Assembly: GCF_001293685.1 (NCBI RefSeq)
Contig: NZ_BCAG01000001.1
Coordinates: 62,001-126,000, forward strand
DNA length: 64,000 nt
Reading direction: 5' to 3'
From: Desulfatitalea tepidiphila
GTDB lineage: Bacteria > Desulfobacterota > Desulfobacteria > Desulfobacterales > Desulfosarcinaceae
This document shows, piece after piece, positions 1 to 64,000 of this stretch. The position numbers and the translations under genes are program-made. The stretch's first letter is position 1; each line of letters begins with the position of its first letter. The notes under the pieces are model-generated. The model searched no databases. It was not told the DNA's origin and saw only the letters and a list, made by a program, of their open reading frames with translations.

Positions 1-596
1 CAACCCGGCACGCATAGAAAGAGTACATCACAGGTGTGCCCCGCCATTTCGGCGTCAATGAAATTGGCGCTGCCCACATGGATGAAGGTTTTGCCCTGGA
101 TGGCGAGTTTGGGGGCGAATACCGTTCCCACGCGATAGCCGCTGGCTTTCATGGGCAGGCAACTGTCAGCCCCAATTTCTCCCGGAAAGGGTACCTTTCC
201 CATCGCCACGAGACCATGGGCCGATGGCACCATGGTGACCGCCGTATTCTCTCCCAACGGCACCGTTTCCCTTCCGGAACAGACCTGCACCCGATTCGGC
301 AGGCCGTTGATTTCCATCAACGTGTTCAACGAGGCGCTGCCCACCACCGTGCAGTCGCAATGACCGGCGATATAAGGCACATCCAGAGCATGGTCCGAAT
401 GGGTGTGGCTCACGATAATCGCATCGATCTGTTTCATATCGGGCAGATGGGTGGAGATGGCCGCCTCGTTCGGAACAATGACGCGGGTCAGGGTATGAAA
501 AATGCCCACCCGTGTGTGATAGGGGTCGATGAGGATGGTATGTTGGCCGGTTTCAAATTGGAGACCGGCGGCACCGGTCCAGGTCACTCGGATCAT
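1..596 (-). CDS. MBL-fold metal-dependent hydrolase (3' end outside window)
   Basis: The reverse strand reads without a stop from an ATG at 596 to the window edge, giving 198 residues. The metallo-beta-lactamase zinc motif HTHSDH is visible at about residue 65, after an IVS strand, as in the UlaG/YycJ-like branch of L-ascorbate lactonase-type hydrolases. A good Shine-Dalgarno (AGGAG) lies 9 bases before the ATG, which supports this start. The overlapping plus-strand reading frame is a shadow. The family hydrolyses lactones, phosphodiesters or similar substrates with two bound metals in the cytoplasm. The substrate cannot be read from the sequence. The C-terminal part with the remaining metal ligands lies outside the window. 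Confidence 0.8.
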   Translation of the reverse strand, partial: MIRVTWTGAAGLQFETGQHTILIDPYHTRVGIFHTLTRVIVPNEAAISTHLPDMKQIDAIIVSHTHSDHALDVPYIAGHCDCTVVGSASLNTLMEINGLPNRVQVCSGRETVPLGENTAVTMVPSAHGLVAMGKVPFPGEIGADSCLPMKASGYRVGTVFAPKLAIQGKTFIHVGSANFIDAEMAGHTCDVLFLCVPG

Positions 597-830
597 CGGG
601 ACACTCCTGGCAACGATTTTTTACATGGCCATCGAGGGCCAGCATGAACGGGCACATTTGCAGATAATGGGATCAGCTTCAACAGGAAACGCCGATGGTG
701 GTGCCAGTGCCGGAAGGGTGCGGCGCTAATAAAATGATTCAAGGATCACCACAAAGGGCCGATATTACCAAAATAAGGCCCGAGGCAGTCATCTACAGGG
801 GCGGACAGAAGACGGATGCAAGGACGCCGT

Positions 831-1277
831 ATGAAGATTACACTGGAGGATCTGGCACCCTTCAAGGAGATATGTCGTAAAATATGCCTTAATATCCCGG
901 CAGGTTATGCCTGGGGATGGGATGACAAACGACATATGGCCATGGTCGTTCTCGAAGGCGAGGATGCCGAGCTTGTTTTTTTTCCCCTGTTCAAAGAGTT
1001 CCGCCATCATTGGAATTTTACTTCCACTCCGCCCGAAAACGCCTCGATCATCGAGTGGGTCGACAGCCAATTCGGGCTCATGCCCGGTCAGGTGCTGTTC
1101 ACTACCTATGCCCTGCACAACCTGGTTCTCTGTGTGGCTTGGTGGCCGTGGGGTGAAGATCAGAAAGTCTCCATGCGAGTCGGACTGATTCCCGTGAATA
1201 AAGCGCGGTTGCGCGATGGCGTGGTCGATCAGTGCCTCCGGTGCTGGTTGCAGATATCCATGCCGGACAACATCTGA
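831..1277 (+). CDS. hypothetical protein, 148 aa
   Basis: The protein starts MKITLEDL and ends near SMPDNI. The ATG at 831 is preferred to an in-frame ATG at 816 because AAGGA lies a suitable distance before 831. The product is soluble, with no signal peptide or transmembrane segment, and is rich in Trp in its middle (CVAWWPWG). I do not recognise a family. It lies between a divergent MBL-fold gene and an MFS transporter, with 158 bases before the transporter, so it is probably a single-gene unit. Confidence 0.55.
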   Translation: MKITLEDLAPFKEICRKICLNIPAGYAWGWDDKRHMAMVVLEGEDAELVFFPLFKEFRHHWNFTSTPPENASIIEWVDSQFGLMPGQVLFTTYALHNLVLCVAWWPWGEDQKVSMRVGLIPVNKARLRDGVVDQCLRCWLQISMPDNI

Positions 1278-1435
1278 ATCCCTTTTCCTCCCGATTGATA
1301 AATTCGATCGGTAAAACCGGTTGACGCCCCACAGGACGGTCCCTATAGTGCCGCCACTGATGCCGGGATCGCGCTGGACAGCCCCGTCATGGCATAAAAA
1401 TCCCCATTTTAAATAAGGATGGGTTTAACTTCGTG

Positions 1436-2590
1436 ATGCCTTCCGCAAAAGCCAATATCAAGATACTGGCCGCCCTGACCCTGGTGCACTTCACGGGTGA
1501 TTTCTACAGTTCGTTCACCACGCCCCTGTTTCCTCTTTTTGTTGAGAAGATGGGACTTTCCATGACCGCTGTGGGCGTCATCGCCGGTGTCAACCGGTTG
1601 CTGGCCTTTATCGTGCAGCCGTTTATCGGGTACATGGCCGACCGCTATCCGACCCGAGGGTACCTACTCACCGGCCTGATCATGACGGTCGTGTTCATTC
1701 CCCTTTCGGGGATCTCCATTGGTTTCTGGTCGCTTCTCGTGGTCGTTGCGCTCGGTTCCGTGGGTTCGTCCATGTTCCATCCGCCGGTCACCGGCATGGT
1801 GCCGCTGTATTCGGGACGCAATCCCGGGTTCGCCATGTCGGTATTCAACACCGGTGGCACGCTGGCCTTCGGGATCGGGCCGCTCTTCATCACCTGGTTT
1901 GCCACTCGCTTCGGCCTGACGGCGGTGCCCTACACCATGCTGCTGGGTTTGATGGTGGTGGTCTATCTGTTTGCCGTCGTTCCGGTGCCCCAAAGCGAAG
2001 GGATGCGTTCCCTGGGGTTTGTCGGATCGATCAAGGAGAGCCTCGGTTCGGCCTGGAAAACGGTGGGATTGATCTGGATGGTGATGGTGCTGCGTGCCAT
2101 CGTCGGGCAGTCCTTCATGACCTTCATGCCGGTCTATTATGTCCAGAAAGGCTTTTCGGTGGTGTCGGCCGGTCTTCTTTTTTCGCTGTTCACCATGGCC
2201 GGCACCTTCAGTGGTCTGGCCGCCGGGCACCTGGCCGATCGGATGGGGTTTAAAAAGATTTTCATTTTCACGCACGGACTGATGGCACCGGTCCTGTTGC
2301 TGCTGCTTTGCCTCGAAGGCGCATGGGTCTACCTGGGCGTCGTTCTGGCCGGTATCTTCGTCTTGGCCACCATGCCCCTGGGCGTTGCCCTGGCCCAGCA
2401 GTTGGCCCCCAAAGGGCGCTCCATGGTGGCCAGCCTGATGATGGGATTTGCCTTCGGCCTGGGTGGTATCGTATCGCCCCTGGTGGGGAAAATGGCCGAT
2501 CTCTACTCCATTCACGCCACCTTGACGGCCCTGGCGCTGGTGCCCCTGCTGACGTTGCCCCTGATCATGGGGTTCCCGCGAAACAAGTAA
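1436..2590 (+). CDS. MFS transporter, fosmidomycin-resistance (Fsr)-like
   Basis: A 384-residue inner-membrane protein with about twelve hydrophobic segments in two six-helix halves and the MFS loop motif near residue 65 (GYMADRYPTRG). The segment GSVGSSMFHPPVTGM after helix 4 resembles the G-S-x-x-FHP signature of the Fsr/FosR drug-exporter branch. The expected role is proton-driven export of a small molecule, with the substrate unknown. The start is ambiguous: GTG at 1433 is directly followed by ATG at 1436, and I chose the ATG. The Shine-Dalgarno is weak and distant. Confidence 0.8.
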   Translation: MPSAKANIKILAALTLVHFTGDFYSSFTTPLFPLFVEKMGLSMTAVGVIAGVNRLLAFIVQPFIGYMADRYPTRGYLLTGLIMTVVFIPLSGISIGFWSLLVVVALGSVGSSMFHPPVTGMVPLYSGRNPGFAMSVFNTGGTLAFGIGPLFITWFATRFGLTAVPYTMLLGLMVVVYLFAVVPVPQSEGMRSLGFVGSIKESLGSAWKTVGLIWMVMVLRAIVGQSFMTFMPVYYVQKGFSVVSAGLLFSLFTMAGTFSGLAAGHLADRMGFKKIFIFTHGLMAPVLLLLLCLEGAWVYLGVVLAGIFVLATMPLGVALAQQLAPKGRSMVASLMMGFAFGLGGIVSPLVGKMADLYSIHATLTALALVPLLTLPLIMGFPRNK

Positions 2591-2600
2591 TGCTCGAACA

Positions 2601-2716
2601 GTGTCCATCCACTAATGGCCAATTGGCCCGATTTCGGTGTTGCGCGGAAAATTTGATCTTAGCCATATCGACCATATGCCTGCGGTTCAAATTTCCATGC
2701 GCCTTGGACTTGACCA
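2601..2716 (+). repeat. Family A repeat, truncated copy (A3)
   Basis: The first 116 bases match the left part of the 141-bp family A element at 54143-54283: degenerate end GTGTCCATCCAC, then CCAATTGGCCCGAT, then the central CCATATGCCTGCGGTT. The match stops at the GACC before the other inverted end. The truncation point lies about 20 bases before the 3' end of the response-regulator gene. It has no coding capacity. Confidence 0.7.
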
Positions 2717-2735
2717 TCGGAAGATAAATTTTTCG

Positions 2736-3347
2736 TTATCGCCGGGAGTGGTCCAGTTCGGGATAGAGCACCCTGGCACACTCGGGGCAGATGCTGTGGG
2801 AAAAGTCCGCTTCCGAATGCTCATGGATATACACTTCAATGGGCTGCCACCGCCCCTCCTCGTTGCGGATTTTTTTACAGGAAGCGCAAATCGGTAACAA
2901 TCCGCTGAGCCGTTTGACTTCATTCAGCGCCTTTTCAAGGTCGGCGATCAATCGTTCGCGCTCTTTGGTGGCGCGGTATTTGATCAGTGCGATTTCGATC
3001 GTATAGCGCAGCTCGGCATTGTCGTAGGGCTTGAGTATATAGCCATAGGCATTGGCGTTGACGGCGCGTTCCAGCAAGACCTGATCGCTCAAGCAGGTGA
3101 CAAAAACGATGGGGATGTCTTTTTGATTGTGAATCAATTCAGCGGCCTCGACCCCGTTCATGTCGCCTTCCAGCAGAATGTCCATCAATATGAGGTCCGG
3201 GGATTGCTCGACAGCCATGCGAACCGCCGCTGGGCCTGTTCGTGCGATATCGCACACATGGTAGCCAAAGGAGCTCAAACGCGCTTCCAATACGGTTGCC
3301 ACATGGGTATCGTCTTCAACCACGAGAATGTTGGCCGGTAGGGTCAT
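2736..3347 (-). CDS. response regulator with receiver domain and C-terminal Cys motif
   Basis: 203 residues from the ATG at 3347, preceded by AAGGAA. The N-terminal receiver domain (about residues 6-120) has the acidic pair EDD, the phospho-acceptor Asp in LILMDILL, the Thr of VFVTC and the KPY lysine. A coiled-coil linker follows (ATKERERLIADLEKALNEV). The end carries CASCKKIRNEEG and later CPEC, a tail often found on response regulators in this phylum, possibly a zinc-binding module. There is no DNA-binding output domain, so signalling is likely by protein contact. No partner kinase is adjacent. An upstream in-frame start at 3410 exists but is less likely. Confidence 0.85.
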   Translation of the reverse strand: MTLPANILVVEDDTHVATVLEARLSSFGYHVCDIARTGPAAVRMAVEQSPDLILMDILLEGDMNGVEAAELIHNQKDIPIVFVTCLSDQVLLERAVNANAYGYILKPYDNAELRYTIEIALIKYRATKERERLIADLEKALNEVKRLSGLLPICASCKKIRNEEGRWQPIEVYIHEHSEADFSHSICPECARVLYPELDHSRR

Positions 3348-3751
3348 CGTATCATTCCTTTTACGGCGTCCATCGATCAAGGGGTGCACTTTTGATGACA
3401 CTGGATGCAAAAATTTCTCCTTCCGGGATGAATCGCCTCATTTCTTGGGACCACTTGGATCATCCGTCGTTTGTGTCAACAGCGGGGGATGAATTCAAAT
3501 ATCCTGGTGTTACAAGTTGTTGCGCATCGTTTGGCGAGCGGCGGTACAGGCGCGAAAGTGGACTCGAATATCCAGACGAGCGATCGGCACTATGGAATAT
3601 TGCAATTGGCTTGCCAGGGCATGGAGGCGTGATCACTTCCGTTCACTGAATTGGGAACGACGGCATGCAGTGACGTTATGTTTAGGAAGGAAAACCGTGG
3701 GCCAGCGGAATTGGCGGGAATTGAAGCCAGGCGCTTGCTTCGAGGATCTCG
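3348..3751. other. 404-base intergenic stretch, nothing recognised
   Basis: Between the divergently placed 5' end of the response regulator and the 3' end of the NYN gene there is no convincing open frame on either strand, no inverted repeat with a T-run, and no match to the two short repeat families found elsewhere in the window. Confidence 0.5.
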
Positions 3752-4570
3752 CTACTCGTCTTCCTGATGGAAACGTTTGATGATATACCCGCCCGACTTT
3801 TCATCGGGTTCCAGCTCCATCAAGTCCCTGGCGGCCGCCTCTTCGAGCAGGCGTTTGAACGAGCGAAAGCCATAGTAGGACTCGTTGAAACCCGGACGCC
3901 GGCGCTTGAGAGTCTGTTTCACCATGGAGCCCCAGATCTTCTCTTCCGAGCCGCGCTCCTCGGCCAGGGCCTCGAGGGTTTCCATGATCAGATCCAGCGC
4001 CTCCTGGGTACGCTCTTCGGCGTCCTTTTCGGGCACGCTGCTCTTGGTTCCCTGACGTGCCGCTTTGCGGGTCGACTTTTTGCGTGCCTTCTTTTTGCGC
4101 ACCAGGTCGTCGTAATAGATAAACTCGTCGCAGTTGGCGATCAATAGATCGGAACTGGAGTTTTTAACCCCCACACCGATGACGATCTTATTGTTTTCGC
4201 GCAGCTTGCTCACCAGCGGTGAAAAGTCGGAGTCCCCGCTGATGATGACAAAGGTATCCAGGTGGGATTTGGTGTAGCACAGGTCCAGGGCATCGACCAC
4301 CATGCGGATATCGGCCGAGTTTTTGCCCGATTGACGCACGTGGGGAATTTCGATCAGCTCGAATGCCGCCTCGTGCATGGCCGCCTTGAAGTCTTTGTAC
4401 CGTTCCCAGTCGCAGTAGGCTTTCTTGACCACGATGCTGCCCTTGAGCAGGAGACGTTCGAGCACTTTGGCGATATCGAAGGCGTCGTAGCGTGCTTCTT
4501 TGACGCCCAGGGCTACGTTTTCAAAGTCGCAAAAGACGGCGATATTTTCGGTTTCGGTGGTCTTGTCCAT
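3752..4570 (-). CDS. NYN (LabA/DUF88) domain protein with C-terminal OST-HTH/LOTUS-like region
   Basis: 272 residues. The NYN nuclease fold covers about residues 9-150, with conserved acidic residues in FCDFENV, SADIRMVVDA and ISGDSDF that form the metal site of PIN-like RNases. A Lys/Arg-rich linker (about 155-175) leads to a winged-helix-like end (about 195-265) similar to OST-HTH/LOTUS RNA-binding domains. The likely role is RNA cleavage or RNA-linked regulation in the cytoplasm, with the target unknown. A GGGAG stretch precedes the ATG. It is a stand-alone gene. Confidence 0.85.
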   Translation of the reverse strand: MDKTTETENIAVFCDFENVALGVKEARYDAFDIAKVLERLLLKGSIVVKKAYCDWERYKDFKAAMHEAAFELIEIPHVRQSGKNSADIRMVVDALDLCYTKSHLDTFVIISGDSDFSPLVSKLRENNKIVIGVGVKNSSSDLLIANCDEFIYYDDLVRKKKARKKSTRKAARQGTKSSVPEKDAEERTQEALDLIMETLEALAEERGSEEKIWGSMVKQTLKRRRPGFNESYYGFRSFKRLLEEAAARDLMELEPDEKSGGYIIKRFHQEDE

Positions 4571-4688
4571 ACGCGCTCCCAGTGGGGTTGTTGCCGTTTT
4601 AACGGATAGCGGTAAAAGTGGCGACTCTGACTCTATTTAGCCCAACTCCCTGGATCGGCTCAAGACAAAAGCAGTGGCGTCAATGGGG

Positions 4689-5438
4689 TCAAGGATAGAG
4701 GTGTCCCAGAAAATAGTTCATCTGTTTGTACCACCATGGCCAGTCGTGATTCACATCGTGGCCCCAGATGTCGATCCAGGCCGGAATGCCCTTTTCCCGG
4801 CAGATGCTTTCCAGATGGCGGGTGTCCGCCAGCGCCTCCTCGTCCCAGGCGCCTTGTCCGGCGCATACCACGATGGTGCGTTGCCGGTATTGCTCGAGGA
4901 TGTACCCATCGACCAAACCGGCCAGGTAGGTGAGCGGGGAATTGAAATAGACCGCCGGCAGGTCGTCCGATCCCAGCCCGAATTCCGCGCGGTCGAGACG
5001 GTAGAGGCCGCTCAGGGCGACGGTGCCCTGGAACAGGTCCGGATGCTTGAAAAAGAAATTGAGGGCATGATAGGCGCCCATGCTGCACCCGTTGGTCATG
5101 GGGCGTGCTTCGGGTTGATGGCAATGCGCCCGCACGAACGGCACCACTTCGCCGGTGACATAGCGGTCGTAATCCTCGTGGCGCGCGTTGCGGTGCGCCG
5201 GGGGGACGGAAAAGTCGTACCAGGAGTCGCTGTCGATGCTGTCCACGCAAAAGAGTTTGATGCGACCGCCGTCGATAACGGAGGCGATGGCCGCCACCAT
5301 GCCCATCCCTTCGTAGTCGAAATAGCGGCCCCGGGAACAGGGGAAGACGATGAAGGGATCGCCCCAGTGGCCGTAGACCTTCAGGGACATATCGCGTCCC
5401 AGGGCTGGGCTGTGCCATGCATGTTCTTCGATGTGCAT
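4689..5438 (-). CDS. putative esterase, alpha/beta hydrolase fold
   Basis: 249 residues without a signal peptide. The nucleophile elbow GCSMG puts Ser at about 119, an Asp is likely near FQGTVAL, and the C-terminal GHDVNHDWPWW carries the His, as in the esterase D/putative esterase family. It lies 16 bases after the upstream ATP-grasp gene on the same strand, so the two are probably co-transcribed. The pairing suggests one joins and the other opens an ester, thioester or amide on the same small molecule. Substrate unknown. Confidence 0.75.
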   Translation of the reverse strand: MHIEEHAWHSPALGRDMSLKVYGHWGDPFIVFPCSRGRYFDYEGMGMVAAIASVIDGGRIKLFCVDSIDSDSWYDFSVPPAHRNARHEDYDRYVTGEVVPFVRAHCHQPEARPMTNGCSMGAYHALNFFFKHPDLFQGTVALSGLYRLDRAEFGLGSDDLPAVYFNSPLTYLAGLVDGYILEQYRQRTIVVCAGQGAWDEEALADTRHLESICREKGIPAWIDIWGHDVNHDWPWWYKQMNYFLGHLYP

Positions 5439-5454
5439 TTGAGCTCCTGCTTGA

Positions 5455-6612
5455 CTATGTCGCGTGGATAAAGGCCGTGATCTCTTCTATATCTTCGGTG
5501 CGCGGTGATCTGAAGATATAGCCCACGTCGCCCAGCGCACTGCTGAAGACGCCGGGTACGCTGGCTACCTGCACTATTTGAGGGCCGTATCGCGAGACGA
5601 TCTCATCGTGATGGTGGCGGTATGAAATGCTGTTTTTCCGGCTGGCGTAACAGCAGTGGTACTTGCGGGAATACTCCAGATCGGTTTTTCCGTGAACCAG
5701 AAGCCGGGCCCAAGTGCGGTAGATGTCGATGTCGCAGGCGAAGTTGAACATGTCGGTGGTATAGCCGCCCGGCGGACGCATGTTCACCTCCAGCGCCGTA
5801 TATCGATCGGGTCCGGTGCGGAAGAATTCGAAATGAAAGAAACGCTCGCGCACCGCGAAGCTTTGCACGCACCGCCGCCCCAGCCGCTCCAGTTCCGGCG
5901 GGATCTCGCGCAGCGAATGATAGCTGACGTGGCGCGCCTCGTTTACGGTTTCCATGATGCCCTGGCTGTAAGTGTGCGCCGTGTAGAACAGCAGGTTACC
6001 CTGGCGGTCGGCCAGTCCGTCGAATGAGTAGATGGTGCCGTGCACAAAGGCCTCCATGATGTATTGGACCGGCGGTTTGTTCCGGAAGAAGGCGGTCAGG
6101 TCCGCATCGTTGTCCAGGCGGAAGGTGTCCAACGCGCCGACGCCGGCATCGGGTTTGGCCACCACCGGGTAACCGGTCTGGGCGATCAGGGCGCGGGCAT
6201 CCTGAATATCTTCCACCACCCGGCCGGCGGCGACCGTCACGCCGGCGGCGCGAAACCGTTCTTTCATCAAAGACTTGCGACGGATGGTGCCGATCTGGTC
6301 ACCACGGATGCCGAAGATGTTGAAGTCGTCGCGAATACGCGCTTCGGTATCCAGCCAATACTCGTTGAGGGATTCGAAACGGTCCAGCTTGCCATACTTG
6401 TGGGTAAAATAGCCGCAGGCACGCACCAGGGCGTCGTAGTCGTTCATGTCGTCGACCCGGTAGTACTCGGTCAAGGCCTGGCGGACCTCTGGCGCCAGCT
6501 GGTCCCAGGGGGTGTCGGCGATGCCCAGCACATGGGCCCCCTCGGTTTTAAGGGCCTGGCAAAAAAGGTAGTATTGGGGTGGAAACTGGGGGGAGAGGTA
6601 AACGACATTCAT
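5455..6612 (-). CDS. ATP-grasp ligase, carbamoyl-phosphate synthase-like
   Basis: 385 residues. A pre-ATP-grasp Rossmann-like region (1-110) is followed by the ATP-grasp fold (about 115-330) with the nucleotide lysine in VVAKPDAGVG, the acidic IMEAFVHG segment, and the metal-binding LEVNMRPPGG. Such enzymes activate a carboxylate as an acyl phosphate and couple it to an amine or thiol. It heads a two-gene unit with the esterase at 4689-5438. A RimK-like and a GCS2 ligase occur elsewhere in the window but are not linked to it. The exact substrate cannot be read from the sequence. Confidence 0.8.
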   Translation of the reverse strand: MNVVYLSPQFPPQYYLFCQALKTEGAHVLGIADTPWDQLAPEVRQALTEYYRVDDMNDYDALVRACGYFTHKYGKLDRFESLNEYWLDTEARIRDDFNIFGIRGDQIGTIRRKSLMKERFRAAGVTVAAGRVVEDIQDARALIAQTGYPVVAKPDAGVGALDTFRLDNDADLTAFFRNKPPVQYIMEAFVHGTIYSFDGLADRQGNLLFYTAHTYSQGIMETVNEARHVSYHSLREIPPELERLGRRCVQSFAVRERFFHFEFFRTGPDRYTALEVNMRPPGGYTTDMFNFACDIDIYRTWARLLVHGKTDLEYSRKYHCCYASRKNSISYRHHHDEIVSRYGPQIVQVASVPGVFSSALGDVGYIFRSPRTEDIEEITAFIHAT

Positions 6613-6742
6613 AATCGCGGCTCCGGTTCGGGAAGATAGGGTTGTTCACGGGCTGACGGACGGGTCGTTTAAGTCGCCGTCGGGCTGGCCCATGGCCAAT
6701 GCTTTGCCATTCAAGCGAGGTGCGTCCGGATGAGGTTCAAAT

Positions 6743-6783
6743 CACCCCGGCCCTATCAGTTTCTCGAAGAAGGGGCCGGGGTG
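6743..6783 (-). terminator. strong stem-loop after the cyclophilin gene
   Basis: CACCCCGGCCC at 6743-6753 is an exact reverse complement of GGGCCGGGGTG at 6773-6783, giving an 11-bp stem and a 19-base loop. It lies 43 bases past the stop codon of the cyclophilin gene. There is no clear T-run, so it may be a transcript-end or stability structure rather than a classic intrinsic terminator. Confidence 0.45.
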
Positions 6784-6825
6784 CCAGGAGAGCTGTGCGT
6801 GCAATAGGAAAGGCGGAGAGCGGGA

Positions 6826-7332
6826 CTATTCCGGCAGGCTGTCGACCTCCTCGGCCTTGATGATTTCGATCGGCGTTTTGGGCACATCGTCATGCATGCC
6901 GGCCCGCCCGGTGGCGACTCCCTTGATTTTGTTGACTACCGCGTGACCCTTGGCCACCTTACCAAAGACCGCGTAGCCCCAGCCGCGCTCGTTTTTGGCG
7001 GTATGGTTGAGAAAGTCGTTCTTTTTCACGTTGATGAAGAACTGCGCGGTGGCACTGTGCGGATCCATGGTGCGCGCCATGGCCACCGTGTAGGGATCAT
7101 TGGTCAGGCCGTTGTCGGCCTCGTTCTCGATGGGCGCACCGGTCGGTTTTTCCGACATGTTGGCGGTCATGCCGCCGCCCTGGATCATGAATCCGTCGAT
7201 CACCCGGTGAAAGATGGTCCCGTCGTAATGGCCCGCTTTCACATATGAGAGGAAGTTGGCTACCGTTTGAGGGGCCTTTTCCGCGTTCAATTCCAAAAAG
7301 ATGTCGCCCATGCTGGTTTCTAGTCTAACCAC
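6826..7332 (-). CDS. peptidylprolyl isomerase, cyclophilin type
   Basis: 168 residues from a GTG start at 7332, with AAAGGAA about 7 bases upstream. It shows the cyclophilin core: [14 protein letters not shown] with the catalytic Arg and Phe, then [10 protein letters not shown] and the GYAVFGKV segment. It has no signal peptide, so it is a cytoplasmic proline cis-trans isomerase assisting protein folding (PpiB type). It is a single-gene unit. A later in-frame ATG after seven residues is possible but would remove the first strand. Confidence 0.92.
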
Positions 7333-7647
7333 TGTTGTTTCCTTTCTTTATAGATCAGCCGTCCGAAACGAAGGCGCGGGGCATTATTGAAAGCCCGCAC
7401 CCGGAATTTCCGGCCCGCCGGATGAAATGACAACGCCAATATGCGTATCGTTGGCGCCCATGGCAAGTCCTCGTATCGTCGGTTTTATACATCAAACCGG
7501 CGAAAAATGCCATGAATGATCCCTGTCGTTCGCGCCGGTGGTTTGATCTTTTTCATGGCACCCTGTATATCCCTGAATCGATGCGGCGTCTCGGCGCCAC
7601 CCTTACCGGCAGCCGCACGAACACGTTCTGGAAGTGTATTTGAAACC
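7333..7647. other. 315-base intergenic stretch between divergent genes
   Basis: This holds the promoters of the divergent cyclophilin and methyltransferase genes. No exact sigma-70 pair, riboswitch or repeat was identified. A 43-codon frame at 7512-7643 is discussed among the rejected items. Confidence 0.4.
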
Positions 7648-8460
7648 ATGATCATCATCGCCGACAACCTGCATGTCATGCAGCCGCTGTTTGCCCGGGC
7701 ATTGACCTCCCTGGACCCGGTCCCTGTGCGGGCCATGGTAGAGGCGTGCCTGCAAAACGACGCCCAGGGGCTGGACCTCAATCCGGGTCCCCTGCGCAAA
7801 CACCCGGAAGCGGCCATGGTCTTTCTGGTCGAAACCGTCCAGGCCATGACCGATTTGCCGCTGTTGCTCGACACGACCAATCCCGCGGCCATGGCCGCCG
7901 GCCTGGCCGCCTGTCGGGGCCGGGCCATGGTCAACGGGGTCTCTCTGGAGCCGGCCAAACTCGAACGGATTCTGCCTCTGGCCGTGCAGTTCGATGCCGA
8001 CCTGATCGGCTACCTTCTGCACCCCAACAGCCAGGTCCCCATCGACGCGGCCGACATGATGGCCCTGGCCGTTGATCTGTTTCAAGCCGTTACCGATGGC
8101 GGACTCGATCCCCGGCGGTTGATCCTCGATCCGGTCATCGCACCCCTCTCCTGGCAGGACGGTGCGCGTCACAATCGGGCCGTGCTCGAGGTGATCGGTG
8201 CGCTACCCGATCTGTTGGGCACCCCGGTGCGCACCATCGCCGGCATTTCCAATCTCGCATCCGGCGCCATGCCGCTCGATCGCAAGATTTCCCTGGAAAA
8301 GGCGTTCGTACCCATGTTGGCCGCCGTCGGCCTGGACATGGCCCTGGTCAACGTGTGCCATGGGCCGACCGTGGAAACGATCCGGCTCTGCAACGGCCTG
8401 CTGGGTGAAGGGGTCTTTGCCTGGGCGGCATCGGGGCCGGCAACAAGCGGTTCTAACTGA
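7648..8460 (+). CDS. pterin-binding (DHPS/AcsE-like) methyltetrahydrofolate-corrinoid methyltransferase
   Basis: 270 residues from the ATG at 7648. It resembles the pterin-binding TIM-barrel family found in acetogens and sulfate reducers: MIIIADNLHV at the start, LDLNPGP, LPLLLDTTNP, VNGVSLEP and RTIAGISNLASG. This family moves the methyl group of methyl-tetrahydrofolate to a corrinoid protein, as in the Wood-Ljungdahl and methyl-transfer pathways. No corrinoid protein is adjacent. The last five residues and the stop codon come from the inserted family B repeat: the frame ends SGSN-stop inside the repeat end. Rebuilding the empty site gives a slightly longer native tail. Confidence 0.75.
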   Translation: MIIIADNLHVMQPLFARALTSLDPVPVRAMVEACLQNDAQGLDLNPGPLRKHPEAAMVFLVETVQAMTDLPLLLDTTNPAAMAAGLAACRGRAMVNGVSLEPAKLERILPLAVQFDADLIGYLLHPNSQVPIDAADMMALAVDLFQAVTDGGLDPRRLILDPVIAPLSWQDGARHNRAVLEVIGALPDLLGTPVRTIAGISNLASGAMPLDRKISLEKAFVPMLAAVGLDMALVNVCHGPTVETIRLCNGLLGEGVFAWAASGPATSGSN

Positions 8461-8897
8461 ATGCCATTACTGAAATCCGGCCCGGGTGGAACAGGCGGCA
8501 GATGCCACACGCCAAGCGGTCAAGAGCCAGTAAAATGCACGGCGGGCGGCCCAGAAACTCGCTGCGCTCAAACAGTCTGGGCCGCTTGTCCGCCGTTTGC
8601 ATTTAACTGGTTCTAAGACCGCAGGCTCACGTGGCCCTGGCCACCCGCCCCCACCCGGGCCTGCCATTTATGCTGCCATGCGAATATTGTTATCTATTGT
8701 CCGCCCACAAATAGGTAAATTTGGTTGAGATCAAGGCGTGCGAAAAATTTTACAGCAGGCATATAGTTGATATTCCGAGGATAAAATTTTGAGCAGAACG
8801 CAGATATTGGGCAAATTGGCCATTTGTGGATGGGCACTATCTAACATGCACTGGAAAGCATGCCTTGAAGGCGAATCACATTCAGTTAGAACCGCTG
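8447..8897 (+). repeat. Family B MITE-like element, copy B1 (interrupted by A1)
   Basis: The left inverted end TTCTAACTGAATG begins at 8451 and the right end ATTCAGTTAGAA finishes at 8891. With the short extensions shared by other copies the element is 8447-8897, or about 304 bases once the inserted A1 and its 6-base duplication are removed. The flanking 11-mers GCCGGCAACAA and ACCGGCAACCG match at 8 of 11 positions in the same register as other copies. It encodes no transposase. Confidence 0.8.
8697..8837 (-). repeat. Family A MITE-like element, copy A1 (141 bp) nested in B1
   Basis: The ends TTGTCCGCCCACAAAT and ATTTGTGGATGGGCAC are inverted copies of each other. A perfect 6-base direct repeat TATCTA lies at 8691-8696 and 8838-8843. 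The inside matches the copy at 54143-54283 in the opposite orientation over the full 141 bases. It is non-coding. Since it interrupts B1, it inserted later than B1. Confidence 0.85.
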
Positions 8898-9001
8898 ACC
8901 GGCAACCGGAAAGGGCAAGACAAATTCAGGTTGATATGCTATCAGCCGTTGCTGTTGGACATGCTTTTTCTATCACCGGATAAGAACCAAAACAGCCCCA
9001 T

Positions 9002-9850
9002 ATGATTATCGACGCACATACCCATATATTTCCCTGTGACATGCGCGACCGCCGCGACCGTTATTTTGACAACGAACCGGCCTTCGAACTGCTCTATGCG
9101 TCACCCAAGTCCAGGATGGTCGGGGCGGACGAACTGGTGGCGGCCATGGATGCCCATGGGGTGGACAAGGCGGTGACCTTCGGGTTTCCCTGGCGCACGG
9201 CCGACCACTTCAGACGCCACAACGACTACATCCTCGAAGCGGTCCAGCGTCATCCCGATCGCCTGATCGGCCTGTGCTGCATGGACACCGAACAAGCCGA
9301 AGCGCCCAGGGAGGTCGAGCGCTGCCTGCAGGCCGGCATTTCCGGCGTCGGCGAGCTGGCCTTTTACTGTTCGGACATGGATTGTCAGTATCTGGCCGGT
9401 TTGGACGCCATCATGGACTTGGCGCGCCGGTTCGACTGCCCGGTGATGCTTCATACCAACGAACCCGTCGGCCATTCGTATTCCGGCAAAACCAGCAACA
9501 CCCTGGCCCAGATCTACGCCCTGATCAAGAAGTACGCCGAAAACCGACTGATTCTGGCCCACTGGGGCGGCGGCATTTTCTGGTACAAGCTGATGAAAAA
9601 GGAAGTTTCCCAGGTCCTGGCCAACGTATGGTTCGACACGGCGGCCTCTCCGTTTCTCTACCGGGCCGATATTTACCGGTTGGCCATGGAACTGGCCGGA
9701 GAGGAGAAGGTGCTTTTCGGCACCGACTACCCGTTGCTCGCGCCCAAACGCTATTTCGACGAGATGGCCCAGGCCGGGTTGAACGAGGGCCAAAAAGAAA
9801 AGGTCTGCGGCCTCAACGCGGCTGCCCTGTTCGGGATCAACGACCGGTAA
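9002..9850 (+). CDS. amidohydrolase family protein (amidohydrolase-2 type)
   Basis: 282 residues forming a metal-dependent TIM barrel. HTHIF near residue 6 gives the first two metal ligands, LHTNEPVGH gives the middle His, LAHWGGG the next His, and FGTDYPLL the catalytic Asp. This is the pattern of the ACMSD/amidohydrolase-2 group (decarboxylases and hydrolases of small acids). The substrate is unknown. The next gene follows after 14 bases and reads the same way, so they are likely one transcript. Confidence 0.82.
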   Translation: MIIDAHTHIFPCDMRDRRDRYFDNEPAFELLYASPKSRMVGADELVAAMDAHGVDKAVTFGFPWRTADHFRRHNDYILEAVQRHPDRLIGLCCMDTEQAEAPREVERCLQAGISGVGELAFYCSDMDCQYLAGLDAIMDLARRFDCPVMLHTNEPVGHSYSGKTSNTLAQIYALIKKYAENRLILAHWGGGIFWYKLMKKEVSQVLANVWFDTAASPFLYRADIYRLAMELAGEEKVLFGTDYPLLAPKRYFDEMAQAGLNEGQKEKVCGLNAAALFGINDR

Positions 9851-9864
9851 GGTGAGTTTTGGAC

Positions 9865-10365
9865 ATGCCCATGCAGCGCTCTGAAAAAGAGATCGTCCAC
9901 CGCTCGGAAATCGATGCCGTCATCGATCGTTGCCTGATCTGCCACCTCGCTCTGGCCGCCGACGATGCGCCTTACGTAATCCCGGTCTGTTTCGGATACG
10001 ACGGCCGGCACCTATACGTTCACACCGCGCCCGAAGGGCGCAAGATCGATTTGATCCGCCGCAACCCTCAAGTCGCCTTTGCCATGGAGACCGATCTTCG
10101 ACTGCTGGAGGCCCCCACGCCCTGTAAATGGAGCTTCGCCTTCGAGAGCGTGGCCGGCCAGGGCCGCATCGAGGAGCTGGACGACCCCATCGAGAAAGCG
10201 GCGGCGCTCCATCACATCGTGCGGCATTACGCCCGGGAGCGGCACATGCCCCTGGTGTCGCCCGGTCCGGGCCTCAGGATCTGGCGAATCCATATCGAAG
10301 CGATCAGCGGCAAACGCTCCCAACCTCTGCGTAACCCCAAGTCAGGATCCGACCGGTCCGCCTGA
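9865..10365 (+). CDS. pyridoxamine 5'-phosphate oxidase-like flavin-binding protein
   Basis: 166 residues. AAGGTGAG lies about 8 bases before the ATG at 9865, which decides this start over a TTG at 9859 or an ATG at 9871. The split-barrel fold is suggested by CHLALAADDAPYVIPVCFGYD and then GRKIDLIRRNPQVAFAME, typical of the PNPOx-like/Nim group that binds FMN or F420 and often reduces nitro compounds. Its 3' end overlaps the convergent rlmN gene by 24 bases. Confidence 0.78.
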   Translation: MPMQRSEKEIVHRSEIDAVIDRCLICHLALAADDAPYVIPVCFGYDGRHLYVHTAPEGRKIDLIRRNPQVAFAMETDLRLLEAPTPCKWSFAFESVAGQGRIEELDDPIEKAAALHHIVRHYARERHMPLVSPGPGLRIWRIHIEAISGKRSQPLRNPKSGSDRSA

Positions 10366-11382
10366 AACGCCCCCCAGCTGGCCGCAGGCCGCGCGGATGC
10401 CGGCCCCCTTGGGGCCACGCAGGCGCACGAAGACTCCCAGGTCGACCAGGGCGCGGCGAAAGCGTTCGACCTCTTCAGGCCAGGGCGCCTCGAACGGGGA
10501 CGCCTCCCTTGGGTTGTAGACGATCAGATTGACGCGCACCGGCAGCCCCGACACGAAGCGCGCCAGCCGGCGGGCATCTTCAGGCCGGTCGTTGACATCC
10601 CGGATCAGGACGTATTCGACCAGCAACACATTGCCCCGGGCCAACGGAAAGCCCTCCAGGACCGCCCGGAGCGTCCCGAGCCCGTACCGCCGATTGACGG
10701 GCATCAGGTTGCTTCGAAGCGCATCGTCGGCCGCATTGAGACTGACGGCCAGTTTGAGCTGCGGCCAGTTCAAGGCGGCCAACCGCTCGATGCCCGGCAC
10801 CCATCCCACTGTGGAGAGGGTGATGTACCGCTTGGCGATATTCAGGCCGCGTTGATCCGATAAGACCGCGATAGCCTGGATCACTGCATCGAAATTATCC
10901 AGGGGCTCGCCCATGCCCATGAAGACCACATTGCGCACATCCAATCCCATATGGATCTTGACCATAAAGACCTGGGCCACTATTTCATCCACAGACAACG
11001 GTCGCAGCAATCCCATCTGCCCGGTCTGGCAGAAGCGGCAGCCCATGCGGCAGCCCACCTGGCAGGAGACGCACACCGTTGTGTGCTGCACCATGGGGAT
11101 GAGTACGGTTTCCACGACCAGACCGTCGGCCAGGCGAAACTGCAGCTTGGTCACACCCTCTTCCTGGATCCGGCCGGACACTTTCGGCAGGTGCACCTTC
11201 AGATCCTGGCCGATGTGTCGCGCCAGTTCCGGAGAACCGCTGAATTCAGGCACTTCCCGCAGATCCAGCGCCGGCCTGTTGTAGAAGGCGCGGTAGAGCG
11301 CACCGGCATGGAACGGACCGCGGCCATAGCGCCGCTGGAGCTGCTCCACAAGCTGGTCGTATGTGAGGCTGAGCGGATTCAT
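10342..11382 (-). CDS. rlmN: 23S rRNA (adenine2503-C2)-methyltransferase RlmN
   Basis: 346 residues of a radical SAM enzyme. The CRMGCRFC motif (CxxxCxxC) binds the 4Fe-4S cluster, with the preceding CVSCQVG typical of RlmN. The conserved GMGEPLDN, TLSTVGWVPGI and SLNAADD segments follow, and a C-terminal Cys in IRAACGQ fits the residue that carries the methyl intermediate. It methylates A2503 of 23S rRNA and some tRNAs. The ATG at 11382 matches the usual RlmN start; a TTG at 11418 would add 12 residues. Confidence 0.93.
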   Translation of the reverse strand: MNPLSLTYDQLVEQLQRRYGRGPFHAGALYRAFYNRPALDLREVPEFSGSPELARHIGQDLKVHLPKVSGRIQEEGVTKLQFRLADGLVVETVLIPMVQHTTVCVSCQVGCRMGCRFCQTGQMGLLRPLSVDEIVAQVFMVKIHMGLDVRNVVFMGMGEPLDNFDAVIQAIAVLSDQRGLNIAKRYITLSTVGWVPGIERLAALNWPQLKLAVSLNAADDALRSNLMPVNRRYGLGTLRAVLEGFPLARGNVLLVEYVLIRDVNDRPEDARRLARFVSGLPVRVNLIVYNPREASPFEAPWPEEVERFRRALVDLGVFVRLRGPKGAGIRAACGQLGGVSGGPVGS

Positions 11383-11437
11383 CGGGCCGAATGTAACGTT
11401 TTCGCCGGATGCTGGCAATAATCAAACAGGATGCCCA

Positions 11438-11501
11438 ACGATTCCTGTTGAACGCCATTGATTAGACCCGGCTGGTGTGGAACACATTGCGTTGAAATCC
11501 C
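11438..11501 (-). repeat. Family B repeat, heavily deleted copy (B7)
   Basis: The left 30 bases (from 11442) align with the family B end and its first inner block (GAACGCCATTGATTAGACCC), and the right end GCGTTGAAATCC aligns with the other terminus. The inside is missing, leaving about 60 bases. It lies immediately beside B2, suggesting that B2 landed next to an older copy. Confidence 0.5.
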
Positions 11502-11512
11502 TGCCGTATTGG

Positions 11513-11817
11513 CAGCAATTCTAACTGAATGTGATTCACCCTTAAAGGCCTGCTTTCCAGTGCATGTTTGCTAAAAATATTCGCATGGCAGCGGAGATGG
11601 CAGACCCGGGTGGGGCAGGTGGCCGGGGCCACGTCAGCCAGCGGTCGCTAGTGCCGGTTGAATGCAAACGGCGGACAAGCGGTCCAGACTGTTTGAGCGC
11701 AGCGAGTTTCTGGGCCGCCCGCCGTGCATGTTACCGGCTCTTGACCGCTTGGCGTGTGGCATCGGCCACCTGTCCCACCCGGGCCGGATTTGGTGAATGG
11801 CATTCAGTTAGAATCCC
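11513..11817 (-). repeat. Family B MITE-like element, full copy (B2)
   Basis: About 305 bases in the opposite orientation to B1. The ends TTCTAACTGAATG at 11519 and CATTCAGTTAGAA to 11813 are inverted repeats. The flanking 11-mers TGCCGTATTGG (11502-11512) and TCCCGTTTTGG (11818-11828) match at 9 of 11 positions. The centre carries the shared segment with GCGGACAAGCGG and GAGCGCAGCGAG also seen in B1, B3 and B4. It fills most of the gap between rlmN and the stress-protein gene. Confidence 0.85.
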
Positions 11818-11927
11818 TCCCGTTTTGGATATTTGATTGACTTTTTATGGGTTGTCTGGCATTCTCCGACGTTTAAAAAAATCGGCATGTTCCAAAAAGA
11901 TCTGTTCTACAGGAGAGTTCTAAGCGA

Positions 11928-12320
11928 ATGAAAATCTTGGTTGGATATGATGGTTCGGACATGGCACAGCGGGCATTGACCATCGCCCAGAGACGTGCCA
12001 AGGCTCTGCAGGGGGAACTTCACATTTTTGCTGCGGCCGTGAACGGCAAAATGGACAGCCCCAAAAATTCGCGATTGGAGTCAGGGCTCAAAGACAGCGA
12101 AATGTTATGTCAGGCGTGCAATATCAAGTGTAAAATCGAAATGTCCCAACAGCAGAACATGTCCGTGGCCGAGGACCTGGTGCGCTACGCCAGGGAGAAT
12201 GAGATCGATGAAATCGTCATCGGTCTGCGCCGGCGTTCCCAGCTGGGCAAATTAATTTTCGGATCGACATCGCGCCAGGTCATACTCGAAGCCCCCTGCC
12301 CGGTGCTGTGCGTCAAATAG
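11928..12320 (+). CDS. universal stress protein (UspA family)
   Basis: 130 residues with the Usp fold. It starts MKILVGYDGSDMAQRAL and contains the ATP-binding-type motif G-x2-R..GSTSRQVI near the end, then APCPVLCVK. ACAGGAGAG about 10 bases before the ATG is a strong ribosome site. Such proteins bind ATP or form dimers under stress in the cytoplasm. It sits alone between the B2 repeat and the DUF748 gene. Two Cys (CQAC near 65) are unusual but may not matter. Confidence 0.88.
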   Translation: MKILVGYDGSDMAQRALTIAQRRAKALQGELHIFAAAVNGKMDSPKNSRLESGLKDSEMLCQACNIKCKIEMSQQQNMSVAEDLVRYARENEIDEIVIGLRRRSQLGKLIFGSTSRQVILEAPCPVLCVK

Positions 12321-12381
12321 GGTCCTGATTTTCCCGGGACCGCCCCGGCCGCCATTGATCCTTCCAGGAAAGGCCAGGCGC

Positions 12382-13143
12382 ATGAAACGTTCGATCACCG
12401 ATGGGTTCGGTCGATACCGGATCGCCATCTGGATTCTAATAGGCCTGCTGCTTTTCTACACACTGGCCGGTTTCCTGATCGTCCCCCTGGTGATTCAGCG
12501 GGGCGTCGTCAACCGGCTGCCCGGTTTGATCCAGCGCAAGGTCGCCCTGGAATCCACGCGCTTCAATCCTTACACCCTTTCCGTCACGCTTCTCAATCTG
12601 GCCGTCACCGAAAAGGATGATGCGCCTTTCATGGCCGCCCGCCGGATTTATCTCAACGCGCAACTCTCCTCTCTGCTGCAACGCGCCCTGATCGTCAAAA
12701 CCGTGGAACTGGACGGCGCCGACCTGTGTGTGGTGCGCATGAAGGAGAAGCGGTTCAACTTTTCCGACCTCATTCCGCCGCCCCCGGCCGAAGAAGCTGA
12801 CAAGGACGCGAAACCCATGCGCATGATGCTCGGCCGCTTGGCCCTGACCGACGGCCGAGTCGCATTCGAGGATCGCGCCGCATCGGCTCCGTTCGTCACC
12901 CGATGGCAGGCCATCGAGATCCAGGTGCAGGGGTTCGATACCGCCGATGGCGTCGATCCGGCCAAATTCAGCTTCAGCGCCGTCAGTGACGCTGGAGAAA
13001 CCCTTAACGTCGAGGGCCAGGCCGTCATGGCCCCTCTCTCGGTCCGGGCCGGCCTGCGCCTCGCCGGTGTTCCCTGGCCCGCTACGCCCCCTATTATCAG
13101 CCCTATTTCAAGGGGCGCATCACCGGCGGTAAGGTCGATGTGA
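12382..13143 (+). CDS. DUF748 (AsmA-like) protein, N-terminal fragment before a frameshift
   Basis: The start at 12382 is preceded by AGGAAAGG. Residues 14-38 form one membrane anchor (AIWILIGLLLFYTLAGFLIV) and the rest is periplasmic. The frame follows the DUF748 pattern until about residue 232, then reads PWPATPPIISPISRG, which is out of register. In the neighbouring frame the expected LARYAPYYQPYF appears at the same place. A missing C in the CCC run near 13073-13075 would explain it. The rest of the protein is the fragment at 13140-15329. Related proteins span the envelope and may help lipid or outer-membrane homeostasis. Confidence 0.75.
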   Translation: MKRSITDGFGRYRIAIWILIGLLLFYTLAGFLIVPLVIQRGVVNRLPGLIQRKVALESTRFNPYTLSVTLLNLAVTEKDDAPFMAARRIYLNAQLSSLLQRALIVKTVELDGADLCVVRMKEKRFNFSDLIPPPPAEEADKDAKPMRMMLGRLALTDGRVAFEDRAASAPFVTRWQAIEIQVQGFDTADGVDPAKFSFSAVSDAGETLNVEGQAVMAPLSVRAGLRLAGVPWPATPPIISPISRGASPAVRSM

Positions 13144-15329
13144 ACGCGGATGCGGTCTGGGTCCAGGATAGCGGCCGTATCGACCCGATCGGGCTGCAGA
13201 TGGTCGACCTGCAGATCGCACGCGCGGATGGGGACAAGGCGCAACCCATGGTGACGCTGCCGCATGTCGAGGTGGCCGAGGCAGCCGTCGATCTGAAAAA
13301 GCGCACCCTGGCGGCGGGCCGCATTTTCACCCGGGACGGCAGGATCGCGCTCGTCCGCGGCGCCGACGGCCGCATCGATCTATTGGATACCCTGGTGGAT
13401 ACCCTGGTCGATACTCGGGTAGACACGCTGGACAACTCGCGGGTCGACAGTCCCGTCGTGCAGGCCGGAACGCCCCGGGAGCAAAAGCCGGCGGTGGATT
13501 CGCAGCCCACCTGGCAGGTGGACCTGGGCGACTTCAAGCTGGAAGGCTATGCCCTTGATTTCACCGATTTCCAGTTCTCCGATCCGCCGGCCCACATCGA
13601 GGCCCACGAGATATCGGCTTCGGCCCAGGGGGTTAGCACCCGGACCGATACCCAGGCCAAGGTGACATTCGCTCTTCTATGGAGCGATCGGGGTCATTTC
13701 AATGCCGAGGGCACCCTGACCCCGGCGCCGCTGCAGGCAGAGTTGAAGATCGACGCCGCGGAATTGGACCTCCGCCCGGTTCAGCCGTACATCGGCCAGT
13801 TCTTGAATTTGACTGTGACTCGTGGCGGGGCCGCTACCCAGGGGACCCTGAAGATCGCATCCAGCGCGGATCAGGCAACGAACATCCACTATGCCGGTCA
13901 GGCCGCCCTGAATGACATAAACGCCGCGGACAGCATCAAAAACAGAGACTTCGTATCCTGGAAGAGTCTTTTTCTTTCGGGGATCGACATGAGCAGCGCG
14001 CCTCTTCGGGTGGACATCGACGAAGTCGCCCTGACCGATTTTTTCAGCCGAGTGGTCGTCTATCCCGACGGCACCACCAATATTAAGACCATCCTGAAGC
14101 CCGTGGCCGAGGACGGACCGGCCGGTGTGCGTGTCAAGGAGGATCGGTCCGGGGCCATTCGCATCAACACCATCACCCTGCAGGGGGGGACTGTGGACTT
14201 CATGGATCGGCTCGTTGAGCCCAACGTGAAAGCGGTTCTGGGCGACCTGGGCGGCCACATATCGGGCCTGGCCTCGATCAGGGAATCCAGGGCCGAGGTG
14301 CTGCTGCGCGGCACCACCGGCCCCCAGATCCCTTTCGAGATCAGCGGACAGATCAACCCTCTGATCGAAAAACCCTTCCTGAATATGAAGATCGTTTTCG
14401 CCAACATCGACCTGAGCGCCTACGCCCCCTATTCGGGCAAATATCTGGGTTACGAGTTGGATAAGGGCCAGCTCTCCCTGAATCTGGACTATCACCTGGA
14501 GAACAATCTCCTGGTCGGTCAAAACAAGGTGGCCGTCGATCAACTCACCTTGGGAGCTCCGGTGAAGAGCCCCCAGGCCACCAAGCTGCCGGTGAAGCTC
14601 GCCATCGCCCTGCTCAAGGACAGCAAAGGCAACATCGACCTCGATCTGCCGGTCAAAGGATCGCTCGACGACCCCAAGTTCAGCCTGGGCAGCGCCATCC
14701 TCACCGTGCTGCAGAATCTGATCGTGGATATCGTCAGCGCGCCCTTCAAGATGCTCGGCGCGTTGTTCGGCGGCGGAGAGGAGTTGCAGTACCTGCAGTT
14801 CGAGCCGGGCAGCGCGGAGACGACCGATGCCGCTCGGGAAAAGCTGGTCATTCTGGCAAAGGCCTTGACCGAGCGGCCGGCCCTCAACCTGGACATCCAG
14901 GGCCGCATCGATCCCGACGCCGACCGCAACACCCTGCGCCGGCTTCGGTTCGAGCGCCGGTTGAAAAACATCAAGCTCAGATCCCTGGGCCGCGCCGTTC
15001 CCATCGAGGAGATCGAGATCTCCCCCGAAGAGCGATCGGCGTTGATTCGCCAGGCCTATGAAGCGGCCGACTTTCCCAAGCCGCGCGACGACAAAGGCAA
15101 TTTCAAAGCGATCACACCCGACGAGATGGAAAAACTGCTCGTCACCGCCATCGAGATCTCCACCGACGCCCTGCGCCAGCTTGCCTTGGCCCGCGCCAAC
15201 GCTGCCAAGAACCACCTCATCGACGCGGGCGGCATCGCCGCCGGCCGCCTCTTCGTGGTCGATTCCGACATACAGGGCGGTGCGGGAGAAGAGAAGCACA
15301 CGAGCCAGGTCCAGTTCAAAGTCAAATAG
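13140..15329 (+). CDS. DUF748 (AsmA-like) protein, C-terminal fragment after a frameshift
   Basis: 729 residues open in this frame, continuing the DUF748 protein begun at 12382. The GTG at 13140 is only the first possible start and not a likely native one. The C-terminal third has the typical DUF748 blocks: PYSGKYLGYELDKG, KLPVKLAIALLKD, IDLDLPVKGSLDDP, and an OmpA-like region near LNLDIQGRID. A short in-frame tandem repeat (TLVDT-type units, 13383-13440) sits near residue 85 and is probably a flexible linker. The whole protein would be about 980 residues. Whether the shift is real mutation or a base-calling error cannot be decided here. Confidence 0.75.
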   Translation: MNADAVWVQDSGRIDPIGLQMVDLQIARADGDKAQPMVTLPHVEVAEAAVDLKKRTLAAGRIFTRDGRIALVRGADGRIDLLDTLVDTLVDTRVDTLDNSRVDSPVVQAGTPREQKPAVDSQPTWQVDLGDFKLEGYALDFTDFQFSDPPAHIEAHEISASAQGVSTRTDTQAKVTFALLWSDRGHFNAEGTLTPAPLQAELKIDAAELDLRPVQPYIGQFLNLTVTRGGAATQGTLKIASSADQATNIHYAGQAALNDINAADSIKNRDFVSWKSLFLSGIDMSSAPLRVDIDEVALTDFFSRVVVYPDGTTNIKTILKPVAEDGPAGVRVKEDRSGAIRINTITLQGGTVDFMDRLVEPNVKAVLGDLGGHISGLASIRESRAEVLLRGTTGPQIPFEISGQINPLIEKPFLNMKIVFANIDLSAYAPYSGKYLGYELDKGQLSLNLDYHLENNLLVGQNKVAVDQLTLGAPVKSPQATKLPVKLAIALLKDSKGNIDLDLPVKGSLDDPKFSLGSAILTVLQNLIVDIVSAPFKMLGALFGGGEELQYLQFEPGSAETTDAAREKLVILAKALTERPALNLDIQGRIDPDADRNTLRRLRFERRLKNIKLRSLGRAVPIEEIEISPEERSALIRQAYEAADFPKPRDDKGNFKAITPDEMEKLLVTAIEISTDALRQLALARANAAKNHLIDAGGIAAGRLFVVDSDIQGGAGEEKHTSQVQFKVK

Positions 15330-15619
15330 GTGCGGTTAAAATTTGGTTGTTTTTCCGCATCTGTTGCAATAGTCATAACGACAAGGCGACCGATCCAATT
15401 CATATCTCCAGAATCACCATCTATCTCTCGGCGGGTTGGGGCGGCATGTCAGCCGTATCCTCTTTCCCACCTGATTCTCTTCTTGAGTTGAACGCAGCCG
15501 GGCAAATGGTGTCGATTCGATTTCGCTGGCGGGATGATGTCCTGGGACATACGTCGGCCGACGATGGAAATTTCGATCAACAGGAGCATTCAGCATCAAC
15601 TCCAAGGAGGGCATGCGCC
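15330..15619. other. 290-base gap before the protease gene
   Basis: No gene and no recognised repeat. An upstream extension of the protease frame into this region has no ribosome site and no family-like sequence. The strong AAGGAGG at 15604-15610 marks the true start region at 15620. Confidence 0.45.
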
Positions 15620-16537
15620 ATGAACGACAAAACTGCGACCGTGTCTGCAAACCGTTTGCTCGTGAAGCTCCGCCCCTCTCCCACGCTCAAGGCGGCGGAG
15701 TCCCGGGCCCATCTGCGCCCGCTTTACGACACGCCCCAGGCCAAAGCGGCCATGCTCGGATTCGGCACCGAACCGCAGTGGTTTCTGGCCGATCTGCCCA
15801 AGGGCGCCATCAATCCCTGGGACCTGGCTCACGCAAGGGTCGCCGGCGAGCTCGGCGTCGCCGAATCGGACGTCATTTTTGTGGAGCCGGACATGGTCCA
15901 TACCATCTACCCGGATGTCACCGAGCGAAAGGTCGGCCAGGCGTTTGCGGTGGGCGAGCAGTGCGTCGACACCCCCCAGGACGGCGGCCACGGCAAGGCG
16001 CTCGGGCCGGATCGCTTCGCCTGGCATCTCGGCGAAGACTATACGCAACTGGGCAAGGCGCGGGACGCCGTGGCTTTCACCGAGCCGCGGACGCGCATCG
16101 CCCACCTGGACACGGGTTATTACCGGGCGCACTGCACCACGCCCCGGCACGTCCTGCGGCACCTGGAACGCAACTTCGTGAGCGGCGACGCCGATCCGCA
16201 CAGCGCCGAGGACCCGGACAATCGGCGTCTTCTGCTGGACAATTCCGGCCATGGCACCGGCACCATCAGCATCCTGGCCGGCGGCAAGGTGCCGGGCTTC
16301 GGCGACATTGATCTCGGCGGTGCGCCCGAGGCGGAGGTTCTACCCCTCCGGATCGCCGACAGCGTGGTGCTGCTCTACACGAGCGCCTTTGCCCGGGCCC
16401 TGGACTATGCCGTCGTCCAGCATTGCGACGTGGTGACCATGAGCATGGGCGGGCTGCCTTCGCGCGCCTGGCGCGAGGCGGTGGACAAGGCTTATTTGAG
16501 CGGGCTCTGCCTCGTGGCCGCTGCGGGTAACATGTGA
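15620..16537 (+). CDS. subtilisin-like (S8) protease part of a two-protease protein, N-terminal fragment
   Basis: 305 residues from the ATG at 15620, with AAGGAGG 9 bases upstream. There is no signal peptide, so it is probably cytoplasmic. The S8 catalytic Asp is D164 in AHLDTGY and the catalytic His is H211 in NSGHGTGT. The frame ends at LVAAAGNM-stop, just where S8 proteins normally read AAGNN and continue. The following frame (16534-19197) resumes with VNGLPTRHIVYPA and holds the catalytic Ser. One missing A in GGTAACATGTGAAC would restore one reading frame. Alone, this fragment lacks its nucleophile and should be inactive. Confidence 0.8.
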   Translation: MNDKTATVSANRLLVKLRPSPTLKAAESRAHLRPLYDTPQAKAAMLGFGTEPQWFLADLPKGAINPWDLAHARVAGELGVAESDVIFVEPDMVHTIYPDVTERKVGQAFAVGEQCVDTPQDGGHGKALGPDRFAWHLGEDYTQLGKARDAVAFTEPRTRIAHLDTGYYRAHCTTPRHVLRHLERNFVSGDADPHSAEDPDNRRLLLDNSGHGTGTISILAGGKVPGFGDIDLGGAPEAEVLPLRIADSVVLLYTSAFARALDYAVVQHCDVVTMSMGGLPSRAWREAVDKAYLSGLCLVAAAGNM

Positions 16538-19197
16538 ACGGCCTGCCGACGCGGCATATCGTCTATCCGGCCCACTACGGCAGGGTTCTGGCCGTCTGCG
16601 GGGCGATGGCCAATCACAAGCCCTATGCCGGTCTCAAGGGCCTGACCACGATGGAGGGCAACTACGGTCCCAAAAGCATGATGAAGGTGGCGCTGTCGGC
16701 CTACACGCCGAACATTCCCTGGGCCCTGTTCGGATGCGAGGAGATGGTGCGGCTCAACGGCGAGGGCACTTCTGCGGCGACCCCCCAGGTGGCGGCGGCC
16801 GCGGCACTGTGGTTCGAAAAGTTCAAAAATGAGCTGCCCCGCGACTGGCAACGGGTCGAAGCGGTCCGCCACGCCCTGTTCAAGAGCGCCAGGGTCAAGG
16901 GCATCGATCAGAAACGGATGGGCCGCGGCATTCTGCAAGCCTTCGACGCCCTGACCGTAAGACCGGTGCTGGGCCTCGAACAGACCCCTTCGGACAGCGA
17001 TTGGTTCGCCTTTCTGCGGGTCATCACCGGTCTCGGCGTGGTGATGCCGCCGCCGCGTGAAGAGATGTTCAACCTCGAGATCGCTCAGCGCTGGATGCTC
17101 AACCCCGCGCTGCAGAAGATCGTGCCCGATCCAGATGCGGGTGAGCCGCTCGACGAGAAGGCCCTCACCCAATTCATGGAAGCCATCATCGAAGATCCGC
17201 AGATATCCCAGGCCCTGCGAAAGCACGTCCTGGCTCGCTACCCGGTTGCGGCCCGAAAGCCCGCGCCGCGCAAGGACATAGGAAAGGCCGGAACCGAGGA
17301 GGAGCAAGGCGCCTTCGGTTCCCATCCCCAGCCGGCGCTCGGCGATCCGCCCTACCGCCGCATTCGGGTCTATGCCGTTGACCCCAGTCTCTCCACCCAG
17401 TTCCACACCGCGGGCATCAACGAGGTGGTGCTCAACGTGCGCTGGGAACCCCTGAAGAAGGGGCCTTGCGGAGAATATCTCGCCGTCCATGATATGGATG
17501 ACGCCGGGAAGATCTACGACCCCGTGGACCTGGAAGATCCCCGAATACTTGCCCAGGACGGCTGGGCGCCTTCGGAAGGCAACCCCCAGTTCCACCAGCA
17601 GATGGTCTACGCGGTGGCCATGAAGACCATCGAACACTTCGAGCATGCCCTGGGCCGGCCGGTCCTGTGGCGGCCCCGGCCCAATCCCCAGGACCCCAAT
17701 GACGACGGCGCCTTCGTCGGCCAACTGGCCGTGCGGCCCCACGCGCTTCGGCAGGCCAACGCCTATTACAGCCCCCAGGAGGTGGCGCTCCTGTTCGGCT
17801 ACTTCGAGGCCGGAGCGGACGATCCCGGCCATCATGTGCCCGGCAGCCGCATCTACGCCTGCCTGTCGCATGATATTGTCGCCCATGAGACCACCCACGC
17901 AGTTCTGGACGGGATGCACCGCCGTTTCAACGAGCCGACCAACGCGGACGTGCTCGCGTTGCACGAGGCGTTCGCCGACATCGTCGCCCTCATGCAGCAT
18001 TTCACCATTCCGGAGATCCTCGAGGCCGAGATCAAGCGGACGCGCGGCGATCTGGAAACCGAATCCATGCTCGGCAGCCTCGCCATCCAGTTCGGCCGCG
18101 CGACGGGCGGACGCGGGGCACTGCGCGATGCCATCGGACATATGGAGGACGGTGTCTGGAAGCGCCTGAAACCCGATCCCGAAGAGCTCCAGCGGCGACT
18201 GACGCCGCATGCGCGCGGCGCCGTGCTGGTGGCCGCGGTCTTCGATGCGTTTCTCGCCATTTACAAGTCCCGTATCGCCGACCTGTTGCGCATCTATACG
18301 GGCGGCACCGGGATTCTGCCCCAAGGCGCCATACACCCGGATCTGGCGCGGCGGCTCGCCGACGAGGCCGTTAAATCGGCCAAGCATGTCCTCAATATCT
18401 GCATCCGCGCCCTCGACTACCTGCCTCCCGTGGACGTAACCTTCTTCGAGTACCTGCGCGCCCTCATAACCGCCGATTTCGACCTGGTGGCCGATGACCG
18501 GCACAACTATCGGGTAGCGTTTGTGGAGGCTTTCCGCCGTCGAGGCATCTACCCGGTCAATCTCGGCGCGCCCTCCCGGGATACCCTGCGTACCCTCTCG
18601 GTGGATACGTTGCGTTGGCAGGGATTCGACTGGTCCAATGGTTCCAAGGCGGCGCGTGTGTTGATGAACAAGTACAACGCGATCATCAGGGACCTGAAAC
18701 GATTTTCGGACGCCTGCTTCTACATGGAAAACCGCGAGGCCCTCTTCAAAAAAACGCGCGGGCACAGAGTGAGATTGCACCAGCAGCTCGAAGAGATCTT
18801 CGCTGCGGCGCCGTTTTTTGCCAAAGAATTGGGAATAGATCCGGCCGACAAGAGCTTCGAGGTCCACGAACTGCGCCGCTCCCTGCGCATCAGCCCAGAC
18901 GGTAAGCCCATCCCCCAGGTCATCGTGGCCTTGACACAGTCGAAGCGGATGAAGGAAGATCGGAAAAACGGTCTGCCGGAATTCGTGTTCCGTGGCGGTT
19001 CGACCCTGGTCGTGGATTTGTCCGCGTCGGAAGTGAAATACCGGATCGTCAAAAATATCGACAGCAAAACCCGTCAGGCCCGCACTGCGGATTTCATCCG
19101 CCAGGCCACAGCCGATCCGCTGCGCGCGCTGTTCTTCACAGCTGGACGAGGAGAGCCATTCGCCGCGCTCCATGCCCTGGCCGATGACGGTGTGTGA
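16534..19197 (+). CDS. two-protease protein, C-terminal fragment: S8 Ser region fused to thermolysin-like metalloprotease
   Basis: 887 residues in the frame following the break. Residues 1-150 complete the S8 domain, with the nucleophile S80 in GEGTSAATPQ. After a linker (about 150-260) a second domain shows a zinc metalloprotease motif, HETTH at residues 451-455, with the third ligand and partner in HEAFAD (E478). This 23-residue spacing with an ExxxD-type helix is the gluzincin/thermolysin pattern. The C-terminal 350 residues are unassigned. The joined product would be about 1190 residues with two unrelated catalytic sites. The GTG at 16534 is a formal start only. A family B remnant follows the stop. 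Confidence 0.8.
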   Translation: MNGLPTRHIVYPAHYGRVLAVCGAMANHKPYAGLKGLTTMEGNYGPKSMMKVALSAYTPNIPWALFGCEEMVRLNGEGTSAATPQVAAAAALWFEKFKNELPRDWQRVEAVRHALFKSARVKGIDQKRMGRGILQAFDALTVRPVLGLEQTPSDSDWFAFLRVITGLGVVMPPPREEMFNLEIAQRWMLNPALQKIVPDPDAGEPLDEKALTQFMEAIIEDPQISQALRKHVLARYPVAARKPAPRKDIGKAGTEEEQGAFGSHPQPALGDPPYRRIRVYAVDPSLSTQFHTAGINEVVLNVRWEPLKKGPCGEYLAVHDMDDAGKIYDPVDLEDPRILAQDGWAPSEGNPQFHQQMVYAVAMKTIEHFEHALGRPVLWRPRPNPQDPNDDGAFVGQLAVRPHALRQANAYYSPQEVALLFGYFEAGADDPGHHVPGSRIYACLSHDIVAHETTHAVLDGMHRRFNEPTNADVLALHEAFADIVALMQHFTIPEILEAEIKRTRGDLETESMLGSLAIQFGRATGGRGALRDAIGHMEDGVWKRLKPDPEELQRRLTPHARGAVLVAAVFDAFLAIYKSRIADLLRIYTGGTGILPQGAIHPDLARRLADEAVKSAKHVLNICIRALDYLPPVDVTFFEYLRALITADFDLVADDRHNYRVAFVEAFRRRGIYPVNLGAPSRDTLRTLSVDTLRWQGFDWSNGSKAARVLMNKYNAIIRDLKRFSDACFYMENREALFKKTRGHRVRLHQQLEEIFAAAPFFAKELGIDPADKSFEVHELRRSLRISPDGKPIPQVIVALTQSKRMKEDRKNGLPEFVFRGGSTLVVDLSASEVKYRIVKNIDSKTRQARTADFIRQATADPLRALFFTAGRGEPFAALHALADDGV

Positions 19198-19198
19198 T

Positions 19199-19309
19199 GG
19201 AAGCTGAATTCTCATGGCAACGGAATTGGCAGGCATGGGTGGGGCAGGTGGCCTTGGCCACCTGTTCCATCCACGCCGGGTTTAATGAATAGCGTTCAGT
19301 TAAAATCCC
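19199..19309 (-). repeat. Family B repeat, truncated copy (B6)
   Basis: The right side ends in AATAGCGTTCAGTTAAAA at 19305, a degenerate family B end. The inside (GGGGCAGGTGGCCTTGGCCACCTG) matches the block shared by B2 and B5. The other end is lost near 19199, two bases after the protease stop codon. Confidence 0.65.
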
Positions 19310-19376
19310 TGGACGGGTGCCGGCAAGAAAGCAAATTTCTTCAAAGGAGTCACTCAGGCTTTGGAATGGGAGTAAC

Positions 19377-19838
19377 ATGGTCCCCACAAAGATTGATGAG
19401 CTGATACAGCTCCTCGCGAAGCATGAATTGTCTATCGCCGCTTTATATGAGACGTTTGCATCCAAGTTGCCTGAAACGAAGCAGGAGTGGCTGGTCTTCG
19501 CCGAAGAAGAGCGACTCCATGCCAAGTGGGTCGACAAACTTAATCTCTTTCAAAAAGAGGGCAGGATACCACTGGAAAGCACCAAGTTTACGGTTCAGTC
19601 CGTCAAGACGGCCATCGATTACGTAGAAAAGCAGATCGAACGGGCATCCAAGGAGCCGCCGGATCTGAAGCGGTTTTTGAACATGGCGATCGATATCGAA
19701 AAATCGCTATTGGAGACGGCCTTTTTCAGACTATTCAAGCTGACCGCGCCCGAGGCGCAAAAGGTTCGCACCCGGCTGGAAGAGGCAACCAAAGTACACA
19801 TACAAAAGCTGATCGAATGGAAAACGCGCATCAACTGA
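19377..19838 (+). CDS. ferritin-like/rubrerythrin-type four-helix protein
   Basis: 153 residues from the ATG at 19377, with GGGAG about 5 bases before it. It is all-helical, with Glu and His at ferritin-like positions: ALYETFASKL, then AEEERLHAKW (ExxH), then DIEKSLLETAFF and EEATKVHIQKL (ExxH again). This matches a di-iron carboxylate bundle, although it lacks the rubredoxin domain of true rubrerythrin. The probable role is peroxide or iron handling in an anaerobe. It overlaps the next gene by 22 bases, so the two are translated from one message. Confidence 0.65.
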   Translation: MVPTKIDELIQLLAKHELSIAALYETFASKLPETKQEWLVFAEEERLHAKWVDKLNLFQKEGRIPLESTKFTVQSVKTAIDYVEKQIERASKEPPDLKRFLNMAIDIEKSLLETAFFRLFKLTAPEAQKVRTRLEEATKVHIQKLIEWKTRIN

Positions 19839-20425
19839 TGGGTCTTGTGGAGCATGCCCGCACATTGGGGGCCAGCCGAGCGGCCATTATTCCGGCCGGG
19901 CGGATCGTGGTCAACGATGCCTTGGCCGATTTATGCCGGCAGCCGCGGTGTCCCAATTACGGGTTGTCGAAGAGTTGTCCACCCCATGTGGCCGGTCCTT
20001 CTGTATTGAGAAAGCAGCTTGAAAGGCGGACGCACGCCCTATTTGTTACGATCGATGTGCCGGCCGAGATGATCGATGCCGCAAGCCTGTCGCGTTCCGC
20101 CGAGAGCCGCGCGATTTTCCGACTGCTGCATGAGATCGCCGCCGGTATGGAAAAGGCGGCCATCGAGGCGGGGTTCGGCAACGCACAAGCGTATGCCGGT
20201 GGATCCTGCAAACAAATCTTTTGCGATGACGACGATGCGTGCCTGGCGCTCAAGGGCGCTGGCACCTGCCGGTATCCGCAGTATGCCAGACCCTCCATGT
20301 CCGGATTTGGAATCGATGTGGCCCGGTTGTTCAAAACATGCGGATGGGAGATGCGTTGGGTTTCACCCGGCCATGGTGGACCGCCTGTTCCCATGGCCAG
20401 CATCTGTGGTTTGGTTTTGGTTTAG
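19817..20425 (+). CDS. DUF2284 predicted metal-binding protein
   Basis: 202 residues. The Cys pattern CRQPRCPNYGLSKSCPPH and later CKQIFC and CRYPQYARPSM matches DUF2284, proteins thought to bind an iron-sulfur cluster or another metal. It is common in anaerobes, and its function has not been established. The overlap with the ferritin-like gene suggests a shared role in metal or redox handling. No membrane segment apart from a hydrophobic last strand. Confidence 0.8.
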   Translation: MENAHQLMGLVEHARTLGASRAAIIPAGRIVVNDALADLCRQPRCPNYGLSKSCPPHVAGPSVLRKQLERRTHALFVTIDVPAEMIDAASLSRSAESRAIFRLLHEIAAGMEKAAIEAGFGNAQAYAGGSCKQIFCDDDDACLALKGAGTCRYPQYARPSMSGFGIDVARLFKTCGWEMRWVSPGHGGPPVPMASICGLVLV

Positions 20426-20513
20426 ATCGTGCCCGTGCGTAATTGGCCATTTGTGCACGGTCGCCGGTTAGCGACGATTTGTGAGCCGAACGACTTCAAA
20501 AAGCCATTGACCT

Positions 20514-20993
20514 ATGGAAACCGACGATTTTAAGGGATTCATCAAATATCTGAGCTCGTTATGGGGAGCGCTCGGCAGCATCACAGTGATTTTTCCCTTG
20601 GCCGACGTCCTTTTCAAGGTGATACCGCTTCCCGTTGATCCCTATGGGAAATCCACTGCGCCGATTGCCATTCCGATCACCTCCCTGGTGGCGTTTTTCA
20701 TGTTGTTTTACACATTCGCACAGCGCCAGAATCCAAGAGCTTTATCTGCCCGCCACTCGGGGGCCTGCTTCATGCTCGGTTTTGTCTCCCTGGCCCTGTT
20801 TTTACTTTTGGCGCACTTTGAATACATGCTTCGAGAACATCTTTTCCCGTTCCTCGATAGTACGGACGACTATATCCTCTATCTCGTGGGTGTCGTCCCG
20901 TTCTATGCCTTGTTTTTCGCTTGTGTGACGCGCGCCTTTGCCATTCTCGCGTTAATGGAATTCAGGCATCGTCAAACCCGGACAAAAGCATAA
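20514..20993 (+). CDS. hypothetical membrane protein, 159 aa
   Basis: Four predicted transmembrane helices (about residues 16-38, 50-70, 82-105, 120-148) and a basic C-terminus. No family recognised. It is convergent with the membrane protein at 21020-22231, with only 26 bases between the stop codons. Local base use resembles the neighbours. Confidence 0.6.
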   Translation: METDDFKGFIKYLSSLWGALGSITVIFPLADVLFKVIPLPVDPYGKSTAPIAIPITSLVAFFMLFYTFAQRQNPRALSARHSGACFMLGFVSLALFLLLAHFEYMLREHLFPFLDSTDDYILYLVGVVPFYALFFACVTRAFAILALMEFRHRQTRTKA

Positions 20994-21019
20994 GCATAGG
21001 ATGGCACCACATTCGTTTC

Positions 21020-22231
21020 CTATTTGCCGCTTTCGGTCCCGACCGTGGGAAGAATGATCCGCTCGGAAAAACCCATGATAAAACCGAACGCAAATCCCAG
21101 CGGACCGAACATATATGAATTCTGCGCAATTTTATCGACCATCTGGATTTCACCCAGATTGAGGGCCACGATGTTTGATTTGATGATGATGTACAGGATC
21201 GTTGCGGCCACCGCCCCGACAATGGGTTTGGTCAGCATGTAAGTGCGCAGATAGACGTCGCCGATGTTCACCTCCCTGGACCTGAGTCGCATCACCGTGC
21301 TGAAAAAGCCGCCCAACAGTCCCGCAAAGAAGATAAAGACCAGCAGGTTGTTCTGAACCATGTAAACCGCAAGGTCCATGGGTGCCTTCGCCCACGAATA
21401 GGGTACGGTGAGTTCAAATGTTTCCCTGAATTGGTTCCACGCGACCCAGTAAGGCACCGCATCGGTGGTCAAGCGTTCGTTCAGGTGTAGCAGGAGAAAC
21501 GAAAGCAGTACGAGCAACAATAGGGCGACATTGTAGATCTTCTTGATCCTCAATTGTGCATTGATATCATTGAGACGGATATGGTTGAGTTTGGCCAGCA
21601 TCAGGGCGATGGTTCTTCTCGCCTTGCGGTTGTTCATCCGTTTTGTTTCGTCTCCATTACTATCCGCTTCATTCGTATCCGTCAGTTCGAGGGCTGTGTC
21701 GTGACACATCTCTTCCAGGGCATTGTCTTTTCCTGGACAAATTTTGGCACATTCCATCCGGCAGTATTCCAGTTGGGCCGGCAATCGCTCATCGGAAATG
21801 ATCCCATCGGTCAGCAATCGTGATCGAACGAATGTGATGTCCCGCCACATCATATTGAGTGCATCGGCCTGGTTCAGTGCCTCCAGGTTTTGCCTGGAAA
21901 GAATGCGCGCGTAAATCAATAGATTGCCAAATGACTTGGCCTTGCCCGTATCGACCGTGTTCTTTTGAAGGAACTCATTGAAGGCGTCAAATTTCTTTTC
22001 GACCTCGTCGGTGTTTCTTTTGTCCTTAATTCCGGTAAAACCGTAATGCTTTAATTCGACTGCCCTGGCATGCATCTCGGATTCCAGTTCCCGCCACAGG
22101 ATCCAGTATTTTTCCCTGGCGTCCTGTCGGTGGATGGGTGACGTTTGCCGGAAAAGAAAATTTTTGATTTTTGACCAGACCTGAAGCGGCTGATCCCTCT
22201 CCAGTAAGGCTCCGTTGGCTGTCGGGTTCAT
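21020..22231 (-). CDS. hypothetical membrane protein with long cytoplasmic N-terminal domain
   Basis: 403 residues from the ATG at 22231, which has GAGGTG 7 bases upstream. A longer start at 22264 is possible but lacks a site. Residues 1-225 are soluble, charged and helical, with several Cys. Three hydrophobic segments follow (about 235-255, 300-325, 345-365). The motif GGFFSTVMRLRSRE between the helices may be an amphipathic coupling loop. No known family. The gene is isolated on its strand. Confidence 0.6.
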   Translation of the reverse strand: MNPTANGALLERDQPLQVWSKIKNFLFRQTSPIHRQDAREKYWILWRELESEMHARAVELKHYGFTGIKDKRNTDEVEKKFDAFNEFLQKNTVDTGKAKSFGNLLIYARILSRQNLEALNQADALNMMWRDITFVRSRLLTDGIISDERLPAQLEYCRMECAKICPGKDNALEEMCHDTALELTDTNEADSNGDETKRMNNRKARRTIALMLAKLNHIRLNDINAQLRIKKIYNVALLLLVLLSFLLLHLNERLTTDAVPYWVAWNQFRETFELTVPYSWAKAPMDLAVYMVQNNLLVFIFFAGLLGGFFSTVMRLRSREVNIGDVYLRTYMLTKPIVGAVAATILYIIIKSNIVALNLGEIQMVDKIAQNSYMFGPLGFAFGFIMGFSERIILPTVGTESGK

Positions 22232-22480
22232 GTTTTCACCTCGCTTGGTTAAGGTAAACACCATGGGTTTCGACTTGAAAGAAAAAACAGAATCCGCTTA
22301 AAATTAGGGATGCTCAACTTTGCCGGTTGATGATCTGAAATCGGGTCGGCAACTGAAGACGACTCAGTGCGGGTGTCGCTGGTAAAGAGATGGGGATTGA
22401 GGAATTCTTACAAAATACTAGTGCATTAAGCTTGCGTCAACCATTAAATCGGGGAGAGAAGGATTCGTCTCGGCCATTTC

Positions 22481-22915
22481 TCATCGTTCGGGGAAATAGA
22501 CATCCAGCACATTATGGTCGTCACAGCGATCGTAGGCCATGGCACGGCTCAGCTCTCTGGTCAGGAAGATCCCCAGGCCACCGATCTCCCGTTCGCCGAT
22601 ACCCAGGGTCATGTCCGGAGATGGCTGTTCGAGGGGATTGAAGGGGAGACCCGCATCGATGACGCGCACGAGAAACCCTTTGTCCGGTATCATGCCGCAC
22701 CCCACGGCCACCGGCTCCACCGGAGCGCCTTCAAAGGCATAGTGAAATACATTGAGCAGCACCTCTTCCATCACCAGGTCGATCTTTTCCTGGATCGCCT
22801 CGGGCAGGCCTGCGGCCCGGGCTCGCGACAAGACAAAATCACGAAACTGGTTCAATGATTCCGGCAGACCGGGCAGGTGCTGCCACGCCAATGTCGAGTC
22901 ATCCAGTGGCTTCAA
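22481..22915 (-). CDS. RsbW-like anti-sigma factor/serine kinase (HATPase domain)
   Basis: 144 residues of the GHKL ATPase fold. The N box is VMEEVLLNVFHYAF, the G1 box is VRVIDAGLPFNP, and the G2 region is GIGEREIGGLGIFL. Such small kinases phosphorylate an anti-sigma antagonist or bind a sigma factor. The start overlaps the stop of the SpoIIE-phosphatase gene by 4 bases (ATGA), so the two are translationally coupled. They should act as kinase and phosphatase of the same partner-switching circuit. No STAS-domain antagonist gene is adjacent. Confidence 0.87.
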   Translation of the reverse strand: MKPLDDSTLAWQHLPGLPESLNQFRDFVLSRARAAGLPEAIQEKIDLVMEEVLLNVFHYAFEGAPVEPVAVGCGMIPDKGFLVRVIDAGLPFNPLEQPSPDMTLGIGEREIGGLGIFLTRELSRAMAYDRCDDHNVLDVYFPER

Positions 22916-24864
22916 TGGCTTCCTTTATAGTGCAGGGCCAGTACGGTAATGTCATCGGACTGGGCCGTGCCCCCGGCATATGTCTGTACGGCGGCCATCA
23001 GTCGCTCCACCATCTGCCGGGGCGTCTCACCGGCCATCCATGTCGTTTCACGCAACAGCCGCTCGTCGGAAAAGAGCTGCTGATCGACGTCCATGGCCTC
23101 GGTCACCCCGTCGGTATAAAGCAAAAGCCGGTCGCCGGGGAAGAGCCGGATGCTGCGGGTTTCAAAAGCAGCCTCCTCGGCCGCGCCCAACACCAGTCCC
23201 GGCGGCAGCGGCAGAAATTCGGGGCGCTTGCCGGCGCGCAGCAATACCGGCGGATTGTGGCCGGCGTTGGAATAGACCAGATCGCCGGTGGCCAAATCCA
23301 GGATACCACAGACCAGGGTCACGAACATCGCCGTTTCATTGTTTCGACACAACTCTGCGTTGACCCGGCCCAGCACATCGGCCGGCGTCGATCCCTGTTC
23401 GGCCATCCCCTTCATCAGCGTCTTGGTCACCGCCATGAAGAGGGCCGCGGGCACCCCTTTGTCGGATACGTCGCCCACCGAGAAAAAGAGATGTCCCGGG
23501 TCCAGCATGAAAAAATCGTACAGGTCGCCGCCGACCTCCCTGGCCGGTGCCAGAGCGGCGTAGAGGTCGAATGTCGTCTGATCGGGGAAGGGCGGAAAGC
23601 GTTTGGGCAAAAAATTCATCTGAATGGCGCTGGCGATTTTCAGCTCGCTCTCGATGCGCTCCCTGGCCCGGCTGGTTTCGGCAATATCGGCGATGTATGC
23701 TTTGAGGGCGACGCGCATGTCATCCACCGAACGGGTCAGCACCTGCACCTCATCCCCGGTGCGCACCACTGGCAGTTGCACTTCCAGGTTTCCTTTGGCG
23801 ATTTCTGCGGTGGCACCGACCAGGTGCTGCAACGGCCGGGTGATGGATCGCGAAATGGCCACGACCACCAATAGAAGCAGGGCCAATCCTGCCGCTGCAA
23901 TCTTCAGTATGGTTCGGTTGAGGGTCCGGATATCGGCAAACAGTTCGTGTTCCGGGATCACCACGCCCACCGACCAGCCGGCCGCCGTTACCGGCGCATA
24001 GGCCAGCAGGGACCGCCGGCCCGTATGGGGACAGGTCATGGCGGTAAATCCAGATCCGCCCTGGATCATCGCTTTGCCGACGGTTCTCAATTCAGGAAGT
24101 CCGCGGGCCTCGGCCGTGCTGAAGATACTTTCGCGCATGATGAGGGTTTGATCCGGATGAGCCAGAAAAGCCCCCCGGTTGCTGATCAGAAATGCATAGC
24201 CCGTTTCATACAGGGAGATGGCACCGATATCCGACACCAGCTTTTCCAGTGAGACATCGGCGGTCACCACCCCCCGGAACAGGCGACCCTCTTCAGAGCG
24301 CTCATAAAAGGGATGGGAATAGGTGGTCATGAGGATGCCACCTCCGCCTTCATCGAAGTACGGTTCGCTCCACACCGGCCGGTTCAGTTCCTTGGGAATC
24401 AAATACCAGTCCCAGAGAAAGTAGTTATAGGTTTCGTTGCCAAGCTGGGCGAAGGTTACCTCTTCGCTTCCCTTCCGGAAGAAATAGGGGGCGTAGAAGC
24501 GTTGGTCGGGCTTGAATGCGTGGGGTTCGAACGCCGCTGCCCCGCCGAAAAGCTCCGGCGACCCGGCCACCATGTCATGCATCAGGGGCAGCACCAGCTC
24601 GTCTGTCACCGTTCGATTCTCAAGATACCGGGACACCACACGCGGCAGCGCCTCCACCGAACGCAGTTTGATTTCGATTTGCAGCACCACGGATGCAGCC
24701 CGGTCCATGGCCACGGCGCGCACATTTTTCAGAACCAGGCGGCGGGAGTGGTAGTGGCTGTAACCGAAGGCCGCCAGGAAGATCAAGGTGGTGCTGGCGA
24801 GAATGAACAGCGCCAGACGTAAGGCCAGTCCCCGGCGTTCAGGGTGTCGCGTGGCGCGGGTCAT
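22912..24864 (-). CDS. Cache-HAMP-SpoIIE (PP2C) signalling phosphatase
   Basis: 650 residues. The first transmembrane helix is at about 12-32, then a periplasmic double-Cache sensor region (about 40-300), a second helix near 312-335, a HAMP domain (about 335-390), a short coiled coil, and a PP2C-like SpoIIE domain (430-645) with metal-binding Asp in REVGGDLYDF and VGDVSDKG and near DGVTEAMD. It should sense an extracellular ligand and dephosphorylate a Ser/Thr of an antagonist protein. It overlaps the upstream solute-binding gene by 26 bases and the downstream kinase by 4 bases. Confidence 0.9.
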   Translation of the reverse strand: MTRATRHPERRGLALRLALFILASTTLIFLAAFGYSHYHSRRLVLKNVRAVAMDRAASVVLQIEIKLRSVEALPRVVSRYLENRTVTDELVLPLMHDMVAGSPELFGGAAAFEPHAFKPDQRFYAPYFFRKGSEEVTFAQLGNETYNYFLWDWYLIPKELNRPVWSEPYFDEGGGGILMTTYSHPFYERSEEGRLFRGVVTADVSLEKLVSDIGAISLYETGYAFLISNRGAFLAHPDQTLIMRESIFSTAEARGLPELRTVGKAMIQGGSGFTAMTCPHTGRRSLLAYAPVTAAGWSVGVVIPEHELFADIRTLNRTILKIAAAGLALLLLVVVAISRSITRPLQHLVGATAEIAKGNLEVQLPVVRTGDEVQVLTRSVDDMRVALKAYIADIAETSRARERIESELKIASAIQMNFLPKRFPPFPDQTTFDLYAALAPAREVGGDLYDFFMLDPGHLFFSVGDVSDKGVPAALFMAVTKTLMKGMAEQGSTPADVLGRVNAELCRNNETAMFVTLVCGILDLATGDLVYSNAGHNPPVLLRAGKRPEFLPLPPGLVLGAAEEAAFETRSIRLFPGDRLLLYTDGVTEAMDVDQQLFSDERLLRETTWMAGETPRQMVERLMAAVQTYAGGTAQSDDITVLALHYKGSH

Positions 24865-25834
24865 AGAACTCCTGGTAGTCCGGAATGGCTTGGATGATGC
24901 CGTTGCCGCGCAGCTGCCGGCCGACGAAAAGATAGTTCGCTTCGTTCAGTTTTCCCAAATCATCGCAATTGCCGCCCGGACAGATAATATCTCCCATCCG
25001 GGCCAGCATCCACCGCTGGTGGACGCGGTTGGTGGGCAGGTTGGCGGCGTCGACGCTGGCCATGACAATGGCCAGCGCTTCTTCGGGATGGTCGAAGGTG
25101 TAGCGCCACCCCTCGATGGAACCCTGCACAAAAGCGCGCACCGCCTCCGGCTTGCCATCCAGCGTCTCTTCCAGGCAGTAGATGCCGTCTTCTGGAAAAT
25201 TGAAGCCATAATCGGCCAGCAGGAAGGTGCTCAACTCGTCGGCGTCGATCCCGGAATTGAGAATGACATGGTATTCATTGTACCACATGGCCGAGGCCGC
25301 ATCCACGCCGCCCATCAGAAACAGGTTGGGTGTGTATCCTTGAGGCACGAGGGAGACCGACAGATGGTTCTGGCGGAAGAAGGCCAACGGCTGCAGCCGG
25401 AACTCGTCCCATACGCTCACCCGCCGGCCATCGAGGTCATCGGGGTTACGGATGCCGCTCTTTTTGCGGGCCACCAGCATCAGGGCCGAGCGCTGGACGA
25501 TCTGCCCGATGTTGACCAGCGGCACCCCCTGATCGCGTAAAGCGATGCCTTCGGTCAGAAACAGGGTCGTGAAAGTCACCCGTCTGTTCGCCAGATATGC
25601 CCCCGCCGGCCGATCCGGACCACCTCGCACCACCTTCACCCTCAGGCCCCGACGTTCATAGAATCCTTTGGCATCGGCCACGTAATAGCCGGCAAACTGG
25701 GATTGGGGAGACCACTGGGGGAGAAAGTCGACGGATACAGACGCGTCGCCCCGCGCCGCCCCGGTGGCGAGCAGGCATGCCCAAAGCCAGATGCAAAGCA
25801 TGCCGGTTATCTTATTTGCCCGCGCATGGTTCAC
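24839..25834 (-). CDS. NMT1/THI5-like ABC-type substrate-binding protein
   Basis: 331 residues with an N-terminal signal peptide (about 1-30, LWACLLATGAARG). The fold is the SsuA/THI5-like periplasmic binding protein (VDFLPQWSPQSQFAGYYVADAKGFY at the start). No ABC permease or ATPase is nearby. Its stop lies inside the SpoIIE-phosphatase gene, which makes it the first gene of a three-gene signalling operon. A role as ligand-presenting partner of the Cache phosphatase is more likely than transport. Ligand unknown; relatives bind pyrimidines, taurine or sulfonates. Confidence 0.85.
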   Translation of the reverse strand: MNHARANKITGMLCIWLWACLLATGAARGDASVSVDFLPQWSPQSQFAGYYVADAKGFYERRGLRVKVVRGGPDRPAGAYLANRRVTFTTLFLTEGIALRDQGVPLVNIGQIVQRSALMLVARKKSGIRNPDDLDGRRVSVWDEFRLQPLAFFRQNHLSVSLVPQGYTPNLFLMGGVDAASAMWYNEYHVILNSGIDADELSTFLLADYGFNFPEDGIYCLEETLDGKPEAVRAFVQGSIEGWRYTFDHPEEALAIVMASVDAANLPTNRVHQRWMLARMGDIICPGGNCDDLGKLNEANYLFVGRQLRGNGIIQAIPDYQEFYDPRHATP

Positions 25835-26034
25835 GGTGATCCATCCTTTGTCCCAAATGAGAACGATATCGACGACCGGACCATTGGATCAATGCCGTTG
25901 AAGGCGCCTGACCGGGTATCGATTGTCGTTTTTTGATCGGCACTCAGGCGACCGATCTTTAGTTTTTCAGTGGTTTGACATGGCATGCGTCGTACTTTAT
26001 GGTGACGCTTTGACAACGATAAGGCGGATATGCC

Positions 26035-28158
26035 ATGGGCGGAATTCTGGAAAAAGGGCGCAATTGCTGGCGTCTGGCGCAAGTCGAGCGGGCGGCGTTC
26101 GTGATAGATGGAGAAGATTACTTTCGCGCGGTGCGGGAGGCGATGTGCCGTGCGCGGCGCACCATCTTCATCGTCGGCTGGGATATCCACAGCGAACTGC
26201 GACTGGTTCGCAATGGCCAGGATGACGGCTATCCCGAAAAGCTGGGCCAATTGCTCGACCGCCTCGCCGACGACCGCCGCGAGCTCGAGATCTACATTCT
26301 CAACTGGGATTTCGCGATGATCTACGCCATGGAACGCGAATTTTTTCCCGTCTACAAGCTGCGTTGGAAATCACACCAGCGGATTCATTTTTCCCTCGAC
26401 GGCCAACATCCGGTCGGAGCTTCCCAGCATCAGAAGATCGTGGTGGTGGATGATCGGGTGGCTTTTGTCGGTGGGCTGGATCTGAGCAAGTGGCGTTGGG
26501 ATACGTCACGCCATCATCCGGATGACGAACGCCGTGTGGATCCGGACGGCAAAGCGTATCCGCCGTTTCACGACGTGCAGATGGCGATCGACGGCGAGGC
26601 GGCGGCGGCCATGGGGCAGCTGGTGCGCGAGCGCTGGCGGGCCGCCGTGGGGCAAGACGCCGCGGCTCTGGATCCTAATGATGGTGGCGATCCCTGGCCG
26701 CCGAGTATCCAGCCGGACCTGGAAAAGGTGACACTCGGCATTGCACGCACGCTGCCGGATTACGGCGGTCGCGACGAAATTCGCGAGGTCGAGCGGCTTT
26801 ACCTGGAGAGCATCGAGGCGGCCCAATCCTTCATCTATATTGAAAACCAGTACTTGAGCGCCCATTGCATCGGCGAGGCCCTCTCCCGGCGTCTTGAACA
26901 GTCCGACGCGCCTGAAGTGGTGCTCGTTCTACCGGAAAAGACCGGCGGCTGGCTGGAGCAGCACACCATGGACGTATTGCGCGGCCGACTGTTGGCCAAG
27001 CTGCGCCATGCGGACCGCCATGACCGGCTGCGGGTCTACTATGTGCGACTTTCAAAAGATCCCCACGTTTCCCTCATGGTGCATGCCAAGGCGATGATCG
27101 TCGACGACCGCATCGCCCGGGTAGGCTCGTCCAACCTGAGCAACCGCTCGATGGGCCTCGATTCGGAGTGCGATATCGCCGTGGAAGTCACCGAATCCCA
27201 GCCATGCGGTGCAGCCGTTGCGCGTTTCCGGCACCGGCTGCTGGCCGAGCATCTCGGCGTGGATGTGGATGAGGTGGCGGCGGCCCAGGAGCGGCATGGA
27301 TCGCTCATCGCGGCCATCGAGTCCATGCGGGGCGGCCGACGGACGCTTGAGCCGCTGTCCGGAGACGTGCCCCAGGAGATCGACCAATGGGTCCCGGACT
27401 CGGCCCTTCTCGATCCGGAGAAGCCGGTCGAACCGGATGCCTTTTTCGATCAATTTATTCCATCCGATCAGCAAAAACCGGCCTATCGTCATATGTTGCG
27501 CATCGGATTGCTGCTGCTCGGCGTGGCGGGGCTGGCCGCCATGTGGCGCTGGACGCCGATGTCCGACTGGCTCGCCATAGAACGGGTCGAGAGCGCCTTG
27601 CACTGGATTGCGGAAAGTCCCTTGACCCCCCCGTTGGTGCTGGCCGCGTTTGTCGTCGGCGGCATCGTCGTCGTACCCATCACGCTGTTGATCGTCGCGA
27701 CGGTGACGGTGTTCGGTCCCTGGCTCGGTGCGGCCTATGCGTTGCTCGGGGCCGAAGCATCAGCCCTTGTCACCTTCGGGTTGGGTCACCTGCTCGGACG
27801 CGAAGCGGTGAGCCGAATCGCCGGAAGCCGAATCAATCGCATCGACCGCGCGCTTTCCAATCGTGGCGTGTTGACCATCGTGACGCTGCGTATCGTGCCG
27901 GTGGCGCCGTTCAGCGTCATCAATGTCATCGCCGGCGTATCGGAGATCCGGCTGCGAGATTTTGCCATCGGCAGCTTCATCGGCATGGTGCCCGGCGTGG
28001 TCACCATCGCCCTGCTTGCCGACCGTATCGTCGCCTCACTGCGCGAACCCGGCGTCGAAAGTATCCTGATACTCGTCGCCGTGGCGGTTTGCGTGATCCT
28101 GTTTCTGGCCGGCCTGCGTTACCTGGTGCGGCGCAAGCGTGAGCCCGGGAAAGCATAG
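26035..28158 (+). CDS. phospholipase D-family protein fused to a C-terminal VTT/DedA membrane domain
   Basis: 707 residues. Two HKD motifs, HQKIVVVDD near 140 and HAKAMIVDD near 350, form one PLD active site across residues 1-430. The end (about 480-705) has five or six transmembrane helices of the VTT/SNARE-associated (DedA/TVP38) family. The combination suggests phospholipid head-group exchange (cardiolipin-like chemistry) at the inner membrane. AAGGCGG precedes the ATG. The next gene begins 9 bases after the stop; PLD-VTT plus EEP protein is a common pair. Confidence 0.88.
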   Translation: MGGILEKGRNCWRLAQVERAAFVIDGEDYFRAVREAMCRARRTIFIVGWDIHSELRLVRNGQDDGYPEKLGQLLDRLADDRRELEIYILNWDFAMIYAMEREFFPVYKLRWKSHQRIHFSLDGQHPVGASQHQKIVVVDDRVAFVGGLDLSKWRWDTSRHHPDDERRVDPDGKAYPPFHDVQMAIDGEAAAAMGQLVRERWRAAVGQDAAALDPNDGGDPWPPSIQPDLEKVTLGIARTLPDYGGRDEIREVERLYLESIEAAQSFIYIENQYLSAHCIGEALSRRLEQSDAPEVVLVLPEKTGGWLEQHTMDVLRGRLLAKLRHADRHDRLRVYYVRLSKDPHVSLMVHAKAMIVDDRIARVGSSNLSNRSMGLDSECDIAVEVTESQPCGAAVARFRHRLLAEHLGVDVDEVAAAQERHGSLIAAIESMRGGRRTLEPLSGDVPQEIDQWVPDSALLDPEKPVEPDAFFDQFIPSDQQKPAYRHMLRIGLLLLGVAGLAAMWRWTPMSDWLAIERVESALHWIAESPLTPPLVLAAFVVGGIVVVPITLLIVATVTVFGPWLGAAYALLGAEASALVTFGLGHLLGREAVSRIAGSRINRIDRALSNRGVLTIVTLRIVPVAPFSVINVIAGVSEIRLRDFAIGSFIGMVPGVVTIALLADRIVASLREPGVESILILVAVAVCVILFLAGLRYLVRRKREPGKA

Positions 28159-28167
28159 GAAAGGCCT

Positions 28168-28851
28168 ATGCGCATCGTCACCTACAACATCCACCGGACG
28201 GTCGGCAGCGACGGTCGTCCGGATGCGACGCGCATTTCAACCGTGTTGAAGGAGATCGATGCGGACCTCATCGCACTGCAGGAGGTCGGCTATCGTCAAG
28301 ATGATCCGGCACATGTGCTGAAGGCCTTGAGCGACGCGCTGGCCGCGTCCGTCATCGAAGGCGTCACCCTGCTCGACGAACGGGGCCATTACGGCAACGC
28401 CGTGCTCACCCGCCTGCCCGTGGCCGTGATCCGTCGCCACGACATCAGCGTGGTCGGCCGCGAACAGCGCGGGGTCATCGAACTGCACCTCAACGTGGAG
28501 GGCGTCGCGTTGCAGTTCATGGCTACCCATCTCGGCCTGCGTGCGTATGAGCGCGGGTTTCAGGTCGGGCGGTTGCTATCGTTGCTCGACGCTTCGACGG
28601 CCGGCATGAAGATCCTGCTTGGCGACTTCAATGAATGGTTCCCCTGGAGCGGCACGCTGCGTCGGTTGCGCGGGACCTTCGGACGTTTACCGGCGATGCC
28701 AACTTTTCCGGCCCGTTCGCCGATATTGGCACTGGACCGGATCTGGGCGCAGCCCGCGTCTGTTATCGCAAGCGTATATGCGTATCGCAGCCCGTTGGCC
28801 CGATCGGCATCCGATCATTTGCCGCTTGTTGCGGAAGTGAATTTGCGCTAA
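28168..28851 (+). CDS. endonuclease/exonuclease/phosphatase (EEP) family protein
   Basis: 227 residues. EEP motifs are visible: MRIVTYNIHRTVG at the start, ALQEVGYR with the metal-binding Glu, LLGDFNEW with Asp/Asn, and ASDHLPLVAEV with the catalytic Asp-His at the end. No signal peptide. It follows the PLD-VTT gene after 9 bases, so they probably share a transcript. Possible substrates are phospholipids or phosphodiesters, with nucleic acids less likely. Start at the first ATG, with AAAGG upstream. Confidence 0.88.
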   Translation: MRIVTYNIHRTVGSDGRPDATRISTVLKEIDADLIALQEVGYRQDDPAHVLKALSDALAASVIEGVTLLDERGHYGNAVLTRLPVAVIRRHDISVVGREQRGVIELHLNVEGVALQFMATHLGLRAYERGFQVGRLLSLLDASTAGMKILLGDFNEWFPWSGTLRRLRGTFGRLPAMPTFPARSPILALDRIWAQPASVIASVYAYRSPLARSASDHLPLVAEVNLR

Positions 28852-28937
28852 TTTTAATGAATTCATCAAAAGTTGCTGCCGTCAATTTTGCTTCATGGCG
28901 CTAAAGTCCCGAGTAAACCCTAGACGGAATCCCGAGC

Positions 28938-29750
28938 ATGGATACGAAACCTTACTTGGCGGACGCCTATACGCCGCGCGAGATTGCCCGTTTGGTACAA
29001 CACCTGGGGGTCTCGAAAGCGCAGACAGACACCATTACCCTGGTCGTGCTGGCCGTGCTTGCCGGTGCGTTTATTTCGCTGGGTGCATTTTTTTACACCG
29101 TAGTGGTGACAGGGTCGAGTCTCGGTTTCGGGGCGACCCGTCTGCTCGGCGGATTGAGCTTTTCTCTCGGTCTGGTGCTGGTGATCGTTGCCGGCGCCGA
29201 GCTTTTCACCGGGAACAACCTTCTGGCAATGGCATGGGCCAGCCGCTTGATCGGCACGCGCGATGTGATGCGCAACTGGGTGATCGTCTATATCGGGAAC
29301 GTCATCGGTTGCATGGGAACCGTTCTCTTTGTCGTGTGGGCCGATGTCGGCACGCTTGGCGGAGGCGCAGTGGCCGAAACGGCCGTTCAGATCGCCCGCA
29401 GCAAAGCCGGCCTTTCCATTGGACAGGCATTTGCCCGCGGGGTCTTGTGCAACGTGCTCGTCTGTCTGGCCGTCTGGCTGACCATGGGTGGGCGCAGCGT
29501 GGCAGACAAGATTGTGGCGATTCTTTTCCCCATTACCGCTTTCGTGACCATCGGCTTCGAGCACTCGATTGCCAACTGGTTCTTTTTGCCTTTCGGTTTG
29601 GCGATAGACATGCAAGCAACGATTCCGGTCGCCGGCGCCGCCTGGAACCTGCTCCTTGTCACAGCGGGCAATATTGTGGGCGGGACCCTCATGGTCGCCG
29701 GCGTTTACTGGATCGCCTATCTGCGCGGCGAGCCCAAGCAAGACGGTTGA
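28938..29750 (+). CDS. formate/nitrite transporter (FNT) family channel
   Basis: 270 residues with six hydrophobic segments. FNT hallmarks: GAFISLGAFFYTVV, ELFTGNN (first conserved loop), NWVIVYIGNVIGC, and the Asn-rich loop ARGVLCNVLVCLAVW. These pentameric inner-membrane channels carry formate, nitrite, hydrosulfide or other small monovalent anions. The stop codon TGA shares a base with a possible upstream start of the next gene (TGATG), so the two are coupled. It is about 87 bases after the EEP gene. Confidence 0.9.
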   Translation: MDTKPYLADAYTPREIARLVQHLGVSKAQTDTITLVVLAVLAGAFISLGAFFYTVVVTGSSLGFGATRLLGGLSFSLGLVLVIVAGAELFTGNNLLAMAWASRLIGTRDVMRNWVIVYIGNVIGCMGTVLFVVWADVGTLGGGAVAETAVQIARSKAGLSIGQAFARGVLCNVLVCLAVWLTMGGRSVADKIVAILFPITAFVTIGFEHSIANWFFLPFGLAIDMQATIPVAGAAWNLLLVTAGNIVGGTLMVAGVYWIAYLRGEPKQDG

Positions 29751-29779
29751 TGCCCATTTACATTATTGGAGGAGGTCGC

Positions 29780-30463
29780 GTGACCAATAGAGCACTTCAA
29801 GATAAACGGATTCTCGTCACCCAGGCCGACGCCTTCATGGGACCGGCCATTTGCGAGGTGCTGGCCGAACAGGGGGCCACGGTAATCGCCAGCACGGCAT
29901 CGCTTGTGCCTCCCGAAGCACCGGGAGCCGTTGTCGCCGCCGCCGGTCGTATCGATGTGCTCGTTGCCAACCTCTCAATTCCGGCGCCCTCTTCACCGGT
30001 GGCCGACGTGACCGACGCGGAGTGGCGCGACACCTTCGCCGCCCTGGTCGATCCCCTGCCGCGCCTGGTGCGTGCCGTTCTGCCGCAGATGGTCGAGCGC
30101 CGCAGGGGCAAGATCGTGGTTATGGGGAGCGCATCGGCTTTGCGGGGCATGAAGCGGGCATCGACCTACAGCGCGGCCCGGGGCGCCCAGGCGGCCTATG
30201 TGCAGGCCGTGGGGGTCGAGGCGGCCCCGCACAACGTGCAGATCAATATCGTCGCCCAGAACTTTGTCGACAACCCCACCTATTTTCCCCGGGAGATTCA
30301 GGAAAATCCACGCTTCCAGGAGCGGCTCAAGCGGGAGGTGCCGCTGGGGCGTCTGGTTTCGGCGCGGGAAGACGCGCAATTTGCCGCATACCTGTGCAGC
30401 GACGGCGCGGACTGCTTCGTGGGCCAGGTTTTTCCGGTTTGCGGGGGTTGGGTGGCGCGGTAG
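29780..30463 (+). CDS. SDR-fold protein with halohydrin dehalogenase signature
   Basis: 227 residues from a GTG at 29780 preceded by GGAGGAGG. An ATG at 29750 would add ten residues and overlap the FNT stop. The fold resembles short-chain dehydrogenases, but the Gly-rich cofactor motif is missing. In its place is T14-x4-F19-x-G21. The catalytic site reads S117-x12-Y130-x3-R134, with Arg where ordinary SDRs have Lys. Those two patterns define halohydrin dehalogenases, which turn vicinal halohydrins into epoxides and release halide without NAD(P)H. No biochemical proof; other degenerate SDRs remain possible. Confidence 0.68.
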   Translation: MTNRALQDKRILVTQADAFMGPAICEVLAEQGATVIASTASLVPPEAPGAVVAAAGRIDVLVANLSIPAPSSPVADVTDAEWRDTFAALVDPLPRLVRAVLPQMVERRRGKIVVMGSASALRGMKRASTYSAARGAQAAYVQAVGVEAAPHNVQINIVAQNFVDNPTYFPREIQENPRFQERLKREVPLGRLVSAREDAQFAAYLCSDGADCFVGQVFPVCGGWVAR

Positions 30464-30547
30464 GTGTCGAGGATAGTTCTTGGATGAACCCTTATTGTCA
30501 TTCTTCCAAAAAGGCTTTTCGCCCTCTGTCTGCGAGGAGATATGATC

Positions 30548-31480
30548 ATGACCCAATCGTTTCGGCCGCTCCTCGTGGGAGGACTTACCCTGCTGTTGTT
30601 CAGCCTCAACACCGTCTGGTGGTGTAGCGTTTTATACCTGTTTGTCCTCGTCAAATGGATAGTTCCCCACAAAGGCTTCCGGCGCCATATTTCACGCATA
30701 CTGATCGTCATCGCCAACGTGTGGATTGAAGGCAACAGTTTCATTTTCTCCATCATCCACAAGGTCCGGTGGGATCTCCGGGGAGTGGAAAACCTCTCTA
30801 CCGCCCACTCCTACCTGGTGGTGAGCAACCATATTTCCTGGGCGGACATCTTCGTTCTGCAGCACATTTTCAAGCGGCGCATTCCTTTCCTCAAGTTCTT
30901 CCTGAAACAGGAGTTGATCTGGGTGCCTCTTCTTGGGATCGCCTGGTGGGCGCTGGATTTTCCGTTCCTCAAGCGGTACTCGCGCCACTTCCTCGAGAAG
31001 CATCCGGAGATGCGCGGCAAAGATGTGGCCGCGACGCGCAAATCGTGCGAAAAGTTTAAGGATTACCCGGTTTCCGTCATGAATTTTCTGGAGGGGACCC
31101 GTTTTACCTATCAAAAGCATGCGAAGCAAAACTCGCCCTACGAGCATCTGCTCGTGCCAAGGGCCGGGGGCGTGGCCCTGGTCTTCTCCAGCATGGGAGA
31201 CTATCTGTCAAGCGTTCTGGACGTGACGATCGTCTATCCGGAAAACGTCCCGCCGGTGCACTTCTGGGATCTGCTCAGCGGGAAAGTGCCTCACATCACG
31301 GTGCATGTGGCGGTTCTGCCTATTCCCGGAAATGTGGTCGGCCGAAGTTATGAAGAAGATGCAGGCTTCCGGAATGAAATTCAGAAATGGGTCAATGGGC
31401 TCTGGCGGGCCAAGGATCGGCGCATCGCGGCGATCAAGGCGGGTGGTGAGCTTTCGGCCGAGGCGAACGAAGCGCCGTAA
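30548..31480 (+). CDS. acyltransferase, PlsC/YihG-like
   Basis: 310 residues. GAGGAG is 8 bases before the ATG at 30548, which favours it over the ATG at 30542. Two N-terminal hydrophobic helices anchor it to the inner membrane. The glycerol-phosphate acyltransferase motifs follow: NHISWADI (motif I, usually NHxxxxD), FLEGTRF (motif III) and VPRAGGVAL. This most resembles the YihG/LCLAT branch of lysophosphatidate acyltransferases, which tune phospholipid acyl chains. It is transcribed alone in the same direction as the preceding genes. Confidence 0.85.
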   Translation: MTQSFRPLLVGGLTLLLFSLNTVWWCSVLYLFVLVKWIVPHKGFRRHISRILIVIANVWIEGNSFIFSIIHKVRWDLRGVENLSTAHSYLVVSNHISWADIFVLQHIFKRRIPFLKFFLKQELIWVPLLGIAWWALDFPFLKRYSRHFLEKHPEMRGKDVAATRKSCEKFKDYPVSVMNFLEGTRFTYQKHAKQNSPYEHLLVPRAGGVALVFSSMGDYLSSVLDVTIVYPENVPPVHFWDLLSGKVPHITVHVAVLPIPGNVVGRSYEEDAGFRNEIQKWVNGLWRAKDRRIAAIKAGGELSAEANEAP

Positions 31481-31505
31481 CACGGACGGTGGGGCGAGAT
31501 TCATT

Positions 31506-32021
31506 TCAGCCGGTGATCGCCTGGATGAATGCGTTTTCCATCTGCCGGCGTAACTGCTTGATGTGCTGCAGGCAGGTTTGCGTCTGGTGCCATGGTGCAG
31601 GGTGTTCCCGCAGGATTCGGGTCTGGGCCGGGCAGAGATACCAGGTGCACACGAATGGCCGCTGCAGGCGCTCGAGGCTGCAGCCATGCGGGGCGGCGTA
31701 GCGACAGCGATCGCCGCTTTTTTCGCGCAGTTGGCGTTCGGGCAGGGGGACGGCGGCCAGGTGCAAAAAGAGCAGGTCCTTGAAATCGATCCAGACACAG
31801 GCGTGTTGACAGCAGATATCAGAGCAGGTAGGGCATGAGGCATGGCACAGATCCACCATGAGCGGAAACAGCGATGCGAGCCGCCCCCGAATCTCATCAG
31901 CCATCCGGCGTGTGGCTTGGAGCGCCGACCTGCGGTGATCGAGCAGATGGGCGAATGCGGCATTGGCCTCGTTCCAGAGGGACGGGGTGTGCCACGGGAT
32001 GACGACATCGGGTGTCTGCAT
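31506..32021 (-). CDS. YkgJ-like cysteine-cluster protein
   Basis: 171 residues from an ATG at 32021. It carries CPTCSDICC followed by HACVWID, and later CRYAAPHGCSLERLQRPFVC with CTWYLC, a spacing like that of YkgJ-family proteins, which chelate zinc or an iron-sulfur cluster. The rest is helical. The frame extends upstream to an ATG at 32096 inside the B3 repeat, so the native start is uncertain. It is convergent with the acyltransferase, with 25 bases between stop codons. Confidence 0.55.
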   Translation of the reverse strand: MQTPDVVIPWHTPSLWNEANAAFAHLLDHRRSALQATRRMADEIRGRLASLFPLMVDLCHASCPTCSDICCQHACVWIDFKDLLFLHLAAVPLPERQLREKSGDRCRYAAPHGCSLERLQRPFVCTWYLCPAQTRILREHPAPWHQTQTCLQHIKQLRRQMENAFIQAITG

Positions 32022-32075
32022 GGCGTCGTCATATACCTTTGGCTCGGATTTTTCAAAGGGTGCCGGTTTTGACCA

Positions 32076-32379
32076 TCGATTCTCACTGAATGCCATTCAT
32101 TAAACCCGGCCCGGATGGGACAGGTGGTCGATGCCACACGCCAAGCGGTCAAGTGCCAGTAAAATGAACGGCGGGCGACCCAGAAACTCGCTGCGCTCAA
32201 ACAGTCTGGGCCGCTTGTCCGCCGTTTGCATTTAACTGGCTCCAAGACCGCAGGCTCACGTGGCCCTGGCCACCTGCCCCACCTGGGCCTGCCATAACCG
32301 GTGCCATGCGATTTTTTTTGTCAAACACCTTCTGGAATGCAGGCCCTTCAGGGTGAATCACATTCAGTTAGAACTGCTG
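32076..32379 (+). repeat. Family B MITE-like element, best-preserved copy (B3)
   Basis: About 304 bases with TTCTCACTGAATG at 32080 and CATTCAGTTAGAA ending at 32373. It is flanked by a perfect 11-base direct repeat, GGTTTTGACCA, at 32065-32075 and 32380-32390. It has no coding capacity. It lies between a divergent YkgJ-like gene and a membrane-protein gene. This copy gives the cleanest estimate of the element limits and target-site duplication length. Confidence 0.88.
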
Positions 32380-32437
32380 GGTTTTGACCACGGATTTGGA
32401 AGCGAGCGCATGGACCATGACGACAGGTGATAGCGGA

Positions 32438-32896
32438 ATGAAAAATTGGTCGGTCGGCCTGCTGTGGCTGGGCACCGGTTTACTCTCCTGGTGCCTGACG
32501 GTCTATGTGTTTCATTTTTTCGTATCGCCGCTGTTCATCGAGTCGTTCAGGACGATCAATGCCGGTGACCATCCCATGTTGATCAAGCACGTGGCCAACA
32601 TGCTTTACTCTCATATGGCGGCATTTCTATTGAGTTTTCTGTTCGCTTTCATTCTGGGCCTCTATTCGGACGCCACGTCCTCCAGAGTGCTGTTGTTCGT
32701 GATCGGCGCGGTCGCCGTCGCCGTGTATCTCCAGGTGGGCAGCCTCTTCGCCTACTGGCGCCAGTATGACGAAATTCCCGGCTGGGCCGTGTCCTCCATC
32801 GTGCAGGGGTTCGTTTCATCGTTGTTGATCGTGCCCCTGCTTTCCGTGTGCGGCAGCAAAATCGGCAGCCTATTGAGGTCCCGAAGGAAAAAATAG
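32438..32896 (+). CDS. hypothetical membrane protein, 152 aa
   Basis: The ATG at 32438 is preferred because AGGTGA lies 7 bases before it; the frame opens earlier at a TTG near 32384. Four transmembrane helices are predicted (about residues 6-28, 50-70, 78-98, 112-132) and a basic tail ends in RRKK. Family unknown. The next gene begins 52 bases on in the same direction, so the two may be co-transcribed. Confidence 0.6.
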   Translation: MKNWSVGLLWLGTGLLSWCLTVYVFHFFVSPLFIESFRTINAGDHPMLIKHVANMLYSHMAAFLLSFLFAFILGLYSDATSSRVLLFVIGAVAVAVYLQVGSLFAYWRQYDEIPGWAVSSIVQGFVSSLLIVPLLSVCGSKIGSLLRSRRKK

Positions 32897-32948
32897 CCGC
32901 TCTTGCCGGCCGCATGCAACCAACCGACAAAACGGGGGAGAATTCCTG

Positions 32949-33767
32949 TTGGCGCATATCACCTTACATGAGGGGCAGCGGATTTACTACGAGTCCATCG
33001 ACGGCGATGGAGATCTGCCCTGCCTGGTGTTCCTTCACGAAGGCCTGGGGTGCGCGGCTATGTGGAAGGATTTTCCCCGGCGGCTCTGCCGGCTCACCGG
33101 TTGTTCCGGTCTGGTCTATGACCGTCTGGGGTATGGCGGATCCTCACCAGCGGCCGCGCCGCGCACGGTTCACTACCTGCACGCCTATGCCCTGCAGGAG
33201 TTGCCTCGGGTGATTGCGGCGATCATACCGGAACGGCCTATTGTTCTGGTGGGGCATTCAGATGGGGGGACCATCGCCCTGTTGCATGGCGCCGAAAGGC
33301 CGCCGTACCTGGCCGGGATCATTACCGAGGCGGCCCATGTGTTCGTGGAATCGGTCACTCTGGACGGCATCCGGGCTGCGGTGACGGCCTTTGAAAACGG
33401 CCGGTTGGGCGGGCTGGTCAAGTACCACGGCGAAAGGAGCGAAGCGGTCTTTCGCGCCTGGAGCGACACCTGGCTCAGCGACTGGTTCGCAGACTGGAAC
33501 ATCGAATACGCCCTGCCGGCCATCGCCGTACCCCTTCTGGTAATCCAGGGGCGAGAGGATCAATACGCCACCGAACGGCAGGTGCGCACCATCGTCGCCA
33601 GGTCGGGCGGGCCGGCAACTCCGGCTTTGATCGACCACTGCGGCCACGTCCCCCACCTGGAAGAGCCGGAGGCTGTGCTTCAGTTGATGTCCGGGTTCAT
33701 CAAAGCCGCTTCAAGCCCATCGAGCACCACGCCGCCCAATCTTCGCCAGGCCGCCGGTCCCTTCTGA
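32949..33767 (+). CDS. alpha/beta hydrolase
   Basis: 272 residues starting from a TTG at 32949, with GGGGGAG about 7 bases before it. The fold is visible as LVFLHEGLGCAAMW (oxyanion region), the nucleophile elbow GHSDGG, LVIQGREDQYA with the Asp, and DHCGHVPHLEEP with the His. Enzymes of this form include esterases, C-C hydrolases and lactonases. The exact substrate is unknown. The 3' end overlaps the convergent FGase gene (33680-34393) by 88 bases. Confidence 0.83.
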   Translation: MAHITLHEGQRIYYESIDGDGDLPCLVFLHEGLGCAAMWKDFPRRLCRLTGCSGLVYDRLGYGGSSPAAAPRTVHYLHAYALQELPRVIAAIIPERPIVLVGHSDGGTIALLHGAERPPYLAGIITEAAHVFVESVTLDGIRAAVTAFENGRLGGLVKYHGERSEAVFRAWSDTWLSDWFADWNIEYALPAIAVPLLVIQGREDQYATERQVRTIVARSGGPATPALIDHCGHVPHLEEPEAVLQLMSGFIKAASSPSSTTPPNLRQAAGPF

Positions 33768-34393
33768 TAGTGATACTGGTTCAACTCCAGTTCGATGCCC
33801 ATATAGTCGCGGGTGAAAAGGGTCCGAAAATAGGTGGCCAGGCCGTCCGAGACGCCTTTATAGGGCGCGTTGCAGCGGACCGAACATTTCGGGCTGTGCG
33901 CCTGCATCTCTCTTTTCCATGTTCGACAGAAGTGTCGTTCGCCGTGTCGCGCCGGGTCGTAAAGCAGGCCCACGTCCATACTTCGGCTGCGGCCCCTTAA
34001 AACCGGCGTGAAGCTGTGAACGGCGATGTGCAGTACCGCCCGACCGTTGAGGATGGCTTCGGAGACGCTCTTTTGAATCGGGTCGCGATGGGGGGCGTAG
34101 TACTTCCTGAGAATGTTCTCTTTTTCCGTCGCCGGCAGGGACCGGGTGATGCCTGAAAAGATATTGGGATGACCGATGCTGCGGTTCAGGTCCACGAGCA
34201 GGCGTGAGCGTGTGGCGGCAAAAAGGGGCGCGTCGAACCGTTTGGCCATGCGGCGCGCCATGGCCAGGGCCCCCAAGTCGTAGCCGCTGTGGGAGTCGAG
34301 CAGGTTGCGCCGGCCTTTGAAAAGGTCGCGATACGGTGGGGGGATGACGTGGCCCCCGTGCTCGCAGGTGACGATCAGGGCTAGGGTCTTCAC
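33680..34393 (-). CDS. N-formylglutamate amidohydrolase-like protein
   Basis: 237 residues from a GTG at 34393, with AAAGGAG about 10 bases before. FGase features are IVTCEHGGHVIP, the LLVDLNRS strand, HIAVHSFTPVL and the late GIELELNQ. These zinc-dependent enzymes open an N-acyl amide of glutamate. It is the last gene of a four-gene unit, overlapping the GCS2 gene by 4 bases (GTGA). The joint arrangement suggests removal of an acyl or glutamyl group from a ligase product rather than histidine breakdown. Confidence 0.82.
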   Translation of the reverse strand: MKTLALIVTCEHGGHVIPPPYRDLFKGRRNLLDSHSGYDLGALAMARRMAKRFDAPLFAATRSRLLVDLNRSIGHPNIFSGITRSLPATEKENILRKYYAPHRDPIQKSVSEAILNGRAVLHIAVHSFTPVLRGRSRSMDVGLLYDPARHGERHFCRTWKREMQAHSPKCSVRCNAPYKGVSDGLATYFRTLFTRDYMGIELELNQYHYQKGPAAWRRLGGVVLDGLEAALMNPDIN

Positions 34394-35625
34394 AGGAACT
34401 GCTCTCCTTTGGCCAGGCAATCGCACAGGGCACCGTAGATGTCACACAGTTTTTCCCGGCTTGGACCGGCGCCTGCGGCCCTGCTGATACGCCGGGCCAG
34501 GCACCCCTTGGCTAAGATGCTTTCGAGAGCCCGGTTCAAATCCGGATCGACTGTTTGCGTCGACAGGGTCGTTTCGGCCAGGTGCTGCCAGATCTCCCTG
34601 GCCTGGACCTTTGAGGGCGGCATGCCCACGGCCTGTAAAAAGTCTTTGTCCTCGATGACGGTTTGGTCGGCTTCGCGGATGACGCGAAGGAATAGGTCGG
34701 CCAGCGGCCGGGTTGCCATCGCCTTGAGACGTTCCAGCGACACCCAACGCTCGTCGCACAGGGCCTTGAGGGCGGCCGCGATCAGGGCGGCGGCGGCCAG
34801 GTCGGCCCTCGGGCACTCCTGGATGTCGAGGACCCGGATCTCGATGGCGCCGCGGTCGAAACGGGAGATGGCGCCCCGGGAGTTGAGGAATTCATGTTGC
34901 AGGGTACCGTCGGGATCGAAGGGGGCGATATCGGCGTACATGCGCTGGAAGATCTGTCGTTCATAATCCGCCCGGGTGTAGACCGGCTCGGGCACGATGC
35001 TGCCCGCGATCGAGGGAATGCGCTCGGCGTTGTGACGGTAGACCTCCATGCGGGCGTCCATGTAACCGGTCGGGCGGCCGTCGAGGATCGGCGAGGCGGC
35101 GGTCAGGGCCGGCATGACGGGCAGCAGGAGGCGGATGGCGGCGTGCAGCCGGGCGAATTCATCGTCGCCGTGAAAGGGCAGGTTGATGTGCATGCTCTGC
35201 AGGTTGGACCAGCCGTGTCCCTTGCAGCCGAAGATGCGATCGTAGGCTTCGTAGACCGGACTGTACTCGTGGGGCCACAGCACGGTTTCGCGTTGGGGGT
35301 CCATCCAGGGATGGCAGGCCGTGGGCATGAGCCTGGCGTCCATCGGAAGCAACAGGCCATTGATCCGATCGAGATGGCGTTCGAAGGTGCGGTGCAGGCC
35401 GGCCAGGGTGGGGACCGGTCCGTTGGTCTTGAGTTCGATCACGTGCAGCACCAGTTCGTTGGACCAGGCCAGCGGCCCCAGCTCGATCTCCGAGACGATA
35501 TTCCCGGCCGCGGCCATCAAGACCCGATCGGCAACGGGCCGCACGCATAGGTCCCGGCGATCCACGATCATGTATTCGAGCTCGATGCCCATGGCGTCGA
35601 ACAGGTGCAGGGGGGTATCGTTCAT
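34390..35625 (-). CDS. GCS2-family glutamate-cysteine ligase-like carboxylate-amine ligase
   Basis: 411 residues. It has the GCS2 pattern: GIELEYMIVD at the N-terminus (metal-binding Glu), then SEIELGPLAWSNELVLHVIELKT, SMHINLP, and the terminal FDRGAIEIRVLD. Such enzymes make a gamma- or alpha-glutamyl amide with ATP (YbdK/EgtA type). It overlaps the RimK-like gene upstream by 4 bases and the FGase gene downstream by 4 bases, so the three are translated together. Confidence 0.85.
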   Translation of the reverse strand: MNDTPLHLFDAMGIELEYMIVDRRDLCVRPVADRVLMAAAGNIVSEIELGPLAWSNELVLHVIELKTNGPVPTLAGLHRTFERHLDRINGLLLPMDARLMPTACHPWMDPQRETVLWPHEYSPVYEAYDRIFGCKGHGWSNLQSMHINLPFHGDDEFARLHAAIRLLLPVMPALTAASPILDGRPTGYMDARMEVYRHNAERIPSIAGSIVPEPVYTRADYERQIFQRMYADIAPFDPDGTLQHEFLNSRGAISRFDRGAIEIRVLDIQECPRADLAAAALIAAALKALCDERWVSLERLKAMATRPLADLFLRVIREADQTVIEDKDFLQAVGMPPSKVQAREIWQHLAETTLSTQTVDPDLNRALESILAKGCLARRISRAAGAGPSREKLCDIYGALCDCLAKGEQFL

Positions 35626-37091
35626 GCGTTGCGGCTTCCCGATGTGCGCATCTCGATGCGTTTCAAAAAGACCTCCATGATGCGGGTGTAGAGCTCATCT
35701 TGGAGTACGTCGTCCTCGTAGCCCGCATCGATATTGGGGTTGTCGTTGACTTCGATGACCATGGCCGTTTTACCCACCTGTTTGAGATCCACGCCGTAGA
35801 GGCCGTCGCCGATGAGGTTGGCGGCCTTGAGAGCGGTCTTCACCACCACCGATGGGGCCTTGGCCACGGGCAGGGTCTCCACTTTGCCGTAAATTTCCCG
35901 GCCGCCCTTGTCCTTGCGTACGATCTGCCAGTGGTTGCCGGCCATGTAATATTTACAGGCGAACAGGGGCTTGCGGTCCAGGATGCCGATGCGCCAGTCG
36001 AATTGCGAGGGCAGGTAGGCCTGGGCGATGACCAGTTCCGATTTCTTGAGCAGCTGCCGGGTCTGTTCCAGCATGGCCGCCTCGTCCTCGGCGCGCACCA
36101 CCCCCTGGGAAAAGGCGCTGTCCGGCTGTTTGAGGATGCACGGGTAACTGATTTCCGGCAGGATCTGTTCGAGGTTCTTGCTGTGTACGATGTGGGTCTG
36201 GGGGGTGGGGATTTTCGAGCGCCGCAGCAGTTCGGCCAGGTACACCTTGTTCGAGCAGCGCAGGATCGATTCCGGGTCGTCGATGACCACCAGGCCTTCG
36301 GCCACGGCCTTGCGGGCCAATCGGTAGGTGTGGTGATCCACGTTGGTGGTTTCGCGAATAAAGAGGGCATCGAACTCGAAGAGCCGGTTGGAGTCCTCCT
36401 TGGTGATCAGCTCTGTGCCGATGCCTAGTTCGTCGGCGGCTTTGATGAATCGTTTGAGGGCCCGGGCATCGGACGGCGGGCGCTGCTCGGCCGGATCGTA
36501 TAAGATGGCCATGTCGTAGCGGGAGATGGAGCGCTTGGGGATATAGAGCTTCTTGCCGGCGAAATACTCCGAGGCTACCGATTCGGCAAAGGCGCGCTCT
36601 TCGACCGGGATCTCCTTGACGGTCAGCGGCGAGACGTTGGAGAGCTGCCAGTTGTTGTAGAAACCGAAGTCGGCCCTTAAAAACGGCGCCGGAAAATATT
36701 TGAAGAGCCGTGATGCGATCTGCTCGAAGCGTTTGTCCGTGCACTTGCCGAAGTAGATATTGATCGATAGCTTTTGCGGGTCTTCGGATGTGAAAATTTT
36801 TTGAAGGAGTTCGCTCTGTTCTTCGGATACCAGCCGGATGATGCCCATGGATTTGATGTCCTGGATGGTGGTGATGTTGGGTACCGGCTTGTGGTTCCGC
36901 GCCTCGGCCAGCAGGCTGACATAGTAGCCGATGCTCTGATAGCGATAGGAGCGGCAGATATTAAAGACTTTGACGCCTTTCAGGGCGGCATAGGATGAGT
37001 CGGACAGATAGGTGCGGGCGGCGACGGGTTCCACATCACTGAAATTGAGGGGGCACTCTTCCGGGTTTTCGATGACCACGAGAACGGTCAC
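35622..37091 (-). CDS. RimK-like ATP-grasp ligase
   Basis: 489 residues. A distinct N-terminal domain (about 1-270) precedes an ATP-grasp fold (about 280-470) with ISYPCILKQPDSAFSQGV (nucleotide Lys), the LPSQFDWRIGILD segment and VIEVNDNPNID (metal-binding Glu/Asn). RimK-type enzymes add an amino acid, often Glu, to a carboxylate of a peptide or protein. It is the second gene of the C39/RimK/GCS2/FGase unit, beginning 19 bases after the C39 gene. The long N-terminus is typical of the RimK-like branch found with these partners. Confidence 0.85.
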   Translation of the reverse strand: MTVLVVIENPEECPLNFSDVEPVAARTYLSDSSYAALKGVKVFNICRSYRYQSIGYYVSLLAEARNHKPVPNITTIQDIKSMGIIRLVSEEQSELLQKIFTSEDPQKLSINIYFGKCTDKRFEQIASRLFKYFPAPFLRADFGFYNNWQLSNVSPLTVKEIPVEERAFAESVASEYFAGKKLYIPKRSISRYDMAILYDPAEQRPPSDARALKRFIKAADELGIGTELITKEDSNRLFEFDALFIRETTNVDHHTYRLARKAVAEGLVVIDDPESILRCSNKVYLAELLRRSKIPTPQTHIVHSKNLEQILPEISYPCILKQPDSAFSQGVVRAEDEAAMLEQTRQLLKKSELVIAQAYLPSQFDWRIGILDRKPLFACKYYMAGNHWQIVRKDKGGREIYGKVETLPVAKAPSVVVKTALKAANLIGDGLYGVDLKQVGKTAMVIEVNDNPNIDAGYEDDVLQDELYTRIMEVFLKRIEMRTSGSRNA

Positions 37092-37110
37092 TTTGATTTC
37101 CTCCTTGGGC

Positions 37111-37824
37111 TTACCCCTTTTTGGGGGTGACGACCAGCAGATTGGCGTCGTAGGTGAGGATGCCCAACATGATGGCGCACACCAGCCGGTTCAAGCGCAC
37201 CGGGTAGATCTGGCTTTCGCTGAGGGGGTTGGGCAGCAAGGGATCGGCCACCAGGGCCGTGCGGGTGTTCATGCTGTAGCCGCACAGAACGACAAAATGG
37301 CCCGTCGGCTCCCCTTTGATATCGTCATAGACCATTTTGCGGCCCACCGCGACCTCCCGTGCCGTGCGATAAAGGTAGGTGGCAGACAGCCCGGTCAATA
37401 TCGGTACGCCTCGCTTGAGAAGGCCGCGGATGAGGCTGGCGGTCATGTCCTCGAAGCGGATGGTTCCGCCCATGCGCAGAAAATCGAGGTAGGCTTTACT
37501 GGCCGACCTGATTTTGGGATGGACTTTGGTGCGCATCTGGCGTTGGAGCCGTTCGCCCATCTCCCTGGGACTCATTTTGAACCAGGTGGGATCGAACACC
37601 TCCAGGTTGTAGGTGTAGAGCTTGGCCCGGTACCCGCGCTGCAGGGCGTGGCAACCCATGAGCACGGCCAGGGTACCGCCGCCTTTGAGCTGCTTGACTT
37701 CGCGGATCACCTGCTTGAGCGGGATGTCGTCTTCATAGTAGTTGTAGACGGCCTGGAGGCAGGTGGGACCGCAGGTGGTGTCGTCGGGTTGAGCCAAAAT
37801 TTCAAATTGCAGCTGGGTGTCCAT
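37111..37824 (-). CDS. C39-like papain-fold cysteine peptidase (cytoplasmic)
   Basis: 237 residues. It has the papain-like triad pattern of family C39: DDTTCGPTCLQAVYNYY with Cys near 18, GHFVVLCGY with His, and VADPLLP with Asp. It lacks signal peptide and membrane segments, unlike C39 domains of bacteriocin exporters, so it should act in the cytoplasm. As first gene of the four-gene ligase unit it may trim or cyclise a peptide that the RimK-like and GCS2 ligases extend. Substrate unknown. Its upstream region carries the B5 repeat. Confidence 0.78.
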   Translation of the reverse strand: MDTQLQFEILAQPDDTTCGPTCLQAVYNYYEDDIPLKQVIREVKQLKGGGTLAVLMGCHALQRGYRAKLYTYNLEVFDPTWFKMSPREMGERLQRQMRTKVHPKIRSASKAYLDFLRMGGTIRFEDMTASLIRGLLKRGVPILTGLSATYLYRTAREVAVGRKMVYDDIKGEPTGHFVVLCGYSMNTRTALVADPLLPNPLSESQIYPVRLNRLVCAIMLGILTYDANLLVVTPKKG

Positions 37825-37950
37825 GTCGGCACGGGCAGGCGGTGGTAATCCATGTTTTCAAGTTGTTTCGGCGGTATAACCCCTTTTTCAACGTCACAAG
37901 CGACCATAATCTTGCCCGGTCCCAAAATCAATCGAATAATCGAGTGATCA

Positions 37951-38108
37951 GGGATTCTAACTGAGCGCGATGTATTTAACCCGGCGTGTGTGGGACAGGT
38001 GGCCAGGGCCACCCACGCCTGCCATCTCCGTTGTCATGCGATTTTTTTATCAATAAACTTTTGGGAAGTGCGCCCTTCAGTGGGAATCACATTCAGTTGG
38101 AATTGTTT
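37951..38108 (+). repeat. Family B MITE-like element, internally deleted copy (B5) in the metW 3' end
   Basis: About 158 bases, lacking the middle of the full copies. The ends are TTCTAACTGAGCG at 37955 and CATTCAGTTGGAA to 38102. The flanking 11-mers TCGAGTGATCA (37940-37950) and TCGGGTGATGA (38109-38119) match at 9 of 11 positions. It forms the last 75 bases of metW including the stop. A palindromic core (GGTGGCCAGGGCCACC) is inside. Confidence 0.85.
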
Positions 38109-38723
38109 TCGGGTGATGACAAACATCCCCACATGGGCCATCAGGTTGGTCACCGTGATGGGCAGCCGGTGCATCCATTTGCCGGCGATGAGGTAGCGCT
38201 CCTGCACGATCCGGATGTTCTGGGCGTGACAGTAGTCGAAAAAGTCGCGGATGGAGAGCACGCGGATGTTGGGGGTGTCGTACCATTCGAAAGGCAGGGC
38301 CGGCGATTTGGGAGCCCGCCCGCCGAAAAACAGCCCGCGCCGCAGCTGCCACTGGGCGAAATTGGGAAAGCCCACGACGCCATAGCGGCCGATGCGCAGC
38401 ATTTCGTTGAAGACCAGCAGGGGATTCTTGACCACCTGCAGGGTCTGGTTCAGGATCACGTAGTCGTAGGCATTGTCGGGAAAGTCGGCCAACCCCTCGT
38501 CCAGGTCGCCCTGGTAGACGTTGAGGCCGAAGGCGAGGCCTTCGATCAGTTGGTCGCCGCTGATGTCCACGCCTGTTCCGCGGATGCGGCGCTTGGCGAC
38601 CAACTCGTTGAGCAGGCTGCAATCGCCGCATCCCAGGTCCAGCACAGAGACACCCTCGGGCACCAGGGTAAGAATCACATCCCGGTCGGTGCGGCTGAGG
38701 CGGTCTACGTATTGGGCGTTCAT
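38034..38723 (-). CDS. metW: methionine biosynthesis protein MetW, with MITE-encoded C-terminal tail
   Basis: 229 residues of a SAM-dependent methyltransferase fold, with VLDLGCGDCSLL as motif I and the YDYVILNQTLQVV segment typical of MetW, which works with MetX in homoserine acylation. The start overlaps metX by 4 bases. The family usually ends near AVFxLxR; here FVITR is followed by 24 extra residues that lie wholly within the B5 repeat. Joining the two target-site copies restores Leu-Phe-Asp-stop after FVITR, so the insertion extended the protein. The enzyme core is intact. Confidence 0.88.
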   Translation of the reverse strand: MNAQYVDRLSRTDRDVILTLVPEGVSVLDLGCGDCSLLNELVAKRRIRGTGVDISGDQLIEGLAFGLNVYQGDLDEGLADFPDNAYDYVILNQTLQVVKNPLLVFNEMLRIGRYGVVGFPNFAQWQLRRGLFFGGRAPKSPALPFEWYDTPNIRVLSIRDFFDYCHAQNIRIVQERYLIAGKWMHRLPITVTNLMAHVGMFVITRKQFQLNVIPTEGRTSQKFIDKKIA

Positions 38724-39871
38724 GCGGTTATCTCCTTATCTACGGTCTTCTCCACGCCGGTGAGGAACCCGGAGACGATACGGGTCAACTTCTCCTCCTC
38801 CACCAGAAAGGCGTCGTGGCCGTAGGGCGAATCTATATCGATGAAGGACACCGGTTTGCCGCAGGAAAGCATGGCGCGGACCATCTCCTTGGTCTGACTG
38901 GTGGGAAAGAGCCAGTCGGTGCTGTAGGAGACGAACAGGCAGCGCGCCTGAACCCGCGCGAAGGCTTCTTTCAGCGGGCCGTAGGATCGTTCGATATCGA
39001 AGTAGTCCATGGCCTTGGTGATATAAAGATAGCTGTTGGCGTCGAACCGCTCGGTAAAGGCGCTGCCCTTGTGGTTGAGGTAGCTTTCGATGGCGAATTC
39101 ACTGGAGAAGTTGTAGCTCAGCCGGTTGGCCGACTGGAGCCGGCGGCCGAACTTGGCGTCCAGCAGCATTTCCGACAGGTAGGTGATGTGGCCGATCATG
39201 CGGGCCGTGGCCAGTCCCTGCTCCGGCCCCCTGCCGGTGTAGTGCCCCTCTCTCCATTCCGGATCGCGGGTGATGGCGCTTCGACCGATGCTGTTGAAGG
39301 CGATGGCCTGGGCCGAAAGGCGCGGGGCCGATGCGATGCAGATGGCCGAACGCACCATTTCCGGATAACGCAGACTCCATTCCAGCACCTGAAACCCGCC
39401 CATTGAGCCGCCGGCCATACTGTAGAGACGTTGGATACCCAAGTGGTCCAGGAGGCGCTTCTGAGCCGCGACCATGTCGCCGATGGTCACCACCGGAAAG
39501 GTGAGGCCGTAAGGATCGCCGGTGCGCGCATCGATGCTGGTCGGACCGGTCGATCCCTTGCAGCCGCCGATGATATTGGAGCAGATGACCCAGTAGCGGC
39601 GGGTGTCGAACGCCTTGCCCGGGCCGATCATGTTGTCCCACCAGCCGGTGCGGCGATCGTGGGGGTCGTGATATCCGGCCACGTGGTGGTCCCCGGAAAG
39701 GGCGTGGCAGATCAAAATGGCATTGGAGTGATCCGCGTTGGGTTCGCCATAGCTCTCGTAGACAATGTCCACCGGACCCAGCGTATAACCGGATTCGAGG
39801 ACCAGCGGATCATCCTTGCCGCCGAAGGTGAATGTCTGGGGGGTTACCCGTCCAACCGACTTGCGATCCAT
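38720..39871 (-). CDS. metX: homoserine O-acetyltransferase MetX
   Basis: 383 residues of the alpha/beta-hydrolase acyltransferase family. The nucleophile lies in AGGSMGGFQ, with NSNAILICHALSG-type N-terminal blocks, DWLFPT and PYGHDAFLVE (catalytic Asp/His). It acylates homoserine with acetyl-CoA in the cytoplasm. The start MDRKSVGRV at 39871 is preferred to 39916, which overlaps metY. It is the second gene of metY-metX-metW and is followed by metW with a 4-base overlap. Confidence 0.92.
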   Translation of the reverse strand: MDRKSVGRVTPQTFTFGGKDDPLVLESGYTLGPVDIVYESYGEPNADHSNAILICHALSGDHHVAGYHDPHDRRTGWWDNMIGPGKAFDTRRYWVICSNIIGGCKGSTGPTSIDARTGDPYGLTFPVVTIGDMVAAQKRLLDHLGIQRLYSMAGGSMGGFQVLEWSLRYPEMVRSAICIASAPRLSAQAIAFNSIGRSAITRDPEWREGHYTGRGPEQGLATARMIGHITYLSEMLLDAKFGRRLQSANRLSYNFSSEFAIESYLNHKGSAFTERFDANSYLYITKAMDYFDIERSYGPLKEAFARVQARCLFVSYSTDWLFPTSQTKEMVRAMLSCGKPVSFIDIDSPYGHDAFLVEEEKLTRIVSGFLTGVEKTVDKEITA

Positions 39872-39884
39872 ATGAATAATACCT

Positions 39885-41192
39885 TTAATCTCCCTGCAGG
39901 GTACAGCTGACGCCATGTTTCAGGGCCTGATCCAGATCTGCGATGATGTCGTCGATATCCTCGATGCCCACGCTGAGGCGGATAAAGTCGGGCGTGACGC
40001 CGGCGGCCTGCTGTTCCGCCGGGCTCAGTTGTTCATGGGTGGTGGAGGCAGGGTGGATGACCAGGCTCTTGGCATCGCCGATATTGGCCAGGTGGCTGAA
40101 GAGGTTGCAGCTTTCGATGAATTTCACGGCCGCCTGACGTCCGCCCCGGATGCCGAAGCCGACCAGCGCTCCCTGCCCCTTGGGAAGATATTTCCCTTTC
40201 AGGTCATAGGTGGGAGACGAAGGCAATCCGGGATAACGCACCCAGGCCACGCAGGGGTGCTTTTCCAGCCATTGGGCCACGGCCATCCCGTTTTCGCTGT
40301 GCCGCTGCATGCGCAGGGCCAGGGTTTCCAGTCCCTGCAGGAAAAGCCAGGCATTGAAGGGGCTGATGGCGGCGCCCATGTCGCGCAGCCCCAGCACCCG
40401 GGCACGCAGGATGAAGGTCAGGTTGCCGAAGGCATCGTGGAACTTGAGACCGTGGTAGGCCGGCTCGGGTTCCAGGAAAGCGGCGAAGCGGCCCGAAGCG
40501 GCCCAATCGAACCGGCCCGAGTCGACGATGATTCCACCGATGGAGGTGCCGTGACCACCGATGAATTTGGTGGCCGAATGGACCACAATGGCGGCACCAT
40601 ACGCGATGGGGCGGAGCAGGTAGGGTGTGGTGACCGTGTTGTCCACGACCAGCGGAATGCCGTGGGTTTGCCCGATTCTGGAGATCTTTTCGATGTCGAT
40701 GATGTCGAGCTTGGGATTGCCGATGCTCTCCACGAAAAAGGCCTTGGTGCGATCGTTGACCGCCTGCTCCCAGCCGTTCAGATCGCCCGGTGTGACATAG
40801 CGAACCCGGATGCCGAGTTTGGGCAGGGTGTGGGTGAAGAGGCTGACCGTACCCCCGTACAGATCGGTGGAGGCCACGATTTCATCACCGGCTTGAGCCA
40901 AAGTGAGAATGGTCAGGGTCGCGGCGGCCTGGCCCGAGGCCACGGCCAGGGCGCCCACACCGCCCTCCAGGGCCGCCATGCGCTGTTCGAGCACGTCGGT
41001 TGTCGGGTTCATGATGCGTGTGTAGATATTGCCGAATTTTCGCAGACCGAACAGGTCGGCCGCGTGGGTGGTGTCGTCGAACGTGTAGGAGGTGGTCTGG
41101 TAGAGCGGCACAGCGCGCGAATGGGTCTCGCTGTCCGGCGTGTGGCCGCCATGGATGGCCTGAGTGGAAAATCCCTTGTATGTCTTGGTCAT
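39885..41192 (-). CDS. metY: O-acetylhomoserine sulfhydrylase MetY
   Basis: 435 residues of the Cys/Met-metabolism PLP family. Signature segments are the start TYKGFSTQAIHGG, the PLP-binding Lys in VHSATKFIGGHG, and the SVGIEDIDDIIADLDQAL tail. It makes homocysteine from O-acetylhomoserine and sulfide, which fits a sulfide-producing organism. The ATG at 41192 has GAGGAGG 7 bases before it. A SAM-I riboswitch and terminator precede it on the same strand. Confidence 0.93.
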   Translation of the reverse strand: MTKTYKGFSTQAIHGGHTPDSETHSRAVPLYQTTSYTFDDTTHAADLFGLRKFGNIYTRIMNPTTDVLEQRMAALEGGVGALAVASGQAAATLTILTLAQAGDEIVASTDLYGGTVSLFTHTLPKLGIRVRYVTPGDLNGWEQAVNDRTKAFFVESIGNPKLDIIDIEKISRIGQTHGIPLVVDNTVTTPYLLRPIAYGAAIVVHSATKFIGGHGTSIGGIIVDSGRFDWAASGRFAAFLEPEPAYHGLKFHDAFGNLTFILRARVLGLRDMGAAISPFNAWLFLQGLETLALRMQRHSENGMAVAQWLEKHPCVAWVRYPGLPSSPTYDLKGKYLPKGQGALVGFGIRGGRQAAVKFIESCNLFSHLANIGDAKSLVIHPASTTHEQLSPAEQQAAGVTPDFIRLSVGIEDIDDIIADLDQALKHGVSCTLQGD

Positions 41193-41225
41193 GGCAATCC
41201 TCCTCGGATCGTCTGTCGGTATTAA

Positions 41226-41254
41226 AATAAAAAAACCTCTCGCGCCGGAGAGGT
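41226..41254 (-). terminator. intrinsic terminator of the SAM riboswitch leader
   Basis: On the minus strand ACCTCTCCGGCGCGAGAGGT (41254-41235) forms a hairpin followed by a run of seven T, then ATTTT. It lies between the riboswitch and metY, as expected for SAM-triggered early termination. The stem sequence GAGAGG repeats that of the riboswitch 5' side, so alternative pairing with the aptamer is possible. Confidence 0.85.
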
Positions 41255-41283
41255 CTAACATATCCCATGTTGTCTCGCCGACC

Positions 41284-41373
41284 TCATGTTTCCCTTTACG
41301 GGCTGGATTTGGCACCTTTATGGACAGGTTGCCGGGCGGTCGTCAGGCCAGTTCCCTCGCGCCTCTCAACATG
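41284..41373 (-). ncRNA. SAM-I (S-box) riboswitch upstream of metYXW
   Basis: The minus strand has P1 halves CATGTT (41373-41368) and AACATG (41289-41284). Between them are the S-box hallmarks GAGGGAACTGGCC, CCCGGCAACC and GGTGCCAAATCC. The order and spacing match the SAM-I consensus. It should stop transcription of metY-metX-metW when S-adenosylmethionine is plentiful. Confidence 0.9.
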
Positions 41374-41393
41374 ATTATGTATGTGACCGGAAT

Positions 41394-41421
41394 ATTTAAG
41401 GCATCAACTTCGAATTGTCAA
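41394..41421 (-). promoter_or_regulatory. sigma-70-type promoter for the met leader
   Basis: Minus strand TTGACA (41421-41416), 16-base spacer, TTAAAT (41399-41394), about 20 bases upstream of the riboswitch P1. The -35 is a full match and the -10 matches 4 of 6. Confidence 0.6.
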
Positions 41422-41455
41422 GCCGGGGATCAGGGCAACGAACGCGTTGTAAGGA

Positions 41456-42913
41456 TCAGCGGCCCGATTTGGCCTGGAGGAATTCCCGCGCTCTGTCCAC
41501 GAGGGCGGGTGCCCATTGGGGGGTGCCCAGCGCGTGGATGTGGGTATAGGTGGCCAATACGCGATTGTGGCACAAGCCGTCCAGGCCGTTTTTGAGCCCC
41601 TTTCCGCGCTCCATTTCGAAAGCCATGGATTCTGGGGGGCTTTCCAGAAGCTGCACCGTGGAGTAATGGAATTCGTGTCCTTTGATGGTCTGGCCGGTTT
41701 CAAAGTAAGGATTTGGGCGGGCCACCCGGGCGATGGTGTAACCGTGCCCCTGGGGCCGCTTGGAAAACCCGAAAGAGACGGGCAGCACGCCGGTCATGGG
41801 AAAGGTCCCGTCGTCGAGGACGAGTTCCCGGCCCATGTACATCAACCCGCCGCACTCGGCATAAATAGGCAGGCCTTGCTCGGCCTGGCTTTTGATCTGG
41901 TCACGGTAAGTCACATTGCGGGCCAGGCGCTGGGCGTGGGTTTCTGGAAATCCGCCGCCGATATAAAGGGCGTCTACGTCGGGCAGGTTGTCTTCGAACA
42001 GCGGGCTCGTGACCACCAGGTCCGCGCCCGCCTGAACCAGGGCATCGAGGTTTTCCGGGTAGTAGAACTGGAAGGCCGAGTCCCGGATGATGCCGATCCG
42101 CGGCCGCGGCAGGGCCGGCTCCGCATAAGTTGTTTTGGGTGTCATTGTTCTTGCGGAGCGGGTCCCTGTGCCCATGGAATCGAAGCGGCCGTGTAAGGGT
42201 ACCCCGGCGATGTCGGACAGCCGGGCCAGGTCGATATATTGTTCCGCCAGTTCGGCGATGGTGGCCACGGCGTCCTGGGCCCACTGGTGCTCGTAGGTGG
42301 GCACCAGCCCCATGTGGCGTTCGGGAAAGCTCTGTTTGCGAAGCTTGGGAACCGCTCCCACCACAGGAATGCCGCAGTGCTCCTCGATACTGGTGCGCAG
42401 GATGTTTTCATGTCTTGCGCCGGCGACGTGGTTCAGGACGACGCCCTTGATCTGCACCGCCGGGTCGAATTGGATGCAACCGGCCACCACGGCGGCCATG
42501 GTGCGAGTGGTTTTTGTAGCATCGATGCAGAGGATGACCGGCAGGCCGAGCAGTTTGGCCAGTTCGGCGGTGGAGGTCAGGCCGTCGGTGCTGATGCAGT
42601 CGTAGAGGCCGCGATTGCCCTCGATCACTGCGGCGCCGGTGCTTTGCGTGTGTCTTTGAAAAGAGTCGACAATGGTGGGGGAATCGATAAGGAAGGTGTC
42701 CAGGTTATAGCAAGGCCGGCCGGCGGCCAGAGCCAGCCAGCCGGCATCGATATAATCGGGACCCTTTTTAAAGGGTGCAACCAATACACCCCGGTTCCTG
42801 AGCGCCGCAATGATGCCGACCGAGAAAATCGTTTTTCCCGAACCGCCGCGCAAGGCAGCGACGACAAAGCCGGGGCAGCCGGCCTGGGGCCTTTGTGATG
42901 GAACCGGTATCAA
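41456..42913 (-). CDS. dsrN: cobyrinate a,c-diamide synthase-like amidase DsrN (sirohaem amidation)
   Basis: 485 residues. An N-terminal dethiobiotin-synthetase-like P-loop domain (ALRGGSGKT near residue 20) is followed by a C-terminal glutamine amidotransferase domain with the YAECGGLMYM nucleophile Cys and a KGHEFHYS His segment. In Desulfobacterota this CbiA/CobB-type gene follows dsrABD and is proposed to amidate sirohaem of DsrAB, as DsrN does in sulfur oxidisers. A role in cobalamin synthesis is an alternative. The start is a TTG at 42913, chosen by lack of a better site. Confidence 0.82.
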   Translation of the reverse strand: MIPVPSQRPQAGCPGFVVAALRGGSGKTIFSVGIIAALRNRGVLVAPFKKGPDYIDAGWLALAAGRPCYNLDTFLIDSPTIVDSFQRHTQSTGAAVIEGNRGLYDCISTDGLTSTAELAKLLGLPVILCIDATKTTRTMAAVVAGCIQFDPAVQIKGVVLNHVAGARHENILRTSIEEHCGIPVVGAVPKLRKQSFPERHMGLVPTYEHQWAQDAVATIAELAEQYIDLARLSDIAGVPLHGRFDSMGTGTRSARTMTPKTTYAEPALPRPRIGIIRDSAFQFYYPENLDALVQAGADLVVTSPLFEDNLPDVDALYIGGGFPETHAQRLARNVTYRDQIKSQAEQGLPIYAECGGLMYMGRELVLDDGTFPMTGVLPVSFGFSKRPQGHGYTIARVARPNPYFETGQTIKGHEFHYSTVQLLESPPESMAFEMERGKGLKNGLDGLCHNRVLATYTHIHALGTPQWAPALVDRAREFLQAKSGR

Positions 42914-42931
42914 TGTTGGAGTGCCGAAGGT

Positions 42932-43177
42932 CTAATCTTCGCCTTCGCTGTGGGCTTGCTTGCCAGTTCCATGCAGACCGTACATGGAGGTGCTGCCGCT
43001 GGACCAATACTCCAGAACGCCGTCCTCGACCAACTTGTTGACGATCTTCTTCGCATCCCGGGGTTTCATGTCGAGAATCTTGGAAAGATCGTTGAAGTAA
43101 AACTTCGATTTGGTCTTCAGCTTCTTGGTCAGTTGGTCAACGATTAACTGTTTCGCCTCTTCATATTCCATTGCCAT
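42932..43177 (-). CDS. dsrD: dissimilatory sulfite reductase D (DsrD)
   Basis: 81 residues of a winged-helix protein: KSKFYFNDLSKIL, PRDAKKIVNKLVEDGVLEYWSSG and the end SMYGLHG are characteristic of DsrD. The family stimulates DsrAB activity, although it was first thought to bind DNA. The next residue options are MAMEYEE or MEYEE; AAAGGGG is before the first. It lies 91 bases after dsrB, behind a strong palindrome. Confidence 0.93.
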   Translation of the reverse strand: MAMEYEEAKQLIVDQLTKKLKTKSKFYFNDLSKILDMKPRDAKKIVNKLVEDGVLEYWSSGSTSMYGLHGTGKQAHSEGED

Positions 43178-43208
43178 ATTCCCCTTTCATCCTCTGCGGG
43201 TCTAAGGG

Positions 43209-43234
43209 CTGCAGGGGGCCAAGGCCCCCTGCAG
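43209..43234 (-). promoter_or_regulatory. 26-base palindrome between dsrB and dsrD
   Basis: CTGCAGGGGGCC, then AAG-type centre, then GGCCCCCTGCAG: a near-perfect inverted repeat with an 11-12 base-pair stem. No T-run follows on the minus strand, so it is more likely a transcript-processing or stability element, or an attenuator lowering dsrD-dsrN expression relative to dsrAB. Confidence 0.6.
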
Positions 43235-43268
43235 TTCGTGTATAACACTCTTGCTTAACGGTCGTTCA

Positions 43269-44414
43269 TTAGAACTTGAACTGCGTGGTCTGGCGCCAGG
43301 TATAGTAGGCCGGATCACGGAAATCATCGATCAGATGATGCGTGAAGTCAAGTTCGCATTTTTCGAAGAACCGCTCCCAGCCAATGCGCTCGGCCCATTC
43401 ACCCAGCCGTTCGTATTTGCGTGCATCTTTTGCATAGGCTTCGATCATCTGCTTGATGGTCTCTGCGGTTTTCGGCCAGCGCGGCGCTTCGTTGGGGATG
43501 AAGGCCACGACGACCTTGGAGAACTTGGGCGCGCTGATGCGGTTGGAGACCTTGCCGCCGGCCATGATGACGATGCCGTCACCTTCGGTGTCGGCGAGGG
43601 GCATGGAGGGGCACATGGTGTAGCAGTTGCCACAGAACATGCAGCGCTCGTTGTTCACGGCCACCGAATTCAGTTTCTGGCCGTTGATTTCGACCTTGGC
43701 CGGTTTGATGGCGGCGGTGGGGCAAGCCGCGATGGCCAGCGGAATTTCGCACATCTTGTCCAGGTACTCATGGTCCAGCATCGGCGGTTTGCGATGGTAG
43801 CCGAGGATGGCGATGTCCGAGCAGTGCACGGCGCCGCACATGTTCAGGCAGCAGGCCAGGGAGACGCGCACGTGGGCCGGCATGCGATGCTGCTGGAAAT
43901 CGGCGAACACTTCGTCCATAACCGCCTTGACCGGCCCTGAAGCATCGGTGGCCGGAGTGTGACAATGGATCCAGCCCTGGGTGTGCACGATGTTGGAGAC
44001 GCCGGCGCCGGTGCCGCCCACGGGAAACTTGAACGAACCGCCCTTGAACTTGCGGCCGGCCAGGTCGTCGAGCAGGGGCTGTACCTTGGATTTGTTGTCG
44101 ACCATGAACTCGATGTTGTTGCGGGTGGTCCAACGCACGTGGCCGCCGCAGTGCTTGTCGGCGATTTCGCAGATTTCACGGATGTGTGAGGTGCTCATGA
44201 GGCGGGCGCCGCCGCAGCGGACCGTGTAGACTTCGTCTCCGGATTCGGCCACATGAACCAGCACGCCCGGCTGCAGGTATTCGTGATAGAGCCATTTGCC
44301 TTTGTTCTTGGCGATGACCGGCGGATAGAACTCGTCGTATTTGCGCGGGCCGATATCGGTGATCCGGTCTTCCATCGGTTTTTCCGGATTGTATCCTGAA
44401 GAAATAAATGCCAT
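43269..44414 (-). CDS. dsrB: dissimilatory sulfite reductase beta subunit DsrB
   Basis: 381 residues. Sirohaem/4Fe-4S ligands are found in [14 protein letters not shown], and an inserted ferredoxin domain holds [12 protein letters not shown]. It forms the alpha2-beta2 enzyme with DsrA in the cytoplasm, reducing sulfite to DsrC trisulfide. AGGAGG lies before the ATG, 12 bases after dsrA. The end [15 protein letters not shown] is typical. Confidence 0.97.
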
Positions 44415-44426
44415 GGTGTCGCCCTC

Positions 44427-45743
44427 CTATCTCAAGTGATGTTTTCTGAACTCGTTGATGTCGCGCTCCCAGCCGCCTTCGACCTCTTCTTCTTTCCAGA
44501 AGATGTACGGGTTGGAGCGCGGCTCTTGCACCATGCGCGGATCAGGATCAACGCCCAGAACCTCGATCACTTTTTGCAGGCCCTGGCGTTTCATCAATTC
44601 GCCCAAACGTTCACGGTTCTTGCCTTCTTCCATCCACCAATCCCACAGCGGCTCGATGACCTCTTCCTTGATCTTGGTGTAGGGAGGTTCGCACTCGATA
44701 AAGGGCACGACCAGGGTGCCCATCTGGGCGCCGTCGAGGATCGGGGCCTTGGCGCCGGCCAGGATGGAGACGCCGCGTTCGTCGCCGATGCGCAGGGCGC
44801 GCGGCATGACGTTGATGCAGTGCATGCAGCGGGTGCACTCACGGTTATTGATCTTCAGGGTCTTGCCGTCCATGGCCATGCAGCCGGTGGGGCAAAGATC
44901 AATGACTTCTTTCTGAATGTCGAACTTGCCCCAGTCGCGTCCGGAGTGGGCGCCGGCGTTGGGGACGATTTCGCCGCCGATATAGGCCTGTACGGCTGCC
45001 TGGTCGATTTTGATGTCGTCTTTCCAGGTACCGATGAAGGAGAGGTCTGAACGAGCGATGGAGGCCACGCAGCAGTTGGGGCAGCCATCGAACTTGAACT
45101 TGAATTTATACGGGAAGGCCGGACGATGGAGCTCGTCCTGGTACTCGTTGGTCAGGTCATAGCAAAGCGCCTGGGTATCGTAGCAGGCATATTCGCATCG
45201 TGCCTGGCCGATGCAGTCGGCCGGGGTGCGCAGGTTGGAGCCCGAGCCGCCCAGGTCCTGATCCAGCTTGTGGGTCAGTTCATAGAAAATTTCTTCCAGT
45301 TGGGGGGTGGTGGTGCCCAGGAAGATGATGTCGCCGGTGGAGCCATGCATATTGGTGATACCGGATCCACGGAAATCCCACAAATCGCAGAGGTCGCGCA
45401 GGAATTTGGTGGTGTAGAACTTGCCGCCCGGCTGGTTGATCCGCATGGTGTGAAAGTGCGCGACACCGGGGAACATCTGGGGTTGGTCGCAGTAACGGCC
45501 AATGACGCCGCCGCCGTATCCGAAAACACCCACGATGCCGCCATGTTTCCAGTGGGTCCGGCCATGCTTGTAAGAGAGTTCGAGCACGCCCAGAAGGTCT
45601 TCAACGGCGTCCTGGGGAACCTGGAACTCGATGCCTTCCGCGTTTTTCGCCCGTTTCTCGGCTTGCTGCTTCAAGTCAGACACAAAGCTTGGCCACGGTC
45701 CGGATTCAAGCTGGTCCAACATCGGGGTTTCGTGTTTTGCCAT
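44427..45743 (-). CDS. dsrA: dissimilatory sulfite reductase alpha subunit DsrA
   Basis: 438 residues, the usual DsrA length. It has the cluster and sirohaem Cys pairs in [12 protein letters not shown] and [14 protein letters not shown], and a ferredoxin domain with [17 protein letters not shown] stands 8 bases before the ATG. It is the key terminal enzyme of sulfate respiration with DsrB. A TTGACA-type promoter is about 180 bases upstream. Confidence 0.97.
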
Positions 45744-45920
45744 CTTTTTACCTCCATTTGGTTAATAAACAAATCTTATGACTTAACGACGCAATAGGCT
45801 GAGTTAAAAAATGGTCACCTCCTCTCGGTATGCATTATTTATCGCTTGATTTTTCAGGTTATATCCAAAAAAGCATGACGCTTGAATAACGGGCGGAAAA
45901 AATCTCGATCAAAGGATGCT

Positions 45921-45949
45921 GATATAGAAAGATTTGCCTGGTTTGTCAA
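45921..45949 (-). promoter_or_regulatory. sigma-70-type promoter upstream of dsrA
   Basis: On the minus strand TTGACA (45949-45944), a 17-base spacer and TATATC (45926-45921) form a good sigma-70-like promoter. It implies an untranslated leader of about 170 bases. The 328-base gap 45744-46071 holds no gene. Confidence 0.6.
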
Positions 45950-46071
45950 TAAAAAAGCCCTTATCGACGGCTGATGGAGACCCTGGCTGCTCGCCGTTCC
46001 GGGCGATAACGCTTATATCCTGGAAACCCTTCCCATCGCAATTTGCCGGCCATGGCCGATAGGCTTTTTCG

Positions 46072-47265
46072 TCAGGTGGTTGTGTGCATCAACGCTTGGA
46101 TTTGCTCGGCGTGTCGTTTCAGATGGCGTTGGATCAGGGTCGCCTCCGGCAGGGACCGGGGATATCGGTTCAGGATCTCCAGCCCCAAATCGACCAGGTC
46201 CTCCCGGGTGTGGGATGCCAGATATTGCTTAGCGGCCTCTGCGAATGCCGGTGGCAGATCGTGACGGCCGGCCATCTTTTCGAGCCCTTCTCCAAATCCC
46301 TTCCATATGGGGGCGAGGGCGGCCTCTCCGGCCCAGATCAGTTCGCCGACGCCATCGATGCGATCGATGCGCATCCACAAGGAGGTGCGTAGAAAAAAAA
46401 CGGCCAACGTTTCCAGCAAGGTTTCCAGGGTAATGGGGTCTTGCGTGTCCAGGTTCAGCAGCGGGGCACACCGGCGGACGGTGATCAGGCGCAGATCGAT
46501 GCCATCAGGTGTTGCCTTGACGACGAAATCCCCGGCGGCATGGTGCCAATGCTGAATGGCGGATAGGGTGTAGGGATCGAAGTGGCAGGTCAGTATCAGC
46601 ATGGCCTGACGATAGAGGTCGGCACTTTGAGTTTCGCTTAGTTGCCAGTGGCCCTGATCCGGGTCCCACACCACATGGCGATTGGCGCCGCTGGGACTGG
46701 AGTGGGCCAGGTGAAACTCGTGATAGTGGGAAAACCATTCGCCGGCGAACATGGGGAGTTCGCCGCCGCTGCCGGGCCTGCCCGCTCCGAAGTGGTAGAC
46801 CTCGGGCAGGAGGTGGTCGGCAAATCGGCGACTCAGCTGCTTCAGGCACTCGGTTTCGATCGCGATGATATCCTGCCCCTCTCGACTGACGGCCACATTG
46901 ACCACTATGGGGACATCGACACCACCCGTTGCCAGGATGACCATGGCCGGGTGATAGCAGTTGCCGTGTTTGACCAGGTGGATGCGGATTTCCTCAATGG
47001 CATGGTTTGTATGCTTCTCCCGCATCCTGCTGACCGCCCGGCGGCCGACGGCCATGCGGTCTCGGGTCAGGAAGTCAACGACCGCCGTAAAATAGTCTCC
47101 GTATGTCACTGCGGCCTGAGAATGATGAGCGGCTCCCTTCTCGAAATACGCTCGATCGAGGGGCAGCGGCCGATGCCATTGATCGTCCCTTGGGCCGATG
47201 GCCATCGGTGGATGGCCGACAAAAAAGACCACGCTGGATGCGACGTCGGTTTCAGACCGATTCAT
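46072..47265 (-). CDS. hypothetical protein, 397 aa, weakly kinase-like
   Basis: No confident family. The centre has IAIETECLKQLSRRF followed by GGELPMFAGEWFSHYHEFHL, an arrangement that recalls the C-helix Glu and hinge of aminoglycoside-phosphotransferase-like folds, but no catalytic HxD/DFG pair is evident. The end is helical. No signal peptide or membrane span. The TPR gene lies 32 bases upstream on the same strand, so they probably share a transcript. Confidence 0.55.
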   Translation of the reverse strand: MNRSETDVASSVVFFVGHPPMAIGPRDDQWHRPLPLDRAYFEKGAAHHSQAAVTYGDYFTAVVDFLTRDRMAVGRRAVSRMREKHTNHAIEEIRIHLVKHGNCYHPAMVILATGGVDVPIVVNVAVSREGQDIIAIETECLKQLSRRFADHLLPEVYHFGAGRPGSGGELPMFAGEWFSHYHEFHLAHSSPSGANRHVVWDPDQGHWQLSETQSADLYRQAMLILTCHFDPYTLSAIQHWHHAAGDFVVKATPDGIDLRLITVRRCAPLLNLDTQDPITLETLLETLAVFFLRTSLWMRIDRIDGVGELIWAGEAALAPIWKGFGEGLEKMAGRHDLPPAFAEAAKQYLASHTREDLVDLGLEILNRYPRSLPEATLIQRHLKRHAEQIQALMHTTT

Positions 47266-47297
47266 AGAGGGGGGTTCCGCCTCTGTTGAGTGACAGG

Positions 47298-47912
47298 CTA
47301 TGCCTCGATATCCTTGAGGATTTGGGGGGCGACCTCAAATCCCAATTCCACTGCGCGCCGGGCATGCAGCCTGGCCTTTTCCAGATCTCCTTTTTCAAGG
47401 TAGGCGACGGCCAGGTTGTTGTGGGCCACGGGAAAGTTGGGTTCGGCCTTGAGGGCGCTCTGGCAGGCCTCGATGGCCAGGTCCACCTCGCCTTTCATGA
47501 GATAGGCCGTCGCCATGGAGGTGTACCCCTGCACAAAACGGAAGTTGAAGGCGGTGGAGCGTTTGAATGATTCGATGGCCTTGTCCACCTCGCCTCTTTG
47601 CAGGTGCACATAACCGATGTTGCCGTAGCCTTCCGAAAACCCCGGTCGGGCTTTGACGGCCCGCTGGTTCCAATCCAGGCAACCATCCAGGTCGCCGCGC
47701 TTCAGACACAATCCACCCAGTTGGACGTAAGCTTCGGCTAAACTTGGACTGCAGTCAATGGCTTCTAAAAAAGCACGCTCGGCTTCGTCATCCTGATGTT
47801 TGCCCAGCAGGGCCACGCCGAGGTTGTAATGGGTCGTTCCACATTCGGGGTTGGCAGCCAACGCCTGTTTCTGAATTGCAATATATTCGTCTATGTTTCT
47901 TGCCTGGGGCAT
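47298..47912 (-). CDS. tetratricopeptide repeat protein
   Basis: 204 residues from the ATG at 47912 with AAGGGA before it. Five TPR units can be seen (for example THYNLGVALLGKHQDDEAERAF, AEAYVQLGGLCLKRGDLDGC, GYGNIGYVHLQRGEVDKAI). No signal peptide, so a cytoplasmic scaffold. The frame extends upstream to 48056 through a family A remnant, but that part lacks TPR-like sequence. It is co-directional with the unknown 397-residue gene. Confidence 0.82.
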   Translation of the reverse strand: MPQARNIDEYIAIQKQALAANPECGTTHYNLGVALLGKHQDDEAERAFLEAIDCSPSLAEAYVQLGGLCLKRGDLDGCLDWNQRAVKARPGFSEGYGNIGYVHLQRGEVDKAIESFKRSTAFNFRFVQGYTSMATAYLMKGEVDLAIEACQSALKAEPNFPVAHNNLAVAYLEKGDLEKARLHARRAVELGFEVAPQILKDIEA

Positions 47913-47950
47913 GGTAATCGGTCCCTTTTTTTTGGATGTTTGATTATAAG

Positions 47951-48020
47951 TCCTTGGATAACATGTTGAGCATAACCATAACGCAGATATCGAACAAATT
48001 GGCCGCTTGCCGATGGGCAC
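47951..48020 (-). repeat. Family A repeat, truncated copy (A4)
   Basis: About 70 bases match the right half of A1: GGATAAC, then TTGAGCA, then AACGCAGATAT, then CAAATTGGCC and the end GATGGGCAC at 48020. The other half is absent. It sits between the TPR start and dapA. Confidence 0.55.
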
Positions 48021-48075
48021 CCGGTCATCGTTATGCTGCCGTTCGGGGCTTGTCAAGGCATTTCACAATAAGATC

Positions 48076-48104
48076 TTGACAGCATTCCCGAGCTTCTCTA
48101 ATTC
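48076..48104 (+). promoter_or_regulatory. possible promoter of dapA
   Basis: TTGACA at 48076-48081 is a full -35 match. A TCTAAT (15-base spacer) or TAATTC (17-base spacer) could be the -10; both are imperfect in sequence or distance. It ends 40 bases before the dapA start. Confidence 0.4.
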
Positions 48105-48143
48105 TTTAACTTTAATTCTGTAAACCTGACAAGAGGGGGAAAA

Positions 48144-49184
48144 ATGAAACCCGGATGTTATACCGCCCTGGTGACACCGTTCACCACAGACGGGACCCGC
48201 GTTGATCGGGAGGGGTTGGAGCAGCTGGCGGCGTTTCAGATCGACGGCGGCATCACCGGTATTCTGGCCGTGGGCACCACCGGCGAGAGTCCGACCTTGG
48301 ACTGGGAAGAGCATAATCTGGTGGTGGAGCAGGTGGCCAAGGCCTGCAAGGGACGCTGCCTCTGCATTGCCGGCACTGGCAGCAACAATACCCAGGAGGC
48401 CATGAAGGCAACGGCCCATGCCGTCGAACAGGGTGTCGATGCGGTCCTGCTCGTGGACCCCTATTACAACGGTCCCAGTTCCATAGAAATCCGACGGGAA
48501 TATGTGGCGCCTATCGCCGCAGCTTTTCCGGGTGTGGAGATCATTCCCTACATCATTCCAGGCCGTACCGGTGCCCAGATGTTGCCCGAAGACCTGGCCC
48601 TGCTGTTCAAGACCCATCCCAATGTGAGCACGGTCAAAGAGGCCACGGCCGATTTGAACAATATGCGCCGCACGCGGACCTGTTGCGGGTCGGACTTTAC
48701 CATTCTCTCCGGTGACGATGCCATGACCTACGAGATGGTGACCGATACGGCCATAGACGCTGCCGGCGTCATCTCGGTGGTCAGCAATATCGTTCCCAAG
48801 GCGGCTACCCAGATGGTGGAACGGCTCATCGGCGGTGACCGGGCCGGCGCCGAATCCCTTCTCAATGGGTTGGAGCCGCTTTTCGGTTTGGTGACCGTGA
48901 AGACCCGGGAGATGACCGCAAATGGAGAGGTGGTTTGCCGCGCCCGAAATCCCCTGGCCATCAAGACCCTGATGCGTTTGTTGGGCATGCCTTCAGGACC
49001 CTGCCGACAACCCCTTGGCAAGATGACGCGCAACGGCCTGGAAGCCGTCCTTGCGATCGCCCGCGGCGTGTGGCGCGACCATCCGGAACTGCTTCAACCG
49101 ATTGGTGATTTCTTCAACGTGGACATCTCCGAACGGCTGGACAATCCAAAGTATCAGGATGGGTTGTATTACGAAAATTATTAG
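48144..49184 (+). CDS. dapA: 4-hydroxy-tetrahydrodipicolinate synthase (DapA)
   Basis: 346 residues, longer than the usual 290 by a C-terminal extension. The TIM-barrel aldolase features of DapA are GTTGESPTL (Thr pair), DPYYNGPS (Tyr), IPGRTGAQ (Arg that binds the substrate carboxylate) and VKEATADL (Schiff-base Lys). It condenses pyruvate with aspartate semialdehyde toward lysine and diaminopimelate. GAGGGGG precedes the ATG. The tail, ending QDGLYYENY, is unassigned. It is convergent with the mltF-like gene, with 18 bases between. Confidence 0.87.
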   Translation: MKPGCYTALVTPFTTDGTRVDREGLEQLAAFQIDGGITGILAVGTTGESPTLDWEEHNLVVEQVAKACKGRCLCIAGTGSNNTQEAMKATAHAVEQGVDAVLLVDPYYNGPSSIEIRREYVAPIAAAFPGVEIIPYIIPGRTGAQMLPEDLALLFKTHPNVSTVKEATADLNNMRRTRTCCGSDFTILSGDDAMTYEMVTDTAIDAAGVISVVSNIVPKAATQMVERLIGGDRAGAESLLNGLEPLFGLVTVKTREMTANGEVVCRARNPLAIKTLMRLLGMPSGPCRQPLGKMTRNGLEAVLAIARGVWRDHPELLQPIGDFFNVDISERLDNPKYQDGLYYENY

Positions 49185-49202
49185 ATGAAAATCGGGTAGA
49201 TC

Positions 49203-50666
49203 CTACGAAGGCGGAAATGCGCTGTCGGACCGCTGGTCGACCACCTGTGCGGCTGTCTGGTAGGCCACGTAATAGATGTAAATGTTGCTGACATATTGGA
49301 CCGGTTCGCGCCCGATGAACCTGAGCGCCGCCTGTTCCACATTGGAAAACCATTGATTGGGGTCCAGTCCAAGTTTTTCGGCCCTTTTGCGCATCTGGTT
49401 GATTCGCGTCGGGCCGGCGTTGTAGGCGGCGATGGCAAAGTCGATGCGGTATTCGGGCGCAATGGCCGGATCGTCGAAATAGGTATCCCGGAGGTAGGCC
49501 AGATATTTGACGCCGGCATGAATGTTGTTCTCGACGTCGGTGATGCCGGGGATGCCGATGGCCGGGCCGGCAGCGGTGCTGGGGAGCAGCTGCATGATGC
49601 CTACCGCGCCGCGATGACTTCGGGCCGCGTGGTCCAGGCGGGACTCCTGGTAGGCCAGCGCCGCGATTTTCAGCCAGTCGAATCCGTAGGTCCGAGCATA
49701 TTTTTGAAACAGCTCCTTCAGCGTGTCGAATTGATTTCTATATTTGGATGAAAGCGGATTTTGAATCCAACGGGTGTTTTCGTAGTAGCGCCGGACGAGC
49801 ATGTTGCCGGCGAAGGTTCCCTGCCTGTGAGTCCTGAAAAACTGGTTCAGGTTGGCCAGCAATTCTGGGTTCTCTTTACGCACGGCCCAGGCGATCTCTC
49901 CACCGCTGCTGACCTTGATCTCTTCGTGCACCTGAATATCGGGCAGCACCCTGGACCAGATCTGGGCAAGGTGTGAATCGACGACGGTCATGTCGTAAAT
50001 CCCGGCATTGACCATCTGCAGCAAGTCTTCTTCTTCGAGATGGGCATCGGCCTCGATGATTCGGATCGGGCGCTGAAATCGCATTTGAAGATCGAGGTTC
50101 AACTCTTTCAGGTGGGTCGCGTAACTGCTTCCTGCCATGACATGAATCGTGCGGCCGGACAAGTCGTTGATGGTTACCGGGTCCCTCACATTGGGGCCGG
50201 TGAGCAGGACTTCGTCGACATCTGATAGGTAGGGAGCGGAAAAAGCAACTCTTTCGCTTCGGTCGGGGGTGATGGTCAGGCCAGCCGCGACGATATCCCC
50301 CCGGCCATCTTCGAGAGCCGAGAGCAGTTGGTCGAAAGGCAGTACCGAAAAGACCATTTTGATTTTGAGTTCATTTTTTTTTCGATTTTGGTTGAGAAAT
50401 TCTTCATAGCGTTTGAGCAGGTCGTATTCCAGTCCCCGCGGCGTTCCATTTTCGATGAAAAAGTTGGTTTGATTGTAGGTGACCAGCGCCCGGATGAATC
50501 TTCTGCTCTCAAGGATTTCAGGTAGATCACCGTGCCAGGGCGCCGATATGCGTTCGACCGCGGCGGCAGAACTCTGTTCGGAAGGCGGGTTGCCGTCGCA
50601 TGCCATCATGACGAACGCGGACAGGAAGACGAAAAAAGTGCAGCTGGTCAGTTTGCTCCTATGCAT
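49203..50666 (-). CDS. mltF: MltF-type lytic murein transglycosylase (lipoprotein)
   Basis: 487 residues. A lipoprotein signal with MMACDG (Cys near 23) anchors it in the envelope. Then comes a family-3 solute-binding-like domain (about 55-280) and a C-terminal SLT/lysozyme-like domain (about 310-450) with the catalytic Glu in YQESRLDHAA and the GIMQLLPSTA and AAYNAGPTRI motifs. This domain order defines MltF. It cleaves peptidoglycan between MurNAc and GlcNAc. Confidence 0.9.
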   Translation of the reverse strand: MHRSKLTSCTFFVFLSAFVMMACDGNPPSEQSSAAAVERISAPWHGDLPEILESRRFIRALVTYNQTNFFIENGTPRGLEYDLLKRYEEFLNQNRKKNELKIKMVFSVLPFDQLLSALEDGRGDIVAAGLTITPDRSERVAFSAPYLSDVDEVLLTGPNVRDPVTINDLSGRTIHVMAGSSYATHLKELNLDLQMRFQRPIRIIEADAHLEEEDLLQMVNAGIYDMTVVDSHLAQIWSRVLPDIQVHEEIKVSSGGEIAWAVRKENPELLANLNQFFRTHRQGTFAGNMLVRRYYENTRWIQNPLSSKYRNQFDTLKELFQKYARTYGFDWLKIAALAYQESRLDHAARSHRGAVGIMQLLPSTAAGPAIGIPGITDVENNIHAGVKYLAYLRDTYFDDPAIAPEYRIDFAIAAYNAGPTRINQMRKRAEKLGLDPNQWFSNVEQAALRFIGREPVQYVSNIYIYYVAYQTAAQVVDQRSDSAFPPS

Positions 50667-50687
50667 GATCCATTTCCATCCACGAAC

Positions 50688-51866
50688 CTATTGAACCGCT
50701 TTGAACGCGCTTTTCCAATAAAAGGCCATCACTTGCAAGCCGACCAGGATCGTCAGACCGCAACCCGCTGACAGAGCCGCGATGATGCCGATTCGATCCG
50801 ACCATGGTTGGGAGATCAACGCCATGCCGGCGGCACCGGCCACGAAATGAACGAACATGAGCAGGGAGGCGGCGGTTCCCACATCCTGCTCCACTTGCTC
50901 GAGCACCAGGTTATTGCTCATCGGCCGTGTCAGCCCCAAGCAGATGGTTACCGTAAACATGGCGGCGGCAAAGGCCGGCGGTCCCAGATGGCCGATGAAA
51001 CCGATGGCGCATCCGCCGACAACCATGCCGGCGAATCCGATGCGCAGCAGCAGCCAGCCTTTTACCCGCCGGGTCAGCCAACCGCACAGAAACGAGCCGC
51101 ACATCATGGCCAAAGCGTTGGCGCCAAAATAGAGTCCGAAGCGCTGTGGGCCGAGTCGGAAATGAGACATATAGATGCTCGGTGAACCGGCGATGAAGGC
51201 GAAGAGCGGCGTCATGCACATGGAGATGAGCAGGGTCATGACCAGGTAGCGGCCGTTTTTCAGCAACCGCAGGTATCGTCCCAGGATTTGGTTGATCGTG
51301 GCCGGAACCTTGATTTTAAGGGGTTCCGGCATGCGCAGCACCCCGCCGAAGGCAATGAGGCCCCACAGGCCTTGGATGAAGAAGACCCACTGCCAGCTGA
51401 GCCATTTGATAATCAGGCCCCCCAGCATGGGGGCCAGCATGGGGGCCAGGGCCACGATCACCCCCAGATAGGCCAGCAGTTGCTGACGCTCGTTCGTCTC
51501 AAACAGATCCTTTGCGATGGCCATGGTGAGTGAGGCCGCCGAGGCGGCGCCCAAGGCTTGAAAGATGCGAAATAGAATCAGGCTGTGCACGCTGTCGGCA
51601 AGGCCGCATAAGACGCTGGCGGCCATGTAGACGCCGATGCCGACGAGAAGCAGCGGGCGACGGCCGAAGCTGTCCGATATGGGGCCGTAAATCAGCAGGG
51701 CGGCACTGAAACAGACGAAAAAAAGAATCAGGGTCAGGTTGATGGTGGCGGTGTCGGCGTGCCAAAGGATTTGCAGCGTAGGCAACGCCGGAAGGTACAT
51801 GTCGGTGCTCATGGGCGGAAATGCGGCCAGTAAAGAGAGCAGCAGCAACGCACGGATATGGTTCAT
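50688..51866 (-). CDS. Bcr/CflA-family MFS drug exporter
   Basis: 392 residues, about twelve transmembrane helices. MSTDMYLPALPTL at the N-terminus and GPISDSFGRRPLLLVG (MFS motif A) are Bcr/CflA hallmarks, as is LAPMLAPMLGG. The ATG at 51866 has GGAAAGTGA before it; 51881 is an alternative. The mltF-like gene follows 21 bases downstream on the same strand, so the two may share a transcript. Confidence 0.87.
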   Translation of the reverse strand: MNHIRALLLLSLLAAFPPMSTDMYLPALPTLQILWHADTATINLTLILFFVCFSAALLIYGPISDSFGRRPLLLVGIGVYMAASVLCGLADSVHSLILFRIFQALGAASAASLTMAIAKDLFETNERQQLLAYLGVIVALAPMLAPMLGGLIIKWLSWQWVFFIQGLWGLIAFGGVLRMPEPLKIKVPATINQILGRYLRLLKNGRYLVMTLLISMCMTPLFAFIAGSPSIYMSHFRLGPQRFGLYFGANALAMMCGSFLCGWLTRRVKGWLLLRIGFAGMVVGGCAIGFIGHLGPPAFAAAMFTVTICLGLTRPMSNNLVLEQVEQDVGTAASLLMFVHFVAGAAGMALISQPWSDRIGIIAALSAGCGLTILVGLQVMAFYWKSAFKAVQ

Positions 51867-51948
51867 GGGGTCACTTTCCATGGCCGGATGGACCAGCGTT
51901 AAAAGCTTTGTCTCTTACTTTATGAATTCCTGATCATCAAGAGCCATC

Positions 51949-51978
51949 GAAAAAAAAGGGGGCGCCGATGCGCCCCCT
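51949..51978 (-). terminator. intrinsic terminator of prpE
   Basis: Minus strand AGGGGGCGC, loop ATCG, GCGCCCCCT (51978-51957), then eight T. A textbook 9-base-pair stem just 28 bases past the prpE stop. Confidence 0.92.
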
Positions 51979-52006
51979 CGCTGATAGGGTGAATAGGGTA
52001 TTTCGT

Positions 52007-53917
52007 TTATTTGGGTCGAGAACCGGCCAGGCCGATGGTGTTCAAGGCCGCCTCGATTTCCCCCAGGATGGCCGGATCATCGATGGTGGCCGGCGTCTTG
52101 AACGCTTTGTTGTCGGCGATTTTCTGGATCGTGCCGCGCAGGATCTTGCCCGAGCGGGTCTTGGGCAGCCGTTTGACCACAGTGGCTTTTTTGAACGAGG
52201 CCACCGGTCCGATGCGGTCGCGGACCATTTTCACCACTTCGTCGATGATCTCCTTCTCGGGTCGCTTGACCCCGGCCTTGAGTACGACAAAGCCCACCGG
52301 CACTTGGCCCTTGAGGCTGTCCTCCACGCCCAGCACGGCGCATTCGGCCACATCCGGATGATCGGAGAGCACCTCCTCCATGGCGCCGGTGGAGAGACGG
52401 TGGCCGGCCACATTGATGATGTCGTCGGTGCGGGACATGACAAAGGCATACCCATCCGTGTCGATGAAGCCGGCATCGGCGGTTTTGTAATAGCCATCGA
52501 ACTCTTCCAGGTAGGATTCGATGTAGCGTTGGTCATTGTTCCACAGGGTCGGCAGGCTGCCCGGCGGCAACGGCAGTTTGACGACCAGGGCGCCGATATC
52601 GCCGGCCTTGACCGGTTGTTTGCTTTCTGGATCCAGCACCTGCAGGTTCCAGCCCGGCGCGGGTTTGGTGGGCGATCCCTCTTTGACCTCGAAGGTGTGC
52701 AGGCCCATGCAGTTGGCACAGATGGCCCAGCCGGTCTCGGTTTGCCACCAGTGGTCGATCACCGGTATGCCCAGGTGGCCCCGGGCCCACTTGAGGGTAT
52801 CGGGGTCGAGGCGCTCGCCCGCGAGGAAAAGGGCCCGGAATTTGGACAGGTCGTACTTTTTGATCAGTTCGCCCTTGGGGTCTTCGCGTTTGATGGCCCG
52901 GAAGGCGGTAGGGGCGGTGAACATGGTGCACACTTTATGTTGGGAAATGACCCGCCAGAAGACGCCTGCGTCGGGCGTGCCCACCGGTTTGCCTTCGAAG
53001 AGGATCGTCGTGCAGCCCTTGAGCAGGGGGGCATAGACGATATACGAATGGCCCACGACCCAGCCCACATCCGAGGCGGCCCAGTAAACTTCGCCGGCAT
53101 CGACGTTATAGACGCTTTTCATACTCCATTTCAGGGCCACCGCATGACCGCCATTGTCCCGCACCACGCCCTTGGGCTGCCCCGTGGTGCCCGAGGTGTA
53201 GAGGATATACAGCGGGTCGGTGGCCGCCACCGGTACGCAGTCGGCCGGTTTGGCCGAGGCCATGGCCTCCTGCCAATCCAGGTCGCGTCCGGCTACCAGC
53301 TCGCTTTTGTGCATGGGCCGTTGAAAGATGATGCACTTCTGGGGTTTGGATTTGGCCATGTCGATGGCGCCATCGAGCAACGGTTTATAGGGGATCACCC
53401 TTTGGACCTCGATACCGCAGGAAGCCGAGACGATCACCTTGGGTTTGGCGTCGTTGATGCGCGTGGCCAACTCGTTGGCGGCAAAACCGCCGAAAACGAC
53501 CGAATGCACGGCGCCGATACGCGCACAGGCCAACATGGCGATGGCTGCCTCGGGTATCATGGGCATGTAAATGATGACCCGGTCGCCCTTTTCCACACCC
53601 TGGGCCTTGAGAACGCCGGCAAAGCTCGACGTCTCCTGCTGCAATTGGCTGTAAGTGTAAGTTTTGATCGTGTTGGTGACGGGGCTGTCATAAATGATCG
53701 CCGGCTGATCTCCCCGGCCCGTGGCGACGTGATGATCCACCGCGTTGTAGCAGGTGTTGAGCACACCGCCCACGAACCATCGGTAAAAGGGCAGATTGCT
53801 GCCGTCGAGCACCTTGTCCCACCGTTTGATCCATACAATGTCCTCCGCCGCTTCGCCCCAGTACCCTTCCGGGTCGTTGATGGAGCGTTCAAAAGCCAGA
53901 TCGTACGCGTTGGTCAT
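52007..53917 (-). CDS. prpE: propionyl-CoA synthetase (acetyl-CoA synthetase-like)
   Basis: 636 residues, close to the PrpE length. The start FERSINDPEGYWGEAAEDI and inside DPLYILYTSGTTGQPKGVVRD (P-loop), then WWQTETGWAI and RTDDIINVAGHRLSTGAME, with TRSGKILRGT carrying the C-terminal catalytic Lys, all match PrpE. It activates propionate (or acetate) to the CoA ester using ATP. GAGGAGG precedes the ATG. It is a single-gene unit with its own terminator. Confidence 0.9.
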   Translation of the reverse strand: MTNAYDLAFERSINDPEGYWGEAAEDIVWIKRWDKVLDGSNLPFYRWFVGGVLNTCYNAVDHHVATGRGDQPAIIYDSPVTNTIKTYTYSQLQQETSSFAGVLKAQGVEKGDRVIIYMPMIPEAAIAMLACARIGAVHSVVFGGFAANELATRINDAKPKVIVSASCGIEVQRVIPYKPLLDGAIDMAKSKPQKCIIFQRPMHKSELVAGRDLDWQEAMASAKPADCVPVAATDPLYILYTSGTTGQPKGVVRDNGGHAVALKWSMKSVYNVDAGEVYWAASDVGWVVGHSYIVYAPLLKGCTTILFEGKPVGTPDAGVFWRVISQHKVCTMFTAPTAFRAIKREDPKGELIKKYDLSKFRALFLAGERLDPDTLKWARGHLGIPVIDHWWQTETGWAICANCMGLHTFEVKEGSPTKPAPGWNLQVLDPESKQPVKAGDIGALVVKLPLPPGSLPTLWNNDQRYIESYLEEFDGYYKTADAGFIDTDGYAFVMSRTDDIINVAGHRLSTGAMEEVLSDHPDVAECAVLGVEDSLKGQVPVGFVVLKAGVKRPEKEIIDEVVKMVRDRIGPVASFKKATVVKRLPKTRSGKILRGTIQKIADNKAFKTPATIDDPAILGEIEAALNTIGLAGSRPK

Positions 53918-54059
53918 GTGGGCCTCCTCTATTCTGTGGATTGATATCGGTTGTCGACCGTTGTTCGCAGACCTGAACCTGTCATCTTGGGTTTCTTGAA
54001 CCGATGCATGGTATTTGTCAGTTTGTCATCAGGGGTGAGGCTGGTGCAGTCGAAGACGA

Positions 54060-54345
54060 ATATGCCCAAGCTTGACGCCACCGCAAAAAGCCCAATCTCT
54101 GCGTTGTGCTCATCCCGTCGTCCTTGCGGCGTACGCTAAGTAGTGCCCATCCACAAATGTCCAATTGGCCCGATATCGGTGTTGCGCGAAAAATTTAATC
54201 CTCGGAATATCGACCATATGCCTGCGGTTAAATTTTTCGCGCGCCTTGATCTCGACCCAATTTGCCTATTTGTGGACGGGCACTAAGTAGGCAGCAGGGC
54301 ACGGAATTTCGCACGCCTCGATCTTGAACTTTTTACGGCGCCGTC
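54060..54345. repeat. quasi-palindromic dispersed repeat interrupted by A2
   Basis: The two sides of A2, about 80 and 55 bases, look like halves of an older imperfect inverted repeat: CCGCAAAAAGCCCAATCTCTG on the left and GATCTTGAACTTTTTACGGC on the right, which pair roughly. Only one copy is in this window, so its repeat status is inference. The surrounding 53918-54463 stretch has no gene. Confidence 0.4.
54143..54283 (+). repeat. Family A MITE-like element, full copy (A2, 141 bp)
   Basis: The ends GTGCCCATCCACAAAT and ATTTGTGGACGGGCAC are inverted repeats with one mismatch. A perfect 6-base direct repeat TAAGTA flanks it (54137-54142 and 54284-54289). It is collinear over its full length with A1, and non-coding. 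Confidence 0.9.
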
Positions 54346-54463
54346 CGACAGCGACTTTTTACATAGTCATCAAGTTAAGTTGACCATAAAAAAGCACAGT
54401 GGTGATGTCAAGATAAATAATGAATGGGATACAGTCGATGAATATAAAACGAAAAAATGTGCC

Positions 54464-55168
54464 TTAATCATGTTCCGTGCGGATCACACAGTTTTCCACC
54501 AGGGGCGACGACAACTCCCTGAAATGATGAATCTCTGCTGGTGAAATGACGGGCTCGATCGTTTCGAAGAAGTCTGGCTGGAGCATTTTTTGGGGTCGAA
54601 AGGATTGCAGGACATAGCGACGGGCTCCCTGGATGGCGCGGGCCATGTCGAGGATCCGCTGCGCGTCGACAAAGGGGCGGACACAAGTGGTGCGGAATTC
54701 ATAATCCGGGGATGTCTGCATGATCAGTTGGATGCTGCGCCGGAGGTGGGCGGTGATGTCCTCGTGGACCAGGGCCGGATGATAGGATGCGATCGGCGTT
54801 TTGATGTCCATGGCCACGTAGTCGACCAGCCGCTCGTCGAACAGCCGGGCGAGAACATCTGGACGGCTGCCGTTGGTGTCGAGTTTGATGCGCAGATGCA
54901 GCCGGCGGACAGCCCGGCAGAGATCGGCCAAATGGGGATGAAGGGTCGGCTCGCCGCCGCTGATCACCACGCCGTCGAGCAGCTTCCTGCGGGGAGTGAG
55001 AAATTCGATAAAACGGTCGAGGGGAAGACGCGAGGGCCATTCTCCCCTGGCAAGTTCCCCATTATGGCAAAAGGGGCAGGTGAAGTTGCAGCCAGTCACA
55101 AAGACCACACAGCTGACCCGCCCCGGATAGTCGATCAGCGACGTCTTTTGAAGTCCGGCCAGGTTCAT
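54464..55168 (-). CDS. nrdG: anaerobic ribonucleotide reductase activating enzyme NrdG
   Basis: 234 residues of a radical SAM activase. Start GLQKTSLIDYPGRVSC is typical, then CNFTCPFCHN supplies the CxxxCxxC cluster ligands and SGGEPTLHP follows. It makes the glycyl radical on NrdD using SAM. The ATG at 55168 is chosen for that N-terminus; a start at 55240 would overlap nrdD by 44 bases. It follows nrdD by 28 bases. Confidence 0.92.
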   Translation of the reverse strand: MNLAGLQKTSLIDYPGRVSCVVFVTGCNFTCPFCHNGELARGEWPSRLPLDRFIEFLTPRRKLLDGVVISGGEPTLHPHLADLCRAVRRLHLRIKLDTNGSRPDVLARLFDERLVDYVAMDIKTPIASYHPALVHEDITAHLRRSIQLIMQTSPDYEFRTTCVRPFVDAQRILDMARAIQGARRYVLQSFRPQKMLQPDFFETIEPVISPAEIHHFRELSSPLVENCVIRTEHD

Positions 55169-55196
55169 GATGGAGACGGATCCAAGGGTGGCCTTT

Positions 55197-57419
55197 TTAT
55201 CGGCAGGCTGCACCGGTTTGATCGGTCTTCGCAGCCACATGAGCCTCCAGATGGACCGTGGCGACCTTCTCTATCGCGCGGCCCGCTGGACTTCGGCCGA
55301 TCACCGTGGCGGTGAGGTCCCCATCGATGGATGTCGCGCGATACGTTTTTCGCAGGGCGAATTCGGCCTGCTTGCCGTCATTCCACTGTTTGACCGGCCG
55401 CAGGTAACCGACCACGCGAGAGTAGATCTCGGTCTCCTGGTTGCAGTGGGTGCAACGCGGCTGTTCACCGGCCAGATACCCGTGGGAAGGACAGATGCTG
55501 AAGGTGGGGGTCAGGGTAAAGTAAGGCAGCCGGTAGTTGCCGGCTATTTTGCGCACCAGGGACTTGACCGCATCGATATCGCCGATCCGTTCGCCGAGAA
55601 ATACGTGCAGAACCGTGCCACCGGTATATTTGGTCTGCAGCTGGTCTTGAAGCTGGAGAGTTTCATACAGGTCGTCGGTGTAGTTGACCGGCAACTGGGT
55701 CGAGTTGGTGTAGTAGGGCGCGGCTCCCTTTTCATATTCCACCTCGTTGGAGCACACGATGCGGGGGAATTTTTTCTTGTCCAGCATGGCCAGGCGGAAA
55801 GAGGTGCCTTCGGCCGGGGTGGCTTCCAGGTTGAAGATATCTCCGGTTTCTTCTTGAACCCCGGCCAGCAGGTCGCGCAGAAAGTCCATCACCTTGAGTG
55901 CGAAGGCCTGTCCTTCCATGGTGCCGATATCCTTGCGGATAAAGTTGAGGCAGGCTTCGTTCATGCCGATGATGCCGACGGTGGAGAAGTGATTCTTCCA
56001 ATAGGTGCCGCTGCCTTGTTTGATCTCCCGAAGGTAGAAGCGCGAATAGGGGTAGAGATTTTTTTCGGTGAACTTTTCGAGCACCTTTCGTTTGATGGTC
56101 AAACTTTCCACGGCCTGGCGCACCCGGGTTTCCAGGCGCTGGAAGAAATCCTTTTCCCCATCGGCCAAGTGTCCGATACGGGGCAGATTGATGGTCACCA
56201 CCCCGATGGATCCGGTCAGCGGATTGGCGCCGAACAGGCCGCCGCCGCGTTTGAGCAGTTCTCGGTTGTCCAGGCGCAGCCGGCAGCACATGGAGCGGGC
56301 GTCCTCCGGCGACATATCCGAGTTGACGAAGTTCGAAAAGTAGGGGATGCCGTACTTGGCGGTCATCTGCCAGACCAGATCGAGATTGGGATTGTTCCAG
56401 TCGAAATCGGGCGTGATGTTATACGTGGGAATGGGAAAGGTGAACACCCGGCCCTTGGCGTCGCCGGCCATCATCACCTCGGCAAAGGCGCGGTTGATCA
56501 GGTCCATTTCAGGCTGGAACTCGGCGTAGGTGGCCTCCAATTCCCGGCCGCCCACGATCACCGGGTGGTCTTTGAGAATCGAAGGTACGGAAAGATCCAT
56601 GGTAATGTTGGTGAACGGGGTCTGGAAGCCCACCCGGGTGGGAATATTGATATTGAAGATAAACTCCTGGAGCGCCTGCTTGACCTTGTCGTAGGTCAAT
56701 TCATCGTAGCGCACGAACGGGGCCAGTAGCGTGTCGAAATTGGAAAGGGCCTGGGCCCCGGCGGCCTCTCCCTGGAGCGTGTAGAAAAAATTGACGATTT
56801 GACCGAGGGCGGAGCGCAGGTGCTTGGGCGGCGCGCTCTCCACCTTGCCCTCGACCCCCTTGAATCCGTTTTTCAACAGGTCCTTCAGGTCCCATCCCAC
56901 GCAGTAGACCGACAGCAGGCTCAGGTCGTGGATGTGCAGGTCGCCATCCTTGTGGGCGTTACGGATATCCGGGGGATAGATCCGGTTGAGCCAGTACTCG
57001 GACGTGACATCCGAGGAGATGTAGTTGTTGAGCCCCTGCAGGGAATAGCACATGTTGCTGTTCTCTTTGATTTTCCAATCCAGCCGCTGGATGTAGTGCT
57101 CGACCAGGTCCACGTTGGCCTTGGTGGCGATGCTGCGGATCTGGGCATGCTGCTCGCGATAGAGGACGTAGGCCTTGGCAGTGGCGTGAAACGGAGAGTC
57201 GAGCAGAACATGCTCCACGATGTCCTGGATCTCTTCCACCTCGGGCTGATCGCCCAGGCGCATTTCATGCGCCAGGGTCAACACGCGTAACGTCAGTTTG
57301 CGCGCCTCGCGTTCGCCGAATTCACCGGTGGCGTTGCCGGCCTTGGCGATGGCGGCAGTAATCTTGGTGGAATCGAACTCAACAATTCGTCCGTCGCGTT
57401 TTTTAATTTGTTCAAACAC
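55197..57419 (-). CDS. nrdD: anaerobic (class III) ribonucleoside-triphosphate reductase NrdD
   Basis: 740 residues from a GTG at 57419 with GAGGAGAG before it. An ATP-cone domain covers about 1-90 (KKRDGRIVEFDSTKI). The glycyl-radical barrel follows, and near the end are CTHC (zinc-site Cys) and SRVVGYLRPV, the Gly-radical loop. It reduces NTPs without oxygen, activated by NrdG. The frame extends upstream to 57491 without support. Expression is probably under NrdR control. Confidence 0.93.
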   Translation of the reverse strand: MFEQIKKRDGRIVEFDSTKITAAIAKAGNATGEFGEREARKLTLRVLTLAHEMRLGDQPEVEEIQDIVEHVLLDSPFHATAKAYVLYREQHAQIRSIATKANVDLVEHYIQRLDWKIKENSNMCYSLQGLNNYISSDVTSEYWLNRIYPPDIRNAHKDGDLHIHDLSLLSVYCVGWDLKDLLKNGFKGVEGKVESAPPKHLRSALGQIVNFFYTLQGEAAGAQALSNFDTLLAPFVRYDELTYDKVKQALQEFIFNINIPTRVGFQTPFTNITMDLSVPSILKDHPVIVGGRELEATYAEFQPEMDLINRAFAEVMMAGDAKGRVFTFPIPTYNITPDFDWNNPNLDLVWQMTAKYGIPYFSNFVNSDMSPEDARSMCCRLRLDNRELLKRGGGLFGANPLTGSIGVVTINLPRIGHLADGEKDFFQRLETRVRQAVESLTIKRKVLEKFTEKNLYPYSRFYLREIKQGSGTYWKNHFSTVGIIGMNEACLNFIRKDIGTMEGQAFALKVMDFLRDLLAGVQEETGDIFNLEATPAEGTSFRLAMLDKKKFPRIVCSNEVEYEKGAAPYYTNSTQLPVNYTDDLYETLQLQDQLQTKYTGGTVLHVFLGERIGDIDAVKSLVRKIAGNYRLPYFTLTPTFSICPSHGYLAGEQPRCTHCNQETEIYSRVVGYLRPVKQWNDGKQAEFALRKTYRATSIDGDLTATVIGRSPAGRAIEKVATVHLEAHVAAKTDQTGAACR

Positions 57420-57555
57420 CAGGCTCTCCTCGCAGGGCTGAAGGTTTGCTGAATGACACCACGCTTTCGGGCACCCGGGTGCCGAACGCATCGGGATATA
57501 GATAACAGGTATTCAGGATGAAACGTTGCAATGCAGAATAGTGGGGTAGTTACAT

Positions 57556-57596
57556 CAACATCTTGTTGTCTGTCAATCGAAAATTTCTACATCTTG
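57556..57596 (-). promoter_or_regulatory. NrdR box pair in front of nrdD
   Basis: CAACATCTTG (57556-57565) and CTACATCTTG (57587-57596) both match the NrdR core CWAnATnTWG. Their centres are 31 bases apart, which is three helix turns as in known NrdR pairs. A minus-strand TTGACA at 57576-57571 places the first box in the promoter spacer, fitting repression. Confidence 0.75.
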
Positions 57597-57643
57597 TGGA
57601 AGGCCCGATCCATTCAGATGCAGTCGATAATACCCATCGACCC

Positions 57644-57684
57644 TAATATGTAGAGAATATTTTCGGTTGACATACAACATATTG
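57644..57684 (+). promoter_or_regulatory. NrdR box pair in front of nrdJ
   Basis: TAATATGTAG (57644-57653, 9 of 10 matches) and CAACATATTG (57675-57684, full match) are also 31 bases apart centre to centre. A plus-strand TTGACA at 57667-57672 lies just before the second box. The same geometry as in the pair facing nrdD. Confidence 0.7.
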
Positions 57685-57863
57685 TGTGCCAACACGATCA
57701 CAATCCACGTTGTCGCACATCGTCGCTCCTTTTCGATCCAGCATCGGGCGTGAAGCGTCTTCACAGCCCCCTGAATCGCTGTTTCAGTAGCCTGAATTCG
57801 AAAGGCGGCGCCATCCGGCATCATCCATACAAATTTCCAAGCAGACAGACAGGAGCACAGCCC

Positions 57864-60350
57864 GTGCGTCAAAAAGCCAAAATCATTGAAACCACCGAAG
57901 GCATCATCGACCTGGCCACCTATAGCTGGGACGACGAGCGTTTCTCGCGCGTGTTGATCCAGCAGCACCCCATGGACGACGAGCAGGCCCAATCCATCAG
58001 CCGTTTCGTTCGAGAGGCCATCGATGAACTCAAGATTCAACGCATCACCCCGCCCATCGTGGATGCGGTGGTCAAGGCCACGCTGGAAGAGCACGGGGTC
58101 TCCAAGCTGGTGCATGTGCCCCTGGACAAATCCCTCTTCGTGCGCAACGGTCTGCATCTGACCCCCAACGCGGTGACGGTATTGGAGCGCCGCTACCTGA
58201 AAAAGGACGAATACGGCCGCCTGCAGGAAAATCCTTCCCAGATGTTCCGGCGCGTGGCGCGGCATATCGCCCAAGCCGATCTCAACTACGACCCGGAGGC
58301 CGATGTGCCGGCCGTCGAGGAGGCCTTTTTCGCCTTGATGGCCGAGCAGAAATTTTTGCCCAACTCGCCCACGCTGATGAATGCCGGACGGCGCCTCGGC
58401 CAGCTGGCGGCCTGTTTTGTACTTCCGGTGGAAGACAGCATGGAAGCGATCTTCGAAACGCTCAAGAATGCCGCCATCATTCACAAGTCGGGCGGGGGCA
58501 CCGGCTTCTCCTTTTCCCGCCTGCGGCCCAAAAATTCCATGGTGGGCACGACCGGCGGGGTGGCCTCCGGACCCGTATCCTTCATGAAGATCTTCAATAC
58601 GGCCACCGAGCAGGTCAAGCAGGGCGGCACCCGTCGCGGCGCCAACATGGCCATCCTGAAGGTCGACCACCCGGACATCATGGAGTTCATTTTCTGCAAG
58701 CAGAACGACAAGGAATTGAACAACTTCAATATCTCCGTGGCGGTCACCGACGATTTCATGAAGGCCGTTGCCGAAGGCGCCTCGTTCGACCTGATCGATC
58801 CGGCTCGCAAACGAAAGACCGGTTCTCTCGACGCCAGGGAGGTCTACGCGGCCCTGGTGCAGCAGGCGTGGAAGAACGGGGACCCGGGGATCGTCTTTCT
58901 CGATCGCATGAACCGCGACAATCCCACCCCGGACCTCGGCGCCATCGAGAGCACCAATCCATGCGGCGAGCAGCCGCTGCTGCCCAAGGAGGCGTGCAAC
59001 CTCGGATCGATCAATCTGGCGCGTTGCGTGGTGGCGGATCAGGAGGAGGCGGCCATCGATTACGAGGAGCTGCGGCGGGTGGTGTGGGCGGCGGTCCACT
59101 TCCTGGACAATACCATCGACATGTCCCAGTATCCCCTGGCGGCCATCGACAATATGGTCAAGGGCAACCGCAAGGTGGGCCTGGGGGTCATGGGGTTCGC
59201 CGATCTGCTGTTCCAGCTCAAGATTCCCTACAACTCGGAACGGGCGCTGACCCTGGCCGAAGAGGTGATGGGGTTCATACAGGCCGAGTCCCATGCCGCA
59301 TCCGAGGATCTGGCCCGGCACCGGGGGGCTTTTCCCAACTTCGAGCGCAGCATTTACAAAGAGATGGGGCATCCGCCCCTGCGCAACGCCACTTTGACCA
59401 CGATTGCGCCCACCGGCACCCTGAGTATCATCGCCAATTGCTCGAGCGGTATCGAACCGTTGTTCGCCCTGAGTTTCGTCCGCACGGTGATGGACCAGGA
59501 CCGGCTGGCCGAAGTCAACCCGGTCTTCGAGGCCGTGGCCCGGGCGCGCGGTTTTTACAGCCAGAAGCTGATGGAGACCGTGGCCGCCAGCGGGTCGATC
59601 AAGGATGTGGATGGGATTCCGGAGGATGTGAAGGCAGTGTTTGTCACGGCCCACGATATATCGCCGGAATGGCATATCCGCATGCAGGCCGCCTTTCAGA
59701 AATTCACCGACAACGCGGTTTCCAAGACCGTCAATCTGCCCCGCGACGCCACGGCCGCCGACGTGCGCAAGATTTACGATCTCGCCTATCAGTTGGGATG
59801 CAAGGGGGTCACCATCTATCGCGACGGCAGCAAGGAGAACCAGGTCCTCTCCACAGGGTCCTCCAAGACAGAAAAGGATGGCAGCCCGGCGGCCGTACGC
59901 GAGCGCCCCGAAACCCTGGAGGGGTTTACCACCAAGATCCGCACCGGTTATGGCCATCTGTATGTCACCGTGACGGAATTCGACGGGCGGCCCTTCGAGG
60001 TTTTTGCCACCATCGGAAAATCGGGGCGTTCCACGACGGCCAAGACCGAGGCCATCGGCCGGCTGGTCTCCCTGGCCCTGCGTTCGGGGGTGGACGTCCG
60101 GCAGATCGTGGATCAACTCAAGGGCATCGGCGGCGAACATCCCATCTTCCAGGAAGGGGGCCTGGTGCTTTCCATCCCCGATGCGATTTCGAGAATCCTC
60201 GAACGGCGTTACCTCGCTGGAAACACGGATAAAATGGCGCGCCCCGGCAACAGCCTGTTGGGCGGCAAGTGCCCGGAATGCGGGCAGACGATCAGCTTCG
60301 AGGAAGGGTGTCAGATCTGCCACTTCTGCGGATTTACCAAGTGCGGATAG
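57864..60350 (+). CDS. nrdJ: adenosylcobalamin-dependent (class II) ribonucleotide reductase NrdJ
   Basis: 828 residues from a GTG at 57864, with AGGAG 9 bases before it. Class II features: LPNSPTLMNAGR and GGGTGFSFSRLRP, NPCGEQPLLP (active-site Cys loop), PTGTLS, and a C-terminal zinc-finger-like CPEC and CxxC pair near GCQICHFCG. It reduces ribonucleotides using coenzyme B12. An upstream extension of the frame to 57684 is unlikely. It is divergent from nrdDG. Confidence 0.93.
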   Translation: MRQKAKIIETTEGIIDLATYSWDDERFSRVLIQQHPMDDEQAQSISRFVREAIDELKIQRITPPIVDAVVKATLEEHGVSKLVHVPLDKSLFVRNGLHLTPNAVTVLERRYLKKDEYGRLQENPSQMFRRVARHIAQADLNYDPEADVPAVEEAFFALMAEQKFLPNSPTLMNAGRRLGQLAACFVLPVEDSMEAIFETLKNAAIIHKSGGGTGFSFSRLRPKNSMVGTTGGVASGPVSFMKIFNTATEQVKQGGTRRGANMAILKVDHPDIMEFIFCKQNDKELNNFNISVAVTDDFMKAVAEGASFDLIDPARKRKTGSLDAREVYAALVQQAWKNGDPGIVFLDRMNRDNPTPDLGAIESTNPCGEQPLLPKEACNLGSINLARCVVADQEEAAIDYEELRRVVWAAVHFLDNTIDMSQYPLAAIDNMVKGNRKVGLGVMGFADLLFQLKIPYNSERALTLAEEVMGFIQAESHAASEDLARHRGAFPNFERSIYKEMGHPPLRNATLTTIAPTGTLSIIANCSSGIEPLFALSFVRTVMDQDRLAEVNPVFEAVARARGFYSQKLMETVAASGSIKDVDGIPEDVKAVFVTAHDISPEWHIRMQAAFQKFTDNAVSKTVNLPRDATAADVRKIYDLAYQLGCKGVTIYRDGSKENQVLSTGSSKTEKDGSPAAVRERPETLEGFTTKIRTGYGHLYVTVTEFDGRPFEVFATIGKSGRSTTAKTEAIGRLVSLALRSGVDVRQIVDQLKGIGGEHPIFQEGGLVLSIPDAISRILERRYLAGNTDKMARPGNSLLGGKCPECGQTISFEEGCQICHFCGFTKCG

Positions 60351-60379
60351 AGAGAGGCGGCAGGCGTTGAATGGGCACT

Positions 60380-60991
60380 TTAGGGTGACCCGTCCGAACC
60401 GATCAGACGGCCGGTCAGATAGGTGCCCAGGATAAAGAGGCACTGGAGGCCCATGAAGGTCTCGGACGAGCGGTGGAACATCAGGCCGGCGGAGGCCGGA
60501 AAGCCCTCTTCGGCCCCATTGAACTGCAAGTAGAGATTCAGGCCGGGCAGGGCCGTGAAGCTGAGCAGCAGATCGTAGCCGTCGCGGTTTGTATCGATGC
60601 CGGCCGAAAGATTGCGGGCGGCCTCTTGCAGCTTGGCCGGGTCATGAGCAAAGTGGCTGGCGATAATCTTGTGCGTGTTGTCGGCGAAGCGGGCCACCAG
60701 GGGGCCGCTGTTTTCGATTTCCCTGAACGTCACCAGCCGGTCTGCGGGCGGCAGCACGCCCGGGAAGTCGAACAGATACCGGTAGAGCACCAATCCCACG
60801 GCCATGGTCACCGGTTGGCCATGGCCATCCTGGCAGCCTTCGGCGGCAATGCAATGCGACTCCCCGAAAAACGGTACATGGACCGATCGTCCCTCCCATC
60901 GGGCCCCCAGCCGGTTGGCGGCCGATTCCCAATCCAGGCGGGAGAGGCGTTCCTGGGCCGAACGATACGCTTCTGCGATACCGCTGCTCAT
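60380..60991 (-). CDS. DUF3786 domain protein
   Basis: 203 residues. The body matches DUF3786: VHVPFFGESHCI, LVLYRYLFDFP, and PLVARFADN, ending LTGRLIGSDGSP. This domain is common in acetogens and sulfate reducers, often near corrinoid proteins, and its function is not known. It overlaps the small upstream gene by 4 bases, so both are translated from one message. Confidence 0.8.
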   Translation of the reverse strand: MSSGIAEAYRSAQERLSRLDWESAANRLGARWEGRSVHVPFFGESHCIAAEGCQDGHGQPVTMAVGLVLYRYLFDFPGVLPPADRLVTFREIENSGPLVARFADNTHKIIASHFAHDPAKLQEAARNLSAGIDTNRDGYDLLLSFTALPGLNLYLQFNGAEEGFPASAGLMFHRSSETFMGLQCLFILGTYLTGRLIGSDGSP

Positions 60992-61182
60992 CGGTTGTCC
61001 TCGTCTGCCGTGGTACGATTTTCCAGAAGTTGTTCCACAATCGCGTCGCGTTGGTCTTCGAGGTCGAACAGCGCCGCCATGAGCGCCGGTTTGACCGAAT
61101 GGGCCGGAAGCCGGCGTCTGGCCTCTTCGATTTCCGCTTCGATCTCTTTTAGTTTCCGGCGAACCGCCTGCTCGTCAGCCAT
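60988..61182 (-). CDS. small helical protein, 64 aa
   Basis: Mostly charged helices (KLKEIEAEIEEARRRL and DLEDQRDAIVEQLLEN), probably a coiled-coil dimer. GGAGGGAGG stands just before the ATG. No family recognised. Its close coupling to DUF3786 suggests a shared role. Confidence 0.7.
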   Translation of the reverse strand: MADEQAVRRKLKEIEAEIEEARRRLPAHSVKPALMAALFDLEDQRDAIVEQLLENRTTADEDNR

Positions 61183-61384
61183 GCCTCCCTCCTTTCGGTT
61201 TGCGCTCGTGCGTTATTCCGGTCCCTACCATAGGGCCATCTCCGTCGAAAGCAATTGATCCAAGTCAATTGATTCACTTTTTGTCTCGAATGGGTTATGA
61301 ATGTCCCTTCTGGCGTCGATTCGAAAGATCGACAAACCCGCTCAAGATTTCCGACAATAGAAATTTCGGGATACAGGCACGTTA

Positions 61385-62677
61385 ATGAATGTGGTCTTTC
61401 TCGTCATGGTGGCGGTCGCCTTCCTGTTCGCGGCCTGGCACCAGGTGTTGTGGGTCCCGGTGGAAGGCGCCGTCGCGCCCATGGCGGCACTCTCCACCGC
61501 CATGATCGAGTCCGCAGCCGGCGCCGTGGATCTGGCCATCGGACTGGTGGGCGTCATGACCCTTTTTCTCGGGCTGATGAAGGTGGCAGAGGCGGGCGGC
61601 ATGCTCAGGATTCTGGCCCGTCTGATCCGACCGCTCATGGTGCGCCTCTTCCCGGACGTGCCGGCCGACCATCCGGCCATGGGCGCCATGATCCTAAACC
61701 TGTCGGCCAATGCCCTGGGATTGGGCAACGCCGCCACGCCGTTCGGCATCCGCGCCATGCAGGCCCTGGATCAGCTCAATTCCCGGAAAGGGAGCGCCAC
61801 CGATGCCATGGCCCTGTTTCTGGCCATCAACACCTCATCCATCACCCTCTTGCCAACCGGCGTCATCGCTTTGCGGGCCGCCGCCGGTTCGACCGATCCG
61901 GCCGGCATATTGCCGACCACCCTGTTCGCCACCATCGGATCGACCGCCGCGGCGATCGTGGCCGCCAAGGTGTATCGACGATTCTCCCCTGTGGGGACCG
62001 TCGGCGGAGAGGATGAAGAACAGGCCGTCGATGCGTCCCCGGATGTTTCGGACCAGGACGATACGGAGGCGGCGGCTTATCCCCTGTGGGTCAGCGTGAC
62101 CGCCCTGGGGTTTCTGGTGGCCCTGGTGCCGCTGGCCGTCCTTTACGGGCGCTTCATTTCTCCCTGGATCGTGCCCGGATTGATGATTTTTTTCCTGGCA
62201 TTCGGCGCCCTGAGGCGGGTGCGGGTCTACGAAGTGCTGGTGGAGGGGGCCAAGGAGGGGTTTCAGGTGGCCCTGCGCATCATTCCCTACCTGGTGGCCA
62301 TTCTGGTGGCGGTGGGCATGCTGCGCGCCTCCGGCGCCATGGACGCCCTGGTGGGGCTCCTGGGGGCGGTCACCGAACCGCTGGGACTGCCGGCCGAGGC
62401 GCTGCCCATGGCCTTGATGCGGCCCCTGTCCGGATCCGGCGCCTACGGCATCATGGCGGCCATTATCAATGATCCGGCCATCGGGCCGGACAGTTATACC
62501 GGCTATCTGGTCAGCACCTTGCAAGGTTCCACCGAGACGACCTTCTATGTGCTGGCGGTCTATTACGGCGCTGTCCAGATCCGGCGCATCCGTCACACCC
62601 TGGCCGCGGCATTGACCGCCGATCTGGCCGGCGTGGTCTGCGCGATCCTGGCGTGTCTCTACGTATTTGGTTTCTAA
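61385..62677 (+). CDS. SpmA-SpmB fusion (nucleoside-recognition domain membrane protein)
   Basis: 430 residues. The N-terminal half (about 1-200) resembles SpmA: LSANALGLGNAATPFGIRAMQ and AINTSSITLLPTGVIALR. The C-terminal half (about 230-430) resembles SpmB: GAKEGFQVALRIIPYLVAI and LMRPLSGSGAYGIM. Both are Gate/nucleoside-recognition transporters; in spore formers they serve core dehydration, but this organism is not expected to sporulate. Function here unknown. The SDR gene follows by 22 bases. Confidence 0.87.
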   Translation: MNVVFLVMVAVAFLFAAWHQVLWVPVEGAVAPMAALSTAMIESAAGAVDLAIGLVGVMTLFLGLMKVAEAGGMLRILARLIRPLMVRLFPDVPADHPAMGAMILNLSANALGLGNAATPFGIRAMQALDQLNSRKGSATDAMALFLAINTSSITLLPTGVIALRAAAGSTDPAGILPTTLFATIGSTAAAIVAAKVYRRFSPVGTVGGEDEEQAVDASPDVSDQDDTEAAAYPLWVSVTALGFLVALVPLAVLYGRFISPWIVPGLMIFFLAFGALRRVRVYEVLVEGAKEGFQVALRIIPYLVAILVAVGMLRASGAMDALVGLLGAVTEPLGLPAEALPMALMRPLSGSGAYGIMAAIINDPAIGPDSYTGYLVSTLQGSTETTFYVLAVYYGAVQIRRIRHTLAAALTADLAGVVCAILACLYVFGF

Positions 62678-62699
62678 CGGAATGAGAAAGGAGAAATCC

Positions 62700-63461
62700 A
62701 TGACTGTTCGCTTCGATCTATCAGGAAAAGTGGCCATCGTCACCGGCGGCGGCAGAGGCATTGGACGGGCGATCGCCCTGGGGCTGGCCAAGGCCGGCGC
62801 CGCGGTGGTCGTCGCCAGCCGCACGGCCGATCAGATCAACGCCGTGGCCGAGGAGATCCGGGCCAATGGCGCCCAGGCGCTGCCACTGGTGACCGATTTG
62901 ACCGACGGCGCCCAACTCGAACGACTGGCCGCCGAAACCGTTCAGCAATTCGGTCGTATCGATATCCTGGTGAACAATGCGGCCCGCAGCTTCATGCGCA
63001 GCCTGATGGACCTGCGCGAGGACGGCTGGGACAAGGTGTTCGACACCAATGTCAAGGCGGTGTGGTTGCTGAGCCGCGCGGTGGCGCGTCAGATGATGGC
63101 CCAGAAAAGCGGCCGGATCATCAACATCACCACCGTGGGCGCGGAAAAGGCGGAACTGGGCATGGCCGCCTACGGGTGCAGCAAAGCGGCCCTGAAGATG
63201 CTCACCCGCTGCATGGCCCGCGAGTGGGCCGCGCTCGGTATCCAGGTCAATGCGGTGGGGCCGGGCCTGACCCGCACCGACTTCAGCAAGCCGATCTGGT
63301 CCAATCCGGACATCGAAAAGCACGTCACCGCGATGCTGCCCATGGGACGCATCGGCGAGCCGGAAGAGATCGTTCCGGCCGTGCTCTTTCTGGCCTCGGA
63401 GGCTGCCAGCTATATGACCGGCCATACCATCTACGTCGATGGGGGCGCGCTGACGACGTAG
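62700..63461 (+). CDS. short-chain dehydrogenase/reductase (FabG-like)
   Basis: 253 residues with AAAGGAG before the ATG at 62700. A classical SDR: TGGGRGIG cofactor motif, NNAARS, the catalytic Ser in INITTVGAE, Tyr-Lys in AAYGCSKAAL, and ITxDGG-like YVDGGALTT at the end. It uses NAD(P)H to reduce a ketone or oxidise an alcohol. Contrast with the SDR-like protein at 29780, which has lost these features. Substrate unknown. Confidence 0.88.
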   Translation: MTVRFDLSGKVAIVTGGGRGIGRAIALGLAKAGAAVVVASRTADQINAVAEEIRANGAQALPLVTDLTDGAQLERLAAETVQQFGRIDILVNNAARSFMRSLMDLREDGWDKVFDTNVKAVWLLSRAVARQMMAQKSGRIINITTVGAEKAELGMAAYGCSKAALKMLTRCMAREWAALGIQVNAVGPGLTRTDFSKPIWSNPDIEKHVTAMLPMGRIGEPEEIVPAVLFLASEAASYMTGHTIYVDGGALTT

Positions 63462-63471
63462 TGCCAAGCCA

Positions 63472-63755
63472 GCGTTTCTAAGTGAATGCGTTTCATTAAA
63501 CCCGGCGTGTGTGGTACAGGTGGCCGATGCCACACGCCAAGCGGTCGAGTGCCGGTAAAATGCACGGCGGGCGGCCCAGAAACTCGCTACGCTCAAACAG
63601 TCTGGGCCGCTTGTCCGCCGTTTGCATTCGAAAGGCACTAAGACCGCAGGCGTACGTGGCCCTGGCCACCTGCTCCCCCCACGCCTGCCATCTCCGCTGC
63701 CATTCGATTCTATTATCAAAAAACATATATCATGGATCGATCACCACGGTTAGAA
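63472..63755 (+). repeat. Family B MITE-like element, copy B4 (right end degenerate)
   Basis: The left end TTCTAAGTGAATG begins at 63476, and the inside follows B1 and B3 to about 63715 (CGGCGGGCGGCCC, GAGTTTCTGGGC-type block). The right end is less clear; GGTTAGAA at 63748-63755 is the best match. No target duplication is visible. That end overlaps the stop codon of the following minus-strand gene. Confidence 0.7.
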
Positions 63756-64000
63756 GCGGTAGATCAGTTCGAGCATGTGGGTGTTGAGCCCCGGGTTTTC
63801 CATGAATAGACCGGCATTGGACATGTGCTGAAAGCTGTAGCCGATGATGAACGACATGGAAAGTATGTAGTCGATGCCCACGGTCGAGGTGAACTGGAGC
63901 GATCCGCCGAAGTCTTCCGAGTCCAATTTAGATCGGGAAAGATAGGTCACGTGCACACCGGCAAAGAGGGCGAGCCGTTTGCCGGGGCTGAGCAGGTAAA
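63750..64000 (-). CDS. acyloxyacyl hydrolase/PagL-like lipid A deacylase (5' part outside window)
   Basis: 83 C-terminal residues are visible. The segment GYSFQHMSNAGLFMENPGLN holds the PagL-type catalytic His and Ser (HxSN) followed by Asn-Pro-Gly, and it ends with an outer-membrane beta-strand closing on aromatic residues (LELIYRF). PagL removes a 3-O acyl chain from lipid A. The stop codon TAA is read from TTCTAA, possibly the family B end. The N-terminal part is outside the window. Confidence 0.75.
   Translation of the reverse strand, partial: YLLSPGKRLALFAGVHVTYLSRSKLDSEDFGGSLQFTSTVGIDYILSMSFIIGYSFQHMSNAGLFMENPGLNTHMLELIYRF

Follow-up and report, generated by a model that had tools for sequence, protein, structure and literature searches.

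Here we describe four genes on the minus strand of the window, by which we mean the whole 64,000-nucleotide stretch of Desulfatitalea tepidiphila DNA that was analysed. The genes run from position 37824 to position 33680 and are transcribed in the order C39-like papain-fold enzyme, RLAN-RimK ligase, GCS2-type ligase and N-formylglutamate-amidohydrolase-like (FGase-like) enzyme. A preliminary description had placed four genes here, joined by 4-base overlaps or gaps within 20 bases and encoding two ATP-using ligases of different folds alongside a papain-type peptidase and an amide hydrolase; coordinates and Pfam matches agree with it throughout, and in all four families the residues presumed to be catalytic are conserved.

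Read from the sequence, the C39-like gene (37111..37824, minus strand, 237 aa) is separated from the RLAN ligase gene (35622..37091, minus strand, 489 aa) by a 19-base junction (37092..37110) with an AAGGAGG ribosome-binding-like motif inside it. The stop codon of the RLAN ligase overlaps the start of the GCS2 gene (34390..35625, minus strand, 411 aa) in the 4-base ATGA at 35622..35625, and the GCS2 stop overlaps the start of the FGase-like gene (33680..34393, minus strand, about 237 aa) in the 4-base GTGA at 34390..34393, given a GTG start at 34393. The choice of that start is a judgement, the longest open reading frame beginning at 34426. A promoter scan returned two promoter-like sites, both on the other strand (shuffle mean 1.3), and a terminator scan returned three terminator-like sites (shuffle mean 4.6).

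The enzymes and their presumed active sites

The stand-alone C39-like protein matches Peptidase_C39_2 in Pfam at 39.8 bits against a gathering score of 24, and within its family PF13529 matches 45 of 45 members and PF03412 matches 43 of 45. Its AlphaFold model has a mean pLDDT of 91.2, and the presumed triad Cys18-His176-Asp194, together with Gln12, is at hand, the triad being kept in 82-83 of 83 alignment rows with one gap; model and alignment together give the Cys-His-Asp triad in a papain-like fold that is expected of a C39 peptidase. The nearest folds to the model are a GG-leader peptidase (6mpz, Z 17.8) and the phytochelatin synthase Alr0975 (2bu3, Z 17.7), while papain folds generally reach a Z of about 13. 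The N-terminus reads MDTQLQFEILAQPDDTTCG, in which, judged by eye, there is no hydrophobic export signal, as the preliminary description had said of its papain-type peptidase.

The second enzyme carries an RLAN domain (PF14401, 154 bits against a gathering score of 25) joined to an ATP-grasp domain (PF08443, RimK, 38.2 against 21), and the ATP and magnesium residues expected of this family, K282, K321, D435, E447 and N449, are kept in 144-145 of 145 alignment rows. In structure comparison of the whole model the matches listed were all ATP-grasp chains, and the ATP-grasp half lies nearest to ArgX, LysX and RimK, with Z 26.4-27.8 over 262-272 residues. The ligases ArgX/LysX and RimK work on protein C-termini, those of LysW and ribosomal protein S6. 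The protein falls below the NCBIfam equivalog cut-offs for the RimK S6-glutamate ligase (20 bits against 331), for LysX (57.6 against 275.6) and for the glutathione synthase GshB (22.1 against 272).

The GCS2-type ligase belongs to its family by PF04107 (102 bits against a gathering score of 21) and has the signature G-h-E-x-E as GIELE at residues 13-17, where G13, E15 and E17 are invariant in 11 rows and E15 and E17 are kept in 91 of 92 rows of the larger alignment, with one gap. An excerpt of PMC2588565 gives G-h-E-x-E as the Mg/ATP signature of GCS2 carboxylate-amine ligases. The protein forms a subfamily of its own, scoring under the NCBIfam cut-offs of all families matched, EgtA, cyanobacterial GshA and YbdK among them (best 61.6 bits against 176.4). 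Since it lies outside every named equivalog matched, its substrate has to be read from knowledge of the GCS2 family, by which glutamate, through its gamma-carboxylate, is most likely. The FGase-like protein matches PF05013 (78.3 bits against 28.9), its best solved relative is 2odf (Atu2144, E 1.4e-34), and its presumed active-site residues are kept in 59-61 of 61 rows; no named NCBIfam member matched at E 0.001.

Conservation and neighbourhood of the four genes

Relatives of the GCS2-type ligase were found in at least 567 matched stretches of the species-genome collection (E up to 1e-3), and the best 80 were taken as loci. These best 80 of at least 567 span 13 named phyla; all four genes are present in 50 of them and both ligases in 75, and the gene order is constant across loci with the exception of one (L105). 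At 27 of the 80, some of them cut by contig ends, there is no FGase-like gene alongside, which makes this gene look accessory. Among 297 genomes of the window's phylum, a GCS2 of this type occurs in 11, every one of which has the RLAN ligase, as do 31 of 32 genomes with GCS2 in a Planctomycetota sample. In four genomes GCS2 stands apart and the RLAN ligase is encoded elsewhere in each, and the RLAN ligase was present in 13 of 13 genomes tested. In three of 169 genomes, planctomycete, the two ligases of different folds are fused in a single open reading frame of 974-1001 aa, in the order RLAN-ATP-grasp-GCS2. Pairwise protein distances among the four families correlate as well (Spearman 0.34-0.57, the largest of 300 permutations giving 0.18), shared species descent contributing to the correlation.

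Taken together, the conservation counts and the fused reading frames put the grouping beyond chance, and the four genes are a real functional unit kept in many phyla. The preliminary description had expected the four families to be conserved together and would have fallen had they not been; they are. There are also incomplete sets: one genome has the C39-like gene with no RLAN or GCS2 match (G135), another a broken ligase and no C39 (G228), and in a third (G698) GCS2 and FGase were found but no RLAN, while three RLAN loci (L167, L207, L236) lack GNAT, GCS2 and C39 alongside, with neither an explanation by splitting nor a second cluster known. Presence is patchy, at 14 of 297, 62 of 349 and 42 of 169 genomes in three samples; within the window's genus it is 9 of 11 genomes, and among other relatives 1 of 29.

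No fifth gene kept with the cluster was found: around 90 loci the neighbours fall into 113 groups, none in more than 8 loci. A single row (L095) apart, the groups of 8 loci are from Bacteroidota, and the group with the broadest spread covers 4 phyla in 4 loci. Nor did these groups contain a transporter family that recurs widely beside the cluster. The preliminary description had suggested a small conserved substrate peptide nearby, and none was found within 2 kb, where the open reading frames of 22-110 aa at 86 loci form 106 groups, none widely kept; the largest, of 8 loci, are all Bacteroidota, and of the 18 groups in at least 2 phyla the widest has 3 loci. Twenty chosen neighbour proteins belong to mixed Pfam families, with aldehyde dehydrogenase twice and no recurring metal or redox family among them, and PADLOC models for anti-phage defence matched none of the four proteins. 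A sulfur link by way of the flanking metY-metX-metW genes found no support, the flank being common only to the window and the near-identical locus L031; metYXW lay within reach in none of ten other loci (L032-L038, L025, L026 and L224, three of which, L033, L035 and L036, extend over just 5-8 kb). A metY-like gene for a PLP enzyme of Cys/Met metabolism is found close to the cluster both in the window and in L031, at 5 kb from it in L077, next to a lone C39 in L225, and in no further locus of those collected.

A sister form with an acetyltransferase

RLAN ligases that lack GCS2 mostly adjoin a gene for a GNAT acetyltransferase. This GNAT often forms one protein with a papain-fold domain related to the C39-like enzyme, and in four loci (L029, L213, L233, L234) it is fused to the RLAN ligase itself. 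This form, with an acetyltransferase in place of GCS2, is new here and was absent from the preliminary description. It was sampled around one genome (G299, itself included), where 52 of 65 RLAN matches were examined. The sister ligases are 36-48% identical to that of the window, and on a tree of RLAN ligases built with FastTree only, on which L213, L204 and L224 were flagged as long branches, the exchange between GNAT and GCS2 partners takes one change. The papain-fold enzymes of the two forms are kin, hhalign pairing the C39-like family with the sister enzyme at a probability of 97.4 (E 1.2e-11); this supports a relation to DUF3335, which is matched directly by only 3 of 45 C39-like members and whose profile is found in none of the 90 GCS2-type loci. 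A fusion of GNAT with DUF3335 is noted, citing Iyer et al. 2009, in an excerpt of PMC10318531.

The GNAT partners in GNAT-type loci score 58-120, against four weak matches of 25-35 bits in the 90 GCS2-type loci (that of L109 directly upstream of C39); the window's module has no GNAT partner, and no FGase-like match was found in the 52 GNAT-type loci. The one sister GNAT scanned is RimI-like, scoring 80.3 bits where the cut-off is 86.4, and at two GNAT-type loci a SET-domain gene is next in line.

Proposed function and relation to known systems

We propose that the four genes form a self-contained module in the cytoplasm that makes and trims a small N-capped oligopeptide, a reading to which we give about an even chance and for which we infer the reaction order, the glutamate substrate and the small product; the cap is probably gamma-glutamyl. 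The carboxylate that the GCS2-type ligase would activate is most likely that at the gamma position of glutamate; joined to the amine of an amino acid or to another amine, it would leave an N-glutamyl cap. The RLAN/RimK-type ligase would then add another amino acid at the carboxylate end, and the C39-like enzyme might either cleave the product or, like phytochelatin synthase, transfer its acyl or peptidyl group by way of a cysteine thioester. Where present, the FGase-like metallohydrolase may split the acyl-amino-acid amide for recycling. The preliminary description had spoken of a complete make-and-trim pathway; the unit stands, and its completeness varies, some loci having no FGase-like gene beside them. 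That no transporter, precursor or fifth gene was found kept across loci speaks for a small cytoplasmic product, and presence at the level of the genus suits an accessory metabolite. The natural two-ligase fusions are predicted to suffice for the core product when given ATP and amino acids.

In the sister system an acetyl-capped analogue would be made, with the GNAT acetyltransferase replacing GCS2, and the exchange of partners predicts that the two forms give analogous products differing in the cap. Tentatively, the two may represent a widespread and previously undescribed chemistry of exchangeable N-caps, in which a core of RLAN ligase and papain-fold enzyme is paired in one form with an acetyltransferase and in the other with a glutamyl ligase, giving two kindred classes of product, either capped peptides or capped protein termini. 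If true, bacteria would have here either a peptide metabolite of a new class or a protein modification of a new kind.

The main rival, which we consider rather unlikely, is protein tagging. Here the RLAN ligase would extend a cytoplasmic protein by amino acids, at its C-terminus or on a side chain, GCS2 or GNAT would modify an amine in either that protein or the tag, and the C39-like and FGase-like enzymes would take the tag off again. The nearness of the ATP-grasp half to ligases of the LysW and S6 C-termini favours a protein target and argues against a small product, as does the hint of protein modification in the two SET-domain genes, and the RimI-like sister GNAT points the same way; however, neither target nor small tag protein was found kept nearby, the patchy presence would require a dispensable modification, and a fusion of the two ligases fits a small substrate handled in successive steps at least as well. 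A special case of the make-and-trim reading, and quite improbable, is a glutathione-like thiol or metal-binding peptide, in which GCS2 would form gamma-Glu-Cys or something close to it, the third residue would come from the ATP-grasp ligase, and the C39-like enzyme would act like phytochelatin synthase. GCS2 family chemistry fits this, the two-ligase fusion resembles bifunctional glutathione synthetase, Alr0975 ties with the GG peptidases as nearest fold, and a Cys/Met-metabolism gene lies near some clusters, perhaps by chance; but neither the glutathione synthase nor the glutamate-cysteine ligase cut-offs are reached, that gene is confined to its four loci, the annotated neighbours hold no recurring metal or redox family, and papain folds at large already score well. 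A graspetide-like pathway, in which the ATP-grasp ligase cross-links a ribosomal precursor and the C39 cuts its leader, is very improbable: both enzyme types are known in such pathways, according to part of PMC8939145, but the 86 loci have no widely kept ORF of precursor size within 2 kb, and no transporter family recurs widely. Chance adjacency of four housekeeping genes, each from a family with members in other roles and with the metYXW flank as an example of such neighbours, is refuted by the order kept over 13 named phyla, the near-complete co-occurrence and the fusions.

Searches of open-access full text yielded no paper recognisable as on this gene set and no function for it. Iyer et al. 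in 2009 reportedly described amidoligase and peptidase neighbourhoods with ATP-grasp and GS-fold ligases beside peptidases; that paper may list this neighbourhood, and parts of the module may have been foreseen there. Glutathione synthesis by GshA/GshB, or by the fused GshF, likewise pairs a ligase of the GS fold with one of the ATP-grasp fold, at times within a single polypeptide, whereas the window's ligases lie outside the named equivalogs and its module adds papain-fold and FGase-like enzymes; the domain order of GshF is also the reverse of that in the RLAN-ATP-grasp-GCS2 fusion. Synthesis of the osmolyte NAGGN, by a GNAT/ATP-grasp synthetase and an amidotransferase, is an analogy only. 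LysX/ArgX with LysW provide the closest solved structures to the ATP-grasp half (Z 27-28), but the window's ligase is under the LysX cut-off and no small carrier gene was found kept within 2 kb. The RimK/RimB and RloABC systems of Pseudomonas similarly join a RimK-type ligase to a peptidase partner, which is retropepsin-like, and the excerpted text of PMC12239564 describes neither the GCS2 nor the RLAN domain, both of which the window has. Phytochelatin synthase and the C39 GG-leader peptidases share the papain-like fold and Cys-His-Asp arrangement; bacteriocin-type C39 domains are part of an ABC transporter and have a GG-leader substrate, whereas the window's enzyme stands alone in a subfamily of its own; no leader peptide was found, and neither a transporter nor a small ORF is widely kept beside it. 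The two-gene GNAT-DUF3335/RLAN system has the same RLAN family and a related papain-fold enzyme, and differs in its N-acyl enzyme, which is a GNAT acetyltransferase there and GCS2 in the window.

The four genes and their surroundings

The preliminary description had placed four closely packed genes of amide-bond chemistry on this DNA, and the reading frames bear it out: they lie on the minus strand at 33680-37824, with 19 bases between genes 1 and 2 and 4-base overlaps between genes 2 and 3 and between genes 3 and 4, the latter if GTG 34393 is the start of the fourth gene. An AAGGAGG motif lies inside the 19-base gap. In order, the genes encode a C39-like papain-fold protein of 237 amino acids (C39), a ligase of 489 amino acids that combines an RLAN domain with a RimK-type ATP-grasp domain (RLAN), a GCS2-type ligase of 411 amino acids (GCS2) and an N-formylglutamate-amidohydrolase-like protein (FGase). 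All four score above the Pfam curated values, and none reaches an NCBIfam cut-off. The predicted catalytic residues are kept throughout the family alignments: C18, H176 and D194 of C39 in 82-83 of 83 rows, K282, K321, D435, E447 and N449 of RLAN in 144-145 of 145, E15, E17, E64 and R264 of GCS2 in 91-92 of 92, and E11, H12, H126, E201 and E203 of FGase, counted from GTG 34393, in 61 of 61. Their catalytic roles are presumed from general knowledge of the four families.

The last 88 bases of the FGase-like gene (33680-33767) also form the end of an alpha/beta-hydrolase gene that runs towards it on the plus strand (32949-33767). Upstream of the cluster, on the minus strand at 38034-43177, are metW, metX, a Cys/Met-metabolism PLP gene, a CobB/CobQ-like gene and dsrD, the last of which points to a sulfite-reducing metabolism. 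Linkage of these upstream genes to the cluster was absent except in the closest relative.

Conservation of the unit

A profile search of the species-genome collection found at least 567 stretches encoding a relative of the GCS2 subfamily, the best 80 of which make up our locus survey. Judged by record title, these cover 13 named phyla; Planctomycetota contributes the most (28 loci), ahead of Bacteroidota (15), Thermodesulfobacteriota (12) and Pseudomonadota (8). Two loci are unplaced, and some 'Deltaproteobacteria' entries are placed in Myxococcota. The genes, which the preliminary description had read as a single pathway, are indeed conserved together in other genomes: all four occur in 50 of the best 80 loci, in 11 named phyla, and both ligases in 75, in 13 named phyla. 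Only the FGase-like gene is missing from 19 loci; five hold GCS2 and RLAN only, one GCS2, RLAN and FGase, two GCS2 and FGase, and three GCS2 alone, part of these absences being contig ends. Among 90 loci (the best 80 and ten more, some repeating records of the 80), the order C39-RLAN-GCS2-FGase is kept wherever readable, with locus L105 the sole exception. Junctions measure at most 60 bases, by profile-based distances, in 75 of 80 cases for C39-RLAN, 78 of 84 for RLAN-GCS2 and 54 of 58 for GCS2-FGase. GCS2 stands apart from RLAN in four genomes (loci L039, L085, L098 and L110); an RLAN ligase lies elsewhere in each, and in two of the four it sits with C39 (L210, L211). All 13 genomes tested carry an RLAN ligase. 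At L208 6245-8434, a Paraliomyxa locus, the C39 domain occupies positions 499-727 of an open frame of 729 aa, possibly a fusion to a further N-terminal part.

Across whole genomes, RLAN occurs in 14 of the 297 of the window's phylum, the GCS2 subfamily in 11, all within those 14, and the C39 subfamily likewise in 11, ten of them within the 14. Among 169 Planctomycetota genomes RLAN is found in 42, GCS2 in 32 and both in 31, in each of which they lie close together on the same contig. RLAN was found in 0 of 14 well-known control genomes. Pairwise protein distances of the cluster families correlate (Spearman 0.34 to 0.57, with 0.18 the highest value among 300 permutations; 75 loci, of which 54 include FGase, after removal of L018, L019, L059, L087 and L208 by hand), a correlation that partly reflects shared descent of the species. 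The module is gained or lost at about genus level, because 40 near relatives hold RLAN in 9 of 11 genomes of the window's genus, its own included, versus 1 of 29 others. In genome G135 a C39-like gene of the cluster subfamily (L225 3167-3901) sits beside a Cys/Met-metabolism PLP gene, and no RLAN or GCS2 match was found in that genome. In genome G228 (L030 / L226) an interrupted RLAN ligase is accompanied by a short FGase-like gene, and no C39 was found; decay or an assembly error would account for this.

Ligase fusions and the acetyltransferase sister system

RLAN, ATP-grasp and GCS2 share a single open reading frame, confirmed by Pfam, in three planctomycete genomes: 974 aa in L229, with C39 directly upstream and FGase downstream, 988 aa in L228, with C39 directly upstream, and 1001 aa in L227, where neither C39 nor FGase gave a match. 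This sharing of one frame provides good support for the two ligases working one after the other.

Three genomes of the window's phylum have RLAN but lack GCS2; each has a GNAT acetyltransferase instead, adjoining RLAN in L027 and L028 and fused to it in L029, and these three seeded the GNAT profile used afterwards. Among Planctomycetota, 11 RLAN genomes lack GCS2, and ten of them likewise have GNAT (L236 has neither); in five of the ten, L237-L241, the RLAN and ATP-grasp parts are separate neighbouring frames (Pfam on L239). In the phylum of the Gammaproteobacteria MAG G299, RLAN occurs in 62 of 349 genomes with 65 matches, and 52 of these matches were examined: G299's own locus is of GCS2 type (L097), and GNAT adjoins RLAN in 50 of the other 51, L167 lacking either partner. 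With nine regions from other searches included, GNAT occurs in 52 of 60 RLAN regions, and 36 of the 52 hold a papain-fold DUF3335 domain in the GNAT frame, as checked by Pfam on seven proteins. A fusion of GNAT and ligase occurs in L029, L213, L233 and L234. The sister ligases are 36-48% identical to the window's ligase, and the window's C39 matches DUF3335 (hhalign probability 97.4, E 1.2e-11) in an alignment that pairs up the Cys, His and Asp residues.

In a tree of 141 RLAN ligases built with FastTree (84 GCS2-type, 52 GNAT-type, three with neither, two with C39 only), the GCS2/GNAT label requires one change; scored against all other rows, GCS2 requires five and GNAT two, and the four groups jointly six. 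No locus with both partners was seen; a weak GNAT match (25-35 bits) occurs in 4 of 90 GCS2-type loci, and the one in L109 lies immediately upstream of C39. Both systems are present in Desulfosediminicola and Desulforhopalus, each at a locus of its own, which means that one does not simply stand in for the other. There a SET-domain gene, identified by Pfam, follows the RLAN-GNAT pair (L205 3821-4414; L206 7495-8094).

Proposed product and known relatives

RimK-type ligases couple amino acids to a carboxylate. Acetyltransferases and glutamyl ligases are both N-acylating enzymes, and the exchange of GNAT and GCS2 therefore points to an amine-capping step. GCS2-fold enzymes form a bond between an amine and a carboxylate, in most cases glutamate's gamma-carboxylate (PMC2588565). 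In the proposed scheme GCS2 (GNAT in the sister system) would acylate the amine, the RLAN/RimK-type ligase would then lengthen the capped product, the papain-fold enzyme would cut it or transfer a group, and the FGase-like enzyme would recycle. We give even chances to the module making a small capped peptide. A small cytoplasmic product is favoured by the patchy presence of the module and because a comparison of the loci turned up no transporter gene, precursor, carrier or additional fifth gene kept near the cluster; nor was the small conserved substrate peptide, which the preliminary description had suggested seeking nearby, found within 2 kb. Protein tagging, against which this same lack of a conserved partner gene counts, draws on the resemblance of the ATP-grasp half to LysX and RimK and on the SET-domain neighbours of GNAT-type loci, and we hold it to be the main rival, though the less likely reading. 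A glutathione-like thiol, a special case of the small capped peptide, is improbable.

Amidoligases and peptidases in one operon were reportedly proposed in a 2009 study. Our analysis charted how widely the four-gene set occurs and traced both the fusion of the two ligases and the one-step GNAT/GCS2 exchange; the open-access literature searched yielded no full text recognisable as dealing with the four-gene set and no text on the exchange. The GNAT-DUF3335 fusion is already published (PMC10318531, which cites Iyer et al. 2009). The C39 structure model (mean pLDDT 91.2) fits two known enzymes equally well: 6mpz, a GG-leader peptidase (Z 17.8, rmsd 2.0, 136 residues), and 2bu3, the phytochelatin synthase Alr0975 (Z 17.7, rmsd 2.5, 162 residues). 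In the RLAN ligase model (mean pLDDT 90.7, pTM 0.62), the ATP-grasp half is nearest to ArgX/LysX 3vpb (Z 27.8, rmsd 2.4, 267 residues) and RimK 7qyr (Z 27.2, rmsd 2.8, 272 residues), and the D-Ala ligases come next at Z 24.
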